From NCBI RefSeq assembly GCF_017309385.1, contig NZ_JAFJMJ010000001.1, forward strand, positions 2,604,001 through 2,668,000: a stretch of DNA of 64,000 nt. The letters are read 5' to 3'. This document shows positions 1-64,000 of the stretch, piece after piece. The first letter of the stretch is position 1; the number at the start of each line of letters is the position of its first letter. Under the pieces are notes generated by a model. It was given only the letters and a program-made list of their open reading frames with translations, did no database searches and was not told the origin of the DNA. The stretch is from Amycolatopsis sp. 195334CR (GTDB taxonomy: Bacteria > Actinomycetota > Actinomycetes > Mycobacteriales > Pseudonocardiaceae). The position numbers and the translations under genes are program-made.

Positions 1-402
1 GGTCCACGCCACGCCGTGCTCGCGGTAGCTCGGGAAGGCCATGTCGGACGGGCGGAGCGCGCGGCCGGAGCCGATCTGCGCGGCCTCCTGGCCCAGCAGC
101 GGCACCCAGATGCCCAGCTGGCCCTGGCGCTGCATGGCGTTCGACTCGCGGTCGGCCCGGCGGACCAGCACCATGTCGCGGTAGAGGTTCCGCAGCGCCT
201 CGTCGTCGATGTCGGAGACGTACGGGTCGAACTGCGCCGAAGCGACGCGTTCACCTTCGGGAGTCAGCAGCTGGGTGAGCTCGGCTCCACCCTCGGTTGT
301 TGCTCGCAAACCCGCGATCACCTGCTCCGGAGTAGGTTCCGCCGCTGTCGCGGCCGGCCCGGCGCCCGGTTCGGGATGCGTCCACTGTTCCGGGGACGAC
401 AT
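1..402 (-). CDS. 2-oxo acid dehydrogenase E1 component, alpha subunit (5' part only)
   Basis: First 134 codons of a gene that runs off the left edge. The N-terminus is a Pro/Ala/Glu-rich tail of about 50 residues, followed by the start of the thiamine-diphosphate fold: RNLYRDMVLVRRADRE, then QRQGQLGIWVPLLGQEAAQIG and a segment ending PSYREHGVAW. This is the usual opening of pyruvate or branched-chain keto-acid dehydrogenase E1-alpha proteins, which decarboxylate the keto acid and pass the acyl group to E2. Start is ATG at 402 with GAGGAG about 7 nt upstream. Substrate (pyruvate or branched-chain) cannot be settled because the rest of the gene and the beta/E2 genes lie outside the window. Confidence 0.85.
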   Translation of the reverse strand, partial: MSSPEQWTHPEPGAGPAATAAEPTPEQVIAGLRATTEGGAELTQLLTPEGERVASAQFDPYVSDIDDEALRNLYRDMVLVRRADRESNAMQRQGQLGIWVPLLGQEAAQIGSGRALRPSDMAFPSYREHGVAWT

Positions 403-755
403 TCGCTCGTTCTCCTCAGTTCGGTGCCGCGCAGCCGCTTGTGGCAGCCGCCGCGACTTCGCCGGCGGCCCTGGGGACTCGGTCGAGCACCCGGTCCGTC
501 GGCGGTGACGGTTCTCGCGCACATCCTGGCACGAGAAGCCGTCGATGGTGAGTCCCGGAGATTGATTCGTTGCCGGAAAAACCGGGCTGAACAGGGAAAA
601 CACTAGGAAACCCGATGATGGGGCAGCCGAAAGTAGGGCGCACTGGTACGGCTGGACCAGCAGCGGGCGCGAGCCCGGCGGGCACCCGGCTGCACGCCGC
701 CGACCGGCCGTTCGCCCCCTGTGATGTACCCCACCCCCTCTGTCAGGATCGAGGC
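403..755. other. intergenic region, divergent genes
   Basis: A 353-bp gap between the divergent E1-alpha gene and the first M20 peptidase gene. Both genes must have promoters here. The best element I can name is CAGGAT ending 6 nt before the ATG at 756, a possible -10 for a leaderless message. An AT-richer patch at 560-610 could hold the E1-alpha promoter. I see no convincing gene or RNA structure. Confidence 0.4.
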
Positions 756-2165
756 ATGGACCAGCGAACGCTTCGGGAGACGATTCAGGACACGTGGCGC
801 ACCGACGCACTGGCGAGCCTTTCGGAGTTCGTCACCATCCCGGCGCTTTCGCCAGCCTTCGACGCGCTGTGGGCCAGCAACGGCCACCTGCACGCGGCGG
901 TGGAGCACATGCGTGCCTGGCTGGCCGCGCGGGACCTGCCCGGCGCGGTGGTCGAGGTGGTCAAGCTGCCCGGCCGGACCCCGTTGCTGCTGCTGGAGAT
1001 CCCGGCGACCGGGGCGACCACCGAGGACACCGTGGTGCTCTACGGCCATCTCGACAAGCAGCCCGCGGCCGGTGAGTGGTCGCCCGGCCTGGACCCGTGG
1101 ACGCCGGTGGTCAAGGACGGCCGCCTCTACGGCCGCGGCGCCGGTGACGACGGATACGCCGGTTACGCCGCCGCGACCGCGTTGGAGGCGCTGCACCGCG
1201 CGGGCGGGAGGCACGCGCGCACCGTCGTCCTGCTGGAGACCTGCGAGGAGTCCGGCAGTCCCGACCTGGCCACCTACCTCGACCACCTGCGCGACCGCAT
1301 CGGCCGGGTCGGCCTGGTGGTCTGCCTCGACGTGGCGGGCGGCGACTACGAGCGGCTGTGGCTGGCGACCTCGTTGCGCGGCATCGCCTTCCTCGACCTG
1401 ACCGTCCGCGTGCTCGACTCCGGTGTGCACTCCGGGCACTCCAGCGGGCTCGTGCCCAGCTCGTTCCGCGTGGTCCGGCAGCTGCTCGACCGGCTCGAGG
1501 ACTCGCGGACCGGCGAAGTGCTGTTGCCGGAGCTGAGCGTGGAGATTCCGGAGGACCGGCTGGCCGAGGTGCGCCTGGCCGTGGCCGAAGGTGGCCTGCG
1601 GCCCGAACTGCCGATCACCGAGGGCGTGCGCACCGCCAGCGACGACCCCGTGGAACTGGTGCTCAACAACACCTGGCGCACCACGCTGTCGGTGACCGGG
1701 GCGAGCGGGTTGCCGTCGCTGGAGGCGGCGGGCAACGTGCTGCGGCCGTTCACCGGGCTCAAGCTCAGCTTCCGGCTGCCGCCGACCGCCGACGCCGAGG
1801 TGGCGCTCGAAGCCATCGTCCGCACGCTGACCACCGACGTGCCGTACGACGCGAAGGTGGAGATCGGCCGGGCGGGTGGCGCGGCGGGCTGGAACGCGCC
1901 GAAGCTGGCGCCGTGGCTGGCGACCACGCTGGACAAGGTGAGCGTGGACGTGTTCGGCGAGCCGTGGCGGGCGCTCGGGCTCGGCGGCACCATCCCGTTC
2001 CTCGGCCTGTTCGCCGAGGCCTATCCCGACGCCCAGTTCGTGGTCACCGGGCCGCGCGGGCCGGGCAACAACGCGCACGTGCCGGACGAGTGGCTGCACC
2101 TGGAGCAGACCGAGCGGGTGACCGAGGCGGTGGCCAGGATTCTGCACGCGCACGCCGGCGAATGA
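756..2165 (+). CDS. M20 family metallopeptidase (dipeptidase-like), copy 1
   Basis: 469 residues. Zinc-dependent M20 hydrolase of the carnosinase/Xaa-dipeptidase type, probably cytoplasmic because there is no signal peptide. Metal and catalytic motifs are visible: GHLDKQP near residue 100 (His and Asp ligands), GRGAGDDG near 130, the Glu-Glu pair in LLETCEESGS near 160, and a late NNAHVPDEW carrying the last His. A dimerisation domain lies between these blocks. I chose ATG 756 over the upstream in-frame starts because the family begins just before the LRETIQ helix and because CAGGAT ends 6 nt upstream as a possible leaderless -10. It is followed directly by a paralogue. The peptide substrate is unknown. 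Confidence 0.85.
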   Translation: MDQRTLRETIQDTWRTDALASLSEFVTIPALSPAFDALWASNGHLHAAVEHMRAWLAARDLPGAVVEVVKLPGRTPLLLLEIPATGATTEDTVVLYGHLDKQPAAGEWSPGLDPWTPVVKDGRLYGRGAGDDGYAGYAAATALEALHRAGGRHARTVVLLETCEESGSPDLATYLDHLRDRIGRVGLVVCLDVAGGDYERLWLATSLRGIAFLDLTVRVLDSGVHSGHSSGLVPSSFRVVRQLLDRLEDSRTGEVLLPELSVEIPEDRLAEVRLAVAEGGLRPELPITEGVRTASDDPVELVLNNTWRTTLSVTGASGLPSLEAAGNVLRPFTGLKLSFRLPPTADAEVALEAIVRTLTTDVPYDAKVEIGRAGGAAGWNAPKLAPWLATTLDKVSVDVFGEPWRALGLGGTIPFLGLFAEAYPDAQFVVTGPRGPGNNAHVPDEWLHLEQTERVTEAVARILHAHAGE

Positions 2166-2186
2166 CCTGGTGGCAGGATGGGTGAG

Positions 2187-3617
2187 GTGGATCAGACTGT
2201 GAATGCGACCGCGATGCGTGAAACCGTGCGGCGGCTCTGGGCGGACGACATCCTGCCGAGCCTGTCGGGGCTGGTGGCGATCCCCGCCCTGTCCCCCGGT
2301 TTCGATCCGGACTGGGCGAACAGCGGCCACCTGGCCGCCGCCGTCGAGCACGTCCGGAACTGGCTCGGGAGCCGGGCGATCCCCGGTGCCTCGATCGACG
2401 TGGTGGAACTGCCCGGCCGCAGCCCGGTGCTGCTGCTGGACGTGCCGGCCACCGAGGGTGCCGAGGACAAGGGCACCGTGTTGCTCTACGGGCACCTGGA
2501 CAAGCAGCCGCCGCTCGGTGGCTGGTCCGAGGGGCTCGACCCGTGGAAGCCGGTGGTCAAGGACGGCAAGCTGTACGGCCGCGGCTCGGCCGACGACGGG
2601 TACGCCGGGTATGCCGCGACCGCCGCGCTGGAGGCACTGCGCGAGGCGGGCGGTTCGCACGCGCGGGCCGTGGTGCTGCTGGAGACCGGGGAGGAGTCGG
2701 GCAGCCCCGACCTGCCCGCGTACCTGGAGCACCTGAGCGACCGGCTCGGGGAGGTCACCTTCGTGGTGTGCCTGGACTCGGGCGGCAACGACTACGAGCG
2801 CATGTGGCTGACCACCAGCCTGCGCGGGCTGGTCCAGTTGCACCTGACCGTGCGCGTGCTCGACTCCGGGCAGCACTCCGGGCTGGCCAGCGGTGTGGTG
2901 CCCAGCTCGTTCCGGATCCTGCGCGAGCTGCTGGACCGGGTGGAGAACGCCGAGACCGGGCACCTGCTGCTCGACGAGATGTACGTGGACATCCCGGCGG
3001 ACCGCGCCGCCGAAGCCGAAGCGGCCGCCGCCGCGGCGCCCGGGGCGATGAAGAAGGCGTTCCCGCTGCACGGTGGCACCACCACGGTCCACGAGGACGA
3101 GGTGGAGCTCCTGCTGAACAACAGCTGGCGGCCCACGTTGTCGGTGATCGGCGCCTCGGGCTTCCCGGAGCCGATCGACGCGGGCAACGTGCTGCGCGCG
3201 CACAGCACGCTGGCGCTGGGCTTCCGCCTCCCGCCGACGGCCGATTCGGCGGCCGCGCTGGGTGCGCTGGAGAAGGCGCTGACCACGGACGTGCCGTACT
3301 CGGCGACCGTGGAGCTGGCGGGCCTCGAACACGCCGACGGCTGGAATGCCCCGGCCACGGCACCCTGGCTGTCGGCGTCGCTGGACGAGGTGAGCTCCAC
3401 GGTGTTCAACGCCCCCTGGCGAGCCATGGGCCTGGGCGGCTCGATCCCGTTCATGGGTTTGCTCGGGGAGAAGTACCCGAACGCCCAGTTCCTGGTCACG
3501 GGCGCGCTGGGCCCGGACTCGAACGCCCACGTCCCGGACGAGTGGCTGAACCTGGCGCAGGCGGAGCGCGTGACCACCGCGGTCGCCCACATCCTCCACG
3601 CCCACGCGACGGCCTGA
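2187..3617 (+). CDS. M20 family metallopeptidase (dipeptidase-like), copy 2
   Basis: 476 residues, collinear with the preceding gene and clearly a tandem duplicate: GHLDKQP, GRGSADDG, LLETGEESGS and SNAHVPDEW all recur in the same order. It differs in the segment after the dimerisation domain, where this copy has an Ala/Glu-rich stretch and a longer lid (KKAFPLHGG). An ATG at 2178 is possible, but I prefer GTG 2187: it aligns VDQ with MDQ of copy 1, and the same CAGGAT hexamer ends 7 nt before it, as in copy 1. The duplication therefore seems to have included the promoter. The 21-nt gap between the genes would otherwise suggest an operon. Confidence 0.85.
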   Translation: MDQTVNATAMRETVRRLWADDILPSLSGLVAIPALSPGFDPDWANSGHLAAAVEHVRNWLGSRAIPGASIDVVELPGRSPVLLLDVPATEGAEDKGTVLLYGHLDKQPPLGGWSEGLDPWKPVVKDGKLYGRGSADDGYAGYAATAALEALREAGGSHARAVVLLETGEESGSPDLPAYLEHLSDRLGEVTFVVCLDSGGNDYERMWLTTSLRGLVQLHLTVRVLDSGQHSGLASGVVPSSFRILRELLDRVENAETGHLLLDEMYVDIPADRAAEAEAAAAAAPGAMKKAFPLHGGTTTVHEDEVELLLNNSWRPTLSVIGASGFPEPIDAGNVLRAHSTLALGFRLPPTADSAAALGALEKALTTDVPYSATVELAGLEHADGWNAPATAPWLSASLDEVSSTVFNAPWRAMGLGGSIPFMGLLGEKYPNAQFLVTGALGPDSNAHVPDEWLNLAQAERVTTAVAHILHAHATA

Positions 3618-3618
3618 C

Positions 3619-4521
3619 TTATCGCTCGGGCGCCCTCGACCGAACGGCTTCGATCCGTTCACCGATCTCCCGGATCGCGGGGGCGCCCGAGCGGAGGCTT
3701 CGTGCCTCCATGGCCACCTCGTCGGCCACCAGCAACAAGGAGTTGACCGACTTCCGCTCGACGCTGAGCGCCTTCGCCGTGTAGTCGGCGGCGGCTTCCA
3801 GATCCCCGCCGCGCAAGCTCAGGGCGGCCAGCGTCAGCTTGGCTTCCGCCGCGCGCATCGGTGACTTCTCCACGCCACCGGGTCCGCGCGACAGTCGCAG
3901 CACTTCGCTCGCGTGCTGTGCCGACTTGTCGTCCTGCCGGGCGATCCGGTAGCAGTCCATCGCGTAGAACGGCCACTTCGTGGGGTCGATGACGAAGTGG
4001 TGCCCAGGCCGCGACGGGTTGTCGTGCTTGCCCAGCAACGAAAACCCGTGGTCGAGGAGCCTGTCGACGCATTCGCCCCGGCGTGCCGCCGCCTTGGCGT
4101 TCAGCGCGGTCAGCTGCACGGCGACCGATGAATGGGGCGCGGCCCGGAGCCCGCCGCGGGCAAAGTCGGCGACGGCCCGGTGCCTTCCCTGGGTCAGGGC
4201 GAACCAGGCGCCCATCTCGAAGGACCAGGCCTGGATCTCGCCGTGGTTCGTCTCCCGCCCCACGCGGAAAGCGGCCAGCCGGGCGGATTCGGCGCCACGC
4301 CGGTCACCCAGGTCGTAGTCCAGGCAGCCGATCAGCAGGCAAAGCCACCCGAGCACCACGAGCAGTTCCCGCCGGTCGCCGAGTGAGCACGGGCCCGCGA
4401 GCAGGCGTCTCACCGTGCCGAGCCAGAAGGCCACGTCCGCACGAAGTTCGCGCGCATCGCGCCACGCGTACTGGCAGCAAAGCTCGTCGGTCTTCAGCTG
4501 GAGGGGTTCGACGTCCACCAC
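3619..4521 (-). CDS. TPR-type C-terminal half of an XRE-family regulator, no HTH domain
   Basis: 300 residues, GTG start. The sequence (DELCCQYAWRDA, LVVLGWLCLLIGCLDYDLG, WFALTQGRHR) matches from memory the helical-repeat C-terminal region of a large class of actinobacterial helix-turn-helix regulators, but the roughly 100-residue N-terminal XRE domain is absent. It cannot be added by moving the start: the in-frame TGA two codons upstream (4527-4525) is the stop codon of the transglutaminase gene. It is therefore either a 5'-truncated regulator or a stand-alone TPR protein, translated by coupling to the gene before it. Function is not known; a protein-binding role is an inference from the repeats. 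Confidence 0.65.
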   Translation of the reverse strand: MVDVEPLQLKTDELCCQYAWRDARELRADVAFWLGTVRRLLAGPCSLGDRRELLVVLGWLCLLIGCLDYDLGDRRGAESARLAAFRVGRETNHGEIQAWSFEMGAWFALTQGRHRAVADFARGGLRAAPHSSVAVQLTALNAKAAARRGECVDRLLDHGFSLLGKHDNPSRPGHHFVIDPTKWPFYAMDCYRIARQDDKSAQHASEVLRLSRGPGGVEKSPMRAAEAKLTLAALSLRGGDLEAAADYTAKALSVERKSVNSLLLVADEVAMEARSLRSGAPAIREIGERIEAVRSRAPER

Positions 4522-4524
4522 GGC

Positions 4525-5367
4525 TCAGGCCACCCGGGTCAGCTCCACGGAAACGTCCAGTGTGGACTCCCCACCCCCGGTGAAGATGCCCTTGAGAGGC
4601 GCCACATCCGCGTAGTCCCGCCCCGTCGCGACCCAGACGTGGCGTGGCCCGACCGGGATGGCGTTCGTCGGGTCGTGGGCCCACCAGCCGCCGGTCCAGG
4701 CGTCGACCCAGGCGTGGGATTCGCCCTGCACAGTCTGGCCGAGTTTCGCCGAGGGTTCCGTGTGCAGGTAACCCGAGACGTACCGCGCCGGCACGCCGAT
4801 GGACCGCAACATCGTCAGCGTCACGTGCGCGAAGTCCTGGCACACGCCCTCCCGCGCCTGCCAGGCGTCGGTCGCCGTGCTGTGGACGCCGGTGGTGCCC
4901 GGCTGGTACTTCAGCTGTTCGTGCACCCAGTCCGACACCGCGAGCACGGTGTCCGCCGGGTCCTTCCCCTTCCGCAGATCCCGCGCGACCTTCGCCAGCT
5001 CGCGATCCCGCGGCGTGTACTCCGTCGGCGTCAGGAACTCCGTGTGCTCGTCGATCACCTTGTCCCCGCGCAGGTCCGACCAGCTCGCCTCGTGAATGGG
5101 CGAGGCGGCTTCGGCCGTCTCCACCAGCGACGTGGCCACCACGGTGAACTCCGTGTGCGGCGCGTGCAGGTCGAACGAGGTCACCACGGTGCCCCAGTAG
5201 TCCGAATACCGGTACGCCCTGGTCGCCGGGGTGGTCTCCAGCCGGTTCGCCACCAGGGTCTGCCGCCGGTCCGAGCGCGGGGTCAGCCTGGCCTCGTTGT
5301 ACGACTGCATGGCCGGGGTGGCGTAGTGGTACCCGGTGCGGTGCACCACGCGGACCTGCCAGCTCAT
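4525..5367 (-). CDS. transglutaminase-like protein (bacterial transglutaminase N-terminal plus core)
   Basis: 280 residues. An N-terminal beta domain (residues 1-85, beginning VHRTGYHY) is followed by a transglutaminase-like papain-fold core. The catalytic triad can be read: Cys in REGVCQDFAH, His in GESHAWVDAW and Asp in HDPTNAIPVG. Such proteins act as amidases/peptidases or acyl transferases. Its ATG (5367-5365) overlaps the TGA of the alpha-E gene as ATGA, so the two are translationally coupled. With alpha-E and the permuted ATP-grasp gene it forms a widely conserved three-gene set that has been proposed on comparative grounds to make and process a peptide; no product is known to me. Confidence 0.9.
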   Translation of the reverse strand: MSWQVRVVHRTGYHYATPAMQSYNEARLTPRSDRRQTLVANRLETTPATRAYRYSDYWGTVVTSFDLHAPHTEFTVVATSLVETAEAASPIHEASWSDLRGDKVIDEHTEFLTPTEYTPRDRELAKVARDLRKGKDPADTVLAVSDWVHEQLKYQPGTTGVHSTATDAWQAREGVCQDFAHVTLTMLRSIGVPARYVSGYLHTEPSAKLGQTVQGESHAWVDAWTGGWWAHDPTNAIPVGPRHVWVATGRDYADVAPLKGIFTGGGESTLDVSVELTRVA

Positions 5368-6311
5368 AGCGAAACCTCCGCACCGCGCCACGCCACCCAG
5401 GGCGAGGAGTGGAAGTACTGCACCGACACCGCTTCCCCGATCTCCCGGATCGTCGTCTGCAAGGTACCCAGCCGCTTCGGCAGTTCCTCCAGCAGATCCG
5501 AGGGCCGCAGGAACTCCAGCTCGCTGCGCGCCCGGCCGAGCAACCGCAGCGCCTCCGCCTTCTCGTTGCCGCGCCCGTGACTGCCCTTCTGCAGCTTGTC
5601 CAGGCAGTACTCCGCCTGCCGCAGGGCGTGGAACACCGAGCGCGGGAACAGCGAGTCGCGGAGCAGGAACTGCACGATCCGGCCCGCGTCCAGCGCGCCG
5701 CGGTACGTGCGCAGGTAGGTGTCCTGCGCGCCGGTCGACCGCAGCACGGTGATCCAGCCCGGCGACGACGCGCGGTCCTGCACCCGGGACAACAGCAACC
5801 GCACCACCATGTCCGCGCGTTCCACCGACCGGCCCAGCACCATGAACAGCCAGCCGTCGTCGCGGCTCATCGTCGAGTCGGCCAGTCCGGCGAACATCGC
5901 CGCGCGCTCCTCCACGAACGACAAGAACGAGTGCGGCCCGGCCCGCCGGGCGTAGCGCTGCCGGTCCGGCACCGCGTTCCAGGTGGCGTTCAGGCACTCC
6001 CACAACTCGGTCGAGACCACCTCACGCGCACCGCGGGTGTTCTCCCTGGCGGCGGTGATCGAGCCGACGATCGAGCTGGCGTTGTCCTTGTTGTAGGCGA
6101 CCAGCTCGGTCAGCTTCCACACGTCCAGCTCGCCCCGCTCCTCCGGCTGGATGCCCAGCACGGTCAGCAGCTGGCGGCTGGCGTGGTCCGGGTCGACGGT
6201 GGCGTCCTCCAGCAGCTGGTGGACCGACACGTTGAGGATGCGCGCGGTGTCGTCCGCGCGTTCCACGTACCGGCCGATCCAGTACAACGATTCGGCGTTC
6301 CGGGCGAGCAT
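5364..6311 (-). CDS. alpha-E domain protein
   Basis: 315 residues, all-helical, opening with the family hallmark LARNAESLYWIGRYVERADD. A central SRDDGWLFMVLGRSVERADM segment repeats the pattern, suggesting an internal duplication of the helical unit. No enzymatic motif is visible; the family occurs beside permuted ATP-grasp proteins and is thought to be a partner or scaffold for them. It starts 10 bp after the ATP-grasp stop codon and overlaps the transglutaminase gene by 4 bp, so the three are almost certainly one transcript. Confidence 0.9.
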   Translation of the reverse strand: MLARNAESLYWIGRYVERADDTARILNVSVHQLLEDATVDPDHASRQLLTVLGIQPEERGELDVWKLTELVAYNKDNASSIVGSITAARENTRGAREVVSTELWECLNATWNAVPDRQRYARRAGPHSFLSFVEERAAMFAGLADSTMSRDDGWLFMVLGRSVERADMVVRLLLSRVQDRASSPGWITVLRSTGAQDTYLRTYRGALDAGRIVQFLLRDSLFPRSVFHALRQAEYCLDKLQKGSHGRGNEKAEALRLLGRARSELEFLRPSDLLEELPKRLGTLQTTIREIGEAVSVQYFHSSPWVAWRGAEVSL

Positions 6312-6321
6312 GCCTGCCTCC

Positions 6322-7968
6322 TCATTGTTGTTGCTGCTGCTGGGCGCTGGTCAGTTCGGGACCCTGTTCGGCGGCGAGCCCGTCCAGCTGGGACTGCTCG
6401 GCCAGTGCCGGCTCGGCCAGTTCGCGGTCGGCGGAGGACGACCGGCTGGCCAGCACCCAGGTGTCCTTCGACCCGCCGCCCTGTGAGGAGTTGACCACCA
6501 GGCTGCCCTCCGGCAGCGCCACCCTGGTCAGCCCGCCGGGCAGGACAAAAACGAAGTTGCCGTCGTTGACCGCGAACGGCCGCAGGTCCACGTGCCGCGG
6601 CGCCAGCTTGTCATCCACTTTGGACGGAACGGTGGACAGCTGCACCACCGGCTGGGCGATCCAGCCGCGCCGGTCGGCCTTCACCTTGCGCCGCAGGTCG
6701 GCCAGCTCCTTCGCCGAGGCCTCCGGCCCGAAGACGATGCCGTACCCACCGGAGCCCTCGACCGGTTTGACCACCAGCTCGTCCATGTGCGCGAGCACGT
6801 AGTCCAGCTCGTCCGGCAGCCAGCAGCGGTAGGTGTCCACATTGGGCAGCAGCGGCTTCTCGTTGAGGTAGTACTTCACCATGTCCGGCACGTAGGTGTA
6901 GACCAGCTTGTCGTCGCCGACGCCGTTGCCCACCGCGTTCGCGATCACCACGTTCCCGGCGCGGGCCGCGTTGAGCACGCCGGCGATGCCGAGCACCGAG
7001 TCCGGCCGGTAGTGCACCGGGTCGAGGAACTCATCGTCGATGCGCCGGTAGATCACGTCCACCGGCCGCTCGCCCTCGGTGGTGCGCAGGTAGACCACGT
7101 TGTCGCGGCAGAACAGGTCGCGGCCCTCGACCAGTTCCACACCCATCAGCCGCGCCAGCAGGGAGTGCTCGAAGTAGGCGGAGTTGTGGATGCCGGGGGT
7201 GAGCACCACGATCATCGGGTCGGCCACGTTGGCCGCGGCCGCCGCGCGCAGCGAGCGCAGCAGGTGGGAGGCGTAGTCGCCGACCGGCCGCACCCGGTGC
7301 TGGGCGAACAGGTCCGGGAACACACGCGCCATCGTGCGGCGGTTCTCCATCACGTACGACACGCCCGACGGGTTGCGCAGATTGTCCTCGAGCACGCGGA
7401 ACGTGCCCGCTTCGTCGCGCACCAGGTCGACCCCGGCCACGTGGATGCGCACGCCGTTGGGCGGGCTGATGCCGAACGCCTCGCGCTGGAAGTGCGCGCA
7501 CGAGGTGATCAGGCGACGCGGCAGGACGCCGTCGGCGAGGATCTGCGCGTCGCCGTAGACGTCGTCGAGGAACGCCTCCAGCGCGCGGACGCGCTGCGCC
7601 ACGCCGCGTTCGAGCTTGAGCCATTCGGCCGCGGTGATCACCCGCGGCACCAGGTCCAGCGGGAACGGCCGCTCCTGGCCGGACAGCGAGAAGGTGATGC
7701 CCTGGTCGACCAGCGCCCGGTCCAGCGCCGCGGAGCGGGCGGTCAGATCGGTCGAGTCGTAGCCGGCGAGCGACTCGAACAACGCGCGGTAGGGCGGGCG
7801 GACGGTGCCGTCCTCGGCGAACATCTCGTCGTAGGCACCGGCGTGCGGGCGGTCCTTCGCCAGGTAACCGTCGAACTGCGCGCCCGCCCGGCCGTTCCGG
7901 GAGCTGGTCCTGGCCCGCATCCCGGCCGGCGACAACCTGGGCGGCGCGTTGTTGTTCATGGAACTCAT
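6322..7968 (-). CDS. circularly permuted ATP-grasp type 2 protein
   Basis: 548 residues. ATP-dependent carboxylate-amine ligase of the permuted class. Visible marks are the N-terminal YDEMFAEDGTVRPPY, the central GVRIHVAGVDLVRDE, the glycine-rich nucleotide loop in VKPVEGSGGYGIVFG (about residue 400) and the metal-site strand RHVDLRPFAVNDG. The reaction is expected to be formation of a peptide-like bond, but the substrate is unknown. It is the first gene of the minus-strand unit with alpha-E and transglutaminase. The N-terminus (SSMNNN) is flexible and a start three codons in (MNNN) is also possible. The C-terminus ends in six glutamines encoded by CAG/CAA triplets, a tail prone to slippage. 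Confidence 0.9.
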   Translation of the reverse strand: MSSMNNNAPPRLSPAGMRARTSSRNGRAGAQFDGYLAKDRPHAGAYDEMFAEDGTVRPPYRALFESLAGYDSTDLTARSAALDRALVDQGITFSLSGQERPFPLDLVPRVITAAEWLKLERGVAQRVRALEAFLDDVYGDAQILADGVLPRRLITSCAHFQREAFGISPPNGVRIHVAGVDLVRDEAGTFRVLEDNLRNPSGVSYVMENRRTMARVFPDLFAQHRVRPVGDYASHLLRSLRAAAAANVADPMIVVLTPGIHNSAYFEHSLLARLMGVELVEGRDLFCRDNVVYLRTTEGERPVDVIYRRIDDEFLDPVHYRPDSVLGIAGVLNAARAGNVVIANAVGNGVGDDKLVYTYVPDMVKYYLNEKPLLPNVDTYRCWLPDELDYVLAHMDELVVKPVEGSGGYGIVFGPEASAKELADLRRKVKADRRGWIAQPVVQLSTVPSKVDDKLAPRHVDLRPFAVNDGNFVFVLPGGLTRVALPEGSLVVNSSQGGGSKDTWVLASRSSSADRELAEPALAEQSQLDGLAAEQGPELTSAQQQQQQ

Positions 7969-8086
7969 CGTCGCTCACGAACGGGTGATCGCGCGATACG
8001 CAGGCGTGATGTCGTCCACTTCGCCACAAGGAAGACACGGGAAAGACCTAGTCGAAACGGCGCTGTAACGTCCCAATGCTGGGCAG

Positions 8087-8116
8087 TTGACCCACGTGGA
8101 TGGCAGGATGCAAAAT
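8087..8116 (+). promoter_or_regulatory. putative housekeeping-type promoter of the ABC importer
   Basis: TTGACC (8087-8092), an 18-bp spacer, then CAAAAT (8111-8116), 32 bp before the GTG start of the binding-protein gene. The match to sigma-70-type boxes is reasonable; the transcription start is not shown. Confidence 0.45.
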
Positions 8117-8148
8117 CTCGCCGAGTTCTGACTACTAGGAGTGACACC

Positions 8149-8970
8149 GTGGCGCGTCGACACACACGCAGAGCGCTCACCATCTTGCCGGCGCTCGCCC
8201 TGGCCGTTACCGCGGCAGGCTGCGCCGAATCGGTCAACACCGGAGCCGACACCCAGGCCGGGGGGCAGATCACGCTCAAGGAAGCGGGCAAGCTGACCAC
8301 CTGCACCCACCTGCCCTACGCCCCGTTCCAGTTCACCGAGGGCGACAAGACCGTCGGCTTCGACGTGGAGCTGGTGGACCTGGTGCTGCCCCTGGTCGGC
8401 GCGAGCGAGCAGAAGATCTTCGACACGCCGTTCGAGGGCATCAAGTCCGGTGAGTCGCTCAACATCGGGCAGTGCGACGTGGCCGCCGCGGCCATGTCGA
8501 TCACCCCCGAGCGCCAGGCCGTGATGGACTTCTCCGACCCGTACTTCAACGCGAAGCAGGCGCTGCTGGTGAAGAAGGGCTCCGGCTACGACAGCCTGGA
8601 GAAGCTGCGCGGCAAGAAGCTCGGCGTGCAGCAGGGCACCACCGGCGAGACCTACGCCAACGAGAACAAGGACAAGTTCGGCTACGAGGTCATCCAGTTC
8701 GAGGACCTCGCGCTGGAGCAGACCGCGGTGCAGACCGGTCAGGTCGACGCCGGCATCAACGACGACGTGGTGCTGCTGGACTTCCTCAAGGCGAACGCCG
8801 ACGTCGAGGTCACCGCCACCTTCGACACCGGCGACAACTACGGCATCGCGGTGAAGAAGGGCAACGGCGCGCTGCTGGCCAAGGTCAACGAGGCGCTGAC
8901 CAAGGCCAAGGGCGACGGCACCTACGACCGCATCTACGAAAAGTGGTTCGGCAAGAAGCCGACCGCCTGA
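8149..8970 (+). CDS. glutamate/glutamine-type ABC transporter substrate-binding lipoprotein
   Basis: 273 residues. Signal sequence with an Arg-rich n-region (RRHTRRA) and lipobox VTAAGC, so Cys25 would be lipidated and the protein held on the outer face of the membrane. The mature part is a family-3 solute-binding protein: [53 protein letters not shown] and DAGINDDVV are the expected ligand-binding blocks. GTG 8149 follows AGGAG at 8137-8141. It is the first gene of the importer and is separated from the permease by a strong hairpin. Acidic or amide amino acids are the likely ligand; exact specificity is not readable. Confidence 0.88.
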
Positions 8971-8977
8971 TCCGCGA

Positions 8978-9015
8978 CCAGGGGGAACTACCGCCACGGC
9001 GGTAGTTCCCCCTGG
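8978..9015 (+). terminator. intercistronic hairpin (partial terminator or mRNA stabiliser)
   Basis: Two perfect 18-nt arms, 8978-8995 and 8998-9015, separated by 2 nt, with no following T-tract. It lies between the binding-protein stop and the permease ATG, the usual place for a stem that lets a binding protein be made in excess over its permease. It could act as an attenuator or protect the upstream mRNA from 3' exonucleases. Confidence 0.7.
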
Positions 9016-9047
9016 TTCTGCCAGCCACTTTCGAGGAGCCTTCTCTC

Positions 9048-9857
9048 ATGGCCATGTCCAAGCGCAAGCGGCGCCAGACGATCCAGCTGGCGCAGTACGC
9101 GCTGCTGGTGATCGTGATCGCCGTGCTGGCCTTCGTCGCGGACTGGGCGACGATCCAGCGCGCCTTCTTCAACCTCGACGCCGCCGCGGAGCAGTTCCCC
9201 GGCATCATCACCACGTCGCTGAAGAACACCATCATCTACACCGTGCTCGGCTTCCTGCTCGGCCTGGCCCTCGGGCTGGTGCTGGCGCTGATGAAGCTGT
9301 CGTCGGTGCCGCCGTACCGGTGGATCGCCACCGTCTACATCGAGTTCTTCCGCGGCATCCCCGCGCTGCTGGTGTTCATCGCGCTGGGCTTCGGTGTGCC
9401 GCTCGCCTTCGGCATCAAGTTCGACATCTACTCCACCGCCGCGATCGCGCTCGGCGCGGTCGGCGCCGCCTACATGGCCGAGACCATTCGCGCCGGCATC
9501 CAGGCGGTGCCGCCGGGTCAGGTCGAGGCGGCCAGGTCGCTGGGCATGAGCCAGGGCCGGGCGATGATCTCCATCGTCATCCCGCAGGCGTTCCGGATCA
9601 TCCTGCCGCCGCTGACCAACGAGCTGATCCTGCTCACCAAGGACTCCTCGCTGATCTACCTGCTCGGCCTGGCCAGGGACCAGTACGAGCTGACCAAGTG
9701 GGGCCGCGAGGGCCTCAACGCGACCGGGTCGATGACGCCGATCCTGCTGGCCGGCCTCTGCTACCTGATCATCACCCTCCCGCTCGGCTACCTCTCGCGG
9801 TACTTGGAACGCAGGACCGGCCGGAAGCAGAACCGCGGCCTGGAGGTCGAGGCATGA
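9048..9857 (+). CDS. amino-acid ABC transporter permease
   Basis: 269 residues, membrane subunit of the importer. An N-terminal basic stretch is followed by about six hydrophobic segments. The EAA loop that contacts the ATPase is clear at [14 protein letters not shown], and [11 protein letters not shown] is the family signature of polar-amino-acid permeases. ATG 9048 follows GAGGAG (9032-9037); an ATG two codons later is possible. Its stop overlaps the ATPase start (ATGA). Only one permease gene is present, so the channel is presumably a homodimer, unlike the two-permease gluABCD layout. Confidence 0.88.
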
Positions 9858-10609
9858 GCGACGTGATCGTCGAGATTTCCGGGCTGCACAAGGCGTTCGG
9901 TGAGCTGCAGGTGCTCAAGGGCATCGACCTGCGGGTCGAGCGCGGACAGGTGGTCTGCATCATCGGGCCGTCCGGCTCGGGCAAGTCCACCCTGCTGCGC
10001 TGCGTGAACCTGCTGGAGGAGCCCAACCAGGGCAAGATCGTGGTCAACGACCACGAGATCACCGATCCGGACGTGGACATCGACCACGCCCGGCGCGGCA
10101 TCGGCATGGTGTTCCAGTCGTTCAACCTGTTCGCCCACCTGTCGGTGCTGGACAACCTGACCATCGCGCAGCGCAAGGTGCTCGGCCGCGACAAGGCCGA
10201 GGCGGAGCGCATCGCGCTCGACAACCTCAAGAAGGTCGGCCTCTCGGAGAAGTCGAACTCGCTGCCGATGCAGTTGTCCGGCGGGCAGCAGCAGCGCGTG
10301 GCGATCGCGCGGGCGCTGTCGATGAACCCCGAGGTGATGCTGTTCGACGAGCCCACGTCGGCGCTGGACCCGGAGCTGGTCGGCGACGTGCTCAGCGTGA
10401 TGCGCCAGCTCGCCGAGGAGGGCATGACCATGCTGGTGGTCACGCACGAGATGCAGTTCGCGCGTGAGGTGGCCGACGTGGTGCTGTTCATGGACGGCGG
10501 GGTGGTGGTCGAGCAGGGCGCGCCGGCGCAGGTGATCGGTGACCCGCAGCAGCAGCGGACCAAGACCTTCCTCTCGCGGGTCCTGAATCCGACCCACGTG
10601 GACGACTAG
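9854..10609 (+). CDS. amino-acid ABC transporter ATP-binding protein
   Basis: 251 residues. All ABC ATPase motifs are intact: Walker [10 protein letters not shown] (38-46), Q-loop in [12 protein letters not shown], signature LSGGQQQR, Walker [13 protein letters not shown] and the switch His in VVTHEMQFA. Closest in pattern to GlnQ/GluA, which power glutamine or glutamate uptake. Its ATG overlaps the permease TGA by four bases, so synthesis of the two is coupled. It ends 2 bp before the next gene, which is unlikely to be part of the transporter. Confidence 0.9.
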
Positions 10610-10611
10610 CG

Positions 10612-12972
10612 GTGGTGGTGTTTCGCCGGGGAGGGGCTCGTGACGACCACGAGCCCGGCGACCCACCCGAACCGGCCGACGCCTTCGACCCGTTCGAGCC
10701 CGAGCCGGACTACCGGTACGAGATCCGCGCCGAGGACCTGATCAAGCCGTTGATCGTGGCGGAGCCGGGCCGGTTGCTCCGGTTGCGCAAGCAGCCGACC
10801 AACGCGCCGCTCGTGCAGGTCGAGGACGCCTTCATCACCGGGCGCTTCGACCTGCGCGCGCTCGACCTGGAGTACCTCTTCCGGTTCGAGCGCTGCCGGT
10901 TCGAGGAACCGCCGGACGTGCGCGAGGCGACCTTGCTCGGGCTGGTCTTCCGCCGCTGCTGGCTGCCCGGGCTCAAGGCCCGCAACATGCGCAGCCGCAA
11001 CGACGTCCGGCTGATCCGCTGCGCGGTCGAGGTCGAGCACACGGTCAAGGGGCACAGCGAAACCGCGGTCCAGCGCGGTGACGACCGGGAACGCGGCCGT
11101 CCGGACGCGGCGATCAACCTGACCGACGCGGCCATCGAGGGTTCGGTGGTGCTCACCCGGACCCGGATCGAGCACTCCCGGGGCAAGGCCATCCAGGCCG
11201 ACCGGCTGGAGATCACCGGCGCCCTGCTCGCCTACCGACTCGAGGCCGACGGCGAGATCCGCGTCCCCGGCCTGAAGACCGGCGGTAACGTCAACTTCTC
11301 CGGCGCCACCCTGCACAACCCGGACGGCTTCGCGCTCAACGGCAACGGCCTGCACATCGGCGGCAGCCTGCTCTGCGAGGTGGACACCTACGGCCCGCCG
11401 AAGGCCCGCAAGCGGTTCTCCGCCAACGGCATCATCTACCTGCCCAGCGCCAAGGTGGACAGCGACATCGTGCTGCGCGGGGCCCGGCTGCACACCAGCC
11501 AGCACGGCCCGATCGTGGTGGACCAGTGGAAGTCGCGCGACCCGTACCTCGACCCGCGCCCGGCGATCAGCGCGGACCGGCTGCGCGTCGACGGCAACGT
11601 GGAGCTCAGCGACGACTTCCGCGCCACCGGCACCATCCGCATGGTCAACGCGCACATCGGCGGCACGCTGCGCCTGGCGCACGCCGAGATCTCGGTGGCC
11701 CGCGGCTACGTCGAACCGTTCTACGACCGGGCGCTGCACATCGACGGCACCCAGATCAACGGCGACATCGAGGCGACGAACCTAAACGTGCCGATGGGCC
11801 AGTGCCGCCTGTCGGACGTGACCGTCGGCGGCAACGTGCTGGCCTGGAACGCCACGCTCCAGCACCACGAGCGCGACGTGTTCTCCGCCCGGCGCGCCAA
11901 GATCGCCGGCAACCTGCACCTGACCGACGCCAAGGTGGAGGGCACGCTCCGGCTGCAGGGCATCGAGGTCGGCGGCAGCATCGACCTCTACGGCACCGAG
12001 GTGGTCAAGCCCGCGGTCCGGCCGAACACCAGCTTCTCGGTGGACGTGCGGGCCGGCCGGATCGGCCGCGACCTGGTGTTCACCGCCAACCGCGACCGCC
12101 GGTTCCACGCCGAGGGCGGGGTCAACCTGGACGGCGCGGTGGTCGCCCGCCGGGTCGACCTGACCGGCGCGGTGCTGCAGTCCAGCGACCGCGACGGCAT
12201 CGCGCTCGACGTCGGCTCGGTCACCGCCGACGAGTTCGCGTTGATGCCGGCCAGCGCGCCGCGCGGGCAGGTGGTGCTGGCCGGGGCGCACTGCGTCACG
12301 CTCAACGACAACCCGGAGCTGTGGGAGGCCACCGAGGGGCTGGACCTGGAGGACTTCCGGTACGACTCGATGAAGGTGCCGATCGGCATCAAGGACGACG
12401 CCGCGGTCGACCAGCGGATCCGGCTGCTGCGCCGGGCGATGGGCGGGTACCGGCCCGGTCCGTACGACCAGCTCGCCGAGATGCTGCGCACCAGCGGTAA
12501 CGAGGAGCACGCCTCGACCGTGCTGTTCAAGAAGCAGCAGTTCCGGTACGAGTCGCTGGCCGACGGGTACCGGTTCCTCGGGCCGCTGGTCCGGTTGTGG
12601 AGCTGGCTGCAGCGCTCGATGGTCGGGTACGGCTACCGGCCGGGCCGCGCGGTCGGCTGGCTGCTGTTGCTGCTGATCGCGGGCAGCGTGTGGTTCGCCG
12701 CCGGGCACACCGACCACCCGTGCCTGACCGACACCGAGAACTACGCGCAGAGCGGCGGCCGGTGCGCGGTCAACAGCGACGACAAGGGCCTGGAGTGGAG
12801 TCCGGTGCTCTACACCGTCGACCTGCTGGTGCCGATCGTGGACTTCGGCAACAAGGGGCGCTGGTTCATGGAGGGCGCCGACAAGTGGGTGGCGGTCGGG
12901 TTCACCGCGATGGGCTGGACCCTGGCGACCACGGTGGCCGCCGGCGTGACCAGGGCGCTGCGCCGCAACTGA
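10612..12972 (+). CDS. large beta-helix-like repeat protein with C-terminal membrane segments
   Basis: 786 residues. About 600 residues consist of degenerate strands of the form 'A.I.GSV.L..A.I' (for example NLTDAAIEGSVVLTRTRIE, LNLDGAVVARRVDLTGAVLQ), typical of a right-handed beta-helix. Then comes a helical segment (YDQLAEMLRTSGNEEHAS) and two hydrophobic segments near residues 683-703 and 758-780, so the protein is probably tethered to the membrane. Homologues are often listed as 'membrane-associated oxidoreductase', but I see no Rossmann fold, flavin or metal motif. GTG 10612 begins 2 bp after the transporter ATPase stop; a slightly later start is possible. Function unknown. Confidence 0.75.
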   Translation: MVVFRRGGARDDHEPGDPPEPADAFDPFEPEPDYRYEIRAEDLIKPLIVAEPGRLLRLRKQPTNAPLVQVEDAFITGRFDLRALDLEYLFRFERCRFEEPPDVREATLLGLVFRRCWLPGLKARNMRSRNDVRLIRCAVEVEHTVKGHSETAVQRGDDRERGRPDAAINLTDAAIEGSVVLTRTRIEHSRGKAIQADRLEITGALLAYRLEADGEIRVPGLKTGGNVNFSGATLHNPDGFALNGNGLHIGGSLLCEVDTYGPPKARKRFSANGIIYLPSAKVDSDIVLRGARLHTSQHGPIVVDQWKSRDPYLDPRPAISADRLRVDGNVELSDDFRATGTIRMVNAHIGGTLRLAHAEISVARGYVEPFYDRALHIDGTQINGDIEATNLNVPMGQCRLSDVTVGGNVLAWNATLQHHERDVFSARRAKIAGNLHLTDAKVEGTLRLQGIEVGGSIDLYGTEVVKPAVRPNTSFSVDVRAGRIGRDLVFTANRDRRFHAEGGVNLDGAVVARRVDLTGAVLQSSDRDGIALDVGSVTADEFALMPASAPRGQVVLAGAHCVTLNDNPELWEATEGLDLEDFRYDSMKVPIGIKDDAAVDQRIRLLRRAMGGYRPGPYDQLAEMLRTSGNEEHASTVLFKKQQFRYESLADGYRFLGPLVRLWSWLQRSMVGYGYRPGRAVGWLLLLLIAGSVWFAAGHTDHPCLTDTENYAQSGGRCAVNSDDKGLEWSPVLYTVDLLVPIVDFGNKGRWFMEGADKWVAVGFTAMGWTLATTVAAGVTRALRRN

Positions 12973-12987
12973 CCTTGGCGTTCTCCG

Positions 12988-13008
12988 CATACCGTGGGTA
13001 TGTTGCAC
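12988..13008 (+). promoter_or_regulatory. promoter -10 with overlapping palindrome before the SRPBCC gene
   Basis: CATACC (12988-12993), 3 nt, GGTATG (12997-13002) is a perfect inverted repeat. Its right arm runs into TATGTT (12999-13004), a -10-like hexamer 7 nt before ATG 13012. A repressor bound here would block a leaderless promoter. Confidence 0.5.
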
Positions 13009-13011
13009 GGC

Positions 13012-13485
13012 ATGGCTGAACCGAACGCGACGGGGCGGATCGAGGTCAACGCCAGCCCGCAGCAGGTGTACGAGCTGGTCAGCGACCCGGCCGTGCTGGC
13101 GGAACTGGCCGAGGAGTACTCCGGGCACAAGTGGCTGGACGGCGCGAGCAAGGCCGTCGTCGGCGCGAAGTTCCGGGGCAGCAACCGCCGCGGGGTGCGG
13201 CGCTGGAGCACGACCTCGGAAATCACCGACGCCTGGGCCGGGCGCCGGTTCGCCTTCGAGGTGACCTCGGTGGCCGGGCTGCCGGTGTCGCGCTGGCAGT
13301 ACGACATCACCGCCACGGAGACCGGCTGCGTGGTCACCGAAAGCACCTGGGAACGCCGCCCGGCCTGGTTCCGCCTACCCACCTCGGCGGTCACCGGCGT
13401 CTTCGAGCGCGATGAGCAGAACCAGCGGAACATCGAGGCGACCCTGCGCCGCTTGAAGGCCCGAGCGGAGAACGGCTCCCACTGA
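13012..13485 (+). CDS. SRPBCC family protein
   Basis: 157 residues. Polyketide-cyclase/START-like fold: begins GRIEVNASPQQVYELVSDP, the usual first strand and helix, and ends in a long helix (RNIEATLRRLKARAEN). Such proteins bind hydrophobic ligands in a deep cavity; a specific ligand cannot be read. I chose ATG 13012 over an in-frame start at 12994 because the strand-1 motif lies at the right distance and a -10-like TATGTT ends 7 nt upstream. It stands alone between the beta-helix protein and the thioredoxin-NHL protein. Confidence 0.8.
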   Translation: MAEPNATGRIEVNASPQQVYELVSDPAVLAELAEEYSGHKWLDGASKAVVGAKFRGSNRRGVRRWSTTSEITDAWAGRRFAFEVTSVAGLPVSRWQYDITATETGCVVTESTWERRPAWFRLPTSAVTGVFERDEQNQRNIEATLRRLKARAENGSH

Positions 13486-13521
13486 CTGGGAACCACGCCC
13501 GGTTCGTGTTAGCTGTGGGGC

Positions 13522-15294
13522 GTGAGCAATCGTCAGGCCCGGGTGCGGGCGCCGGAGCTGGCCGGCCGTGAGTGGATCAACACCGGCGGGGAGCGCCTCC
13601 GCCTCGCCGATCTGCGCGGCAAGATCGTCCTGCTGGACTTCTGGACCTCCGGCTGCATCAACTGCCTGCACGTACTGGACGAGCTCCGCCCGCTGGAGGC
13701 CGAGTTCGCCGACGTGCTGGTGACCATCGGCGTGCACTCGCCCAAGTTCCTCCACGAGGGCGAGGCGGCGGCCATCGAGGCCGCCGTGCGGCGCTACGAG
13801 GTGCACCACCCGGTGCTCAACGACCCCGATCTCACCACCTGGTCGCAGTACGCCGTGCGTGCCTGGCCGACGCTCGTGGTGGTCGACCCCGAGGGCTACG
13901 TCGTGCACGTCGCCGCGGGTGAGGGGCATGCCGAGGCTCTGCGCCGCGTGCTCATCGAACTCACCGAAAAGCACACGATCCGCCGCGGCGGCAGCCCGTA
14001 CGTGCCGCTCGAAGAAGCCGAGAGCCTGCTGCGCTTCCCCAGCAAGGCCATCACGGCGAACGGCCATCTCCTGGTCGCGGACACGGGCAACCATTCGATC
14101 GTCGAGCTGGACGGCGAGCGGCTGGTCCGCCGGTTCGGCACCGGCCGCCGCGGGGAGCCGTTCACCGAGCCGTCCGGGCTCGCGCTGCTGCCGCCGGAGG
14201 TCGCCGAGCGGGCCGGGTACCACGCGGTGGTCGCCGACACCGCCGCCCACCTGCTCCAGGGCCTCAACCTCGACACCGGGGAGGTCACCGCCGTCGCGGG
14301 CACCGGCGAGCAGTGGCGCAACGGCGAGTCCGACGGGGACGCGCGCAAGGTCGACCTCACCAGCCCGTGGGACGTCGTCTGGTGGAACGACGCGGTGATC
14401 GTCGCGATGGCGGGCAACCACACGCTGTCCGCCTTCGACCCGGTCGCGGGCACCATTCGCCGCTTCGCCGGCACAACCGTCGAGGGCCTGCGCGACGGCG
14501 ACGCGAGCGAGGCGTTCTTCGCGCAGACCTCCGGTTTCGCGGTCACCCCCGGCCGGTTGTGGCTCGCCGACGCCGAGACCTCCGCCCTGCGCTGGATCGA
14601 CGAGTCGTCGACCGTGCACACCGCGGTCGGCATCGACCTGTTCTCCTTCGGCCACCGCGACGGCGACGCCGCCGAGGCCCTGCTCCAGCACCCGCTCGGC
14701 CTGGCCGCGCTGCCGGACGGTTCGATCGCGATCGCCGACACCTACAACGGCGCCGTCCGCCGGTACGACCCGGCGACCGGCCAGGTGTCCACTGTGGTCA
14801 CCGGCCTGGCCGAGCCGTCGGGCCTGGTGCTTCACGGGGACGACCTGCTGGTGGTCGAATCCGCCGGGCACCGGATCACCCCGATCGCCGCCGACGGCAC
14901 CGAGAGCGTCGAGGGCGACGCGCACGCCGTGCGGCGGCCGCCGTCCGTGCTCGCCCCCGGTGAGCTGGAGTTCAGCGTGGTCTTCACCCCGCCGCCCGGT
15001 GAGAAGCTCGACGACCGCTACGGCCCGTCGACCCGGCTGGAGATCAGCGCCTCCCCGCCGGAACTGCTGGTCGAGGGCGCCGGCGTGGGCACCGACCTGG
15101 TCCGCCGCCTCCGGCTCGCCGAGGGCATCACCGAGGGCGTGCTCCAGGTGGTGGCGCAGGCGGCCAGTTGCGACAGCGCCGCCGAACACCCGGTCTGCCG
15201 CGTCACCCGTCAGGACTGGGGTGTGCCCGTCCGGCTGGAAACCGGTGGTGACGCGGTGCTGGAGTTGATGATGGCGGGTACCCCGGCGGGGTGA
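13522..15294 (+). CDS. thioredoxin-like domain fused to NHL-repeat beta-propeller (NHLRC2-like)
   Basis: 590 residues. Residues 1-150 form a thioredoxin-like domain with the redox pair Cys45/Cys48 in WTSGCINCLHVLDEL. From about 160 to 470 there are NHL repeats, recognisable by LLVADTGNHSIVELD, AVVADTAAHLLQGL and IAIADTYNGAVRRYD, forming a propeller. A C-terminal beta domain of about 110 residues follows. The arrangement is that of NHLRC2 and its bacterial relatives. No signal peptide is visible, so it is probably cytoplasmic. Redox activity is inferred from CxxC; partner unknown. GTG start. Confidence 0.85.
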   Translation: MSNRQARVRAPELAGREWINTGGERLRLADLRGKIVLLDFWTSGCINCLHVLDELRPLEAEFADVLVTIGVHSPKFLHEGEAAAIEAAVRRYEVHHPVLNDPDLTTWSQYAVRAWPTLVVVDPEGYVVHVAAGEGHAEALRRVLIELTEKHTIRRGGSPYVPLEEAESLLRFPSKAITANGHLLVADTGNHSIVELDGERLVRRFGTGRRGEPFTEPSGLALLPPEVAERAGYHAVVADTAAHLLQGLNLDTGEVTAVAGTGEQWRNGESDGDARKVDLTSPWDVVWWNDAVIVAMAGNHTLSAFDPVAGTIRRFAGTTVEGLRDGDASEAFFAQTSGFAVTPGRLWLADAETSALRWIDESSTVHTAVGIDLFSFGHRDGDAAEALLQHPLGLAALPDGSIAIADTYNGAVRRYDPATGQVSTVVTGLAEPSGLVLHGDDLLVVESAGHRITPIAADGTESVEGDAHAVRRPPSVLAPGELEFSVVFTPPPGEKLDDRYGPSTRLEISASPPELLVEGAGVGTDLVRRLRLAEGITEGVLQVVAQAASCDSAAEHPVCRVTRQDWGVPVRLETGGDAVLELMMAGTPAG

Positions 15295-15305
15295 TTTCCG
15301 CCGCG

Positions 15306-15321
15306 TAGCATTCGGGGCGTG
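15306..15321 (+). promoter_or_regulatory. leaderless promoter -10 of the GroES-like gene
   Basis: TAGCAT (15306-15311) is followed by 7 nt and the GTG start at 15319, with no Shine-Dalgarno between. This spacing puts the first transcribed base at or next to the start codon. Confidence 0.55.
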
Positions 15322-15657
15322 TCCGAGAAGAACACGGCTTCTGCGGCCAAGCTCGAAATCCAGATGCTGCACGACCGCGTGCTGGCCAAGCTGTCCGGAG
15401 AGGACGGCGAGCGCCGCAGCAGCGGCGGCATCGTGATCCCCGCGACCGCTCAGGTCGCGCGTCGGCTCGCCTGGGGTGATGTACTCGGGGTGGGCAATAA
15501 TGTGCGCAACGTGAAGGTCGGCGACCGGGTGCTGTTCAACCCGGACGATCAGCTCGAGGTGGAGATCCAGGGCGAGGGGTACCTGGTGATGCGTGAGCGC
15601 GACATTCACGCCATGGCGAGCGAGCGCACGGAGCACGGCACGGGGCTGTACTTGTAG
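15319..15657 (+). CDS. GroES-like (Cpn10) protein not paired with groEL
   Basis: 112 residues. The Cpn10 fold can be followed: LHDRVLAKL at the start, a mobile-loop equivalent ending GGIVIPATA, GDRVLFNPDDQLEVEIQGEGYLVMRERDI at the end. It differs from classical GroES in having an Arg/Ser-rich mobile loop (GERRSSGG), a shortened roof and a 10-residue C-terminal extension. No groEL lies next to it, so it is probably the second GroES-type gene that some actinobacteria carry rather than the main co-chaperonin. GTG start; apparently leaderless. Confidence 0.75.
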   Translation: MSEKNTASAAKLEIQMLHDRVLAKLSGEDGERRSSGGIVIPATAQVARRLAWGDVLGVGNNVRNVKVGDRVLFNPDDQLEVEIQGEGYLVMRERDIHAMASERTEHGTGLYL

Positions 15658-15695
15658 GTGTTCGCCCGCCGCCCCTGACCTTCGGGAGGTGCGGG

Positions 15696-17549
15696 TTGCG
15701 GGAGGAGCACTACTGGCCGGAGTTCGACTCCGACGCCGTCGACACCGAAGCCGCGGCGGAGCCGCGGGAGAACGACGAGGAACTGGTCGGCGCCCTGCTG
15801 GACGGGCCGGTGGTGCTGGAGCGCCCGCGCAGCCGCGCCACCCGCAGGCGGTACGCCGTCGGCCGGGTCTTCCTCGGCGTCGGCGCCTTCCTGGCGTTGT
15901 TCGTGGTGCTCTACACCGCCGACCTGATCTTCAGCGCGGGCACCGTGCCGCGCGGGGTGACCGTGGTCGGCATCGAGGTCGGCGGGCTGGACCGCGCCGA
16001 CGCCGAGGCGGTGCTGCGCAAGGAACTGGAGCCGCGGCTGACCGCGCCGGTGCGGGTGCGCGCCGGTGACGTGGACGCCGAACTGGACCCGATCGCCTCC
16101 GGCCTCGGCCTGGACTGGCCGCAGACGGTGGCCAAGGCGGGCACGCAGCCGCTCGACCCGTTCACCCGGATCGCCTCCTTCTTCACCACCCGCGAGGTGG
16201 GCGTGGTGTCCACCAGCGATCCGGACGTGCTCAAGCAGTCGGTGACGGAGTTCGCCGCGGCGAAGCTGAACCACGACATGACCGAGGGCGGCATCCGCTT
16301 CGAGTCGATCCAGGGCAGCGACGGCGGGGTCACCGCGATCGCGGTGGAGCCGCGGCAGCGGCAGGAGATGACCGAGGTCGACACCGCCACCCAGCTGATC
16401 AAGGACAACTGGCTCGGCCACACCGCGGTCGAACTGCCGGTGCAGGCCACGCCGCCCAAGGCGACGGTCGAAGGCGTGCGGGCGACCCTGGAGCAGATCG
16501 TCAAGCCGACGCTCGCGCTGCCGATGCACATCCGCGGGGACGGGCGCGACGCGGTGCTGAAGCCGGACGGGCTCGCCGGGGCCATGCAGTTCGCCGCGGT
16601 GGACGGCGGGGCCCTGGAGGTCCGGCTCGACCAGGGCAAGCTGCAGCAGCTGGCGCAGCCGCAACTGGCCGAAACCGAGCGGAAGCCGAAGGACGCGCAG
16701 ATCGTGTTCACCGGGGCGTCGCCGTCGGTGCAGCCGTCCGAGGACGGTCGGCAGGTCGACTGGACGAAGACCTTCGCCCCCTTCCTGGAGGCGGTGAAGC
16801 GGCCGGACGTGCACGAACTGCGCGCGGTCTACGAGCCCGGCAAGCCGAAGGTGAGCACGCAGGCGGCGAACTCGCTGGGCATCAAGGAGGTCATCGGCGA
16901 GTTCACCACCGGCGGCTTCTCCGGGGACGTGACGCGCAACGTGAAGACCATCGCGGACAAGGTGGCCGGCGCGATCGTGCGCCCCGGCGACACGTTCAGC
17001 CTCGACGGGCACGCGGGCCCGCGGACCGCCTCGCAGGGTTACCTCAAGGCCCCGGTGCACGAGGACGGCACCGGCGCGGAGGTCTACGGCGGCGGCATCA
17101 ACCAGTTCACGTCCACTTTGTACAACGCGGTCTACTTCGCCGGTCTCGCCGACGCCGGGCACAGCCCGCACAGCTACTACATCGACCGCTTCCCGCCCGC
17201 GCGCGACGCGCGGTCCTTGCAGGACAACGGTTCCGCGGTCGACTTCCGGTTCACCAACGACGCGTCGACCGGCATCGCCATCCAGACGCTGACCAGCGGT
17301 AACTCGGTCACGGTGAAGATCTGGGGCACCAAGCGGTACCGGGTGGAGAGCCTGACCGGCCCGCAGTCCGACGTGGTCGACCCGCCGGTGCGCACGGGCA
17401 CCTCGGGCCGCTGCGAGCCGACGCCGGGCATCCCGGGCTTCACCGTCACCGACACCCGCGTCCTGTACGACCTCGGCAGCGGTGCCGAAGTCCGCCGGGA
17501 ACCACGGACGGTCACCTACCAGCCGCGCCCGTTCACCATCTGCCCCTGA
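15696..17549 (+). CDS. VanW family protein with peptidoglycan-binding-like domains
   Basis: 617 residues. A cytoplasmic N-terminus of about 55 acidic/basic residues leads to one membrane helix (about 57-77). Outside are repeated YoaR-type domains (VEVGGLDRADAEAVLRKEL and a second copy near residue 260), then the VanW domain with its signature region GGGINQFTSTLYNAVYFAG. Family members are linked to cell-wall structure and to vancomycin-type resistance clusters, but their biochemical role is unclear. The start is TTG 15696 with GGGAGG ending 6 nt upstream; no other in-frame start is as well placed. Its 3' end meets the convergent leucine-rich-repeat gene 12 bp away. Confidence 0.85.
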   Translation: MREEHYWPEFDSDAVDTEAAAEPRENDEELVGALLDGPVVLERPRSRATRRRYAVGRVFLGVGAFLALFVVLYTADLIFSAGTVPRGVTVVGIEVGGLDRADAEAVLRKELEPRLTAPVRVRAGDVDAELDPIASGLGLDWPQTVAKAGTQPLDPFTRIASFFTTREVGVVSTSDPDVLKQSVTEFAAAKLNHDMTEGGIRFESIQGSDGGVTAIAVEPRQRQEMTEVDTATQLIKDNWLGHTAVELPVQATPPKATVEGVRATLEQIVKPTLALPMHIRGDGRDAVLKPDGLAGAMQFAAVDGGALEVRLDQGKLQQLAQPQLAETERKPKDAQIVFTGASPSVQPSEDGRQVDWTKTFAPFLEAVKRPDVHELRAVYEPGKPKVSTQAANSLGIKEVIGEFTTGGFSGDVTRNVKTIADKVAGAIVRPGDTFSLDGHAGPRTASQGYLKAPVHEDGTGAEVYGGGINQFTSTLYNAVYFAGLADAGHSPHSYYIDRFPPARDARSLQDNGSAVDFRFTNDASTGIAIQTLTSGNSVTVKIWGTKRYRVESLTGPQSDVVDPPVRTGTSGRCEPTPGIPGFTVTDTRVLYDLGSGAEVRREPRTVTYQPRPFTICP

Positions 17550-17561
17550 CCACCGCCGGGG

Positions 17562-18206
17562 TCAGAGCAGGACGACGCAGTCCTGCGCTTCCAGCTTGGG
17601 CAGCCACGTCGGCAGTTCGAGGCGCCGGTTCCACCGCAGGTCCAGCTTGCCCAGTTTCGGCAGGTCCAGCAGTTCCTCGGGCAGCGTGACCAGTTGGTTC
17701 TCCCGCAGGTCCAGGTGCCGCAGGTCCTGCAGGGCACCGATCGACGACGGCAGTTCGGACAGCTGGTTCCCGCGCAGGTACAGCTCCCGCAGGGCGGTCA
17801 GCGAGCCGAACGAGTCCGGCAGCGAGGAGAGCTTGTTGTAGTACAACCGCAGCTCCCGCAGCGAGCGCATCGAGCCGATGTCCTCCGGCAGGCGGACCAG
17901 GCCGTTGTCCGTGGCGCCCAGGTACCGCAGCTTGTCCAGGCGGCACAAGGAATCCGGCAGCTCGGTGAGCTGGTTGTCGCTCAGATACAGGTACTCGGTG
18001 AGATTCGGCAGCGAGCCCAGCTCGTCCGGGACCGAGGTGAGCTGGTTGTGCCCGAGGTCCAGGGTGTGCAGCGAGGTCAGCGTGCCGATCCGCGCCGGGA
18101 CCGAGGTGAGCTGGTTGCTCGCCAGGTTCAGCACCCACAGCTCCGGCGCCGACCACACCTCGTCGGGGATTTCCGCCAGGCCGTGGCGGTAGAAGTCCAG
18201 CTCCAC
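17562..18206 (-). CDS. leucine-rich-repeat protein
   Basis: 214 residues made almost wholly of eight leucine-rich repeats of 22-24 residues (pattern L.LL.L..NQLT.VP..IG.L..L). There is no signal peptide, membrane segment or kinase domain, so it should be a cytoplasmic protein-binding solenoid. A longer in-frame reading exists upstream, but I start at GTG 18206 (VELDFYRHGL), where the cap helix begins and a GGTGG-type ribosome site precedes. Much bacterial LRR interest comes from effectors, but nothing here points to secretion. Partner unknown. Confidence 0.8.
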   Translation of the reverse strand: MELDFYRHGLAEIPDEVWSAPELWVLNLASNQLTSVPARIGTLTSLHTLDLGHNQLTSVPDELGSLPNLTEYLYLSDNQLTELPDSLCRLDKLRYLGATDNGLVRLPEDIGSMRSLRELRLYYNKLSSLPDSFGSLTALRELYLRGNQLSELPSSIGALQDLRHLDLRENQLVTLPEELLDLPKLGKLDLRWNRRLELPTWLPKLEAQDCVVLL

Positions 18207-18296
18207 GGCGCCACCGTACCGCCCTATCGAGTAATTGCCGTTCGCCCTCGGATGGCTACTGTGGGTGAGGTCCGTTGTGGAGCGTGAGGAGGCTGG

Positions 18297-18671
18297 GTGT
18301 CCAGGTTGGTGAAGGTGTTGCCGGTGGTGGCGGCGATGGGGTTGGTGGTCGGACTGGCGCCGTCGGCCAGTGCCGGGGAGGGTCCCGCGCTGGTGAACGC
18401 GACGGTGACCAACGACTGCAAGCTCAACGTCCGGACCGAACCGCAGCTCAGCGGGACGCTGCTGACCACGCTCAGCTGCGTCAACTACACCACCTGCGTG
18501 AACCTGGAGACCTCGCCGGAGGAACCGTGCGGCAAGCCGGTCGTCGGGGGTGAGTACACCTGCGTGGGCGGGAAGAACACCGCGGTCAAGGACAACCGCT
18601 GGCTCGAAGTGGCCTGGCGCGCGCCGAAGACCTCCTACGTGGCGGCCGCCTGCGCGAGCTTCCGGAACTGA
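18297..18671 (+). CDS. small secreted cysteine-rich protein
   Basis: 124 residues, GTG start. Signal peptide with likely cleavage after PSASA (residue 26). The mature 98 residues contain six cysteines and a pattern (CKLNVRTEPQLSGTLL, RWLEVAWRAPKTSYVAAAC) reminiscent of bacterial SH3-like domains, which often bind cell wall. The even number of cysteines suggests three disulphides. It is divergent from the leucine-rich-repeat gene and ends in a strong hairpin. No specific function can be given. Confidence 0.7.
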   Translation: MSRLVKVLPVVAAMGLVVGLAPSASAGEGPALVNATVTNDCKLNVRTEPQLSGTLLTTLSCVNYTTCVNLETSPEEPCGKPVVGGEYTCVGGKNTAVKDNRWLEVAWRAPKTSYVAAACASFRN

Positions 18672-18677
18672 CTGAGT

Positions 18678-18705
18678 GGTGGGGCGGCTCGGTCGCCGCC
18701 CCACC
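18678..18705. terminator. bidirectional terminator hairpin
   Basis: Perfect 11-bp stem, GGTGGGGCGGC with GCCGCCCCACC, loop of 6 nt, lying between the convergent secreted-protein and GlsB-type genes. No T-tract, as is common in high-GC actinobacteria. Confidence 0.7.
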
Positions 18706-18710
18706 CCGGG

Positions 18711-18986
18711 TCAGTGCGTGACCCGCCGCCTGCCGTACAGCCCGGCGGCGAGGGAAACACCGACCGCCGCCACGACCACCTGCGTGAGCAGCTCCAGCCA
18801 GTCGAACCCGTTCGTGTCCGCGTAGCCGAGCCCGCGGGCGATCGCCGTGCCGATGAACGCGGCGATGATGCCGACGACCAGCGTCAGCCAGATCGGAATG
18901 CCCTGCTTGCCGGGGGCGACCAGGCGGCCCAGGATGCCGATGATCAGCCCTACGACGATCGCGCTGATGATGCCTGCGATTTCCAT
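18711..18986 (-). CDS. GlsB/YeaQ/YmgE family membrane protein
   Basis: 91 residues, three hydrophobic segments. The family signature GRLVAPGKQG follows the first helix, then a Gly-rich helix (VVGIIAAFIGTAIARGLG). These small membrane proteins ('transglycosylase-associated') are linked to stress responses; their biochemical role is unknown. ATG 18986 is chosen because AGGGAGA lies 8 nt upstream; an in-frame start six codons earlier (19004) is less well placed. Confidence 0.85.
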   Translation of the reverse strand: MEIAGIISAIVVGLIIGILGRLVAPGKQGIPIWLTLVVGIIAAFIGTAIARGLGYADTNGFDWLELLTQVVVAAVGVSLAAGLYGRRRVTH

Positions 18987-19046
18987 TAGCCGTCTCCCTT
19001 GCACCGTCCTGGACCGGGGGTACCTCGATGGGGATCCGGCAAACCG

Positions 19047-19085
19047 CGAAGGGGCCGAGCGGGTGAACCCCGCCCGGCCCCTTCG
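19047..19085 (-). terminator. terminator hairpin downstream of the fadE5-like gene
   Basis: CGAAGGGGCCG (19047-19057) pairs with CGGCCCCTTCG (19075-19085), extended inward by five more pairs after one mismatch. It sits 16 bp after the stop of the acyl-CoA dehydrogenase gene on the minus strand. Confidence 0.65.
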
Positions 19086-19100
19086 TGGTGGGGACCAGGA

Positions 19101-20945
19101 TCAGAACGCGGCTTCCGGCACGTCCATCAGGTCGTTGTCGGCCGCCTCGACGATCGCGCGCCGCGAGGTCAGCTCCGGCAGCACGCTCTTGGCGAAGAAC
19201 GAGGCCACCGCGATCTTGCCCTCGTAGAACGGGGTGTCCTTGGCGGAGGCGCCGCCGTCCAGCTTGGCGATGGCCACCTCGGCCGCGCGCAGCAGCTGCC
19301 AGCCGACCAGCAGGTCGCCCGCCGACATCAGCAGGCGCACGGTGTGCTGGCCCACCTTGTTGATGTTCTGCGGGTCCTCCTGCGAGGAGGTCAGCTGCCC
19401 GATCATCGCGCCCAGCATGCCCTGGGTGTCCTCGAGCGCCTGCTTGAGCAGCGCGCGCTCGTTCTTGAGCCGGCCGTTGCCGCTCTCGGCGTCGATGAAC
19501 TTGGTGATCTCGTTCGCGATGTGGCCGAGCGCCTGGCCCTTGTCGCGGACGATCTTCCGGAAGAAGAAGTCGAGCGACTGGATGGCCGTGGTGCCCTCGT
19601 ACAGCGAGTCGATCTTGGCGTCGCGGATGTACTGCTCGATCGGGTAGTCCTGCAGGAAACCCGAGCCGCCGAAGGTCTGCAGCGACTGCACCAGCTGCTC
19701 GGTGGCGCGCTCGGAACCCACGCCCTTGACGATCGGCAGCAGCAGGTCGTTGACCCGCTCGGCCAGCTTCAGCTCGTCCTCGGTGCCCTCCTGGGTCCAC
19801 AGCTGGTCCTGGAAGGAGGCGGTGTACAGGTAGACCGCGCGCAGGCCCTCGGCGTAGGCCTTCTGCAGCATCAGCGAGCGGCGGACGTCCGGGTGGTGCG
19901 TGATGGTCACCCGCGGCGCGGCCTTGTTCAGCATGTTCGGCAGGTCGGCGCCCTGGACCCGCTCCTTGGCGAACTCGAGCGCGTTCAGGTAGCCGGTGGA
20001 CAGCGTGGCGATCGCCTTGGTGCCGACCATCATCCGGGCGTACTCGATCACCTGGAACATCTGCGCGATGCCGTCGTGCACCTCGCCGAGCAGCCAGCCC
20101 TTGGCCGGGGTGCCGTGCTGGCCGAAGGTCAGCTCGCAGGTGGTGGACACCTTGATGCCCATCTTGTGCTCGACGCCGGTGACGTAGGCGCCGTTGCGCT
20201 CGCCCAGCTCACCGGTCTCGCCGTCGAAGTGGAACTTCGGCACCAGGAACAGCGACAGGCCCTTGGTGCCCGGCTTGGTCTCGATGCCGGGACCCTCCGG
20301 GCGCGCCAGCACCAGGTGCATGATGTTCTCGGTCAGGTCCTGCTCGGCCGAGGTGATGAACCGCTTCACCCCGTCGAGGTGCCAGGAGCCGTCCTCCTGC
20401 AGCACCGCCTTGGTGCGGCCGGCGCCCACGTCCGAACCGGCGTCCGGCTCGGTGAGCACCATGGTGGCGCCCCAGGACTTGTCGATCATCAGCTGCGCCC
20501 AGCGCTTCTGCTCGTCGGTCCCGTTCTTGTTCACGATCATCGCGAAGTTCGGGCCCGCCATGTACATGAACAGCGGCGGGTTCGCGCCGAGGATCAGCTC
20601 GGAGGCCGCCCACTGCACGGTCGGCGGCAGGCCGAAGCCGCCGAGGTCGTTGGTCAGGCCGAGGCGCCACCACTCGCCGTCGTAGAGCTGCTCGTAGCTC
20701 TTCTTGAAGGACTCGGGCAGCTTCACCGAGAAGGTCTTGGGGTCGTACACCGGCGGGTTGCGGTCCGCGTCGGCGAACGACTCGGCCAGCGGGCCGGTGG
20801 CGAGCTTGTTCAGCTCACCCAGCACACCGCGGGCGGTCTCCTCGTCGGATTCGGCGAGCACGCCCTTGCCGAGGCGCTCCTGCACGCCGAGGACTTCGAA
20901 GAGGTTGAACTCGAGGTCTCGGACGTTGCTCTTGTAGTGGCCCAT
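19101..20945 (-). CDS. fadE5: long-chain acyl-CoA dehydrogenase, FadE5 type
   Basis: 614 residues, the length of mycobacterial FadE5 rather than the 380-400 of ordinary acyl-CoA dehydrogenases. Flavoenzyme for the first step of beta-oxidation, passing electrons to ETF. Seen in sequence: N-terminal [17 protein letters not shown] typical of this subfamily, flavin-site [34 protein letters not shown], and an extra C-terminal helical region of about 200 residues ([19 protein letters not shown] and beyond). It is a single-gene transcript with its own terminator, preceded by one perfect and one near-perfect copy of the palindrome that also precedes the etfD-like gene. Confidence 0.88.
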
Positions 20946-21001
20946 TTCGTCGCTCCGTGTCGCTCGGGGTTTCCGGTGGGCACGCCGTAGCCGTTACTGC
21001 C

Positions 21002-21039
21002 CTACTGGCCGGTAACTTCAGGGTATTACCTGTCGGTAA
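21002..21039. promoter_or_regulatory. tandem palindromic operator upstream of fadE5
   Basis: TTACC-TGTC-GGTAA at 21026-21039 is a perfect 5+5 inverted repeat with a 4-nt spacer. CTACT-GGCC-GGTAA at 21002-21015 matches the same plan with one half-site change. Centres are 24 bp apart. The fadE5 ATG is 57-94 bp away. The spacing and symmetry fit a TetR-family repressor. Confidence 0.6.
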
Positions 21040-21101
21040 CCTGCGGCAAGGGAAACCATCCAGATGTGATCGACGATCCTCCCCAATGGATGTGATGCCG
21101 G

Positions 21102-21887
21102 TCACTTCGGCGCGGTGGATCCCTCCGGGAGCTGGGCGCAGTCGTCCGGGTGCGTGATCAGGATCCCGGAGCGGAACGCCGTGGTCACCGCGTGCGTGCG
21201 GTCACGGGCGGCGAGTTTGCGCAGGATGCTCTTGACGTGCGTGCGCACGGTCTCCACGGACAGGTAGAGCACCTTCGCGATGGCCGAGTTCTCCATGCCC
21301 TCGGCGATCAGCTGGAGCACCTGGTACTCGCGGCGGGACAGCGGCATCTGCGCGCGCGGCCCGCTCGCCGGACGGCCGTCGGCGCTGGGCTGGCGCTTCG
21401 GCCGGACGGCCAGCGCGGCCAGCGCCGGGTCGAGGTAGCGCGTTTCGAGGTGCGCGCGGCGCATGGCTTCGATCACCCGTCTCGGCTCGGCCGAGCGCGG
21501 CACCGCCGCGCGGGCACCCGCCCCGATGGACGCGGTGAGGTAGCGCGCGGTGCGGGTGGCCTCGCGGATCAGCACCACCACGATCGGCGGGTGCTCGGCC
21601 GCGGTCAGCAGCCGGGTCAGGTGGCAGTTCGGGTCCAGCCCGGAGTCCAGCAGGATCATCTCCGGCTTGAGCTGCTCGCACAGCTGCAGCGCGGTGTGGT
21701 GGTTGGCCGCGTGGCCGACCCAGGTCATCCCGTGGGAGCGCTGGATCAGCGCGGACAGCCCGTCGCGGAAGATCGGCACCGCCTCGACCGCGGCCACGGT
21801 GAAACCGCGACCGCCGGTCACCGGGGGTATCGGCGGGGTCAGCTGCCCCGGCGGATGGGCCCGGTTGGGGTCGGTGCTGCGGGTCAT
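21102..21887 (-). CDS. LuxR-type response regulator with degenerate receiver domain
   Basis: 261 residues. Residues 29-145 have a CheY-like receiver layout with Asp81 at the phosphorylation position (MILLDSGL), but the acidic pair near the N-terminus reads VAAVEAVPIF, lacking one acid, and the usual switch Lys near the end is missing (GARAAVPRS). The C-terminus (about 190-250) is a standard NarL/LuxR helix-turn-helix: LSRREYQVLQLIAEG, NSAIAKVLYLSVETVRTHVKSILRKL. It may not depend on phosphorylation. No histidine kinase gene is adjacent. Target genes unknown. Confidence 0.8.
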   Translation of the reverse strand: MTRSTDPNRAHPPGQLTPPIPPVTGGRGFTVAAVEAVPIFRDGLSALIQRSHGMTWVGHAANHHTALQLCEQLKPEMILLDSGLDPNCHLTRLLTAAEHPPIVVVLIREATRTARYLTASIGAGARAAVPRSAEPRRVIEAMRRAHLETRYLDPALAALAVRPKRQPSADGRPASGPRAQMPLSRREYQVLQLIAEGMENSAIAKVLYLSVETVRTHVKSILRKLAARDRTHAVTTAFRSGILITHPDDCAQLPEGSTAPK

Positions 21888-22142
21888 GCGATCTCCATCT
21901 TCGTGCCGCGCATCGCCGGCGGTGCGGTCCGGCCCCCCGGCCGGTCAGCACCACATGCCGGTCCCCCCTGCCGGGACCGGCCGACGATGTTCCTCCTGGT
22001 TGTGTGAGTTGCCGCCGGAGATCCTGTGACGCGAGATCCCCCTCATGGCCGCATCCGGGTTTGCGGATTCGACTGTCAGTAAGTTACCTGGGCCGCTCTT
22101 CGCACCACGGCGCAAGTTCGGCGCCGAACCGGCTCCCGGGGT

Positions 22143-22521
22143 CTACTGAGGGTGGTCCTCCTCGCTCGTCACGCGGAGTCGCCGGAACTCCTCGCCGAGC
22201 GCGGCGGGCGTCCAGTGTGCGTTCAATCCGCTCGGATTGGGTAACACCCAGACCTTCGTTCCCGCGATGGTTTCGGCTTGCCGCCCGGTGTCCTCGGCCG
22301 CGCCTCCGGCGCGGCGGGCGAGGTCGCTTTTGAGCCGGTCGTTGCTCGGGTGGGTGCAGCGCCGGCCAGAACCGGTTGCCGGGTCTGGCGAAGTGCAGTC
22401 CGACCGCGCCTGAGTAGAGGCCCGGGTTGATCCCGCAGAAGAGGACCTTCAGCCCGGGGGCGAGCACATCGGAGATCTCGCCGCCGTGGGCCGCTGCCAG
22501 TTGTTCGCGGGTCGGTCGCAC
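22143..22521 (-). pseudogene. remnant of mug-type G/U mismatch-specific uracil-DNA glycosylase
   Basis: The first 56 codons from GTG 22521 read VRPTREQLAAAHGGEISDV, then VLFCGINPGLYSGAVGLHFA and GNRFWPALH, the Mug/TDG active-site region. The reading frame then changes and the C-terminal end appears in another frame: AETIAGTKVWVLPNPSGLN and HWTPAALGEEFRRLR, stopping at 22143. The middle of the protein (roughly 60-70 residues in intact relatives) is mostly gone, so at least one deletion and one frameshift occurred. The remnant carries a TTA codon and weaker codon bias. It should give no functional glycosylase. Confidence 0.8.
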
Positions 22522-22564
22522 GTGCACAAGTGTGCACAGCGGCCCGGCTGGATACGTTGGTGTG

Positions 22565-22939
22565 ATGTCCACCAAAGTTCTGGCCCTGACCGTCGACTGC
22601 CACGACTCCGACCGCCTCGCCGAGTTCTGGTGCGCCGCGCTCGACTACCAGGAGATCGAGCGCTGGACCGACTCCCACGGGCTCGAGTACCTGACCATCG
22701 GCGATCCGGCCGACGCGGACGGGCTGCGCGTGCTGTTCCAGCCGGTGCCCGAGGGGAAGGTGGTGAAGAACCGGCTGCACCTCGACCTCGGCCCGGTCGA
22801 GCGGGACCAGCGCGAGGAGATCGACCGGCTCATCGGACTGGGCGCCTCGCTGCTCGACGAGGCGCCCGGGGATCCGTGGACCGTGCTGGCCGATCCGGAG
22901 GGCAACGAATTTTGCGTTCTACCGCGTCAGGACCACTGA
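22565..22939 (+). CDS. VOC family protein (glyoxalase-like fold)
   Basis: 124 residues, two beta-alpha-beta modules of the vicinal-oxygen-chelate fold: VLALTVDCHDSDRLAEFWCAALDY at the start and WTVLADPEGNEFCVLP at the end, the latter being the commonest C-terminal motif of the superfamily. Belongs to the 'glyoxalase-like domain' group found widely in actinobacteria without a known substrate. ATG 22565; TACGTT ends 6 nt upstream as a possible leaderless -10. Its tail overlaps the convergent VanZ reading frame by 13 bp. Confidence 0.8.
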   Translation: MSTKVLALTVDCHDSDRLAEFWCAALDYQEIERWTDSHGLEYLTIGDPADADGLRVLFQPVPEGKVVKNRLHLDLGPVERDQREEIDRLIGLGASLLDEAPGDPWTVLADPEGNEFCVLPRQDH

Positions 22940-23811
22940 TACTTCGGGCTGTTGGCCAAATCACCACGGAATGCGTACCCTGTGTGATCTGACGCACAGC
23001 GGCGTGTGGAGGTGGCGTGGTGGAGCTTGGCCTGGTCGTAGCCCTGGTGCTGGCGGTGTTCGCGGCCGCCGCGTTCCTGGTGCTGCGCGAGGACCGGCGT
23101 GCGGCTCGCCGCCACGCGGCCCAGCGCCGGGCTCGGCTGGCGCGGCTGGGCGAAGTCGATCCACTCGCGCCCGCGCGACTGGCCGCCACGGTTCGGCAGC
23201 GGCAGTTCGACCGTTGAGGTCTTGGCGTTCGCCCCGGCCCGCAGGGTGAGGTAGAGCGCGGCGAGCACCCAGCCCAGCGCCGCCCCGGTGGTGTTCGCGA
23301 GCAGGTCGTCCACGTCGAAGATGCGGTAGACGAACGGCGCGGTGCCGAAGTTCGCGGTCACCTGCGTGAGCTCGACGGCCAGCGAAACGGCGAAGCCGAT
23401 CGCCGCGGTCCGCACGAAGCCCTGCTTCCACGTCAGCCCGGCCACCACGCCCAGCGGGACCAGCAGCACCACGTTCATCGCGAGCTGCTGGAAGGTCTGC
23501 GTGCTCAGCGCCTGCCAGCCGGCCATGCCGTGCTTGCCCATCTCGGTGCCGATGTCGGCCACCCACTGGAACGGGACCAGCTGGACCGTCTGGCTGAGCC
23601 GCTGGGTGCCGGGGCCGGGCAGCGGCAGCAGCACCACGGCCAGGCCGAGGCAGGCGTAGAGGGTGAACACCGCACTGGCCAGCAGCCCCTTCGGCCGGAC
23701 TCTCCCGTGCCGCGCGTGCTGCACGATCGCCTGCGGGATGACCAGCGTTCCCCACACCGCGAGGAAGGCGAGCAGTCCGTATTGGAGGGCGGTGACCTGT
23801 GCGTGCGTCAT
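22927..23811 (-). CDS. VanZ-like membrane protein with a questionable C-terminal extension
   Basis: 294 residues as read. Residues 1-200 contain five or six hydrophobic segments and the VanZ core (LVPFQWV, LAMNVVLLVPLGVVAGL, AVSLAVELTQ, RIFDVDDLLANTTGAALGW). From about residue 200 the sequence is polar, basic and of low complexity, and it lies antisense to a small gene with a good ribosome site (23017-23217). The extension runs only because no stop occurs in this frame. Apparently leaderless: TAACGT ends 7 nt before ATG 23811. Family members modify resistance to glycopeptides or are uncharacterised. Confidence 0.7.
   Translation of the reverse strand: MTHAQVTALQYGLLAFLAVWGTLVIPQAIVQHARHGRVRPKGLLASAVFTLYACLGLAVVLLPLPGPGTQRLSQTVQLVPFQWVADIGTEMGKHGMAGWQALSTQTFQQLAMNVVLLVPLGVVAGLTWKQGFVRTAAIGFAVSLAVELTQVTANFGTAPFVYRIFDVDDLLANTTGAALGWVLAALYLTLRAGANAKTSTVELPLPNRGGQSRGREWIDFAQPRQPSPALGRVAASRTPVLAQHQERGGREHRQHQGYDQAKLHHATSTRRCASDHTGYAFRGDLANSPKYQWS
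23017..23217 (+). CDS. small single-span membrane protein, antisense to the VanZ tail
   Basis: 66 residues from GTG 23017, preceded by GGAGGTG at good distance (23006-23012). One hydrophobic helix (VELGLVVALVLAVFAAAAFLV shortened at both ends) is followed by a strongly basic tail (RRAARRHAAQRRARL). Third codon positions are GC-rich, but so are those of the opposing frame, so codon use does not decide. The ribosome site and membrane-anchor layout make it a plausible real gene. No function is recognisable. Confidence 0.5.
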   Translation: MVELGLVVALVLAVFAAAAFLVLREDRRAARRHAAQRRARLARLGEVDPLAPARLAATVRQRQFDR

Positions 23812-23953
23812 GCCAAGAACGTTAGGAATTCGCAGGTCCCGGCCGCTTCAGTCGAAAAGCCGCCGGCTCGGCCGGGTGGTCGGCCAGATGGCCGAGGCGG
23901 CCACCGGCCGGGTGGCCGGGGTGGCAGAACCTACCCTCGGTAAGTTTTGAGTG

Positions 23954-23967
23954 TTACCGTCGGGTAA
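23954..23967 (+). promoter_or_regulatory. palindromic operator overlapping promoter and start codon
   Basis: TTACC-GTCG-GGTAA, a perfect inverted repeat of the same type as that before fadE5. It contains the possible -10 TACCGT (23955-23960), and its last base is the A of the ATG. A related imperfect repeat (TACC-CTC-GGTA) lies about 22 bp upstream. Confidence 0.6.
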
Positions 23968-24752
23968 TGGGCAAGGTGGCCTTCGACCGGACGGGGTCCG
24001 GGGAACCGCTGGTGCTGATCCACGGGGTCGGGCACCGGCGACAGGCGTGGGCACCGGTGGTGCCGCTGCTCGCGCCGCACCGCGAGGTGATCTCGGTGGA
24101 CGTGCCCGGCTTCGGCGAGTCGCCGATGTCGGACAAGCCGTTCACGCTGGAGAACGGGATCGAGGCGATGGCGGAGTTCTTCGCCGAGCAGGGCCTCGAC
24201 CGGCCGCACGTGGCGGGCAACTCGATGGGCGGGCTGTTCGCGCTCGGCCTCGGGCAGCGGGGCCTGGTCCGCAGCGTCACCGCGCTCTCCCCCGCCGGGT
24301 TGTGGACGCGACGCCAGCAGCTGCACGCGTTGCGGGTTCTTCGTGCACACCGCCACGCGGCCCAGCGCATGCCCGCCGGGGTGGCGCGACGGCTCGCGGC
24401 CAGTCCGGCCGGGCGGCGCGCCATGGTCGGGCTGATCGTGGCCAAGCCCGCGCGCCTGGCCGCCGAAGTGGTGCTGGACGACCTGCGCGCCTTCGCCAGT
24501 GCGCCCGGGTTCGCGCCGGCGATCGCCGCGGGCCGGGACATCCGGTTCGACGGCCAGGTGGCCGATGTCCCGGTGACCATCGCGTGGGGGCAGTACGACC
24601 GCATCGTCTTCCCGCCGCGCGTCGCCGAACTCCGCCGCATCGCGCCGCAGGCCGAACTGCTGCGCCTGCCGGGCTGCGGCCACGTGCCGATGAGTGACGA
24701 TCCGGAACTGGTCGCGCACGTATTGTTGACCGGCAGCGAATTTACCCAGTAG
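23967..24752 (+). CDS. alpha/beta hydrolase
   Basis: 261 residues. Classic fold: LVLIHGVGHRRQAW (oxyanion hole), nucleophile elbow GNSMGG with Ser86, acid Asp in WGQYDRIVFP and His in LPGCGHVPMSDDP. A helical cap domain rich in Arg and Ala lies between residues 110 and 185. Likely an esterase, lipase-like or haloalkane-dehalogenase-like enzyme; the palindrome over its start, shared with fadE5 and etfD-like genes, suggests a role in fatty-acid or ester catabolism. That link is an inference. Confidence 0.85.
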   Translation: MGKVAFDRTGSGEPLVLIHGVGHRRQAWAPVVPLLAPHREVISVDVPGFGESPMSDKPFTLENGIEAMAEFFAEQGLDRPHVAGNSMGGLFALGLGQRGLVRSVTALSPAGLWTRRQQLHALRVLRAHRHAAQRMPAGVARRLAASPAGRRAMVGLIVAKPARLAAEVVLDDLRAFASAPGFAPAIAAGRDIRFDGQVADVPVTIAWGQYDRIVFPPRVAELRRIAPQAELLRLPGCGHVPMSDDPELVAHVLLTGSEFTQ

Positions 24753-24817
24753 TCGCACTTTCTCCTCTGGTGGATCACCTGCCGAGCGGGCAGACTCCCG
24801 CCCGAAACGGAGGAGAA

Positions 24818-26521
24818 ATGATCTTGTCTACCCGCCTGCGCGGGCGAGCCGGTGCCCTCGGGGTGGCCGTGCTGGCTTCGCTCGGCCTGATCGCGGCGGG
24901 TTCACCCGCGTCCGCCGCACCGGCCGCCGCCACCGACGTCCGCCTGATCACCTTCAACGACCTGCACGGCAACCTCGAGCCGCCGTCGGGATCGTCCGGC
25001 CGGGTCACCCTGCCGAACGGGTCCACTGTGGACGCTGGTGGCGCGGCCTACCTGGCGTCGCACGTGAAGCGGTTGCGCGGCGAGGTGAAGAACTCGGTGG
25101 TGCTCTCCGCCGGGGACAGCGTCGGCGCGTCGCCGGTGATCTCCGCGCTGTTCCACGACGAGCCGACGATCGAGTTCCTGAACTCGATCGGCGTGAAGGC
25201 GTCGGTGGTCGGCAACCACGAGTTCGACGAGGGCTACCAGGAACTGCAGCGCATGCAGTTCGGCGGCTGCCACCCGGACGACGGCTGCCAGTTCCGCGAC
25301 AAGTTCTCGGGCGCGAAGTTCCCGTTCCTCGGTGCCAACGTCACCTTCGACAACGGCATCCCGGCGCTCCTGCCGTTCAGCGTGGAGTTCTCCGGCGGGG
25401 TGCCGATCGGCGTCATCGGCGCCACGCTGAAGGACCTGCCGACGGTGGTCACGCCCGAGGCGATCAAGGGCCTGAAGTTCGGCGACGAGGTGGAGGCGAT
25501 CAACCGCACCGCCACCCTGCTCGACCGGCTCGGCATCAAGGCGCAGGTGGTGCTGCTGCACCAGGGCGACAACACCGAGGGCGGCGGCCCGGACGACTGC
25601 AAGACGCTGCCCGGCCCGGCCACCAAGATCGCCGAGAACGTCACGCCGAAGGTCGACGTGATCTTCACCGGGCACAGCCACCAGCAGTACAACTGCACGG
25701 TCAACGACCCGTCTGGCCGGCCGCGCACGATGATCCAGGGCGCGTCGTTCGGCCGTCTGCTGTCCGTGGTCGACCTCAAGGTGGACCGCCGCAGCCGCGA
25801 CGTGGTGCGTGAGCAGTCCAAGGCGCACAACGAGATCGTCACCCGCACCGGCACCCCGGACGCGGACACGCAGAAGCTGATCGAGGACGCGAAGGTCAAG
25901 GCGGCCCCGATCGCGAACAAGCAGGTCGGCACCATCTCCGGCGACCTGCTGCGCGCGGCGGCGCCGTCCGGCGAGATGCCGCTCGGCAGCGTGATCGCCG
26001 ACGCCCAGCTCGAAGCCACCAAGTCGAACGGCGCGCAGATCGCCATCACCAACCCGGGCGGCGTGCGCGCGGACCTGGTGTACGCCTCCTCGCCCGCCGG
26101 TGAGGGCGACGGCGTGGTGACCTACGGCGAGGCGTTCACCGTGCAGCCGTTCGCGAACATCATGCAGACCATCACGATGACCGGCGAGAACCTGAAGGCC
26201 GTGCTGGAGCAGCAGTGGCAGCAGGCCTCACCGCGGATCCTGCAGATCTCGTCGACGCTGAAGTACGCGTACTCCGCGTCGGCGGCCCCGGGGTCGAAGG
26301 TCTCCGACCTGACCATCGACGGCCAGCCGGTCGACCCGGCGGCCACCTACCGGGTGTCGGTGAACAACTTCCTCGCCGCGGGCGGGGACGGCTTCACCGA
26401 GTTCACCAAGGGCACCGACCTGAGCGGCGGCCCGGTCGACCTGGACGCGCTGATCGCCTACTTCGGCGCGCACGCCGGGGTGACCCCGCCGCCGGCCGAC
26501 CGCATCACCGTCAAACCGTAG
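24818..26521 (+). CDS. secreted 5'-nucleotidase / UshA-like metallophosphatase
   Basis: 567 residues. Signal peptide ending near SPASAAPA. The N-terminal calcineurin-like domain carries the metal motifs LITFNDLHGNLEP, SAGDSVGASP, VVGNHEFDEGY and FTGHSHQQYN; the C-terminal domain has the nucleotidase substrate motif region ITNPGGVRADLVY and AGGDGFTEF. Enzymes of this type hydrolyse extracellular nucleotides or UDP-sugars to scavenge phosphate and nucleosides. ATG 24818 follows GGAGGAG. No C-terminal sorting signal is seen, so it is probably released. A strong terminator follows. Confidence 0.88.
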   Translation: MILSTRLRGRAGALGVAVLASLGLIAAGSPASAAPAAATDVRLITFNDLHGNLEPPSGSSGRVTLPNGSTVDAGGAAYLASHVKRLRGEVKNSVVLSAGDSVGASPVISALFHDEPTIEFLNSIGVKASVVGNHEFDEGYQELQRMQFGGCHPDDGCQFRDKFSGAKFPFLGANVTFDNGIPALLPFSVEFSGGVPIGVIGATLKDLPTVVTPEAIKGLKFGDEVEAINRTATLLDRLGIKAQVVLLHQGDNTEGGGPDDCKTLPGPATKIAENVTPKVDVIFTGHSHQQYNCTVNDPSGRPRTMIQGASFGRLLSVVDLKVDRRSRDVVREQSKAHNEIVTRTGTPDADTQKLIEDAKVKAAPIANKQVGTISGDLLRAAAPSGEMPLGSVIADAQLEATKSNGAQIAITNPGGVRADLVYASSPAGEGDGVVTYGEAFTVQPFANIMQTITMTGENLKAVLEQQWQQASPRILQISSTLKYAYSASAAPGSKVSDLTIDGQPVDPAATYRVSVNNFLAAGGDGFTEFTKGTDLSGGPVDLDALIAYFGAHAGVTPPPADRITVKP

Positions 26522-26534
26522 GTTCACCCGAATT

Positions 26535-26570
26535 CACCGGCCCCTCGTTCAACAGAACGGGGGGCCGGTG
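26535..26570 (+). terminator. terminator of the 5'-nucleotidase gene
   Basis: 16-bp stem (one wobble pair), arms 26535-26550 and 26555-26570, loop AACA. It ends 12 bp before the preferred start of the sigma-factor gene, so it may also influence that message. Confidence 0.75.
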
Positions 26571-26582
26571 CGTTGTAGAGGG

Positions 26583-27077
26583 GTGGGGCCGACCTTTGAC
26601 GAGTTCGTGGCGCAGCGACTGGAGCCGTTGCTGCGCTACGCGACGGTGCTCACCTGCGATTCGTACCTCGCGCAGGACGTCGTGCAGGAGTCGCTGCTGC
26701 GGGCCCAGCAGCGTTGGCCGCGGATCGCGGCGACGGGGCAACCGGCCGCGTACGTGAAGCGGATGGTGACCAACGAGTACCTGTCGTGGCGCCGCCGCCG
26801 GGCCAGGACGGACATCTCGCTGTCGCCCGCCGACCTGGAGGCGCTGGGCCGCAGCGACGATCCGGCCAGCGACTACGACGAGCGCGACGCGATGTTGGCC
26901 GGTATCGCCGCGTTGCCCGCCAGACAGCGGGCGGCCGTGGTCCTCCGCTACTACGAGGACTGCTCCGACGCGGAGATCGCGGAACTGCTCGGGTGCCGGG
27001 AAGGCACCGTGCGCAGCCACATCTCGCGGGCGCTGACCACCCTGCGGACCATCGAGCTGGAGACGGAGCCGACATGA
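26583..27077 (+). CDS. SigE-family ECF RNA polymerase sigma factor
   Basis: 164 residues. Region 2: FDEFVAQRLEPLLRYATVL and AQDVVQESLLRAQQRW; region 4: LPARQRAAVVLRYYEDCSDAEIAELLGCREGTVRSHISRAL read in sections, with the SigE-family WPRI motif between. These factors redirect RNA polymerase to stress or envelope genes. GTG 26583 is preferred; a GTG at 26568 lies inside the preceding terminator stem. The stop codon overlaps the next ATG (ATGA), tying its synthesis to a membrane protein that may be its regulator. Confidence 0.85.
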   Translation: MGPTFDEFVAQRLEPLLRYATVLTCDSYLAQDVVQESLLRAQQRWPRIAATGQPAAYVKRMVTNEYLSWRRRRARTDISLSPADLEALGRSDDPASDYDERDAMLAGIAALPARQRAAVVLRYYEDCSDAEIAELLGCREGTVRSHISRALTTLRTIELETEPT

Positions 27078-28063
27078 CCGAGGAGTTGATCAAGGCCGCG
27101 CTGACCAAGCAGGCCGAGCGCGCCCCGCACCCCGGTCCGGTGCTCCACGCCCTGGCCGGTGAGCGGCGGTCGTCGCGGAAATCGCTGGTGGTGGGCCTGG
27201 TCGCGGCGTTGGTGGCGGTACTGGCACTGGGCGCGACGGCCCTGATGGCACCTTCGCAGCCGGAGCCGCCGCCGGTCGGCTTCGCCGAGCGGGAGCTGGC
27301 GGGGTTGCCGATGGGGTACGACCTCGGCTGGCTGCCGGACGGTTACGTCGAAACGGACCGGTCCACCTCGTTCAACCAGGTCGCCACGCGCACGTGGACC
27401 TCGGGCGAATCCACCATCTCGCTGATGGTGCAGTCGCGCCGCGCCCCGGGACTGCGGCCGGTGTGGGTCGACGACATCCTGAACGCCCCGCCGGACCGGA
27501 GGACGACGGTGCGGGGCCAGCCCGGCATGTTCGAGCAGACCGGTGAGGACAACCGGGAGATGTTGAGCTGGCTGCCGAACCCGGACTACCGGGTGAGCGT
27601 GATGCTGTACGCGGTGCCCGAGCCGCAGGGCCTCGCGCAGCGGCTGGCCGATTCGGCGGAGGCGTCCGCGGACGTGCTGACCCCCGAGTTCCAGGTCGGC
27701 CTGCCGCCGGAACGCGTGGAGATCTCGGTGCGCGGCAGCGCGCCGTCGACCGCGACGACCACCGTGAGCGACTTCGGTTATGCCGGGAACTGGCGGGAGT
27801 TCGACGCCACGATCACCGACGCGCCGGCGCCCGGCGGGTACGAGGTGATGGTGCGGGGCGTGCGGGGCACGTTCGTCCCGTTCCAGCCGAAGACCGGCGC
27901 GGCGCTGAGCGTGCCGGTCGGCGAGGCGCGGTGGCTGGTGTTCCGCACGCCGGCGGCCGAGTACGGGGTCCAGGGGCCGGGCTGGGAGTCGGCGCTGGTG
28001 CCGATCGCCGAGCAGGTGGTGCTGAACTCGAAGGTGGACCTGTCGTGGGTGGGCACGCGGTAG
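27074..28063 (+). CDS. single-span membrane protein coupled to the sigma factor (candidate anti-sigma)
   Basis: 329 residues. A cytoplasmic N-terminus of about 36 residues (MTEELIKAALTKQAERAPHP), one helix (about 39-61, LVVGLVAALVAVLALGATAL) and an extracytoplasmic domain of about 265 residues without recognised motifs. The topology and the ATGA overlap with the sigma gene are those of an anti-sigma factor, but the short cytoplasmic part has no zinc-finger HxxxCxxC motif, so it would be a new or minimal type. The outside domain may be the sensor. This is inference from context. Confidence 0.6.
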   Translation: MTEELIKAALTKQAERAPHPGPVLHALAGERRSSRKSLVVGLVAALVAVLALGATALMAPSQPEPPPVGFAERELAGLPMGYDLGWLPDGYVETDRSTSFNQVATRTWTSGESTISLMVQSRRAPGLRPVWVDDILNAPPDRRTTVRGQPGMFEQTGEDNREMLSWLPNPDYRVSVMLYAVPEPQGLAQRLADSAEASADVLTPEFQVGLPPERVEISVRGSAPSTATTTVSDFGYAGNWREFDATITDAPAPGGYEVMVRGVRGTFVPFQPKTGAALSVPVGEARWLVFRTPAAEYGVQGPGWESALVPIAEQVVLNSKVDLSWVGTR

Positions 28064-28104
28064 CGGTTCCCGTTTTTCCAAGCCGTGGTGGGGACAATGG
28101 AGGC

Positions 28105-28428
28105 ATGCCTACCTGGGAAGACGTGGTCGCGCTGGCGAAGCGGTTGCCGGAGGTCGAAGAGTCCACTTCGTACCGGACGCCGTCGCTGAAGGTGGCCGGG
28201 AAGTCGTTCGCGCGGCTGCGCACCGAGGCGGAGGGCGGCCTGGTGCTGATGTGCGAGCTGAGTGAGAAGGAGGCCCTGCTGGCCTCGGGTGACCCGGCGT
28301 TCTACACGACGCCGCACTACGACGGGTACGGCGCGATCCTGGTCGACCTGGCGAAGGTGGCGGAGGACCAGCTGGCTGAGTTGATCTCGGAGGCCTGGCG
28401 CCTGAAGGCTCCCGCGCGCCTGCGGTGA
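28105..28428 (+). CDS. MmcQ/YjbR family protein
   Basis: 107 residues, whole length of the family. Begins WEDVVALAKRLPEVEESTSY, then TPSLKVAGKSFARL and the typical FYTTPHYDGYGAILVDL near the end. The fold resembles DNA-binding double-wing proteins, but a function is not established. ATG 28105 has GACAAT ending 6 nt upstream as a possible leaderless -10; a GGAGG directly before the ATG is too close to work as a ribosome site. Confidence 0.85.
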   Translation: MPTWEDVVALAKRLPEVEESTSYRTPSLKVAGKSFARLRTEAEGGLVLMCELSEKEALLASGDPAFYTTPHYDGYGAILVDLAKVAEDQLAELISEAWRLKAPARLR

Positions 28429-28458
28429 TATTCGGTTTTGGCGGCGCGGCGTGATCGC

Positions 28459-28474
28459 CATACTCGGCCGCATG
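28459..28474 (+). promoter_or_regulatory. leaderless promoter -10 of the methyltransferase gene
   Basis: CATACT (28459-28464) lies 7 nt before ATG 28472, with no ribosome site between them. Confidence 0.45.
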
Positions 28475-29170
28475 GAGTTCGACAGCTTCGATTCGCGGGG
28501 TTACCGCACGGTCGACGTGCGCACGGGTTATGGCCAGTGGGTCAAGACGTACGAGGACACGGTCCAGGACGAGATGGACATCGCGGTGCTCGACGATTTG
28601 AAGGTGCCCCAGTGGTCCCGGGTCACGCGGGCCCTGGACCTCGGTTGTGGCACTGGTCGCACGGGCGCTTGGCTGCGCCGCCACGGGGTCACATCGATCG
28701 ACGGCGTGGACCTGACCCCGGAGATGCTCGAGGCTGCCCGTTTGCGAGGCGCCCACGACACCCTCCGCGAAGGCGACGTCACCAACACGGGGTTGCCGGA
28801 TGAGACCTACGACCTGCTGATCGCCTCCCTGATCGACGAGCACCTGACGGACTTGGGCCCGCTTTACCGGGAGGCATTCCGGGTCGCTGCGCCGGACGCG
28901 CTGTTCGCTTTGGTGGGCTTACACCCGCACTTCATCATGGCGTCGGGCATGCCCACGCACTTCACTACTGCTGATGGCGAGTCCATCGCCATATCCACGA
29001 CGGTGCACCTGATCAGCGACCACGTGTCGGCCGCCTTGTCAGCGGGTTGGCGCCTGGCCGAACTGCGCGAAGCCGTCGTGGATGACCGATGGGTGGCCCT
29101 GAAGCCGAAGTGGGCCAAGTACCGCAACCACCCGGTGTCAGCGGCCTACGTCTTCCACAAGGAGAAGTGA
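28472..29170 (+). CDS. class I SAM-dependent methyltransferase with a TTA codon
   Basis: 232 residues. The SAM-binding motif I is ALDLGCGTGRTGAWL, motif II region IDGVDLTPEML, and motif III GDVTNTGLPDETYDLLIASL. Substrate unknown. Codon use is unlike its neighbours: many T-ending codons (GGT, TGT, GCT, GAT, TTG) and a TTA leucine codon at 28919-28921 (residue 150), the only in-frame TTA I found in an intact gene here. In Streptomyces such codons make expression depend on the bldA tRNA and thus on developmental stage. The codon bias suggests recent acquisition. Confidence 0.8.
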   Translation: MEFDSFDSRGYRTVDVRTGYGQWVKTYEDTVQDEMDIAVLDDLKVPQWSRVTRALDLGCGTGRTGAWLRRHGVTSIDGVDLTPEMLEAARLRGAHDTLREGDVTNTGLPDETYDLLIASLIDEHLTDLGPLYREAFRVAAPDALFALVGLHPHFIMASGMPTHFTTADGESIAISTTVHLISDHVSAALSAGWRLAELREAVVDDRWVALKPKWAKYRNHPVSAAYVFHKEK

Positions 29171-29262
29171 CCGTCCACACCGGACATTCGCACGGGACAC
29201 CGCGGGCGGACACACGTCGACGGGACCGTCACGGCGGTGCTCCTGGCGCTCGGCCTAATGAA

Positions 29263-29303
29263 CAAAAAAGGTCCGGGTCGCAATTCCTGCGACCCAGACC
29301 TTT
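29263..29303 (-). terminator. rho-independent terminator of the tRNA-Gly gene
   Basis: On the minus strand a 15-bp stem (arms 29289-29303 and 29266-29280, one wobble pair) is followed by a run of six T (29268-29263 region). It is the only terminator in the window with a clear T-tract. Confidence 0.85.
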
Positions 29304-29310
29304 CTCATTG

Positions 29311-29381
29311 AGCGGATGACGGGAATCGAACCCGCGTATTCAGCTTGGGAAGCTGATGTTCTACCATTGAACTACATCCGC
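29311..29381 (-). tRNA. tRNA-Gly (anticodon CCC)
   Basis: 71 nt. Acceptor stem GCGGATG pairs with CATCCGC; the D-arm region reads TAGTTCAATGGTAGA, the T-arm GCGGGTTCGATTCCCGT. The anticodon loop is TTCCCAA within the stem TCAGC/GCTGA, giving anticodon CCC for codon GGG. The 3' CCA is not encoded. No integrase or duplicated tRNA end is nearby, so it does not look like an occupied attachment site. Confidence 0.93.
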
Positions 29382-29467
29382 AGTACTCGACCGAGCATAC
29401 ACGGTGCTGATCCCCGCTTCGCTCCGGCCTCCCCGAACCTACCGCCTTGACGCGACCCCCGGCAAGT

Positions 29468-29483
29468 GACAACACTTGTTGTC
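29468..29483. promoter_or_regulatory. palindrome upstream of the MpaB-type oxygenase gene
   Basis: GACAACA-CT-TGTTGTC, perfect 7-bp arms with a 2-nt centre, 18 bp before the GTG start. Probably an operator for a dimeric repressor; no regulator gene is adjacent. Confidence 0.5.
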
Positions 29484-29501
29484 TGAAGGTGGTGAGGGCG
29501 C

Positions 29502-30701
29502 GTGGACGATCCCGAGTTGTTCCGCCAGGGCGGGTTCCGGCTGGCCGCGCGGTTCGCGGACGGCGACATCCGCGGCGACGAGCGGCAGGTCCGCCGCCTG
29601 CGTGAGTTCGCGCAGGCCGAGGACCCGGCCGCCGACGCCGTGGTGGCGATGATGCGTGAACACCCCGAGAAGCGGCCGCTCTTCGAGCAGGCCCTCAGGC
29701 ACGGGATCGAGTCGATCGACGACCCGCCCGAGGCGTTGACCAGGTTCTTCCGGACGGTCGAGGCGACGCCCTACTGGGTCGACCAGGCCCGCATCGAGCG
29801 CGGGGCGCGGGCGATCGTGCGCACCGGGTTGCTCGGGCTCTTCCCGCTCGGCGACATGGCGCTGATGGGCGGCTACCTCGCCTCCCGCGCCACCAAATCG
29901 CTCGTCGGCACCGGCGCCATCGAGCACCAGGCGACAAAACGACTGGTCGAGACGGCGACCTGGTGGATCGAGGTGACCAACCCCGGCGCGCTCAAGCCCG
30001 GCGCCGACGGCTACGCGGCCGCCATCCGCGTGCGGATCGTGCACGCCCACGTCCGCGCGGCGATGAACCGGCGCCCCGACTGGGACTACGCCAACTGGGA
30101 CCGCCCGGTCAACCAGGTGCAGACCACCGGCACGCTCCTGCTCTTCTCCCTGGTCTTCGTGTTCGGCACCCAACTGCTCGGCATCCGGTACACCGCCCGC
30201 GAACGCGCCGACATCCTCCACCTCTGGCGCTACGCCGGCTGGCTCATGGGCATCGACGAGGAACTGCTCCCCGCCGGCGAGCGCGACGCCTGGCGCCTGC
30301 TCTGGCTCCTCGCCGTCACCGAGTTCATCCCCGACGACGACAGCAAGCGGCTCGCCAGGGCGCTGCTCAAGTCACACGAGGACGTCGGCCGCGGCCGTGG
30401 CCCACTGGGCAAGGTGCTCTCCCACGTCTCCGTCCGCGTGCACTCGTCGATCAGCAGGCTGGTGCTGGGCAAGGCCAACGCCGACTTCCTCGAACTGCCC
30501 GACGACCGCATCGCCCAGGGGGCGGTGGTCGCCGCGGCCGGGGCCATCTTCGCGGCCGAGACCGTGCGCCGCTCGGTCCCCGGCCTCACCGCGCTGCAGG
30601 AGCGCATCGGGCAGGTCGAGCGCCGCGCCTACGTCGCCCACCTCGCGAAACTCTTCGAGATCGACGCCACCTACGCCCAGCACATGTCCAGCGCCGCCTG
30701 A
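29502..30701 (+). CDS. oxygenase MpaB family protein (DUF2236)
   Basis: 399 residues. All-alpha protein of the group that includes latex-clearing protein Lcp and fungal MpaB', which bind b-type heme and cleave C=C bonds with oxygen. The conserved region RVRIVHAHVRAAM (about residues 173-185) and the downstream DILHLWRYAGWLMGIDEELLP are typical. Unlike Lcp it has no Tat signal, so it is probably intracellular. One hydrophobic stretch (LLLFSLVFVFGTQLLG) is likely buried. Substrate unknown. GTG start; transcription may be controlled by the palindrome just upstream. Confidence 0.8.
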   Translation: MDDPELFRQGGFRLAARFADGDIRGDERQVRRLREFAQAEDPAADAVVAMMREHPEKRPLFEQALRHGIESIDDPPEALTRFFRTVEATPYWVDQARIERGARAIVRTGLLGLFPLGDMALMGGYLASRATKSLVGTGAIEHQATKRLVETATWWIEVTNPGALKPGADGYAAAIRVRIVHAHVRAAMNRRPDWDYANWDRPVNQVQTTGTLLLFSLVFVFGTQLLGIRYTARERADILHLWRYAGWLMGIDEELLPAGERDAWRLLWLLAVTEFIPDDDSKRLARALLKSHEDVGRGRGPLGKVLSHVSVRVHSSISRLVLGKANADFLELPDDRIAQGAVVAAAGAIFAAETVRRSVPGLTALQERIGQVERRAYVAHLAKLFEIDATYAQHMSSAA

Positions 30702-30707
30702 CCCCCG

Positions 30708-30725
30708 GCTAACCTGGGCCCCGTG
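30708..30725 (+). promoter_or_regulatory. leaderless promoter -10 of dcd
   Basis: A TAACCT hexamer is followed by 7 nt (GGGCCCC) and the GTG start of dcd at 30723, with no ribosome-binding site. Confidence 0.5.
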
Positions 30726-31304
30726 CTGCTCAGTGACCGAGACCTCCGCAAAGACGTCGAATCCGGACGGCTCGGCGTCGACCCGTTCGACCCGTCGATG
30801 CTGCAACCGTCCAGCATCGACGTCCGGCTCGACCGCTTCTTCCGGGTCTTCAACAACACCAAGTACACCCACATCGACCCGCGCCTCCAGCAGGACGAGC
30901 TGACCTCCATGGTGGAGAAGGACGGCGACGAGCCGTTCGTGCTGCACCCCGGTGAGTTCGTGCTCGGCTCCACGTTCGAGAGCTTCAAACTCCCCGACGA
31001 CCTCGCGGGCCGCCTCGAGGGGAAGTCCTCGCTCGGCCGGCTCGGGCTGCTGACCCATTCCACCGCCGGGTTCATCGACCCCGGTTTCACCGGCCACATC
31101 ACCCTCGAACTGTCCAATGTGGCCAACCTGCCGATCACCCTGTGGCCCGGCATGAAGATCGGCCAGATGTGCCTCTTCATGCTGAACAGCCCGGCCGAGC
31201 ACCCGTACGGTTCGGCACAGGCCGGTTCGCGGTACCAGGGCCAGCGCGGCCCCACGCCGAGCCGCGCATACCAGAACTTTCACCGAATCGACACCAAACG
31301 CTGA
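30723..31304 (+). CDS. dcd: dCTP deaminase
   Basis: 193 residues, normal length. Produces dUTP, or dUMP directly in the bifunctional actinobacterial form, for thymidylate synthesis. Sequence marks: [19 protein letters not shown] at the start, [16 protein letters not shown], the active-site block [19 protein letters not shown] and [14 protein letters not shown], and [14 protein letters not shown] at the C-terminus. The length and pattern resemble the mycobacterial bifunctional enzyme, so dUMP formation is likely. GTG start. It stands alone. Confidence 0.93.
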
Positions 31305-31372
31305 TCCCGTGTAACGAGTTCCCCCATTCCGGCGAATAGTCGGCAGTATCCACTGGCTCCGATGGGGGTTTC

Positions 31373-33442
31373 GTGCGCAAGGCCGGGCTAGGCGTCGCGT
31401 TGGTGTTGGCACTCGGCGGCCCGGCGGTGTTCGCGGTGACCCCCGCGACGGCCGTCGACCAACCGGGTATCGAGCTGACCAAGGAGGTCGTCGGCGGACC
31501 GTTCCGCACCGGCGACCAGGTCACCTTCCAGCTCACCGTGCGCAACACCGGCGACGTGCCGCTCGCGCGCGTCACGGTGGCGGACCCGCTCACCCCCGAA
31601 TGCGGGCAGAGCCGGGTCGAGCCGCTGGAGCCGGGCGGGGTCTGGGGTTACGGCTGCTTCGCCGCCGCGCCCGCGCAGGACTTCACCAACGTCGCCACGG
31701 TGACCGCCCGCCCGCCGTCCGGGCGCCGCGCGGAGGCCACGGCCAAGGCCCCGGTGGACGTCATCCACCCCAAACTGGACCTGAAGATCAGCGGCCCGGA
31801 ATTGGTGCGCAAGGGCGAGACCGCGCCGTTCACCGTCACGGTCAAGAACACCGGCGACTCCCCGCTGCGCGACGTCACCGTGGCCGACCCGAAGTGCGGC
31901 ACGAAGATCACGAAGCTCGAAGCGAACGCCGAGAAGACCTACAACTGCGAAGTCGAAGCCACCGAGAGCATCGACAAAACGATTCGCGCCAACGGCACCG
32001 ATGGCACCCAACGGCTGGTGCTGGCCTCCGCCGAGCAGCAGCTCACCGTGATCAACCCCGGCCTGACCCTGTCGAAGAAGGCGCTCGGCGGCCCGTACCG
32101 CGAGGGCGACTCCGTGCTCTTCGAGGTCCAGGTGGCCAACACCGGCGACGAGGACCTGGAGAACATCAAGGTCACCGACACGCAGGCGCCCGAGTGCGCG
32201 CGCACGATCAACCTGCTCCTCGCCGGTACCTCCGAGGGCTACCAGTGCGCGATGACCGCCAAGGACGACACCGAGGTCAAAACCGTCGCGAGCACCGTCG
32301 CCACCGACAAGAAGCCGCTGACCAGTGAGGCGAGCGCGCAGGTCGACGTGATCCACCCGGCCATGGAGTTCAGCCACGAAGCCACGCCCACCCAGCTGTA
32401 CCCGGGTGACCCCGTCACCGTCGAGCTCAAGGTGACCAACACCGGTGACGTGCCGCTGACCGGCCTCACCGTGACCGACGACCGCGACCCGTCCTGCGGC
32501 TTCACCGCCGAAACGCTGGCGCCCCAGACGACCGAGACCCGGACGTGCACCTTCGAAGCCGACCAGGACGTGACCAGCACGGCGACGGCCATCGCGACCG
32601 ATCCCCTCGGCGGCCAGCTGGAAGACACCAAGGAAACCAAGGTCGACGTGCTCGGGCCCGGCATCACCGCGAAGCTCGTCGGCCCGGCGAAGCCGGTGAA
32701 CCCCGGCCAGCGGGCCGCACTGGTCGTCCAGGTGACCAACAGCGGTGACGCGGTGCTGACCGACGTCGCCGTCGAGGACCCGCTGACCGGCTGCGCCGCG
32801 ACCATCGGCACACTGCAGCCGGGCCAGGTGCACGACGTGCCCTGCGAGTTCACCATGGCCGACCAGGACGTCGTCTACTTCGTCAAGGTCACCGGCTGGG
32901 ACCCGCTCGGCCAGGAGTTCCGCGCGAAGGACGAGCTGATGCTCCGCTCCGCCAAGCCCGGCGTGGAGCTGACCAAGGACGCCGGCGCGGAGAAGGCGGC
33001 GCCCGGCGCCACCGTCACCTTCACGCTGACCGCGAAGAACACCGGCAACACCGCGCTCGCGCCGGTGGCGGTGACCGATCCCACGCTGGCCGCCTGCGAC
33101 CGGTCGTTCGACCGGCTCGACGCCGGTGAGACGCGTACCTGGACGTGCACCACCCCGGCGCCCAAGAGCGGCGAGCTGAGCAACACGGCGAACGCGAAGG
33201 CGACCCCGGACACCGACGGCAAGGCGGTCGAACTGACCGACTCCGACACCGCGGTGGTGCAGGTCGGCGGCGGTGCGTCGAACCAGTCGGGCGGCAGCGG
33301 GACGCCGAAGCAGACCGCGGCCAAGTCGCTGGCTTCGACCGGCGTGGACGCGGTGCCGACCGTGCTCGGTGGCCTGGGCCTGCTGCTCGCGGGCGCGGCG
33401 CTGGTGCTGGTCTCGCGGCGTGGCCGAAACCACGTGAACTAA
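31373..33442 (+). CDS. secreted cell-wall-anchored protein with six DUF11-type repeats and LAXTG sorting signal
   Basis: 689 residues. Signal peptide ending near TPATA. Six Ig-like repeats of about 100 residues follow, each with a motif such as VTFQLTVRNTGDVPLARVTV and a pair of cysteines some 20 residues apart, giving twelve cysteines that could form one disulphide per repeat. After a Gly/Ser linker the C-terminus has LASTG, a hydrophobic segment and RRGRNHVN: a sortase signal of the LAXTG type, known for class E sortases of actinobacteria. Probably a surface stalk or adhesin. GTG start with GGGGG upstream. Confidence 0.82.
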   Translation: MRKAGLGVALVLALGGPAVFAVTPATAVDQPGIELTKEVVGGPFRTGDQVTFQLTVRNTGDVPLARVTVADPLTPECGQSRVEPLEPGGVWGYGCFAAAPAQDFTNVATVTARPPSGRRAEATAKAPVDVIHPKLDLKISGPELVRKGETAPFTVTVKNTGDSPLRDVTVADPKCGTKITKLEANAEKTYNCEVEATESIDKTIRANGTDGTQRLVLASAEQQLTVINPGLTLSKKALGGPYREGDSVLFEVQVANTGDEDLENIKVTDTQAPECARTINLLLAGTSEGYQCAMTAKDDTEVKTVASTVATDKKPLTSEASAQVDVIHPAMEFSHEATPTQLYPGDPVTVELKVTNTGDVPLTGLTVTDDRDPSCGFTAETLAPQTTETRTCTFEADQDVTSTATAIATDPLGGQLEDTKETKVDVLGPGITAKLVGPAKPVNPGQRAALVVQVTNSGDAVLTDVAVEDPLTGCAATIGTLQPGQVHDVPCEFTMADQDVVYFVKVTGWDPLGQEFRAKDELMLRSAKPGVELTKDAGAEKAAPGATVTFTLTAKNTGNTALAPVAVTDPTLAACDRSFDRLDAGETRTWTCTTPAPKSGELSNTANAKATPDTDGKAVELTDSDTAVVQVGGGASNQSGGSGTPKQTAAKSLASTGVDAVPTVLGGLGLLLAGAALVLVSRRGRNHVN

Positions 33443-33500
33443 ACACCCTCTGCTTTCGTAGGGGTTACATGATCATGCTTTGGTGGTAATTTCCCGGCTC

Positions 33501-34199
33501 GTGCCCGCCGTGAACCCACGCAAGAAGTCACTTTCCGTAGTGCTTGGCGTGCTGATGGGTGGTGCGCTGGCTGCCGGCGGCTACCTGACGCTGGACCAGC
33601 GCGCCCAGGCCGACGTGGCAGCCGGTGAGCAGCGGGCCGCCGACGACCTGAGCGCGTTCCGGGCCGCGCAGCAGACCACGACCACCGCGCCGGTCACCAC
33701 GACCACGCCGCCTTCGTCGTCGACCGCCCCGCCCAGCAGCAGCGAGGCGCCGCCGAGCAGCAGCACCGAGTCGAGCGCGCCCCCGTCGTCGGAGAAGCCG
33801 AAGGAGACCACGAAGGCCAAGCCGGTCGACGGGTCGAAGGGCGCGCAGGTGGTCGCGCTGGTGAACCAGGAGCGCGCCAAGGCGGGCTGCGGTGACGTGG
33901 GCGTGGACGATCGGCTGGTGAAGTCCGCGCAGGCGCACAGCGACGACATGGCGGCGCGCGACTACTTCTCGCACACCTCACCCGAGGGCGTCACCTTCGA
34001 CCAGCGCATCAAGAAGGCGGGCTTCCCGAAGCCGGGCGCGGAGAACATCGCGAAGGGCTCCACCACCGCCGAGCAGACGATGAAGATGTGGATGAACTCC
34101 GATGGCCACCGGCGGAACATCCTCAACTGCGAGCTCACCAAGCTCGGCGTCGGCGTGACCACTGACGGCTGGTACTGGACCCAGAACTTCGGCTACTAG
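33501..34199 (+). CDS. secreted or membrane-anchored CAP-domain protein
   Basis: 232 residues. A basic N-terminus and one hydrophobic segment (about 10-30) anchor or export the protein. Residues 55-110 are a Thr/Ser/Pro-rich wall-spanning linker (TTTTAPVTTTTPPSSS). The C-terminal 115 residues are a CAP (SCP/PR1) domain: VVALVNQERAKAGC, HSDDMAARDYFSHTSPEG, GAENIAKG and MNSDGHRRNILN with the active-site-like His residues, ending WYWTQNFGY. Function in bacteria is unclear. TAATTT ends 8 nt before GTG 33501; a GTG three codons later is also possible. Confidence 0.8.
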   Translation: MPAVNPRKKSLSVVLGVLMGGALAAGGYLTLDQRAQADVAAGEQRAADDLSAFRAAQQTTTTAPVTTTTPPSSSTAPPSSSEAPPSSSTESSAPPSSEKPKETTKAKPVDGSKGAQVVALVNQERAKAGCGDVGVDDRLVKSAQAHSDDMAARDYFSHTSPEGVTFDQRIKKAGFPKPGAENIAKGSTTAEQTMKMWMNSDGHRRNILNCELTKLGVGVTTDGWYWTQNFGY

Positions 34200-34957
34200 A
34201 ACTCCCCGTGCCGACCGGCCCCGGCGCTGAAGCGCTGTGCGCCCTCCAGCGCGTCCGTGGACAGCGAAGTGAAGCCGTGCCGCAGTTCGCCCGCCATGGC
34301 GTCGGCCTCGGACAGGCCCTCCTGCTCCAGCACCGACAGCCGGTCCTCGCGCAGGCAGGTCTGCGGGAAGGCGGCGATCTGCGCGGCCAGCCGCTCCGCC
34401 TCCGCCCGTGACTGTCCACTGGGGACGACCCGGTTGACCAGTCCCATCCGCCGCGCCTCCTCGGCGGGCACGCCGCGGCCGGTCAGGATGAGGTCCATCG
34501 CGTTGCTGGTGCCGATCAACCGCGGCAGCCGCACCGTGCCGCCGTCGATCAGCGGCACGCCCCACCGGCGGCAGTAGACGCCGAACACCGCGTCCTCCTC
34601 GGCCACCCGCAGGTCGCACCAGATCGCCAGCTCCAGCCCGCCCGCCACGGCGTGCCCGGCGACCGCGGCCACCACCGGCTTGCTCAACCGCATCCGAGTC
34701 GGGCCCATCGGTCCGTCGCCGTCCTCGGTGACCTGGTTGCCGTCGGCGGTGCCGATGGCCTTCAGGTCCGCGCCGGCGCAGAACGTGCCGCCCTCGCCCC
34801 ACAGGACCGCCACGTGCGCGCCGGGATCGGCGTCGAACGCGCGGAACGCCTCGGCCAACGCGGCCGCGGTCGGCCCGTCGACCGCGTTCCGCTTGTCCGG
34901 CCTGGACAGGATGATCGTGGTGACCGGCCCGGTCGACTCGGTCCGAACGGCGTTCAT
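34196..34957 (-). CDS. crotonase/enoyl-CoA hydratase family protein
   Basis: 253 residues. Oxyanion-hole motifs are present (GTFCAGADLKAI, GHAVAGGLELAIWCDL). The first catalytic Glu of the hydratase pair is kept in GGLE, but 20 residues on, where hydratases have the second Glu, this protein has Cys (GVYCRRWGVP). It may therefore catalyse another crotonase reaction. Last gene of a minus-strand operon: TetR, AidB-like dehydrogenase, this gene, with its ATG overlapping the dehydrogenase stop (ATGA). Its 3' end overlaps the convergent CAP-protein gene by 4 bp. Confidence 0.82.
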   Translation of the reverse strand: MNAVRTESTGPVTTIILSRPDKRNAVDGPTAAALAEAFRAFDADPGAHVAVLWGEGGTFCAGADLKAIGTADGNQVTEDGDGPMGPTRMRLSKPVVAAVAGHAVAGGLELAIWCDLRVAEEDAVFGVYCRRWGVPLIDGGTVRLPRLIGTSNAMDLILTGRGVPAEEARRMGLVNRVVPSGQSRAEAERLAAQIAAFPQTCLREDRLSVLEQEGLSEADAMAGELRHGFTSLSTDALEGAQRFSAGAGRHGEF

Positions 34958-36561
34958 ACGCGAGCCCGCTCGATGATCGCGTCCACATCGGACCCGGGAG
35001 GCAGTGTGCCGAACGCGACGCCCCAGTCACCGCCGAACCGCGACGCGCAGAAGGCGTCCGCGACGGCCGTCGGCGCGTGCCGCACCAGCAGCGAGCCCTG
35101 GAGCACCAGCGCGAGCGATTCGACGATGCGCCGCGCGCGGTATTCGATCTGCTCGAAATCGCTGAGTTCCTTGCGCACCGCGGCGATCGCGTCGTCCAAT
35201 CGAGAATCGGCACCGGTGCCGAGTTCGACCTCGGTGAAAAACGCTTCCACCGAATCCGGCTGCTTCGCCATCGCGCGCAGCGCGTCCAGCGCGGCGACGT
35301 TTCCGGAACCCTCCCAAATGGACATCAACGGCGATTCCCGGAACAACCGCGGCATTCCCGATTCCTCGATGTAACCGTTGCCGCCGAGGCATTCCAGTGC
35401 CTCGGCCGCGTGCATCGGCGCGCGTTTGCAGACCCAGTACTTCGTCACCGCGAGCCCGAGCCGCCGGAACGCCGCTTCCGCCGGGCGATCGGTGGCCCCG
35501 GCCAGTCGCATCGCGACGGTCGTGGCCGCTTCCGCCTCCAGCGCCAGATCCGCCAGCACGTTGGTCATCAGCGGCTGCTCCACCAGCCGCTTGCCGAACA
35601 CGGTGCGGTGCTCCGCGTGCTGCACGGCGCGCACCACGCCGTAGCGCAGGCCGGACGCGCTGCCCAGCACGCAGTCCAGGCGCGTCATGTTGACCATCTC
35701 GATGATGGTCTGCACGCCGCGACCCTCCTCGCCGACCAGCCAGCCGACCGCGTCGTCGTACTCGATCTCCGCGGAGGCGTTGGACCTGTTGCCCAGCTTG
35801 TCCTTCAACCGCTGCAGGTGGATGCGGTTGCGCGTGCCGTCGGGCAGCACGCGCGGCAGCAGGAAGCAGGAGAGGCCGCCGGGTGCCTGCGCCAGCGTCA
35901 GGAACAGGTCGGACATCGGCGCCGAGGTGAACCACTTGTGCCCGGTGAGCAGGTAGCCGTCCGCCGAGGGGCGCGCGGTCGTGGTGTTCGCGCGCACGTC
36001 CGAGCCGCCCTGCTTCTCGGTCATCGACATGCCCGCGATCAGCCCGCGCTTGCCGCGCGGTTCGCGCAGGCCGAAGTCGTACTCGCGGGCGGCGAGCAGC
36101 GGCTCGTAGACCGCGGCCAGCTCCGGGTTGTGCCGCAGTGCGGGAACGGCCGCGTAGGTCATCGAGATCGGGCAGCTGTGCCCGGCTTCGACCTGGCCCC
36201 AGGTGTAGAACTTCGCCGCCCGCGCGACGTGCACGCCGGGGCGGTCATCCTGCCAGGCCGCGCCGTGCAGCCCGTGCGACACCGCGACGTCCATCAGGTC
36301 GTGCCAGTGCGGGTGGAACTCGACCTCGTCCACGCGGTGGCCGACGCGGTCGTGCGTGCGCAGCTTCGGCGGGTTCTCGTTGACCAGGCGGCCCCACTCC
36401 TGCGCCTGCTCACCACCGGCCAGCACGCCGAGCTCGTGCAGCTCCGGTTCGGCCCACCCGCCACCTTCGCGGTGCAGGCCGGCCAGCAGCGCCGGGTCCG
36501 CGGCCACGTCGTAACCGGTCAGTACCGGGACCTGGTTGGTGACCTCATGGGTGGCGGGCAT
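34954..36561 (-). CDS. acyl-CoA dehydrogenase, AidB-like
   Basis: 535 residues, the size of E. coli AidB (541). Seen: N-terminal region with NENPPKLRTHDRVGHRVDEVEFHP in sections, MTYAAVPALRHNP, flavin-site MSMTEKQGGSDVRAN, HKWFTSAPMSDLFL, and LGGNGYIEESGMPRLFRESP typical of AidB. AidB-type flavoproteins bind DNA in E. coli and have weak isovaleryl-CoA dehydrogenase activity; in actinobacteria they sit in acyl-CoA operons as here. The 5' end overlaps the TetR gene by 17 bp; GGAGGA lies upstream of the ATG. Confidence 0.85.
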   Translation of the reverse strand: MPATHEVTNQVPVLTGYDVAADPALLAGLHREGGGWAEPELHELGVLAGGEQAQEWGRLVNENPPKLRTHDRVGHRVDEVEFHPHWHDLMDVAVSHGLHGAAWQDDRPGVHVARAAKFYTWGQVEAGHSCPISMTYAAVPALRHNPELAAVYEPLLAAREYDFGLREPRGKRGLIAGMSMTEKQGGSDVRANTTTARPSADGYLLTGHKWFTSAPMSDLFLTLAQAPGGLSCFLLPRVLPDGTRNRIHLQRLKDKLGNRSNASAEIEYDDAVGWLVGEEGRGVQTIIEMVNMTRLDCVLGSASGLRYGVVRAVQHAEHRTVFGKRLVEQPLMTNVLADLALEAEAATTVAMRLAGATDRPAEAAFRRLGLAVTKYWVCKRAPMHAAEALECLGGNGYIEESGMPRLFRESPLMSIWEGSGNVAALDALRAMAKQPDSVEAFFTEVELGTGADSRLDDAIAAVRKELSDFEQIEYRARRIVESLALVLQGSLLVRHAPTAVADAFCASRFGGDWGVAFGTLPPGSDVDAIIERARV

Positions 36562-37150
36562 CGGTTCCTCCTAGTGCGCGCTGGACGAAGGTTCGCAGTG
36601 CGGGCAGCGACTCGGCGCTCTCCGCGGTGAGCGGTCCGATCAGGACTTCCGCCGCCGCGCCGACCAGTGCCGCCGCGGTGACCTCGGCGTCCTGGGACGG
36701 CAGTTCCCCGGCGCGGATGCCCTCGGTGATCCGGCGGGCGACCACGTCGCGGAAGGCACGGCGGAACACCAGGCGCTCGGCCTCGATCGGCACGTCGACC
36801 GGTTCGGCGAGCAGCGCGTAGGCCAGTCGCGGGGCCTTGAGCGCGCGGGTGGCGAACGTGTCGAACACCGCGACGATCCGTTCGACGGACTCTCCCGGCT
36901 GGGCCGAGGCCGCCTCGACCGCGGCGACCTCGCGGGTCACCACCTCGCGGAAGACCTCCACCACCAGCTCGGCCTTGCCCGGGAAGTGCCGGTAGACGCT
37001 GCCGGTGGCCACCCCGGCCCTGGCCGACACGGCCGCCATCGAGCAGCCCGCGTACCCGTGCTCGGCGAGCAGTTCCACCGCGGTGCCGAGGATCCTGGCG
37101 CGCTGGGAGTCCAGGCGGGCCTGGACCTTGGGCGTGCGGCGGTACGGCAT
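36545..37150 (-). CDS. TetR-family transcriptional regulator
   Basis: 201 residues. N-terminal helix-turn-helix: ARILGTAVELLAEHGYAGCSMAAVSARAGVATGSVYRHFPGKAEL read in parts, followed by a ligand domain rich in Ala and Glu. It is first in the operon with the AidB-like dehydrogenase and the crotonase, so it probably represses its own operon in response to an acyl-CoA or related ligand. A weak TGAA-N6-TTCA repeat lies at 37159-37172 just upstream. Confidence 0.85.
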   Translation of the reverse strand: MPYRRTPKVQARLDSQRARILGTAVELLAEHGYAGCSMAAVSARAGVATGSVYRHFPGKAELVVEVFREVVTREVAAVEAASAQPGESVERIVAVFDTFATRALKAPRLAYALLAEPVDVPIEAERLVFRRAFRDVVARRITEGIRAGELPSQDAEVTAAALVGAAAEVLIGPLTAESAESLPALRTFVQRALGGTDARHP

Positions 37151-37192
37151 GCAAAGATTGAACGCCGATTCATTTCTTCGCGCAAGTCCCCG

Positions 37193-38176
37193 TCAGCCGG
37201 ACGGCCGCCAGTCGCCGTAGCGGTCCAGCACGGCCGACCGCAGAGCGGCGTCCGTGCGCGGCACCGGTTCCAGGAAGACCTCGGTCACGTCCGTCCACTC
37301 GGCTGACAGTTCGGTGGCCAGCCGCACACAAACGTGTTCCAGCTCACCCGCGTTGAGCGTGTCGACAAAATCGAGGCGCGCGCAGACCAGCACCTGGTCG
37401 GTGCCGAGCAGCATGGTCTGCAAATCGACCAATGCGTCCACTTCGGGCGCTTTCGCGAGGTGGTCGCGGACTCCGCGAACCAGCACCGGATCCGCCTGGC
37501 GGCCGATCAGCAGCCCGCGGTTGGTGCGGCCGAGGGTGTAGGCGACCACCGCGAGCAGCGCGCCGATGGCGATCGAGGCGAGCCCGTCCCAGACCGCGGA
37601 CCCGGTGAGGTGGTGCAGGCCGATGCCGGCGAAGGCGAGGAGAATGCCGATCAGCGCGGCGGAGTCCTCGAACAACACGGTTTTCGGTGCCGGGTCGTCG
37701 ATCAGCCGCAGGTGCTCGGCCACCGAGCGGTGCTCCTCCGCCGACTCCCGCCGGACCTGCCGCAACGCCTGCAGCCACGACACGGACTCGAGCGCGAACG
37801 CCAGCGCGAGCACGCCGTACGCGACCAGCGGGCTCTCCTGCTCGGCGGGCTCGCCGAAGACGGTGGAAAAGCCCTCGTAGAAGGCGAACATCGCGCCGGA
37901 GGCGAAAATGGACACCGCGGCCAGCAACGCCCAGAAGTACCGCTCCTTGCCGTACCCGAAGGGGTGCACCCGGTCGGCGGGCCGGTCGGAGCGGCGCAGC
38001 GCGGTCAGCAGCAGCACCTCGGTGATCGTGTCGGCCACCGAGTGCGCGGCCTCGGACATCATCGCCGACGAGCCGGTGATCAGCCCGGCGACCAGCTTGA
38101 GCACCGCGATGGCCAGGTTCACCCCACCGGCCAGCAGCACGGTCAGCGTGCTCTCACCACCGTTTTCGCTTGCCAC
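37193..38176 (-). CDS. cation diffusion facilitator (CDF) family transporter
   Basis: 327 residues. Five or six membrane helices and the CDF metal-site helices: SSAMMSEAAHSVADTITE (helix II, with the His/Asp ligands) and DSAALIGILLAFAGIGLHHL (helix V). HPFGYGKERYFWALL between helices II and III is typical of the family. The C-terminal 95 residues form the cytoplasmic ferredoxin-like domain. Probably exports Zn, Mn or Fe in exchange for protons; the metal cannot be told from sequence. GTG 38176 is preceded by TACCAT 6 nt upstream, fitting a leaderless message. Confidence 0.88.
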   Translation of the reverse strand: MASENGGESTLTVLLAGGVNLAIAVLKLVAGLITGSSAMMSEAAHSVADTITEVLLLTALRRSDRPADRVHPFGYGKERYFWALLAAVSIFASGAMFAFYEGFSTVFGEPAEQESPLVAYGVLALAFALESVSWLQALRQVRRESAEEHRSVAEHLRLIDDPAPKTVLFEDSAALIGILLAFAGIGLHHLTGSAVWDGLASIAIGALLAVVAYTLGRTNRGLLIGRQADPVLVRGVRDHLAKAPEVDALVDLQTMLLGTDQVLVCARLDFVDTLNAGELEHVCVRLATELSAEWTDVTEVFLEPVPRTDAALRSAVLDRYGDWRPSG

Positions 38177-38196
38177 CGGCCGATGGTAAGCGCGGT

Positions 38197-38628
38197 TCAG
38201 AGCCGCCGCAGGCCGGTGAGCACGCGCTCCATCAGCGCCAGGTCGGGCCGCATGCCCGGGGTGGCGATCGCGCCGTGCACGGAGACCAGGCCCTGTTCGG
38301 CCATGTCCCCCAGCAGCACCCTGGCCACCCCCAGCGGCACGCGCAGCCGGGCGGCCACCTCGGCGACCGACTTCGGCTCGGCGCACACCGCCCGGACCGA
38401 GCGGTACTCGGCGCTGACGTGGCGCCACTGCTCGCAGGCCCGGGTGGAGATCATCGTCTCCACCGCCAGGTGGCGCTTGGGTTTGGTGCGGCCCTTCGTC
38501 AGCACGTACGGGCGCACCAGCGAGCGCTGCGCGGGGACCGGCTCCGGGATCATCCTGGGCTGGCGAAACGGCTGCACCCGCTCCTGCGGAATAACCAGGC
38601 CGCCACGTCTGCCCGATGAATCGTTCAC
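38197..38628 (-). CDS. DUF742 family protein (orphan)
   Basis: 143 residues. The second half is a winged-helix-like fold (KSVAEVAARLRVPLGVARVLL, GDMAEQGLVSVHG) ending LMERVLTGLRRL, the DUF742 signature. These proteins usually stand third in actinobacterial 'conservons' (sensor kinase, roadblock protein, DUF742, small GTPase). Here none of the partners is present within the window. GTG 38628 follows GGAGGGG at about 9 nt. Confidence 0.85.
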   Translation of the reverse strand: MNDSSGRRGGLVIPQERVQPFRQPRMIPEPVPAQRSLVRPYVLTKGRTKPKRHLAVETMISTRACEQWRHVSAEYRSVRAVCAEPKSVAEVAARLRVPLGVARVLLGDMAEQGLVSVHGAIATPGMRPDLALMERVLTGLRRL

Positions 38629-38823
38629 AATTCGCCGCCCCTCCGCTCGCACAAATGAGCCTCACCGGCGACGTTGGCAGTGAGGAAACTTCATGCTACT
38701 GCCCTTGTCTATCCGCCAAATGGGAAAACCTGCCCGCACTGATCCATTGAAACTTCCGGGTGCTGAATTTCGGGGGTCCACTTGTCCGTAACGGACAATG
38801 CACGCTCCGAATGCACGCGCGTT

Positions 38824-39996
38824 TCAGCGGCGGGTGAGCACCGCCAGCGGAACGAGGGCGGCGATGCCGGCGACCACCGCGACGAGCACGTAGCCACCGG
38901 CCGCGAACAGCGGCCCGGCGGCCAGCCCGGCCAGCGCCGAGGTCGACCACACCACGGCGTCCACAGTGCCCTGGAGCTTCCGGTGCTGCGTGCTCAGCAG
39001 GCTGCTGCCGCCGACGAAGACCAGGTTCCAGCCGTACCCGAGCAGGAACAGGGACAACGGGATGCCGGTGGTGTGCGAGGTGGGCGCGGCGACCGCCGCG
39101 GCCGAGGCGAGCGCCAGCGTGCCGATACCGGCGAAGATGGTGGCCCGGCCGCCCCAGCGATCGGCGATGCGCCCGGAGATCGGGGCCAGCGCGAACATGC
39201 CGATCATGTGCGCGGTCAGGATCCACCCGACCACGTCGAGGCCGTGCCCGTGCTGGTGCAGTTGCGGGGCGGACATGGTCATCATCGCGACCATCGCCAC
39301 CTGTGCGGCGACCATGGCGAGTAGCGGACCGCGCACGGACCGTTGCGCGAATGCGGTGGCGAATCCGGTGTGGGCACGGTTTTCCGGGCGGGTGTCCGGC
39401 ATGGACCGCGGCAGCGCGGCGCTGACCACCGCGGCGCCCGCGGTCACCAGCGCGGCGACCAGCAGCGGTCCGGCCAGGCCCGGCAGGCCGAGCAGGTCCG
39501 CGGTGTGCGCGGCCGGCGCGATCAGCGGCGGCCCGGCCAGCGCGCCGACCGTGCCCGCCCAGACGATCGCCGACAGCGCGCGGCCCTTGTGCTCGTCGTC
39601 GTAGAGGTCGGCGGCCGCGTACCGGGACAGCTGGGCGCCGCCGTTGCCCAGGCCGAGCACCAGCAAACCGGCCAGCAGCACGGGAAACAGCCCGGTCACC
39701 GCACCCGCCGAGGCGACCAGCGCGCCGAGCGCGCCGATGCCGTAGGTGGTCAGCAGCGACCGCCGCCGCCCGCGCGAGACCACCAGTCGCGCCGAGCCGA
39801 GCGCACCGGCCGCGGTGCCCAGCACACCGGCCGCCGAGGGCACCCCGCTCCAACCGGGACCCGGTGATTCGGTGGCGATCAGCACCCCGGCCGTGCTGGC
39901 GCCGGCCATCGCGATGTTCATGCACGCCACCCCGGTGAACAGGGCGGCCATCACCCGGCGGCGGCTGACCCGCTGGTGGGATGTCGGCGCTGTCAT
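38824..39996 (-). CDS. MFS transporter
   Basis: 390 residues with about twelve hydrophobic segments. The loop between helices 2 and 3 reads LVVSRGRRRSLLTTYG, and SGRIADRWGGRATIFAG marks the equivalent loop of the second half. Divergent from an Lrp/AsnC gene 107 bp away, the common layout for exporters of amino acids or similar small molecules controlled by Lrp-type regulators. Substrate unknown. ATG 39996. Confidence 0.85.
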   Translation of the reverse strand: MTAPTSHQRVSRRRVMAALFTGVACMNIAMAGASTAGVLIATESPGPGWSGVPSAAGVLGTAAGALGSARLVVSRGRRRSLLTTYGIGALGALVASAGAVTGLFPVLLAGLLVLGLGNGGAQLSRYAAADLYDDEHKGRALSAIVWAGTVGALAGPPLIAPAAHTADLLGLPGLAGPLLVAALVTAGAAVVSAALPRSMPDTRPENRAHTGFATAFAQRSVRGPLLAMVAAQVAMVAMMTMSAPQLHQHGHGLDVVGWILTAHMIGMFALAPISGRIADRWGGRATIFAGIGTLALASAAAVAAPTSHTTGIPLSLFLLGYGWNLVFVGGSSLLSTQHRKLQGTVDAVVWSTSALAGLAAGPLFAAGGYVLVAVVAGIAALVPLAVLTRR

Positions 39997-40103
39997 GGGA
40001 ATCAAGGTTAGGGAGAAACAACCGTGATTCGAATGGGCGGAAAGCGGAGTTCCCGGCCAGTTGCCTGTCGCGCGTAAAGTGCGGCCCGGGGGTGAGCTTT
40101 CGC

Positions 40104-40595
40104 ATGGAAAGACCGCTGGACGAGCTCGACTGGCGCATCCTGGCCGAGCTGCAGGGGGACGGCCGGTTGTCGTTCAAGGAACTGGGCCGCCGGATCAACC
40201 TCTCCCCGCCCGCGGTGGCCGAGCGCGTGCGGCGGCTCGAACAGGGCGGGGTGATCAGCGGCTACCGCGCGCAGGTCGAGCCGAGCCGGGCGGGTTATCC
40301 GCTGACCGCGTTCGTGGAGATGCGGTGCACGCTCGGCAAGTGCCTGCTCAAGACCAGCCGGGCCGAGGACTACCCCGAGGTGGTCGAGATCCACAAGGTC
40401 AGCGGCGACCGCTGCGCCATGCTCAAGGTGCGCACGGCTTCGCTGGAGCACTTCGAAGGCGTGCAGGAACGGCTCGGCAACCACGGCGAGATCCGGTCGA
40501 CCGTGGTGCTGTCCACCCAGTACGAGGGCAGGCCGGTCGAGCCGCCAGCGGAGGACTTCCTGCGGGCGTCGCGGTCGGAGGGCTGGCGCCGCTGA
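40104..40595 (+). CDS. Lrp/AsnC family transcriptional regulator
   Basis: 163 residues. HTH: LDELDWRILAELQGDGRLSF and LGRRINLSPPAVAERVRRLE; then the RAM ligand-binding domain (YPLTAFVEMRC to STVVLSTQYEG). Such proteins sense amino acids and form octamers. ATG 40104 has GGGGGTGAG about 8 nt upstream; GTG 40092 is also in frame. It most likely controls the divergent MFS gene across the shared 107-bp region. Confidence 0.88.
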   Translation: MERPLDELDWRILAELQGDGRLSFKELGRRINLSPPAVAERVRRLEQGGVISGYRAQVEPSRAGYPLTAFVEMRCTLGKCLLKTSRAEDYPEVVEIHKVSGDRCAMLKVRTASLEHFEGVQERLGNHGEIRSTVVLSTQYEGRPVEPPAEDFLRASRSEGWRR

Positions 40596-40634
40596 GTTGG
40601 TCTGCTGTTCACCCTGGCGGGCTAAGAAGCTCCG

Positions 40635-42785
40635 GTGAACAGACTTCAGCAAACGGGTGTGCTCGCCCTCACGTTGGCGCTCGCGGTGACCGTGCCCGCG
40701 GCCGCCGCGCCCGGCGGGGAACAGCGGTTCCAGCGGGTGTCGACGCTGCCGGTGTACCTGAACTCCTCGGCGGCTGAGCACACCGCCGCCGAGATCGCGG
40801 CGGCCACCCCGGACGGCCGCACGGTGGTCTACACCGACTCCCCGGCCGAGCGGATCGGCTTCGCCGGCCTCGACGACCACGGCGGCTTGGTGCCCCAGGG
40901 CGTGCTCCCGATGCCCGGCGAGCCGACCTCGGTGGACATCCGAGACGGGCTCGCGCTGGTCGCGGTGAACACCTCCGAGTCCTTCACCGAGCCGTCGGGC
41001 GTGCTCCAGGTGGTCGACCTGGCGAGCAGGCAGGTGGTCGCCACGCACGACCTCGGCGGCCAGCCGGACTCGATCGACATCTCGCCCGACGGCCGGTACG
41101 CGGCGGTCGCGGTGGAGAACGAGCGCGACGAGGACGTGCACGATGGCGCGTTGCCCCAGTTGCCCGCCGGTTTCCTGGCGGTGGTGGACCTCGTCGGCGA
41201 GCCGTCGGACTGGGCGGTCCGGCGCACCGAGCTGACCGGACTGGCCGGGGTGGCGCCCGAGGACCCGGAGCCCGAGTACGTCTCGATCAACTCCCGCAAC
41301 GAGGTCGCGGTGACCCTGCAGGAGAACAACCACCTGGTGGTGGCCGACCTGGCCGGCGGGACCGTGCTCCGGCACTTCTCCGCCGGAGTGGCCACTGTGG
41401 ACGGTGTGGACACGGTGGAGGACGGCCGGGTCGAGCCGCGTGGTTCGATCACCGCGCCGCGGGAACCGGACGCCGTCGGCTGGCTCGACGACACCACGCT
41501 CGCCACCGCCGACGAAGGCGACTACCAGGGCGGGAGCCGGACCTGGACGGCGTTCGACGCCCGCAGCGGCCGGGTCGTGTTCAGCTCGGGCGCGGACCTG
41601 GAGAACCTGGCGATCAGCCAGGGCCAGTACCCGGAAGGCCGCGCCGAGAACAAGGGCGTGGAGCCGGAAGGGCTGGCCGTCGCCACCTACGGCGAGCACC
41701 GCTACGCCTTCGTCGGCATGGAACGCGCGAACCTCGTCGCGGTGTACAACGTCGACAACCCGCGGAAGCCAAAGCTCGTGCAGGGCCTGCCCACCGGCGT
41801 CGGGCCGGAGGGGCTCCTGCCGATCCCGGCCCGCGACGCGCTGGTGGTCTCGGCCGAGGAGGACTCGGCGGAGGACAACGTGCGCTCCTCGCTGAGCCGG
41901 TACCAGCTGACCTCGGAATCGCTGGCCAGTTCCTTGCAGCGCAACGAAGGCGCACCGTCGATCACCTCGCGCGGGATCGGCTTCGGGGCGCTGTCCGGAC
42001 TGTCCGCCGACGGCCGCCACCTGGCCGCGGTGACCGACGACGCGTACACGCCGAGCCGGATCCTCACCGTCGACGTCGCTCGCGCGCCCGCGACGGTGCT
42101 CAAGGAGAAGACCGTGACCAAGGACGGCCAGCCGGTGTCCTACGACGTCGAGGGCATCGCCGCGACAAAGGGCGGTTACTGGCTGGCGGTCGAGGGCAAC
42201 GGCAAGGACACGCGCAACCTGCTCGTCCGCACGGACGAGCGCGGGCGGGTGCAGCAGGAGGTCCCGTACCCCGTCGCGAACGCCACGAGCAACGGGTTCG
42301 AGGGCGTCGCGGTGCTCGGTGACCACGTGTGGGTCGCGGTCCAGCGCGGCTGGCCGGACAACCAGCCGGGCCAGACCACGCTCGCCCGCTACACCCCGTC
42401 GACCGGGAACTGGGCGTTCGCGGCCTATCCGCTGGACGCCGCGCCCGCGGGTGGCTGGGTCGGGCTGTCCGAGCTGACCGCGCTGGACGACGGTTCGCTG
42501 CTGGTGCTGGAACGCGACAACCGGCGTGGCGAGCAGGCCCAGGTCAAGCGGGTGTACAAAGTGGACACCGCGGGGCTGGCTCCGGCACCGGCCGGTGCGG
42601 AGAAGCCGCTGGTGACGAAGCAGCAGTACCGCGATCTGCTGCCCGCGCTGCGTGCCGGTGGCGGGGTCGTCGCGGACAAGCCGGAGGGGCTGGCGGTCTT
42701 CCGCGGTGAGCTGTTCGCCGCGGTGGACAACGACGGGCTGGAGGACGCGCCCGGCGAGTCGGTCCTGCTCCGGCTGGGGCAGTAG
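40635..42785 (+). CDS. secreted beta-propeller / 'esterase-like activity of phytase' family protein
   Basis: 716 residues. Signal peptide cleaved near VPAAAAP. The first 450 residues show WD/NHL-like propeller blades (LALVAVNTSESF, SGVLQVVDLASRQVV, PDSIDISPDGRYAAVAV). The C-terminal 280 residues contain the phytase-like esterase domain: SYDVEGIAATKGGYWLAVEGN, NGFEGVAVLGDHVWVAVQR, LTALDDGSLLVLERDN. Members are extracellular and may release phosphate or act on esters; activity is not proven. GTG 40635, with TAAGAA ending 6 nt upstream. Confidence 0.8.
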   Translation: MNRLQQTGVLALTLALAVTVPAAAAPGGEQRFQRVSTLPVYLNSSAAEHTAAEIAAATPDGRTVVYTDSPAERIGFAGLDDHGGLVPQGVLPMPGEPTSVDIRDGLALVAVNTSESFTEPSGVLQVVDLASRQVVATHDLGGQPDSIDISPDGRYAAVAVENERDEDVHDGALPQLPAGFLAVVDLVGEPSDWAVRRTELTGLAGVAPEDPEPEYVSINSRNEVAVTLQENNHLVVADLAGGTVLRHFSAGVATVDGVDTVEDGRVEPRGSITAPREPDAVGWLDDTTLATADEGDYQGGSRTWTAFDARSGRVVFSSGADLENLAISQGQYPEGRAENKGVEPEGLAVATYGEHRYAFVGMERANLVAVYNVDNPRKPKLVQGLPTGVGPEGLLPIPARDALVVSAEEDSAEDNVRSSLSRYQLTSESLASSLQRNEGAPSITSRGIGFGALSGLSADGRHLAAVTDDAYTPSRILTVDVARAPATVLKEKTVTKDGQPVSYDVEGIAATKGGYWLAVEGNGKDTRNLLVRTDERGRVQQEVPYPVANATSNGFEGVAVLGDHVWVAVQRGWPDNQPGQTTLARYTPSTGNWAFAAYPLDAAPAGGWVGLSELTALDDGSLLVLERDNRRGEQAQVKRVYKVDTAGLAPAPAGAEKPLVTKQQYRDLLPALRAGGGVVADKPEGLAVFRGELFAAVDNDGLEDAPGESVLLRLGQ

Positions 42786-42875
42786 CGATCCAGGTCACAC
42801 CCGGGGCTGTCACATCTTCCGGCGCTGCCGTGTCCAAGGGGTGAACGCAACTCCACAAGGCAGGGAGACAGCACG

Positions 42876-43349
42876 ATGGAAGCTCGGTTGAACGTCTTCA
42901 GCAACCCGGTGCTGACGAAGGCGATGAAGGGCCTCATCGCGGCGAACAAGGCGGTCGGCGAATCGTCGGTGCCCGCGGCGACCCAGGAACTGGTGCGGAT
43001 CCGGGCCAGCCAGATCAACGGCTGCGGGTTCTGCCTCGACATGCACACCAAGGAAGCGCTGCACGCCGGGGAGACCACGCTCCGGCTGAACCTGGTCGCG
43101 ACCTGGCGGGAGGCCACGGTGTTCACCGAGGCCGAGCGCGCCGCCCTGGAGCTGACCGAGGAGGCCACCCGCATCGCCGACGCGGCGGGCGGGGTCAGCG
43201 ACGAGGTGTGGGCCACCGCGGCGAAGCACTACGACGACGAGCAGCTCGGGGCACTGGTGGCGGAGATCGCCCTGATCAACGCCTTCAACCGGTTCAACGT
43301 CACCGTGCGGCAGCCCGCCGGCGACTACCAGGTCGGCCAGTTCGGCTGA
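42876..43349 (+). CDS. carboxymuconolactone decarboxylase / AhpD-like protein
   Basis: 157 residues. The AhpD core motif is present as INGCGFCLDMHTKEA with Cys50 and Cys53 forming the redox pair and the proton-relay His following. Such proteins are alkylhydroperoxidase-type antioxidants; it is not a true decarboxylase because of the CxxC. ATG 42876 follows AGGGAG. A strong bidirectional terminator separates it from the convergent Fe-S reductase gene. Confidence 0.9.
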   Translation: MEARLNVFSNPVLTKAMKGLIAANKAVGESSVPAATQELVRIRASQINGCGFCLDMHTKEALHAGETTLRLNLVATWREATVFTEAERAALELTEEATRIADAAGGVSDEVWATAAKHYDDEQLGALVAEIALINAFNRFNVTVRQPAGDYQVGQFG

Positions 43350-43364
43350 TCCCGCGGGGGAAAA

Positions 43365-43400
43365 CGAAGCCGGGGAGCGGTTCCCCGCTCCCCGGCTTCG
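43365..43400. terminator. bidirectional terminator
   Basis: Perfect 16-bp stem, arms 43365-43380 and 43385-43400, loop TTCC, between the convergent AhpD-like and Fe-S reductase genes. Confidence 0.85.
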
Positions 43401-43403
43401 GTC

Positions 43404-45701
43404 TTACTTGTCCTCTTCGGACAGTGGCGTGCCGGTCGGCACCTTGTCCGTCGGGATGTCCTGCTTCTCCTCCAGCGGGTCCGACCCGTTCTCCGGCAGC
43501 GAGGTGTCCACCGCGGACGGTGCCGGGGCCGGCTTGCGCTTGACCGCGGTGAGCAGCAGCTGCGCCACGTCCACCACTTCGACCTTCTCGCTGGCGAGCC
43601 CGTCGCTCTGGCGCGAGGTGACCCCGTCGGTCAGCATCACGCGGCAGAACGGGCACCCGGTGGCGATCTTCGACGGCGCGGTGCCGAGGGCCTCGTCCAC
43701 CCGCTCCACGTTGATCCGCTTGCCGATGCGCTCTTCCATCCACATCCGGGCGCCACCGGCACCGCAGCACATCGACCGGTCGCCGTGCCGCGGCATCTCC
43801 CGCAGCGCGGCCCCCGAAGCGCCGACCAGTTCACGCGGCGCGTCGTAGACCTTGTTGTGGCGGCCCAGGTAACACGGGTCGTGGTAGGTGACGTCCTCGG
43901 CGATCGGCGCCACCGGGACCAGCCGCTTCTCCCGCACCAGGCGGTTCAGCAGCTGCGTGTGGTGCACCACCTCGTACTGCCCGCCCAGCTCCGGGTACTC
44001 GTTCGCGAGCGTGTTGAAGCAGTGCGCGCAGGTCACCACGATCTTGCGCTTGAGCGGTTCGACGTCCTCGAATACCGAGTTCAGCACCTCGACGTTCTGC
44101 TGCGCGAGCATCTGGAAGACGAACTCGTTGCCCGCGCGGCGAGCCGGGTCACCGGTGCAGGTCTCCTCCGGGCCGAGCACGGTGTACTTGACGTCGGCCA
44201 TGTGCAGCAGTTCGGCCACCGCGCGGGTGGTCTTCTTCGCGCGGTCCTCGAAGGCGCCGGCGCAGCCGACCCAGAACAGGTACTCGGTGTCGCCGAACTC
44301 GCCGTCGAACACCGGTACCTCGAAGTCCAGGTCCTCCGCCCAGGCCAGCCGGTCCTTGGCGTTCTGGCCCCACGGGTTGCCCTTGTTCTCCAGGTTCTTG
44401 AACATCCCGTTCAGCTCGGTCGGGAAGTTCGACTCGATCATCACCTGGTAGCGGCGCATGTCGACGATGTGGTCCACGTGCTCGATGTCCACCGGGCACT
44501 GCTCCACGCAGGCACCGCAGCTGGTGCACGACCACAGCACCTCGGGATCGATCACGCCGAGCTCGTCCGGGCCGCCGATCAGCGGGCGCTCGGCCTCGGC
44601 CAGCGCCAGCACGTCGATGCCCGCGTGGGGGTTGTCCCCGGTGAGGCCGACCTCTTCCCCGGTGACGTCCTTGCGGCCGCCGGCGAGCAGGTACGGCGCC
44701 TTCGCGTAGGCGTGGTCGCGCAGCTGCGTGATCACCAGCTTCGGCGAGAGCGGCTTGCCGGTGTTCCACGCCGGGCACTGCGACTGGCAGCGGCCGCATT
44801 CGGTGCAGGTGGTGAAGTCCAGCCAGCCCTTCCAGCTGAAGTCCTCGATCTTGCCCGCGCCGAAGACGTCCTTCTCCGGGTCGGCCTCCTCGAAGTCGAG
44901 CGGCTTGCCGTCGCTCATCATCGGCTTGAGCGCGCCCAGCGCCACGCCGCCGTCGTCCTCGCGCTTGAAGTAGATGTTGAAGAAGGCGCTGAACCGGTGC
45001 CAGGCCACACCCATGGTCATGTTCCTGGCCACCACGTACAGCCAGACCACCGCGCTCATCAGCTTGACGAAGGCGAAGGCGGAGACCAGGTTCCCGCTGG
45101 CGGGCAGCAGGTTGCCGAGCGGCTCGGAAACAAAACCGGCCCACAGCGGCAGGTCGTGCGAGCCCATCGCGGACTTCGCCGCGCGGACGCCGAGGATACC
45201 GAGGCCCTCGATGATCACCACGGCCTCGACGAAGTAGGCCGACTTGAAGCTCGACCCGGCGAACCGCGAGACGCGGTCGGCGCGGCGCGGGTGGTTGGCC
45301 TGGCGGATCAGCGCGAGCGCGATGCCGCCGATCACGGTGCCGACACCGAGGATCTCCATCAGCAGGTGCCACAGCGACCAGTGGTCCAGGATCGGCCAGC
45401 CCCAGGTGGGCACGAAGACCTCACCGTAGGCCTCGAACAGGGCCAGCGAGCCGATCAGGAAGCCCCACATCACCAGCCAGTGCCACGGGCCGACGTGCTT
45501 GAGCTTGTTCATCCGCGTGTGCGCGGCGAACTCCTTGATCAGGGTTTTCATCCTGGGCGCGAACGGGCCGCGCCGGGTCGGGTCCGGCTGGCCGAGTCGG
45601 ATGATCTTGACGAAGCGCACGATCGTCGCGGCGAACATGCTCCAGGCGACCAGGCTGACCGCGACGGCGATCAGCCCGAGCGTGAGCTGTACAGCACCCA
45701 T
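43404..45701 (-). CDS. etfD: membrane Fe-S oxidoreductase, EtfD type (ETF:menaquinone reductase)
   Basis: 765 residues. About six membrane helices in the first 235 residues (NarI-like heme b domain with several His), then two 4Fe-4S motifs, CTECGRCQSQCP and CTSCGACVEQCP, and two CCG domains (VGCAGAFEDRAKKTTR..., HDPCYLGRHNKVYD, MCCGAGGARMW). This is the layout of M. tuberculosis Rv0338c (EtfD), needed for fatty-acid oxidation, which takes electrons from acyl-CoA dehydrogenases via ETF to menaquinone. A Pro/Asp-rich tail of about 45 residues ends the protein. A palindrome shared with fadE5 lies 57-70 bp upstream. Confidence 0.88.
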   Translation of the reverse strand: MGAVQLTLGLIAVAVSLVAWSMFAATIVRFVKIIRLGQPDPTRRGPFAPRMKTLIKEFAAHTRMNKLKHVGPWHWLVMWGFLIGSLALFEAYGEVFVPTWGWPILDHWSLWHLLMEILGVGTVIGGIALALIRQANHPRRADRVSRFAGSSFKSAYFVEAVVIIEGLGILGVRAAKSAMGSHDLPLWAGFVSEPLGNLLPASGNLVSAFAFVKLMSAVVWLYVVARNMTMGVAWHRFSAFFNIYFKREDDGGVALGALKPMMSDGKPLDFEEADPEKDVFGAGKIEDFSWKGWLDFTTCTECGRCQSQCPAWNTGKPLSPKLVITQLRDHAYAKAPYLLAGGRKDVTGEEVGLTGDNPHAGIDVLALAEAERPLIGGPDELGVIDPEVLWSCTSCGACVEQCPVDIEHVDHIVDMRRYQVMIESNFPTELNGMFKNLENKGNPWGQNAKDRLAWAEDLDFEVPVFDGEFGDTEYLFWVGCAGAFEDRAKKTTRAVAELLHMADVKYTVLGPEETCTGDPARRAGNEFVFQMLAQQNVEVLNSVFEDVEPLKRKIVVTCAHCFNTLANEYPELGGQYEVVHHTQLLNRLVREKRLVPVAPIAEDVTYHDPCYLGRHNKVYDAPRELVGASGAALREMPRHGDRSMCCGAGGARMWMEERIGKRINVERVDEALGTAPSKIATGCPFCRVMLTDGVTSRQSDGLASEKVEVVDVAQLLLTAVKRKPAPAPSAVDTSLPENGSDPLEEKQDIPTDKVPTGTPLSEEDK

Positions 45702-45757
45702 GTCGGGGGCCTCCGGGGTTCATCTGGCATGTGGTGGTGCGAGGAGGGTAGCGCTGA

Positions 45758-45771
45758 TTACTCATCAGTAA
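45758..45771. promoter_or_regulatory. palindromic operator upstream of the etfD-like gene
   Basis: TTACT-CATC-AGTAA, a perfect inverted repeat on the same TTACY-N4-RGTAA plan as the sites before fadE5 and the alpha/beta hydrolase. A TACCCT hexamer lies just downstream on the minus strand (45750-45745), so the site would cover the promoter. Confidence 0.6.
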
Positions 45772-45824
45772 CCAATTGGCGGGCGAGAAGTCCCACGGAT
45801 GTGGCGCACAACTCGCTGGTTAGT

Positions 45825-45846
45825 GGGACGATCGTTCCGGTAGTTT
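45825..45846 (+). promoter_or_regulatory. SMR promoter with embedded near-palindrome
   Basis: GGGACGATCGTTCC (45825-45838) has a perfect ACGATCGT core and matches its complement at 12 of 14 positions. It directly precedes TAGTTT (45841-45846), a -10 ending 6 nt before ATG 45853. Likely target of the TetR regulator encoded by the next gene. Confidence 0.5.
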
Positions 45847-45852
45847 CGGGTC

Positions 45853-46179
45853 ATGGGCGCGTACCTTCTCCTGGCCGTCGCCATCGCGGGCGAAGTGACG
45901 GCCACCATCTCACTGAAACTGTCCGAGGGCTTCTCGAAGCCGATCCCCTCGGTGATCGTGGTGCTCGGGTACGGGCTCGCCTTCGCGATGCTCGCCCAGG
46001 TGCTCAAGGCCGGTCTGCCGATCGGCGTGGCGTACGCGATCTGGGCGGCGGCCGGGGTCGCGCTGGTCGCCCTGATCGGCGCGGTCTTCTTCAGCGAGAG
46101 CCTCAACTGGACCATGGGCGCCGGCCTGGTGCTGGTCATGGCCGGTGTGGTGCTGCTGGAAGTGGGGCGGTCGCATTGA
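45853..46179 (+). CDS. SMR-family multidrug efflux transporter
   Basis: 108 residues, four helices. The essential membrane Glu of the EmrE family is in AIAGEVTATISLKLSEGF (Glu14), and the helix-3 signature PIGVAYAIWAAAGV and the last-helix AGVVLLEVG are typical. Exports cationic antiseptics or dyes in exchange for protons as an antiparallel dimer. Its stop codon overlaps the start of a TetR gene (TTGA), so pump and regulator are coupled. Confidence 0.92.
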   Translation: MGAYLLLAVAIAGEVTATISLKLSEGFSKPIPSVIVVLGYGLAFAMLAQVLKAGLPIGVAYAIWAAAGVALVALIGAVFFSESLNWTMGAGLVLVMAGVVLLEVGRSH

Positions 46180-46745
46180 GCGCGCTGAAGCGGCAGACGG
46201 ACGGCCGCAAGGCTCGCGGGGAGAAGCGGCGCGCGGAGATCATCGACGCCACGCTGCGGGTGATCGAACGCGACGGCGTCGCCGGGGTCACCCACCGCAC
46301 GGTGGCCGCCGAGGCCGAGGTGCCGCTGACCTCGACCACCTACCACTTCGACAGCCTCGACGACCTGCTGATCGCCACCCTCATCTCGTGCGCGCGCGAC
46401 ATGGCGACCGAGGTGTACTGGATGATCGACCGCGCCCGCTCGCGCGGCAGCCGGGGTGCCGAGGAGGTCGCGTCGCTGCTCGCCGAGGCGCTCGGGCCGC
46501 GGCGCGGGCGCACGATGGCGGAGTACGAGCTGTACCTGCTCGCCGCGCGGCGGCCGGAACTGCGCCCCGCCGCCCGGCGCTGGCTGGATGTGCTCACCTC
46601 GATGGTCCGGCATGATGACGAGGTGGCGTTCAGGGTGTTCCTCGCGGGGATCGACGGCCTGCTGGTGCAGGGCCTGATCGACGACGAACCGCCGTCGGCG
46701 GAGGAACTGCGGCCGGTGGTCGACTACCTGCTGAAGCCGCGCTGA
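46176..46745 (+). CDS. TetR-family regulator of the SMR unit
   Basis: 189 residues. HTH region: RRAEIIDATLRVIERDGVAG, VTHRTVAAEAEVPLTSTTYHF. It begins with TTG 46176, overlapping the SMR stop, because no ATG or GTG lies between this and the HTH. The stop overlaps the ATG of the serine hydrolase gene by one base. The near-palindrome in the SMR promoter is the obvious target. Confidence 0.85.
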   Translation: MSALKRQTDGRKARGEKRRAEIIDATLRVIERDGVAGVTHRTVAAEAEVPLTSTTYHFDSLDDLLIATLISCARDMATEVYWMIDRARSRGSRGAEEVASLLAEALGPRRGRTMAEYELYLLAARRPELRPAARRWLDVLTSMVRHDDEVAFRVFLAGIDGLLVQGLIDDEPPSAEELRPVVDYLLKPR

Positions 46746-47644
46746 TGTTCACCGGGGTGGCGCGGGCCGACCGGGGCGGTGAGGTGGTGTTCGCCGAGGC
46801 GCGCGGGCTGGCGCACCGGGCGCACGGCGTGGCGAACACGCTGGAGACGCGGTTCGCGCTCGCCAGCGGTACCAAGGGGTTCACCGCGGCGACGGTGCTT
46901 TCGCTGGTCGATTCGGGGTTGCTCACCGAGTCGACCACGGTCCGCTCGGTGCTGGGGGCCGAACTGCCGCTGGTGCACCCGGAGGTGACCGTCGGGCACC
47001 TGCTGCGGCACACCTCGGGCATCGGCGACTACTGCCCCGACGACGAGGACCCGCCGCCCGGCCAGTGCCTGCTGGCGTCCACTTCGGACTACCTGGCCGC
47101 GGTGGCGCCGTGCCCGACGGCTTTTCCGCCCGGCGAGCGGTTTTCCTACAACAACGGCGGTTACGTGGTGCTGGGGGCGATCGCGGAACGGGTTTCCGGG
47201 GTGGCTTTCCCCGACCTGGTGCGGGAGCGGGTGTGCGAACCGGCGGGGATGCCGGACACCGCTTTCCTGCGCTCGGACGACCTGCCCGCCGGGGTGGCGA
47301 CGGGTTACCTGGAGGACGGGCGCACGAACGTGTTCGCCATCCCGGTCCTGGGCCACGGTGACGGCGGCATCTACTCGACGGTGGCCGATATCCACGCCTT
47401 CTGGCGGGCACTGGTGGCGGGACGGATCATCTCGGCGCCGGAACGCATGTTCGCGGGCGAGGAGTACGGCCTCGGCTTGTGGGTGGTGCCGGGCGGGGTG
47501 GCGTTGGAGGGTGGTGACGCGGGGGTGAACTTCCGGAGCGTGCACCTGGTGGAGCGGGACACCACGTACACGGTGATCGCGAACGCGGGCGGCGTCATGG
47601 CGATGTCGCGGTACCTGGCCGACCTGGTCGACGCCGCGCTGTGA
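46745..47644 (+). CDS. serine hydrolase, beta-lactamase/PBP-like family
   Basis: 299 residues. Class C-like motifs: ASGTKGFTAATVLSL (Ser-x-x-Lys), YNNGGYVVLG (Tyr-x-Asn) and HGDGGIYST in the place of the third motif. No signal peptide, so it is probably cytoplasmic, unlike true beta-lactamases; more likely an esterase or peptidase. Third gene of the SMR/TetR unit (1-bp overlap), which may hint at detoxification, but this is only context. The stop lies within an inverted repeat. Confidence 0.82.
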   Translation: MFTGVARADRGGEVVFAEARGLAHRAHGVANTLETRFALASGTKGFTAATVLSLVDSGLLTESTTVRSVLGAELPLVHPEVTVGHLLRHTSGIGDYCPDDEDPPPGQCLLASTSDYLAAVAPCPTAFPPGERFSYNNGGYVVLGAIAERVSGVAFPDLVRERVCEPAGMPDTAFLRSDDLPAGVATGYLEDGRTNVFAIPVLGHGDGGIYSTVADIHAFWRALVAGRIISAPERMFAGEEYGLGLWVVPGGVALEGGDAGVNFRSVHLVERDTTYTVIANAGGVMAMSRYLADLVDAAL

Positions 47645-47687
47645 ATGTGGCTTTCACGGCACATTCCGCTGTGAAAGCCACATTCAC
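47641..47687. repeat. long perfect inverted repeat between convergent genes
   Basis: Arms of 17 bp, GTGAATGTGGCTTTCAC (47641-47657) and its exact complement (47671-47687), around a 13-nt loop. The arms are much AT-richer than the surroundings. The left arm overlaps the TGA of the serine hydrolase gene. It can end transcription from both sides, but its length and composition resemble a dispersed palindromic repeat. There is no second copy in this window. Confidence 0.7.
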
Positions 47688-47696
47688 TGCACTGAG

Positions 47697-48230
47697 TCAG
47701 CCCTTGTTCTCGTGCACGCCGGTCAGGTGCGCCCGGCCCACCGTGTGCGAGAAGAGGTTGAAGCCGAGGAAGGCCGGGGTGGCGCTGTCCGGGATGTCCA
47801 GTGACTCCACGCCGACCGCGTGCACGGTGAAGATGTACCGGTGCGGCCCGTGGCCCGGCGGCGGGGCGGCGCCGAGGAACCGGTTCAGGCCGCCGTCGTT
47901 CTTCAGGGTCACCGCGCCCGGGGCGGGCGACGGGTTCTTGCCCGCGTCCGTCGGCAGCGAGGTTACCGTGGCCGGGATGTTGAACACGGCCCAGTGCCAG
48001 AACCCGCTGGCGGTCGGGGCGTCGGGGTCGTAGCAGGTGACCGCGAAGCTCTTGGTCTCCGCGGGGAAGCCCTCCCACGACAGCTCCGGCGAGACGTCGT
48101 CGCCACCGGCGCCGAAGATGCCGCTCAGCTGCGGCGTGCCCAGCGCGGCGCCCTCGGCCAGCTCCGCGCTGCGCACGGTGAACTCCGGCACCGCGGGCAG
48201 GAAGTCGTACGGGTTGGGCGGTTGAGGCAT
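47697..48230 (-). CDS. YbhB/YbcL family PEBP-like protein
   Basis: 177 residues. Phosphatidylethanolamine-binding-protein fold: LSWEGFPAETKSFAVTCYDPDAP (split), the FWHWAVFNIPA strand and GPHRYIFTVHAVG, which together form the anion-binding pocket. Bacterial members such as YbhB have no firmly known role; a phospholipid- or kinase-related role is unproven. ATG 48230 follows AGGAGGATC. No signal peptide. Confidence 0.88.
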   Translation of the reverse strand: MPQPPNPYDFLPAVPEFTVRSAELAEGAALGTPQLSGIFGAGGDDVSPELSWEGFPAETKSFAVTCYDPDAPTASGFWHWAVFNIPATVTSLPTDAGKNPSPAPGAVTLKNDGGLNRFLGAAPPPGHGPHRYIFTVHAVGVESLDIPDSATPAFLGFNLFSHTVGRAHLTGVHENKG

Positions 48231-48394
48231 GCGATCCTCCTGTGCGTCGGCTACGCGGCACAGGCTATCGGCGCGCCCGTCCCCGGGCAGGGTAGGGACA
48301 ACCTCAGGGGACATTCGGGGGTTCGCCCGGATGTCCCTCCCCGCCGGCACGTCTTAGCGTTGCTCGCAGAAGAAACCTGCATCGGGAGGACTCA

Positions 48395-49168
48395 ATGGCG
48401 CGGCCTGGGCTAGCCATCGGCGGTATCGCGTTGATCGTGGCCGGAGCGGCGATCGGTTTCGGCTGGTGGTGGCCGTCGACGAGTGAGGCGACGGCGCAGG
48501 TGGACACCAAGATCCAGCGGGTCCGGCTCGCGTCGGACTCGGGGAGCGTGCACGTCCGCGCCGCGGACGTGCAGCAGAGCACCGTGGTCCAGCGCTTCGA
48601 CTACCGCTGGGGCGAGCCGGACCAGAGCTACTCGGTCAACGGGGACGAGCTGGTGCTCGCCGACTGCGGCAACTGGTGCTCGGTGGACTACGACGTGGTC
48701 GTGCCGTTCGGAACCACGGTGTCGGGGGACGCCGATTCCGGTGAGATCGTGCTGACGGGGGTGGCCAGCGCGGATGTCACGGCCGATTCGGGGAGCGTCG
48801 ACGTCCGCAACGTCGCGGGTCCGGTCACGGTGCAGGTTTCTTCGGGGAACGTGACGCTCGCCGACCTCGGCAGCACGGCCAAGGTGGTGGCCAACTCGGG
48901 GAAGATCAGCGGCACCGGCCTGAAGGGGAGCGTCGACGCGCAGGCCGATTCCGGGGACATCGAGCTGGTCATGGCCGCGGCGCAGGAAGTGAAGGCGCAC
49001 GCCGACAGCGGCGAGGTCGAAGTCACCGTGCCGCCGGGCACGTACCGGGTCGAGGGCGACACCGACAGCGGCAGCCGGGACATCTCGATCCCGACCGGGG
49101 GCGGCGGCACGGCCGTGCTGCTGCAGCTGAACACCGAAAGCGGCGACGTCACCGTTCGCCAGGCCTGA
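48395..49168 (+). CDS. DUF4097 family membrane-anchored beta-helix protein
   Basis: 257 residues. One N-terminal membrane helix (about 6-27), then repeated short strands with the pattern 'ADSGSVDVR' / 'SGNVTL' / 'DSGDIEL', which fold as a beta-helix. It contains LADCGNWCSVDYDVVVPFG, which recurs in the next gene. Function unknown; the family is often linked to envelope-stress loci. ATG 48395 with GGAGGA upstream. Paired with a lipoprotein paralogue 28 bp downstream. Confidence 0.8.
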   Translation: MARPGLAIGGIALIVAGAAIGFGWWWPSTSEATAQVDTKIQRVRLASDSGSVHVRAADVQQSTVVQRFDYRWGEPDQSYSVNGDELVLADCGNWCSVDYDVVVPFGTTVSGDADSGEIVLTGVASADVTADSGSVDVRNVAGPVTVQVSSGNVTLADLGSTAKVVANSGKISGTGLKGSVDAQADSGDIELVMAAAQEVKAHADSGEVEVTVPPGTYRVEGDTDSGSRDISIPTGGGGTAVLLQLNTESGDVTVRQA

Positions 49169-49196
49169 GCACGGACACGAAGGGGATCACGGGGAC

Positions 49197-49859
49197 ATGG
49201 GGAAAACGGGCTGGGTGCTGACCGGGGTGGCGGCGTCGGCGCTGGTACTGGCCGGCTGCGACGCGATCGCGCCGCAGGAGGAGTTCAGCGACGGCACGCC
49301 GGTGCCGGACCAGATCACCAGCGTGCGGTTCGACGTGCCGGCCGGCGAGGTGAAGATCCGGGTGGAGCAGGGCGCGCCGGTCTCGCTGCGCCGCGACGTG
49401 CACTACCGGGGCACCAAACCGGGCCAGTCGCACCGGGTCGAGGGCACCACGCTGGTGCTCGACAAGTGCGGCAGCGACTGCTCGGTGAACTACGACGTGG
49501 TCATCCCGGCCGCGTTGCCGGTCAGCGGCAGCGCGTCGGCGGGGAACGTGACCATCACCGGGGCCGGGGCCACCGACGTGGACGCCTCGGCGGGCAACGT
49601 GGTGCTCGGCCAGCTCGCCGGGCCGGCGAACGTGACCGCGTCCGCCGGGAACGTCGAGGTCGGGCTGGCCACCCCGGCCGACGCGCGGGTCAAGGCGTCC
49701 GCGGGCACGGTGACCGTCACCGTGCCGCAGGGCACCTACCGCGTGACCACCGAGGCCAACGCGGGGGACTCCCACGTCTCGGTGCCGAACACGCCCGGTG
49801 CGCCGCACGTCGTGGACGTCGCCGCCTCCGCCGGTGACGTGACCGTTCGAACCGCGTGA
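49197..49859 (+). CDS. DUF4097 family lipoprotein, paralogue of the preceding gene
   Basis: 220 residues. Lipobox LVLAGC makes it a probable lipoprotein attached outside the membrane. The mature part repeats 'SAGNVTI' / 'SAGNVEV' strands and has LDKCGSDCSVNYDVVIPA, collinear with the sequence in the preceding gene. The two probably arose by duplication and then took different membrane anchors (helix versus lipid). ATG 49197, with GGGGA upstream. Role unknown. Confidence 0.8.
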   Translation: MGKTGWVLTGVAASALVLAGCDAIAPQEEFSDGTPVPDQITSVRFDVPAGEVKIRVEQGAPVSLRRDVHYRGTKPGQSHRVEGTTLVLDKCGSDCSVNYDVVIPAALPVSGSASAGNVTITGAGATDVDASAGNVVLGQLAGPANVTASAGNVEVGLATPADARVKASAGTVTVTVPQGTYRVTTEANAGDSHVSVPNTPGAPHVVDVAASAGDVTVRTA

Positions 49860-49982
49860 TCGGGACCCGCCGCGTCGCCCTCCTGTGCCCGGCGGACTAC
49901 CTGGTCAGCGGGGTGCTCCCGGAAATCGGTGCCACCCGCCGGGAACAACCGGCGGACCCGGTACGTTGAGCCAGTCAGAAAG

Positions 49983-50003
49983 GTTGAGTCGCCCTCGCTC
50001 AAG
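49983..50003. promoter_or_regulatory. HAIR-type HspR operator 1 (dnaK)
   Basis: GTTGAGT, 7 nt, GCTCAAG, close to the HAIR consensus CTTGAGT-N7-ACTCAAG. It lies directly upstream of a TTGACC -35 box. Confidence 0.75.
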
Positions 50004-50009
50004 TCCGAG

Positions 50010-50038
50010 TTGACCTGAGAAAGCGGCTCCAGATACAA
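50010..50038 (+). promoter_or_regulatory. dnaK operon promoter
   Basis: TTGACC (50010-50015), then a 16-17 bp spacer and GATACA/ATACAA (50032-50038). It is framed on both sides by HAIR-type elements. Confidence 0.55.
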
Positions 50039-50059
50039 CTTGAGTGTGCCCGGCTCAAC
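50039..50059. promoter_or_regulatory. HAIR-type HspR operator 2 (dnaK)
   Basis: CTTGAGT, 7 nt, GCTCAAC. It abuts the -10 box and would overlap the transcription start, so HspR bound here should block the operon. Confidence 0.8.
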
Positions 50060-50112
50060 GCGGCGGGGGCGCGACTCGGTTACCCAGTGTTTCAAGAGAG
50101 AGGGAACGAACC

Positions 50113-51989
<1,877 letters not shown>

Positions 51990-51993
<4 letters not shown>

Positions 51994-52724
51994 CCCACGC
52001 GAATCGCGAAAACTCCGAGGGTCCCCGGCACGGGACCGGTGAAGAGCCAGAGGAGCCGCGAGTCGTGGTGCGCGATCGCCGCAAGATCGACCCGGTGACC
52101 GGCGAACTGCGGCAGCAGCCGGTTCTTGAAGAGGAGGAGCCCGTGGCGGGCAAGCACGCGGGCCCCTCCCTCGGCGAGTCCATTGTGGACGAGTCGGTGG
52201 AGCCGGTGTCCGACCTGGAGAAGCAGCTGGAGGAGCGCACCGCGGACCTCCAGCGGCTCCAGGCCGAGTACACCAACTACCGCCGCCGGGTGGACCGCGA
52301 CCGCGAGCAGGTGGTGAACGGGGCGAAGGCCGGGGTGGTCGGCGACCTGCTGCCGCTGCTCGACGACCTGGAGCGGGCCGAGCAGCACGGTGACCTCACC
52401 GGCGCGTTCAAGGCGGTGGCCGACAAGCTGGTGGCCAGCCTGCAGCGAGCCGGGCTCGAACCGTTCGGCGCCGAGGGCGAGCCCTTCGACCCGAGCGTGC
52501 ACGAGGCCGTGCAGCACGCCACTTCGTCCGAAGTGGACGGTCCGACGGTGACCCTGGTGATGCGCCGGGGCTACCGCTTCGGCGACCGGGTGCTGCGGGC
52601 GGCGCTGGTCGGCGTGACCGACCACGAGCCAGGCGAGGCACCGGCACCGCCGGTGGCCGAGGTGGAGCCCGAACTGGACGCCACCCAGTCCGGTGAGCTG
52701 CCCCTTGATGAGAACAGTCGCTAG
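51990..52724 (+). CDS. grpE: nucleotide exchange factor GrpE
   Basis: 244 residues. A long disordered acidic N-terminus (about 65 residues) comes before the dimer coiled coil ([20 protein letters not shown]) and the core [46 protein letters not shown]. Releases ADP from DnaK. GTG start overlapping the dnaK stop, so the two are coupled. Confidence 0.95.
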
Positions 52725-52751
52725 CGAAGAACCGGAGGGAGGAGACGCCCG

Positions 52752-53921
<1,170 letters not shown>

Positions 53922-53928
53922 GCTGACG

Positions 53929-54375
53929 ATGTTCGGTTCTTCGCTGCCGGGCGGCGTGCCGCAGGACGAGGACACCCCGGTATTCGTCATCTCCGTGGCG
54001 GCGCAGCTCTCCGGGCTGCACGCGCAAACCCTCCGGTCGTACGACCGGCAGGGGCTGGTCTCCCCCGGCCGCACGGCCGGGGGTGGCCGGCGGTACTCGA
54101 TGCGGGACATCGCGCTGCTGCGCGAGGTCCAGCGGCTGTCCCAGGAGGCGGGGGTCAACCTCGCCGGGATCAAGCGGATCATCGAGCTCGAGAACCAGGT
54201 GGACGCGCTGCGTTCCCGGGTGAGCGAGCTGACGGAGGAACTGGCGGCCGCCTACGCCGCCGCCGAGCAGGCCGCGGCCGCGGTGCACGCGTCGTACCGC
54301 AAGGACCTCGTCCCCATGCGCAACCAGACGGCCCTGGTGGTGTGGCGGCCCAACCCGCCACGGCCCCGCCGCTGA
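53929..54375 (+). CDS. hspR: heat-shock repressor HspR (MerR family)
   Basis: 148 residues. MerR-type HTH at about 18-90 (FVISVAAQLSGLHAQTLRSYD, RRYSMRDIALLREVQRLSQ), then a coiled coil (LENQVDALRSRVSELTEEL) and a basic tail. Represses the dnaK operon and usually clpB through HAIR elements, with DnaK as co-repressor. Last gene of the operon, 7 bp after dnaJ. Three matching HAIR-type elements lie in this window. Confidence 0.95.
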   Translation: MFGSSLPGGVPQDEDTPVFVISVAAQLSGLHAQTLRSYDRQGLVSPGRTAGGGRRYSMRDIALLREVQRLSQEAGVNLAGIKRIIELENQVDALRSRVSELTEELAAAYAAAEQAAAAVHASYRKDLVPMRNQTALVVWRPNPPRPRR

Positions 54376-54411
54376 TTTCCTGGCGAAGACCAGGCCTCAG
54401 AACCCGGCGGT

Positions 54412-54442
54412 GGTGGCGACCCGATCCCCCGGGGTCGCCGCC
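54412..54442. terminator. terminator between hspR and the flavohemoprotein gene
   Basis: Arms 54412-54422 and 54432-54442 form an 11-bp stem with one wobble pair. The genes on either side are convergent. Confidence 0.6.
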
Positions 54443-54471
54443 GCCGTCGCTGGACGACGACGTGACTGTCC

Positions 54472-55629
54472 TCAGTCGACGGTGAACTGGTCGTACTTGA
54501 TCCGCTCGGCCGGGGTTCCCTCTTCCATCAACCGCATCATGGTGGCGCGGATCATCGTGGGCGAGCCCGAAACCAGCACATCCGTCTTCGGCCACGGGCC
54601 GCGTCTGAGCACGGCTTCGACGAGCGTGCCCTGCTCGCCGCCCTTGACCTCGCCTTCCTCCACCACCGGCACCACGGTCAACCACGGGTTGGTCGCGGCC
54701 AGCATCTTCAGCGTGGGCAGGTCGTAGAGGTCCTCCGGGGTCCGGCCGCCGAAGAACAGGTGGACCGCCGGATTCTGCTTCCACCGCGCCAGATCGTCGG
54801 CGATCGCGCGCAGCGGGGCCAGGCCGGTGCCGCCGGCGATCAGCAGGAGCTTCCGCTTGTCGGCCTGCCGCACGGCGAGCGTGCCCAGCGCCGGGCCGAT
54901 GCGCCATTCGTCGCCGATCCTGGTGTGGTGCACCATCGACCGGCTCACCCAGCCCCCGTCCACCGCGCGCACGTGGAACTCCAGCACGCCGTCGGTGCGC
55001 GGCGCGGTGGCCGGGGAGAAGTACCGCCACATGCGCGGCCGCTGCGGGACCTGCACGCTCAGGTACTGGCCCGCCCGGAACGGCACCGGGTGCTTCGGCA
55101 CCACCCGGATCACCGCCACGCTCGAGTTCGGCTTGCGGTGGTCGATCACCCTGGCCGGCCACCACGCCGGGCCCTTCTCGGCATCGGCGGCTTCCCGCAT
55201 GGCTTTCGCGATGATCCCGTAGGCATCGGTCCAGGCGCGTTCGACCTCCGCGGTCCAGTCGTCCTTCAGGTACTTCTTCAACGCGGCCAGCAACGCCACC
55301 CCAACCGCGTCGTAGTGGTGCGCGACCACGTCGAACTTGCGGTGGTCGCGGCCGAGCTGGTGCAGGAACGGCACCAGTTCGTCGGGCTGGTCGACCAGCC
55401 CGACCACGTGCACCAGTGCCCGCAGCAGCCGATCCCGCTGGGTGTTCATGTTGGCCGGGAAAAGGGCTCTCGTCGCCGGGGAAACGGTGAACAGCACACC
55501 GTAGAAGAACTGCGCGAGTTCGGCGGCCCTCGGTTCGATCTTCGCAAAGGAATCTCTGATCAGCTTTGTGGTCCGGTTGGTTTTGCTCCAGTTCGCCGGA
55601 ATGGTCACGGGCAACGGGTCGGGAAACAT
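54472..55629 (-). CDS. flavohemoprotein-like globin/FAD-NAD(P) reductase, copy A
   Basis: 385 residues. Globin domain (1-145) with B10 Tyr43 in FFYGVLF and proximal His96 in QLGRDHRKF; FAD domain with RPRMWRYFSPA (R-x-Y-S type); NAD(P) domain with LLIAGGTGLAPL and VSGSPTMIRATM. This is the layout of nitric-oxide dioxygenases, which turn NO and O2 into nitrate. A start 22 codons upstream (55695) is possible, but ATG 55629 gives the same N-terminal length as copy B. A 254-bp gap with AT-richer DNA and no gene separates the two copies. Confidence 0.85.
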   Translation of the reverse strand: MFPDPLPVTIPANWSKTNRTTKLIRDSFAKIEPRAAELAQFFYGVLFTVSPATRALFPANMNTQRDRLLRALVHVVGLVDQPDELVPFLHQLGRDHRKFDVVAHHYDAVGVALLAALKKYLKDDWTAEVERAWTDAYGIIAKAMREAADAEKGPAWWPARVIDHRKPNSSVAVIRVVPKHPVPFRAGQYLSVQVPQRPRMWRYFSPATAPRTDGVLEFHVRAVDGGWVSRSMVHHTRIGDEWRIGPALGTLAVRQADKRKLLLIAGGTGLAPLRAIADDLARWKQNPAVHLFFGGRTPEDLYDLPTLKMLAATNPWLTVVPVVEEGEVKGGEQGTLVEAVLRRGPWPKTDVLVSGSPTMIRATMMRLMEEGTPAERIKYDQFTVD

Positions 55630-55883
55630 GGCGTGGACACCCATCAGTGCGACGAATTCTCCAATCGATTCGAACGCGGCGTGATCTTCCAACACTCCCG
55701 TTTCCCCGACGGGGCAGGGACTCTACGACGCCAGTCGCTCGGCGGCGCCGGATCGCCACGCTTTCAGCTCGAATGGAGCAATGTGGATACTCGGTGTCGA
55801 ACGGGGGTATTCACTGCGTGCCGCCGCCGTTCGGGTGCTTTTTCGGCGAACACATGTTTTTCTGGCTATTCGCCGTGAAAGCA

Positions 55884-57059
55884 TCAGTCGATGGTGAACG
55901 GGTCGTACTTGATCTGGTCGAGCGCGGTGCCCGCGACCAGCATGCGCGAAACCGTGGCCCGGATCATCTGCGGTGAACCGGAGACCAGGACGTCGTGCTT
56001 CGGCCAGGCGCCGTACTTGGTCACCACCTCGGCCAGCGTGCCCTGCTCGAACCCGGGCAGCCCGGGGTTGTTCTCCACCACCGGGACCACGGTCAGCCAG
56101 GGGTTCACCGCCGCCAGCGAGCGCAGCTCCTCCAGGTCGTACAGGTCGTCGCGGTCGCGGCCGCCGTAGAACAGCTTCACCTTGGGGTTCTCGCCCCACT
56201 GCGCGAGCTCGTCGAGCATCGCGCGCAGCGGCGCCACCCCGGTGCCGCCGGCGATCATCAGCACGTCCCGGCCGGACTCGCGGTCGACGGCCAGCCGCCC
56301 GAGCGGCGGGCCGAGGCGCCAGCGGTCGCCACGCGCGGTGTGGCCGACGATGGCGCGGGAGACCCAGCCGCCCTCGACCGCGCGGATGTGGAACTCGATC
56401 GAGCCGTCCTCGCGGGGCGCGTTCGCCGGGGAGAGGTACCGCCACAGCCGCGGGCGCTGCGGCACCTCCACGCTCAGGTACTGGCCTGCCTGGTACGGCA
56501 CCGGCTGCTCCGGCTCCACCAGCACCAGCGCGAGGTCCCAGGTGAGCCGGCGGTGCTCGGCGACGGTGGCGGTCCACGAACCGGGGTGCCGGTCGGCCGC
56601 GGCGGCCTCCTGCATCGCCCGCGCGATGATGGTGAACGCCTCGGCCCAGGCGCGCTCCACTTCGGGCGTCCACTCCGGACCGAGGTTCGTCTTCAGCGCG
56701 GCGAGCAGCGCGGTGCCGACCGCCTCGTAGTGGTTCGGGATGACGCCGAACTTGCGGTGGTCGCGGCCGAGCTGGCGCAGGAACGGCACCAGGTCGTCGG
56801 GCCGGTCGACCATCTGCACGATGTGCACCAGCGCGCGCACCAGCCTGCCCCGCTGGACCTCCATGTTGATCGGGAAGAAGTCCCTGGTGGCCGGCGCGAG
56901 GGTGAACAGCATGCCGTAGAAGAACTGGGAGATCTCCGGCGTGTACGGCTCGGCCTTCGTCCAGGTGTCACGAATCAGCCGCACCATCGCCGCGACGGCG
57001 GGCGGGGTCTCCCTCGTGGTGGAGGTCCTGGGTACTGGGCTGACCGGTTCTGCTGTCAT
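55884..57059 (-). CDS. flavohemoprotein-like globin/FAD-NAD(P) reductase, copy B
   Basis: 391 residues, paralogous to copy A along its whole length. B10 Tyr48 (FFYGMLF), proximal His101 (QLGRDHRKF), FAD motif RPRLWRYLSPA, NAD(P) motif MIAGGTGVAPL, end motif YDPFTID. Heme and flavin residues are intact in both copies, so both may be active. I use ATG 57059; an in-frame start 20 codons upstream encodes an Arg/Thr-rich stretch unlike the family. The upstream region, shared with a divergent MarR gene, holds several palindromes. Confidence 0.85.
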   Translation of the reverse strand: MTAEPVSPVPRTSTTRETPPAVAAMVRLIRDTWTKAEPYTPEISQFFYGMLFTLAPATRDFFPINMEVQRGRLVRALVHIVQMVDRPDDLVPFLRQLGRDHRKFGVIPNHYEAVGTALLAALKTNLGPEWTPEVERAWAEAFTIIARAMQEAAAADRHPGSWTATVAEHRRLTWDLALVLVEPEQPVPYQAGQYLSVEVPQRPRLWRYLSPANAPREDGSIEFHIRAVEGGWVSRAIVGHTARGDRWRLGPPLGRLAVDRESGRDVLMIAGGTGVAPLRAMLDELAQWGENPKVKLFYGGRDRDDLYDLEELRSLAAVNPWLTVVPVVENNPGLPGFEQGTLAEVVTKYGAWPKHDVLVSGSPQMIRATVSRMLVAGTALDQIKYDPFTID

Positions 57060-57212
57060 CGTCGGCTGGTATCGGCTCCTCGTCCGGTTGCGCGGCGTGT
57101 TCGGCGGGGTGCCCCGCACGCCGATTGTGGCCTGGATTATTCATTAATGCGCGTAGCTCTGGGTTCCGCCGACCGGGGCAGGCCAGCGGCCTGAACCAGG
57201 GGTTGTGGTGTA

Positions 57213-57224
57213 GGGAATATTCCC
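57213..57224. promoter_or_regulatory. 12-bp perfect palindrome
   Basis: GGGAATATTCCC with no spacer. A further GGAATA half-site follows at 57231-57236. Position midway in the divergent region suggests an operator for the flavohemoprotein gene; the cognate protein is unknown. Confidence 0.45.
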
Positions 57225-57361
57225 CCTTTCGGAATAAGTCGATCGAGGTAAGCGGTCCAGTGGTTCATCTCGGAGGGTAGTCGTACTGGCCGGAAACCCC
57301 GGCTACGTTGCTCCGGACGGGTCAATCTAGGTACGTCTGCCGTGTGATGGATCACTGGTAA

Positions 57362-57384
57362 ACTAGTTGCAACATACAACTAGT
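57362..57384. promoter_or_regulatory. MarR-type operator
   Basis: ACTAGTTG, 7 nt, CAACTAGT: perfect 8-bp arms, 47 bp before the marR ATG. Length and TTG/CAA half-sites are typical of MarR-family operators, so autoregulation is likely. Confidence 0.65.
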
Positions 57385-57431
57385 AACCCCCGGATTTTTT
57401 CACCGATCGGGGCAACGGGGAGGCTGGACCC

Positions 57432-57896
57432 ATGGGTCCGACGGACGACGCCGCACTGGAGCTGGTGCGGCAACTCAAAGTGAACGCGCAGTTGCAGCAG
57501 GCGTGGACGACGCACCTGTGGCAGGCGCAGAACGGCCTCCACCCCGCCTCCGCCTGGCTGCTCGCCGAACTCGCCCAGCTCGGCGAGTCGCGCCCGTCCG
57601 AACTGGCCAAGCGGCGGATGGTGGACGTCTCGGTGGTCAGCCGCCAGGTGGCGCAGCTGACCGCGGCCGGGTTGATCGAGCGACGCCCGGCGCCCGAGGA
57701 CGGCCGGGCGGCGCTGATCCGGGTGTCCGAACGCGGTGAGCAGGAGCTGGTCCGCTGGCGGCGGCAGTACACCGACTTCCTCACCGACGCGCTCTCCGGC
57801 TGGGACCCGGGCGAGCTCGACGCGCTCACCGAACGGCTGAAAGCGGCCAACGAGAGCCTTCGCACCACCCTCGACCGACGGTCGGGACCGCGCTGA
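57432..57896 (+). CDS. MarR-family transcriptional regulator
   Basis: 154 residues. Winged helix with LLAELAQLGESRPSELAKRR, VSVVSRQVAQLTAAGLIERR and the wing PEDGRAALIRVSERG; helices at both ends form the dimer. Such regulators respond to phenolics, oxidants or antibiotics. It is divergent from flavohemoprotein B and close to a strong palindrome. ATG 57432 follows GGGGAGG. Its likely targets are itself and perhaps the flavohemoprotein genes. Confidence 0.88.
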   Translation: MGPTDDAALELVRQLKVNAQLQQAWTTHLWQAQNGLHPASAWLLAELAQLGESRPSELAKRRMVDVSVVSRQVAQLTAAGLIERRPAPEDGRAALIRVSERGEQELVRWRRQYTDFLTDALSGWDPGELDALTERLKAANESLRTTLDRRSGPR

Positions 57897-57919
57897 CCTG
57901 CGGTTTCGGCGAATTCAGA

Positions 57920-57940
57920 GTTGAGCGGAACAGACTCAAC
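57920..57940. promoter_or_regulatory. HAIR-type HspR operator 3 (clpB)
   Basis: GTTGAGC, 7 nt, ACTCAAC, about 75 bp before the clpB start. It places clpB under HspR as in Streptomyces and mycobacteria. Confidence 0.75.
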
Positions 57941-58013
57941 TTTCCTGACGTTGAGCATGTCGAGGACTTTTCCGGAAGGCTGGCGTCAAGCGACGCACGA
58001 CATGAGGTGAGGG

Positions 58014-60608
58014 ATGGACGCTTTCAACCCGACCACGAAGACCCAGCAGGCGATCTCGTCGGCTGCCCAGGCGGCCACCGTCGCGGGCAACCCCGACATC
58101 GCGCCCGCCCACCTGCTCGGCGCGCTGCTGGCCCAGGGCGAGGGGCTCGCCGGGCCGCTGCTGACCGCGGTCGGGGCGGACCCGGAGCAGGTGCACAAGG
58201 AACTCGAGCCGATCACCCAGGCGCTGCCGTCCGCGGTCGGCGCCACGGTCTCGCAGCCGCAGTTCGACACGCACGCGGTCAAGTCGATCACCAGCGCGCA
58301 GAAGCTGGCCACCGAGCTCGGTGACGAGTACGTCTCCACCGAGCACCTGATGGTCGGCCTCGCCGCCGAGGGCGGTCAGGTGGCCGACCTGCTCAAGCGC
58401 CACGGCGCCACGCCGGAGGCGCTGCGCGAGGCGTTCACCGCGGTCCGCGGCTCGGCCCGGATCACCAGCCCCGACCCCGAGGGCACGTTCAAGGCGCTGG
58501 AGAAGTACGGCGTCGACCTGACCGCGCGCGCCCGCGCGGGTGAGCTGGACCCGGTGATCGGCCGCGACACCGAGATCCGCCGGGTGGTGCAGGTGCTCTC
58601 GCGCCGGACCAAGAACAACCCGGTGCTGATCGGCGAGCCCGGCGTCGGCAAGACCGCCATCGTGGAGGGGCTGGCCCAGCGCATCATCGCCGGTGACGTG
58701 CCCGAATCGCTGCGCGGCAAGCGCGTGGTCGCGCTCGACCTCGGCTCGATGGTGGCCGGCGCGAAGTTCCGCGGTGAGTTCGAGGAGCGGCTGAAGGCGG
58801 TGCTCAAGGAGATCACCGACTCGGCCGGTCAGGTGGTCACCTTCATCGACGAGCTGCACACCATCGTCGGCGCCGGGGCCACCGGCGAGGGCGCGATGGA
58901 CGCGGGCAACATGATCAAGCCCATGCTCGCCCGCGGTGAGCTGCGCATGGTCGGTGCCACCACGCTCGACGAGTACCGCCAGCACATCGAGAAGGACGCC
59001 GCGCTGGAGCGCCGGTTCCAGCAGGTGCTGGTCGGCGAGCCGTCCACCGAGGACACCATCGGCATCCTGCGCGGGCTCAAGGAGCGCTACGAGGTGCACC
59101 ACGGCGTCCGCATCACCGACGGCGCGCTGGTCGCCGCGGCCACCCTGTCCGACCGCTACATCACCGCCCGGTTCCTCCCGGACAAGGCGATCGACCTGGT
59201 CGACGAGGCGGCCTCGCGGCTGCGCATGGAGATCGACTCGCGGCCGGTGGAGATCGACGAGGTCGAGCGCGGGGTGCGCCGGATGGAGATCGAGGAGATG
59301 GCGCTGTCCAAAGAGGACGACGCCGCCTCGAAGCAGCGCCTGGCCGCGCTGCGCGCCGAACTGGCCGAGAAGCGCGAGGAACTGAGCGCGCTGACCGCGC
59401 GCTGGCAGAACGAGAAGGGCTCGATCGAGCGCGTCCGCGACCTCAAGGAGCAGCTGGAGCAGCTGCGCGGCGAGTCGGAGCGGGCCGAGCGCGACGGCGA
59501 CCTCGGCCGGGCCGCGGAGCTGCGCTACGGCAAGATCCCCGCGCTGGAGAAGGAACTGGACGCCGCCACCGCCACCGAGAAGGCGGTGCAGGCCGAGGTG
59601 ATGCTCAAGGAGGAGGTCGGCGCCGACGACGTCGCGGACGTGGTCAGCGCGTGGACCGGCATCCCGGCGGGCAGGCTGCTCGAAGGCGAGACCGGCAAGT
59701 TGCTCCGGATGGAGGAGGAGCTGGGCAGGCGGGTGATCGGCCAGGAAGAGGCGGTCAAGGTCGTCTCGGACGCGGTGCGCCGCACGCGCGCCGGGGTGGC
59801 CGACCCGGACCGCCCGACCGGCTCGTTCCTGTTCCTCGGCCCGACCGGGGTCGGCAAGACCGAGCTGGCGAAGGCGCTGGCGGAGTTCCTGTTCGACGAC
59901 GAGCGCGCGATGCTGCGGATCGACATGAGCGAGTACGCCGAGAAGCACTCGGTGGCCAGGCTGGTCGGCGCGCCGCCCGGGTACGTCGGCTACGACCAGG
60001 GCGGGCAGCTGACCGAGTCGGTGCGGCGGCGGCCGTACAGCGTGGTGCTGCTCGACGAGGTGGAGAAGGCGCACCCGGACGTCTTCGACGTGCTGCTGCA
60101 GGTGCTCGACGACGGCAGGCTGACCGACGGCCAGGGCCGGACGGTCGACTTCCGCAACACCATCCTGGTGCTCACCTCGAACCTCGGCTCGCAGGCCATC
60201 GCGGACGCCGCGCTGGACGACCGGCAGCGCCGCGACGCGGTGCTCTCGGTGGTGCAGCGGCACTTCAAGCCGGAGTTCCTGAATCGGCTGGACGACCTGG
60301 TGGTCTTCCACGCGCTCGGCACCGAGCAGCTGACGTCCATTGTGGACATCCAGGTGGACCGGCTGGCCAAGCGGCTGGCCCAGCGGCGGCTCACCCTCGA
60401 GGTCACCGAGGGCGCGCGGGAGTGGCTGGCGCTCAACGGCTTCGACCCGATCTACGGGGCCAGGCCGCTGCGGCGGCTGGTGCAGTCCGCGATCGGCGAC
60501 CAGCTGGCGCGCCTCCTGCTCGGCGGCGAGGTCCTCGACGGCGACACGGTCCGGGTGGACATCCCGGCCGTGGAGGCCGGTGATTCGCTCACTGTGCGGA
60601 AGGTGTGA
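58014..60608 (+). CDS. clpB: ATP-dependent disaggregase ClpB
   Basis: 864 residues. N-domain (1-145), AAA1 with Walker A GEPGVGKT (about 207) and Walker [11 protein letters not shown], the long middle coiled coil (about 395-520, [15 protein letters not shown]), AAA2 with GPTGVGKT (about 609), and the C-terminal domain. Pulls proteins out of aggregates together with DnaK. ATG 58014 with GAGGTGAGGG upstream. Probably single-gene transcript: HAIR element before it and a hairpin after it. Confidence 0.97.
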
Positions 60609-60620
60609 GTTACGTCCGTA

Positions 60621-60650
60621 GTCGCCCCCACTCGATCGGGTGGGGGCGAC
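60621..60650 (+). terminator. clpB terminator
   Basis: GTCGCCCCCAC (60621-60631) and GTGGGGGCGAC (60640-60650) form a perfect 11-bp stem with an 8-nt loop, 12 bp after the clpB stop. Confidence 0.75.
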
Positions 60651-60686
60651 ACGGCGTCCTGATCTCGGCGTTCGGGCCCAGGGCGA

Positions 60687-60702
60687 TACGCTGGTCTTCG
60701 TG
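60687..60702 (+). promoter_or_regulatory. leaderless promoter -10
   Basis: TACGCT (60687-60692), 7 nt, GTG at 60700. The spacing fits a leaderless transcript and fixes the start of the following gene. Confidence 0.5.
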
Positions 60703-61419
60703 GGTATTCCGGCGTGGATCTGGTTCGTCGTCGCCGCCGTCGCCTTGGTGGCGGGGCTCGGGTTGCTCGGTGCCGACCGAGCACGAGAAGGCTCGCGCAA
60801 CCGGGAGCGGATGCGCTGGGCGGATCTGCGCGGCTGGGAGTTCGTCGAGGAGGACGAACGCCTGCCGCGGCAGTGGTCCGGCGGCGCGATCGGCTACTTC
60901 GGCGCGGAGGCCGCGGTCAACGTGGTGGGCGGGTCCACCTTCACCTCGGACGGCCGCCGCCCGGTCTTCGTCTTCGACATCGAGTCCGAGGGCCAGATCC
61001 CCGCGGTGATCGTGGCGGTCCGCTGCAACCGCGTGCACCAGGTGCTCGTCGAGCTGTGGCTGGCCAGCGTGCCGTTCCAGCGCGCGGAGATGCCGGAGCT
61101 GCTCGGCCCGGTCGGCCAGCGCTACGCCTTCGCCGACGACGCCGAGGGCGCCCGCGCGGTGATCACCCAGGACCTGGTGGACGCGGCCGACGCGCTCGGC
61201 GGGGACGTCGGCGTGGCCTGGCTGGAGAACGAGTGGGTGCTCGCCAGCGTCGCGCCCAACGCCGGCCCGTCGCGGCTGGAGCGCCTCCTGCGCGACCTCG
61301 GCGAGATCGCCGACATCGTCGACCCGTTCGACGAGGCCGTCGAGCCGGAGTCGGAGGGCAGGCACTGGCAGAACCAGGGTTCCGCCGCTTCCGAGTACCG
61401 CCAGCAGGCGGGCGACTGA
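60700..61419 (+). CDS. membrane-anchored protein of unknown function
   Basis: 239 residues. One N-terminal helix (about 2-22, [20 protein letters not shown]), then a mixed alpha/beta domain ([48 protein letters not shown]). The later gene at 63336 has a similar plan. The start at GTG 60700 places the helix at the very N-terminus. The C-terminal tail is Glu/Gln-rich. It is followed 4 bp later by an SDR gene, so the two may be co-transcribed. I do not recognise a family. Confidence 0.7.
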
Positions 61420-61423
61420 CGCC

Positions 61424-62188
61424 GTGGGCACCGCACTGGTCACCGGCGCCACCGCCGGCATCGGCGCCGCGTTCTCCCACCGGCTCGCCGCCGAAGGACG
61501 CGACGTGGTCCTCGTCGCCAGGGACACCGCGCGGCTGGAGCAGTTGGCCGCGGAACTGACCGAGCGCTACGGCGTCGGCACCGAGGTGCTGACCGCCGAC
61601 CTCGCCTCCGCCGAAGGCCGCGAGAAGGTCGAAGCCCGGGTCGCCGCCGGGGTCGACCTGCTGGTGAACAACGCGGGGTTCGGCCTCGGCGGGGAACTCC
61701 AGGACGCCTCACCCGAGCAACTGCAGGCGCAGCTGGACGTCAACGTCACCGCCGTGCTGCGGCTGACCCGCGCCGCCCTGCCGGGCATGCTGGAGCGCGG
61801 GCACGGCGACGTGATCAACGTGTCGAGCGTGGCCGGCTTCCTGCCCGGCCGCGGCTCCACCTACACGGCCAGCAAGACCTACGTCACCTCGTTCACCGAG
61901 GGCGTGGCGGGTTCGGTGCAGGGCACCGGGGTCCGCGTGATGGCCTTGTGCCCCGGGTTCACCCACACCGAGTTCCACCAGCGGGCCGGGCTGGACAAGC
62001 CGGGCCCCAAGCTGTTCTGGCTCGACGCCGACCGGGTGGTCGACGAAGGCCTGGCCGATCTGCGCCGCGGGCGGTGGGTGTCCATCCCGAGCCCGCAGTA
62101 CAAGGCACTGGTGGCGGTACTGCGCGTGGTGCCGCGGTCGCTGATCCGGATCGCCGCGGGTCGCTTCGCCGGACGAGGCCGTACCTGA
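61424..62188 (+). CDS. short-chain dehydrogenase/reductase
   Basis: 254 residues. Rossmann motif [15 protein letters not shown] at about 84, catalytic Ser in NVSSVAGF and Tyr-x-x-x-Lys in STYTASKTY. The Arg of VARDTARLE suggests NADP preference. The C-terminal region ([23 protein letters not shown]) is typical of the actinobacterial group resembling ketoacyl reductase/17-beta-HSD-12. Substrate unknown. GTG start 4 bp after the preceding gene. Confidence 0.88.
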
Positions 62189-62224
62189 GCGATTCCGTCG
62201 GTGCCGTGTGAGAAGCTGAGCGCC

Positions 62225-62788
62225 GTGGCGATTCCTGGCATTGATCAAGCGGCGAAACTCGAGCTCGCCCGGCTCATCACCGAACTGTCCGTGGTGCACG
62301 GCAAGGTGACCCTGGCTTCCGGCAAGGAGGCCGACTACTACGTCGACCTGCGGCGCGCGACCCTGCACCACGCGGCCGCCCCGTTGATCGGCAAGCTGCT
62401 CCGCCAGCTCACCGCCGACTGGGACTTCGTCTCCGTCGGCGGCCTCACCCTCGGCGCCGACCCGGTCGCCGCCGCCATGCTGCACTCCGCGGCCGCGGAC
62501 GGCGTGGTGCTCGACGCCTTCGTGGTCCGCAAGGCCACCAAGACCCACGGCATGCAGCGCCGGGTCGAAGGGGTTGAGGTGCGCGGGCAGCGGGTACTCG
62601 CGGTGGAGGACACCTCCACCACCGGCGGCAGCGTGCTCACCGCGGTGGAAGCACTGGAAGAGGCCGGTGCCACGGTGGTGGGTGTGGCCACCGTGGTGGA
62701 CCGCGACACGGGTGCCAGGGAAGCGATCGAGAAGGAAGGCCTGGCGTACCGCTACCTTCTGGATGCGCACGACCTCGGTCTGTCCTGA
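62225..62788 (+). CDS. pyrE: orotate phosphoribosyltransferase
   Basis: 187 residues. Makes OMP from orotate and PRPP in pyrimidine synthesis. The PRPP loop VLAVEDTSTTGGSVLTA, the LASGKEADYYVDLRR start and FVVRKATKTHGMQRRVEG (Lys-rich flexible loop) identify the family. GTG 62225. It is not next to other pyr genes, as is common for pyrE in actinobacteria. A hairpin follows. Confidence 0.92.
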   Translation: MAIPGIDQAAKLELARLITELSVVHGKVTLASGKEADYYVDLRRATLHHAAAPLIGKLLRQLTADWDFVSVGGLTLGADPVAAAMLHSAAADGVVLDAFVVRKATKTHGMQRRVEGVEVRGQRVLAVEDTSTTGGSVLTAVEALEEAGATVVGVATVVDRDTGAREAIEKEGLAYRYLLDAHDLGLS

Positions 62789-62806
62789 CCCCCGGGTTTC
62801 CCCTAC

Positions 62807-62836
62807 GGGTCTTCCCCCCATTGTGGGGTGAGACCC
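62807..62836 (+). terminator. pyrE terminator
   Basis: GGGTCT...CCCCA, loop TTG, TGGGG...AGACCC: two stem blocks (6 and 5 bp) separated by a 2x2 internal loop, followed by GGTTTTC. Confidence 0.6.
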
Positions 62837-62905
62837 GGTTTTCACCAGCGGTTCTCCAGCGGGCAGGAGTACGTTGGTGATGTAAGGGGGACGTGAAGGG
62901 GAGGG

Positions 62906-63322
62906 GTGACGGAGCCGGTGGCCGGATTTCTCGCGGATGTCACGGTCGCGATCCACGTTGTTGCCCTGCTGTACATCGGCCTGGGCGGGTTCGTCGCGTG
63001 GCGGTGGCCCAAGACCATTTTCGTGCACATCTTTTTCGCCGCATGGGGAATTCTGGTCAATGTTTTTCCCATTCCCTGCCCGCTGACCGCGCTGGAGAAC
63101 TTCTTCCGCGCGCAGGAGGGGCTCGGCGACCTGCCCGGCGGGTTCAACGCGTACTACATCTACGACACGGTGTTCCCGCGCGAGATGATGCCGGTGATCG
63201 CCGCGCTCGCGCTGGTGGTGCTGGTGGTCTCCTACATCGGGGCCTACGTGCACTGGAAGCACCGCGACAGCGACGACGACCAGGCCGAAGGCACCCAGGC
63301 CCACCCCATCGGCCTCGGCTGA
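62906..63322 (+). CDS. DUF2784 family membrane protein
   Basis: 138 residues, three hydrophobic segments (about 8-30, 38-58 and 95-115). The conserved CPLTALENFFRAQEG after helix 2 is the family signature. Codon use in the middle is AT-richer than in neighbours. GTG start with GGGGAGGGG immediately upstream. It lies 13 bp before the next gene. Function unknown. Confidence 0.85.
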   Translation: MTEPVAGFLADVTVAIHVVALLYIGLGGFVAWRWPKTIFVHIFFAAWGILVNVFPIPCPLTALENFFRAQEGLGDLPGGFNAYYIYDTVFPREMMPVIAALALVVLVVSYIGAYVHWKHRDSDDDQAEGTQAHPIGLG

Positions 63323-63335
63323 GGAGAATCGCAAC

Positions 63336-63995
63336 GTGGTCATCGTTGCGATCTTTCTCGGCATCATCCTGCTGGGCCTGGTGATCGGCCTGGTCATGCG
63401 GCCGAAGGTGCAGGCCCGCGCCCGCGCGCACGTGGACGCGCTGCAGGCGATGGCCACCTCGTTCGGCTGGCAGATCGACCGGCGCGCGGTACCGGACATC
63501 CGGGCCCGGCTGCCGATCGGCGGCATGTGGGACGAGGACACCGGCATCCGCGCCACCGCCCAGCTGACCGGCCAGTGGCGCGGGGTGCCGGTGGTGGCGC
63601 TGCAGCTGGCCTACGGCACCGAGGGGCTGGCCACGCACACCTGGCACACCATGACGATGATCATGGTGCCGCGGCCGGTGCCCGGTCCGGTGGTCGCGCT
63701 GACCCCGCCGGGCGTGTCGTGGGCGAACTTCCTCGCCTCGGACCGGCAGGTCGGTTATCCCCCGTTCGACGGGCGCTTCCACGTGCACGCGAGGAGCGAC
63801 GAGGAGGCCCGCGTCACGCTGACCCCGGCGGTGGCCGGTCAGCTGGCCGCCGACCCGCGCACGCGGGACCGGATGCTGTTCTTCGGGGAGCGCGACCTCG
63901 CCGCCACCTTCCCGGGTTCGATCACGCAGCAGCAGGCCGTGGCGCAGACCGCGGACCTGCTGCTGGAGGTCTCGCAGCGGATGGCGGTCCGATGA
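63336..63995 (+). CDS. membrane-anchored protein, related in plan to the protein at 60700
   Basis: 219 residues, GTG start. One N-terminal helix (about 1-20), then an alpha/beta domain (GVPVVALQLAYGTEG, FHVHARSDEEARVTLTPAVAG, RMLFFGERDLAATFPG). The last part resembles the corresponding part of the 60700 protein ([25 protein letters not shown]), so the two may be distant paralogues flanking SDR, pyrE and DUF2784. Function unknown. Confidence 0.65.
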   Translation: MVIVAIFLGIILLGLVIGLVMRPKVQARARAHVDALQAMATSFGWQIDRRAVPDIRARLPIGGMWDEDTGIRATAQLTGQWRGVPVVALQLAYGTEGLATHTWHTMTMIMVPRPVPGPVVALTPPGVSWANFLASDRQVGYPPFDGRFHVHARSDEEARVTLTPAVAGQLAADPRTRDRMLFFGERDLAATFPGSITQQQAVAQTADLLLEVSQRMAVR

Positions 63996-64000
63996 CCGAG
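63992..64000 (+). CDS. first codons of a further gene (cut by the window edge)
   Basis: ATG at 63992 overlaps the TGA of the preceding gene (ATGA), the coupling pattern used repeatedly in this window. Only three codons (ATG ACC GAG) are visible, so this is a guess from context. Confidence 0.3.

Follow-up and report, generated by a model that had tools for sequence, protein, structure and literature searches.

The whole 64-kb stretch of DNA that was analysed, referred to here as the window, carries one palindromic sequence at three genes, fadE5, an alpha/beta hydrolase gene and an etfD-type gene. The features, in window positions, are:

19101..20945, minus strand: fadE5, acyl-CoA dehydrogenase of 614 aa (Pfam PF12806/PF02770/PF00441; best PDB match 6kpt)
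21002..21015: predicted fadE5 operator, proximal copy CTACT-GGCC-GGTAA = CTACTGGCCGGTAA, one mismatch, 56 nt from the fadE5 start codon
21026..21039: predicted fadE5 operator, distal copy TTACC-TGTC-GGTAA, perfect, 80 nt from the fadE5 start codon
23954..23967: perfect palindrome TTACC-GTCG-GGTAA, its last base being the A of the hydrolase ATG; not conserved
23967..24752, plus strand: alpha/beta hydrolase of 261 aa (Pfam PF12697/PF00561)
43404..45701, minus strand: etfD-type membrane Fe-S oxidoreductase of 765 aa (Pfam CCG and 4Fe-4S domains)
45758..45771: predicted etfD operator TTACT-CATC-AGTAA, perfect, 56 nt from the etfD start codon

The structure 6kse, a PDB match of the fadE5 product, carries the name FadE5; the name etfD is used here on the basis of domain make-up and of likeness to the label given in the initial annotation. 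A pattern scan of the window confirmed three perfect inverted repeats with a 4-nt spacer, at 21026-21039, 23954-23967 and 45758-45771, and these were the sole perfect matches to TTACYNNNNRGTAA, as the initial annotation had claimed both for the identical spacing and for the lack of any further perfect copy. No match to TTACYNNNNRGTAA was obtained in 100 dinucleotide shuffles of the window. A scan of the whole genome (9.93 Mb), which the same annotation had proposed, yielded nine perfect sites against three for the reversed-pattern control, an enrichment of about threefold that does not refute a shared operator; chance may account for some of the nine. When one mismatch was allowed, 92 sites were found against 60 in the control, so that one-mismatch sites say little unless conserved, and single matches of this kind were not trusted as targets by themselves.

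In the window, the proximal and distal copies before fadE5 are 24 bp apart. For comparison with mycobacteria, named genomes were scanned with mycobacterial FadE5, and 80 loci were kept of the 385 found. A perfect site was present within 350 bp upstream of the start in 79 of the 80, and the single locus without one (L041) had two one-mismatch sites; the reversed pattern gave no match in 1.6 Mb. Tandem sites with at most one mismatch, 25-27 bp apart, were present in 66 of the same 80 promoters, and the fadE5 promoter of genome G083 showed two perfect sites at a spacing of 25 bp. One locus of this set (L046), on a contig labelled as an Acidobacteria MAG, was 86% identical to the mycobacterial query and had the same operator pair; it probably derives from a mislabelled or contaminated bin. 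Perfect sites also preceded both fadE5 (5/5) and etfD (5/5) in five genomes picked by hand, which were single-contig, belonged to five genera including that of the present organism, and were positive for the regulator FdmR described below.

Upstream regions were further compared in 120 other genomes of the order and in the present genome, with the best 30 loci taken for each gene. Eighteen of the best 30 etfD regions (from 113 genomes) had a perfect site and 26 had a site with at most one mismatch. The four etfD promoters without a site all belonged to family f4, in which FdmR gave no hit, and other f4 members retained one. Upstream of the FadA thiolase gene, 29 of the best 30 regions (from 82 genomes) had a perfect site and all 30 had one with at most one mismatch. 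The etfB regions likewise had a site with at most one mismatch in 30/30 (nine perfect; best 30 of 79 genomes) and in eight of ten further regions picked by hand; the two misses among these ten were the two members of the present genus that were examined, the present genome and G076, which showed two mismatches each. A perfect site was also found in 53 of 54 mycobacterial fadA2/fabG4 divergent promoters. The initial annotation had placed a shared operator before fadE5 and etfD and had pointed to the upstream regions of their orthologues as the place to check it; the site was kept there in other genera and families, and the claim was not refuted.

EtfD is needed for beta-oxidation in M. tuberculosis, where control by IdeR and peroxide has been mentioned (PMC8593149). 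In the window, a plus-strand pair at 45853-46745, consisting of a gene for an SMR transporter (PF00893) and then a TetR gene, is divergent from etfD, and the etfD operator lies within the promoter common to etfD and the SMR transporter gene, which might therefore also respond. It could be argued that the palindrome serves this divergent pair and not etfD, since the site stands between the two genes with a TetR gene directly behind, and since sequence likeness indicates that the SMR/TetR arrangement is kept in G076 and the SMR gene in G083. However, the etfD site of G116, G091 and G111 has no further listed gene start within a distance of 500 bp, and the site is retained at the rate given above among the best 30 etfD promoters. 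Because the site persists where no divergent gene start is listed, the SMR/TetR pair was rejected as its owner, and this explanation is considered highly unlikely.

The initial annotation had joined all three genes of the window into one regulon, and this claim stood for fadE5 and etfD but not for the hydrolase. Among all 25 loci matching the hydrolase, the only perfect upstream site was that of the window itself; one-mismatch sites were found in three of the 24 homologues (G098, G045 and G036), all outside the family of the present organism, and none of four same-genus relatives had a site with at most one mismatch. In G118 a two-mismatch dyad, a remnant, was seen at about the same position. 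The hydrolase was rejected as a regulon member, its site not being conserved within the genus, and going by these comparisons the gene is probably not part of the conserved regulon. A separate TACC-CTC-GGTA dyad with a 3-nt spacer (window 23932-23942) lies 22 bp before the hydrolase palindrome.

The behaviour of the hydrolase site, together with the three sites that the reversed control still yields in the present genome, could suggest that chance matches or general conservation of promoters explain the palindromes. After shuffling, however, the upstream regions of etfD, FadA and the hydrolase yielded not a single match at the level of one mismatch or fewer, and the set of regulator promoters described below yielded 0.2 in 30. 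When 85 sites taken before fadA, etfD and etfB were averaged, the palindrome was lengthened by an outer G and an outer C to 16 bp, GTTACYNNNNRGTAAC; these two bases carried about 1.2 bits each, and neither had been selected by the search pattern, while the core values are partly a product of construction, as only sites with one mismatch or fewer had entered the set. Against general promoter conservation, most positions beyond these 16 bp carried less than 0.8 bits. A reading by chance or general conservation is contradicted for fadE5, etfD, fadA and etfB, and is regarded as very improbable. The hydrolase, malic enzyme, TPP enzyme and isocitrate dehydrogenase sites may still be matches of this kind.

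The nine perfect sites of the genome adjoin genes for a 3-hydroxyacyl-CoA dehydrogenase, malic enzyme, fadE5, the hydrolase, etfD, a TPP enzyme, NADP isocitrate dehydrogenase, a second acyl-CoA dehydrogenase (standing behind an AIR-carboxylase gene) and a FadA-type thiolase. Five of the nine are straightforward genes of beta-oxidation or of ETF, namely the hydroxyacyl-CoA dehydrogenase, fadE5, etfD, the second acyl-CoA dehydrogenase and the FadA thiolase. One-mismatch sites in the same genome were sampled by reading 13 extra genome stretches, and were found before a crotonyl-CoA carboxylase/reductase gene (TIGR01751) and a methylmalonyl-CoA-mutase-type gene; homologues of both had perfect sites in relatives (L311, L283, L162). 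Another one-mismatch site, GTACTGGTCAGTAA (L022:2001-2014), precedes an MlaE-family permease gene, which possibly belongs to a lipid-import operon of the same regulon.

In the five chosen genomes 59 perfect sites were found, of which one was left out and three shared a locus with a neighbouring site, giving 55 loci. At 18 of these a neighbour strongly matched the gene set of the present genome, and seven more had an acyl-CoA dehydrogenase, ETF, desaturase, biotin carboxylase or carboxyltransferase neighbour (25/55 together). The neighbours at the other 30 were unrelated, had no assigned identity or were weakly similar (e.g. porin, GAPDH, peptidase, aldo/keto reductase). No homologue of the malic enzyme, the TPP enzyme or isocitrate dehydrogenase occurred among the neighbours of the 55 loci, and membership of these three genes is therefore unsupported. 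Among 30 one-site loci from across the order (L147-L176), which are not a random draw, 14 matched the present gene set by BLAST, four were etfB, one was of citrate-lyase type and one was AMP-binding (20/30); at the remaining ten the neighbour fell outside these groups. Genome G116 (family f8), taken as mycobacterial from its fadE5 promoter, had further sites before genes for a fatty acid desaturase, a biotin carboxylase, an acyl-CoA dehydrogenase and an ETF-domain protein.

The nature of these neighbours also bears on GlnR as a reader of the sites. The GlnR box, GTnAC-N6-GaAAC, resembles GTTAC-N6-GTAAC in its half-sites and spacing. The identified neighbours of the perfect sites in the present genome are, however, carbon and acyl-CoA genes, and neither glutamine synthetase nor an ammonium transporter was among the identified site neighbours in the five relatives, so that GlnR appears an extremely remote candidate.

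The mycobacterial loci point to a more plausible reader. In L030, L067 and L074 the gene order was fadE5, other genes, fadA2, fabG4, one further gene and a TetR gene. In L067 the further gene encodes the MaoC protein, and the TetR is presumably Rv0238, going by the gene order of M. tuberculosis. Rv0238 is the designation given to FdmR in PMC12403877, where FdmR is said to repress genes for the degradation and modification of fatty acids and to respond to long-chain acyl-CoA; fadE5 is regulated by it (PMC9262360). The best match to the mycobacterial TetR in the present genome was at G000:C1:2592646-2593233 (43% identity, E 5e-40; next match 1.9e-19), within a gene at G000:C1:2592604-2593263 on the minus strand, 31.7 kb from fadE5 and about 11 kb outside the left end of the window. 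Its neighbours corresponded to those in L067, with 70% identity for the thiolase, 55% for the reductase and 40% for the MaoC protein, and its closest solved relative was 3f1b, followed by FasR. The initial annotation had expected a TetR-type reader encoded elsewhere, and with this FdmR orthologue such a candidate was indeed found outside the window.

A site in the regulator's own promoter is a usual trait of TetR regulators. A perfect site precedes the TetR gene in L074. In the present genome fdmR is divergent from an SCP2 gene, and the promoter shared by the two contains TTACCGGAGAGTAG, with one mismatch, and CTACTGACGGGTAG, with two; the fadA2-fabG4 interval contains CTACTCGCTAGTAG, also with two mismatches. 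Over the order, fdmR promoters had a perfect site in four and a site with at most one mismatch in 18 of the best 30 loci (from 47 genomes), compared with 0.2/30 with at most one mismatch in shuffled regions. Mycobacterial fdmR promoters were divided between at most one mismatch (21/45) and two or more (24/45), and within the present genus the site was often degenerate, with two mismatches in five of six other members.

An FdmR-like TetR was found in 47 of 121 genomes at E 1e-25, a cut-off that may admit the nearest FdmR paralogue, as second matches in family f1 reach E 5e-38. Genomes with such a protein had 11.6 perfect sites on average (n=47; control 1.3) and those without had 3.4 (n=74; control 0.9), a comparison between genomes that share ancestry and so are not independent samples. 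By analogy with mycobacterial FdmR, the orthologue of the present organism would sense acyl-CoA, bind the sites and repress the genes behind them.

A related acyl-CoA-responsive TetR, FasR, might read the sites alone or in competition with FdmR. The present genome encodes a FasR orthologue (E 1.3e-58 to 6o6p, which is FasR; PMC7382501), and a one-mismatch site, TTACTCGTCGGTAC (L111:2166-2179), lies between its gene and a divergent hydrolase-like gene. FasR (Rv3208), whose operator is at fas-acpS, also senses long acyl-CoAs, and the oligonucleotide of its co-crystal contains a TAC-N6-GTA dyad (PMC7382501); the published TAC-N6-GTA motif likewise occurs before fas (PMC3388012). In contrast, FasR is described as activating the synthesis of fatty acids and not as repressing their degradation (PMC7382501), and the recognition-helix residues of the two proteins in the present genome differ, being SKPVLYQHFPGK in the FasR orthologue and SKPMIYTYLGSK in the FdmR orthologue. 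The number of sites, moreover, follows FdmR-like TetRs, as in the comparison above, whereas G064, with a FasR orthologue but no FdmR, had seven sites, and G092, in which the best FdmR match is FasR-like going by neighbours alone, had one. FasR as the reader, alone or in competition with FdmR, is considered unlikely, though more probable than the alternatives above.

The FdmR-negative families have to be considered separately. In family f16 (14 genomes sampled) no FdmR-like TetR was found at E 1e-25, and families without a detectable FdmR, f16 included, retained sites before fadE5, fadA and etfB, indicating that across the order the sites must have some reader besides FdmR. In the FdmR-negative genome G064 the best match to FdmR was the FasR orthologue. 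Scanning of 55 TetR loci of this genome (56 of 57 TetR_N matches) gave no site with at most one mismatch and no YTACYNNNNRGTAR dyad, and thus no self-regulated TetR was found there. When its TetRs were ranked by HMM, a tandem-TetR locus came first for the helix region and the FasR orthologue for the full length. The tandem locus (L397, L398), the top match to the HMM of the FdmR recognition region, has, within a single long open frame, two TetR_N domains at a spacing of about 580 bp and is perhaps of the Mce3R type. The reader in FdmR-negative families would be either FasR or some other protein.

Two published mycobacterial systems resemble the present one. McGuire et al. (2012) described a palmitate-associated TAC-N6-GTA core before desaturase, oxidoreductase and fas genes in mycobacteria (PMC3388012), which agrees with the present sites in core, spacing, occurrence as two to three tandem sites and association with fatty acid genes. 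The motif section of that paper lists Rv3229c, Rv3230c and Rv2524c (fas) and names no regulator, and the word fadE5 is absent from its main text (PMC3388012). Literature searches with six exact motif strings gave no match. The second system is the FdmR (Rv0238) regulon of mycobacteria, reportedly described by Dong et al. in 2021. It is alike in having a TetR with the same neighbours, fadE5 as a target and the same palindrome in mycobacterial promoters. It differs in that the present case belongs to another family, that FdmR is encoded 31.7 kb from fadE5 as against about 5-8 kb behind it in L030, L067 and L074, and that the present genome has sites also at the FadA thiolase (perfect) and, with one mismatch, at the crotonyl-CoA carboxylase/reductase and methylmalonyl-CoA-mutase-type genes.

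The same operator, a TetR orthologue, the core motif of 2012 and the known FdmR together point to an FdmR regulon in another family. We consider it likely, with a probability of roughly 0.83, that the fadE5 and etfD palindromes serve as operators in a single regulon of fatty acid oxidation, with the FdmR orthologue of this organism as their reader. Directly observed were the sites and their conservation, the regulator gene and its synteny, the site with one mismatch in the promoter of that gene, and the way in which site numbers go together with FdmR-like TetRs; the core claim, that fadE5 and etfD have an operator in common and that its reader is an acyl-sensing TetR encoded elsewhere, has good support. 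Judged from sequence, this is most likely a known kind of switch that is now seen in another bacterial family and that reaches the ETF route. A dimer of the FdmR orthologue would bind GTTACYNNNNRGTAAC with one subunit at each GTTAC half-site and, when bound, would block transcription. Accumulating long-chain acyl-CoAs would bind the regulator and cause it to leave the DNA, and the genes for the acyl-CoA dehydrogenase, thiolase, ETF and ETF-oxidising reductase would then be expressed together.

A broader and more tentative idea, which we hold to be somewhat less probable than its opposite, is that GTTACYNNNNRGTAAC is an order-wide address of beta-oxidation and its electron chain that has outlived its reader, the operators before fadE5, fadA and etfB being read by FasR or another regulator in families without a detectable FdmR. 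If this is true, the address covers the path that runs from FadE5 through EtfBA to EtfD and also takes in FadA and some of the ethylmalonyl-CoA route, and the network of operators is more lasting than the protein that reads it. The motif of 2012 that had no regulator, the mycobacterial repressor of 2021 and the ETF electron route are united here as one testable regulon in several families. For an actinomycete with a large genome, both a defined operator of fatty acid oxidation and a candidate for its regulator thereby become available, and the conservation of operators in families without a detectable known reader raises the question of regulator turnover.
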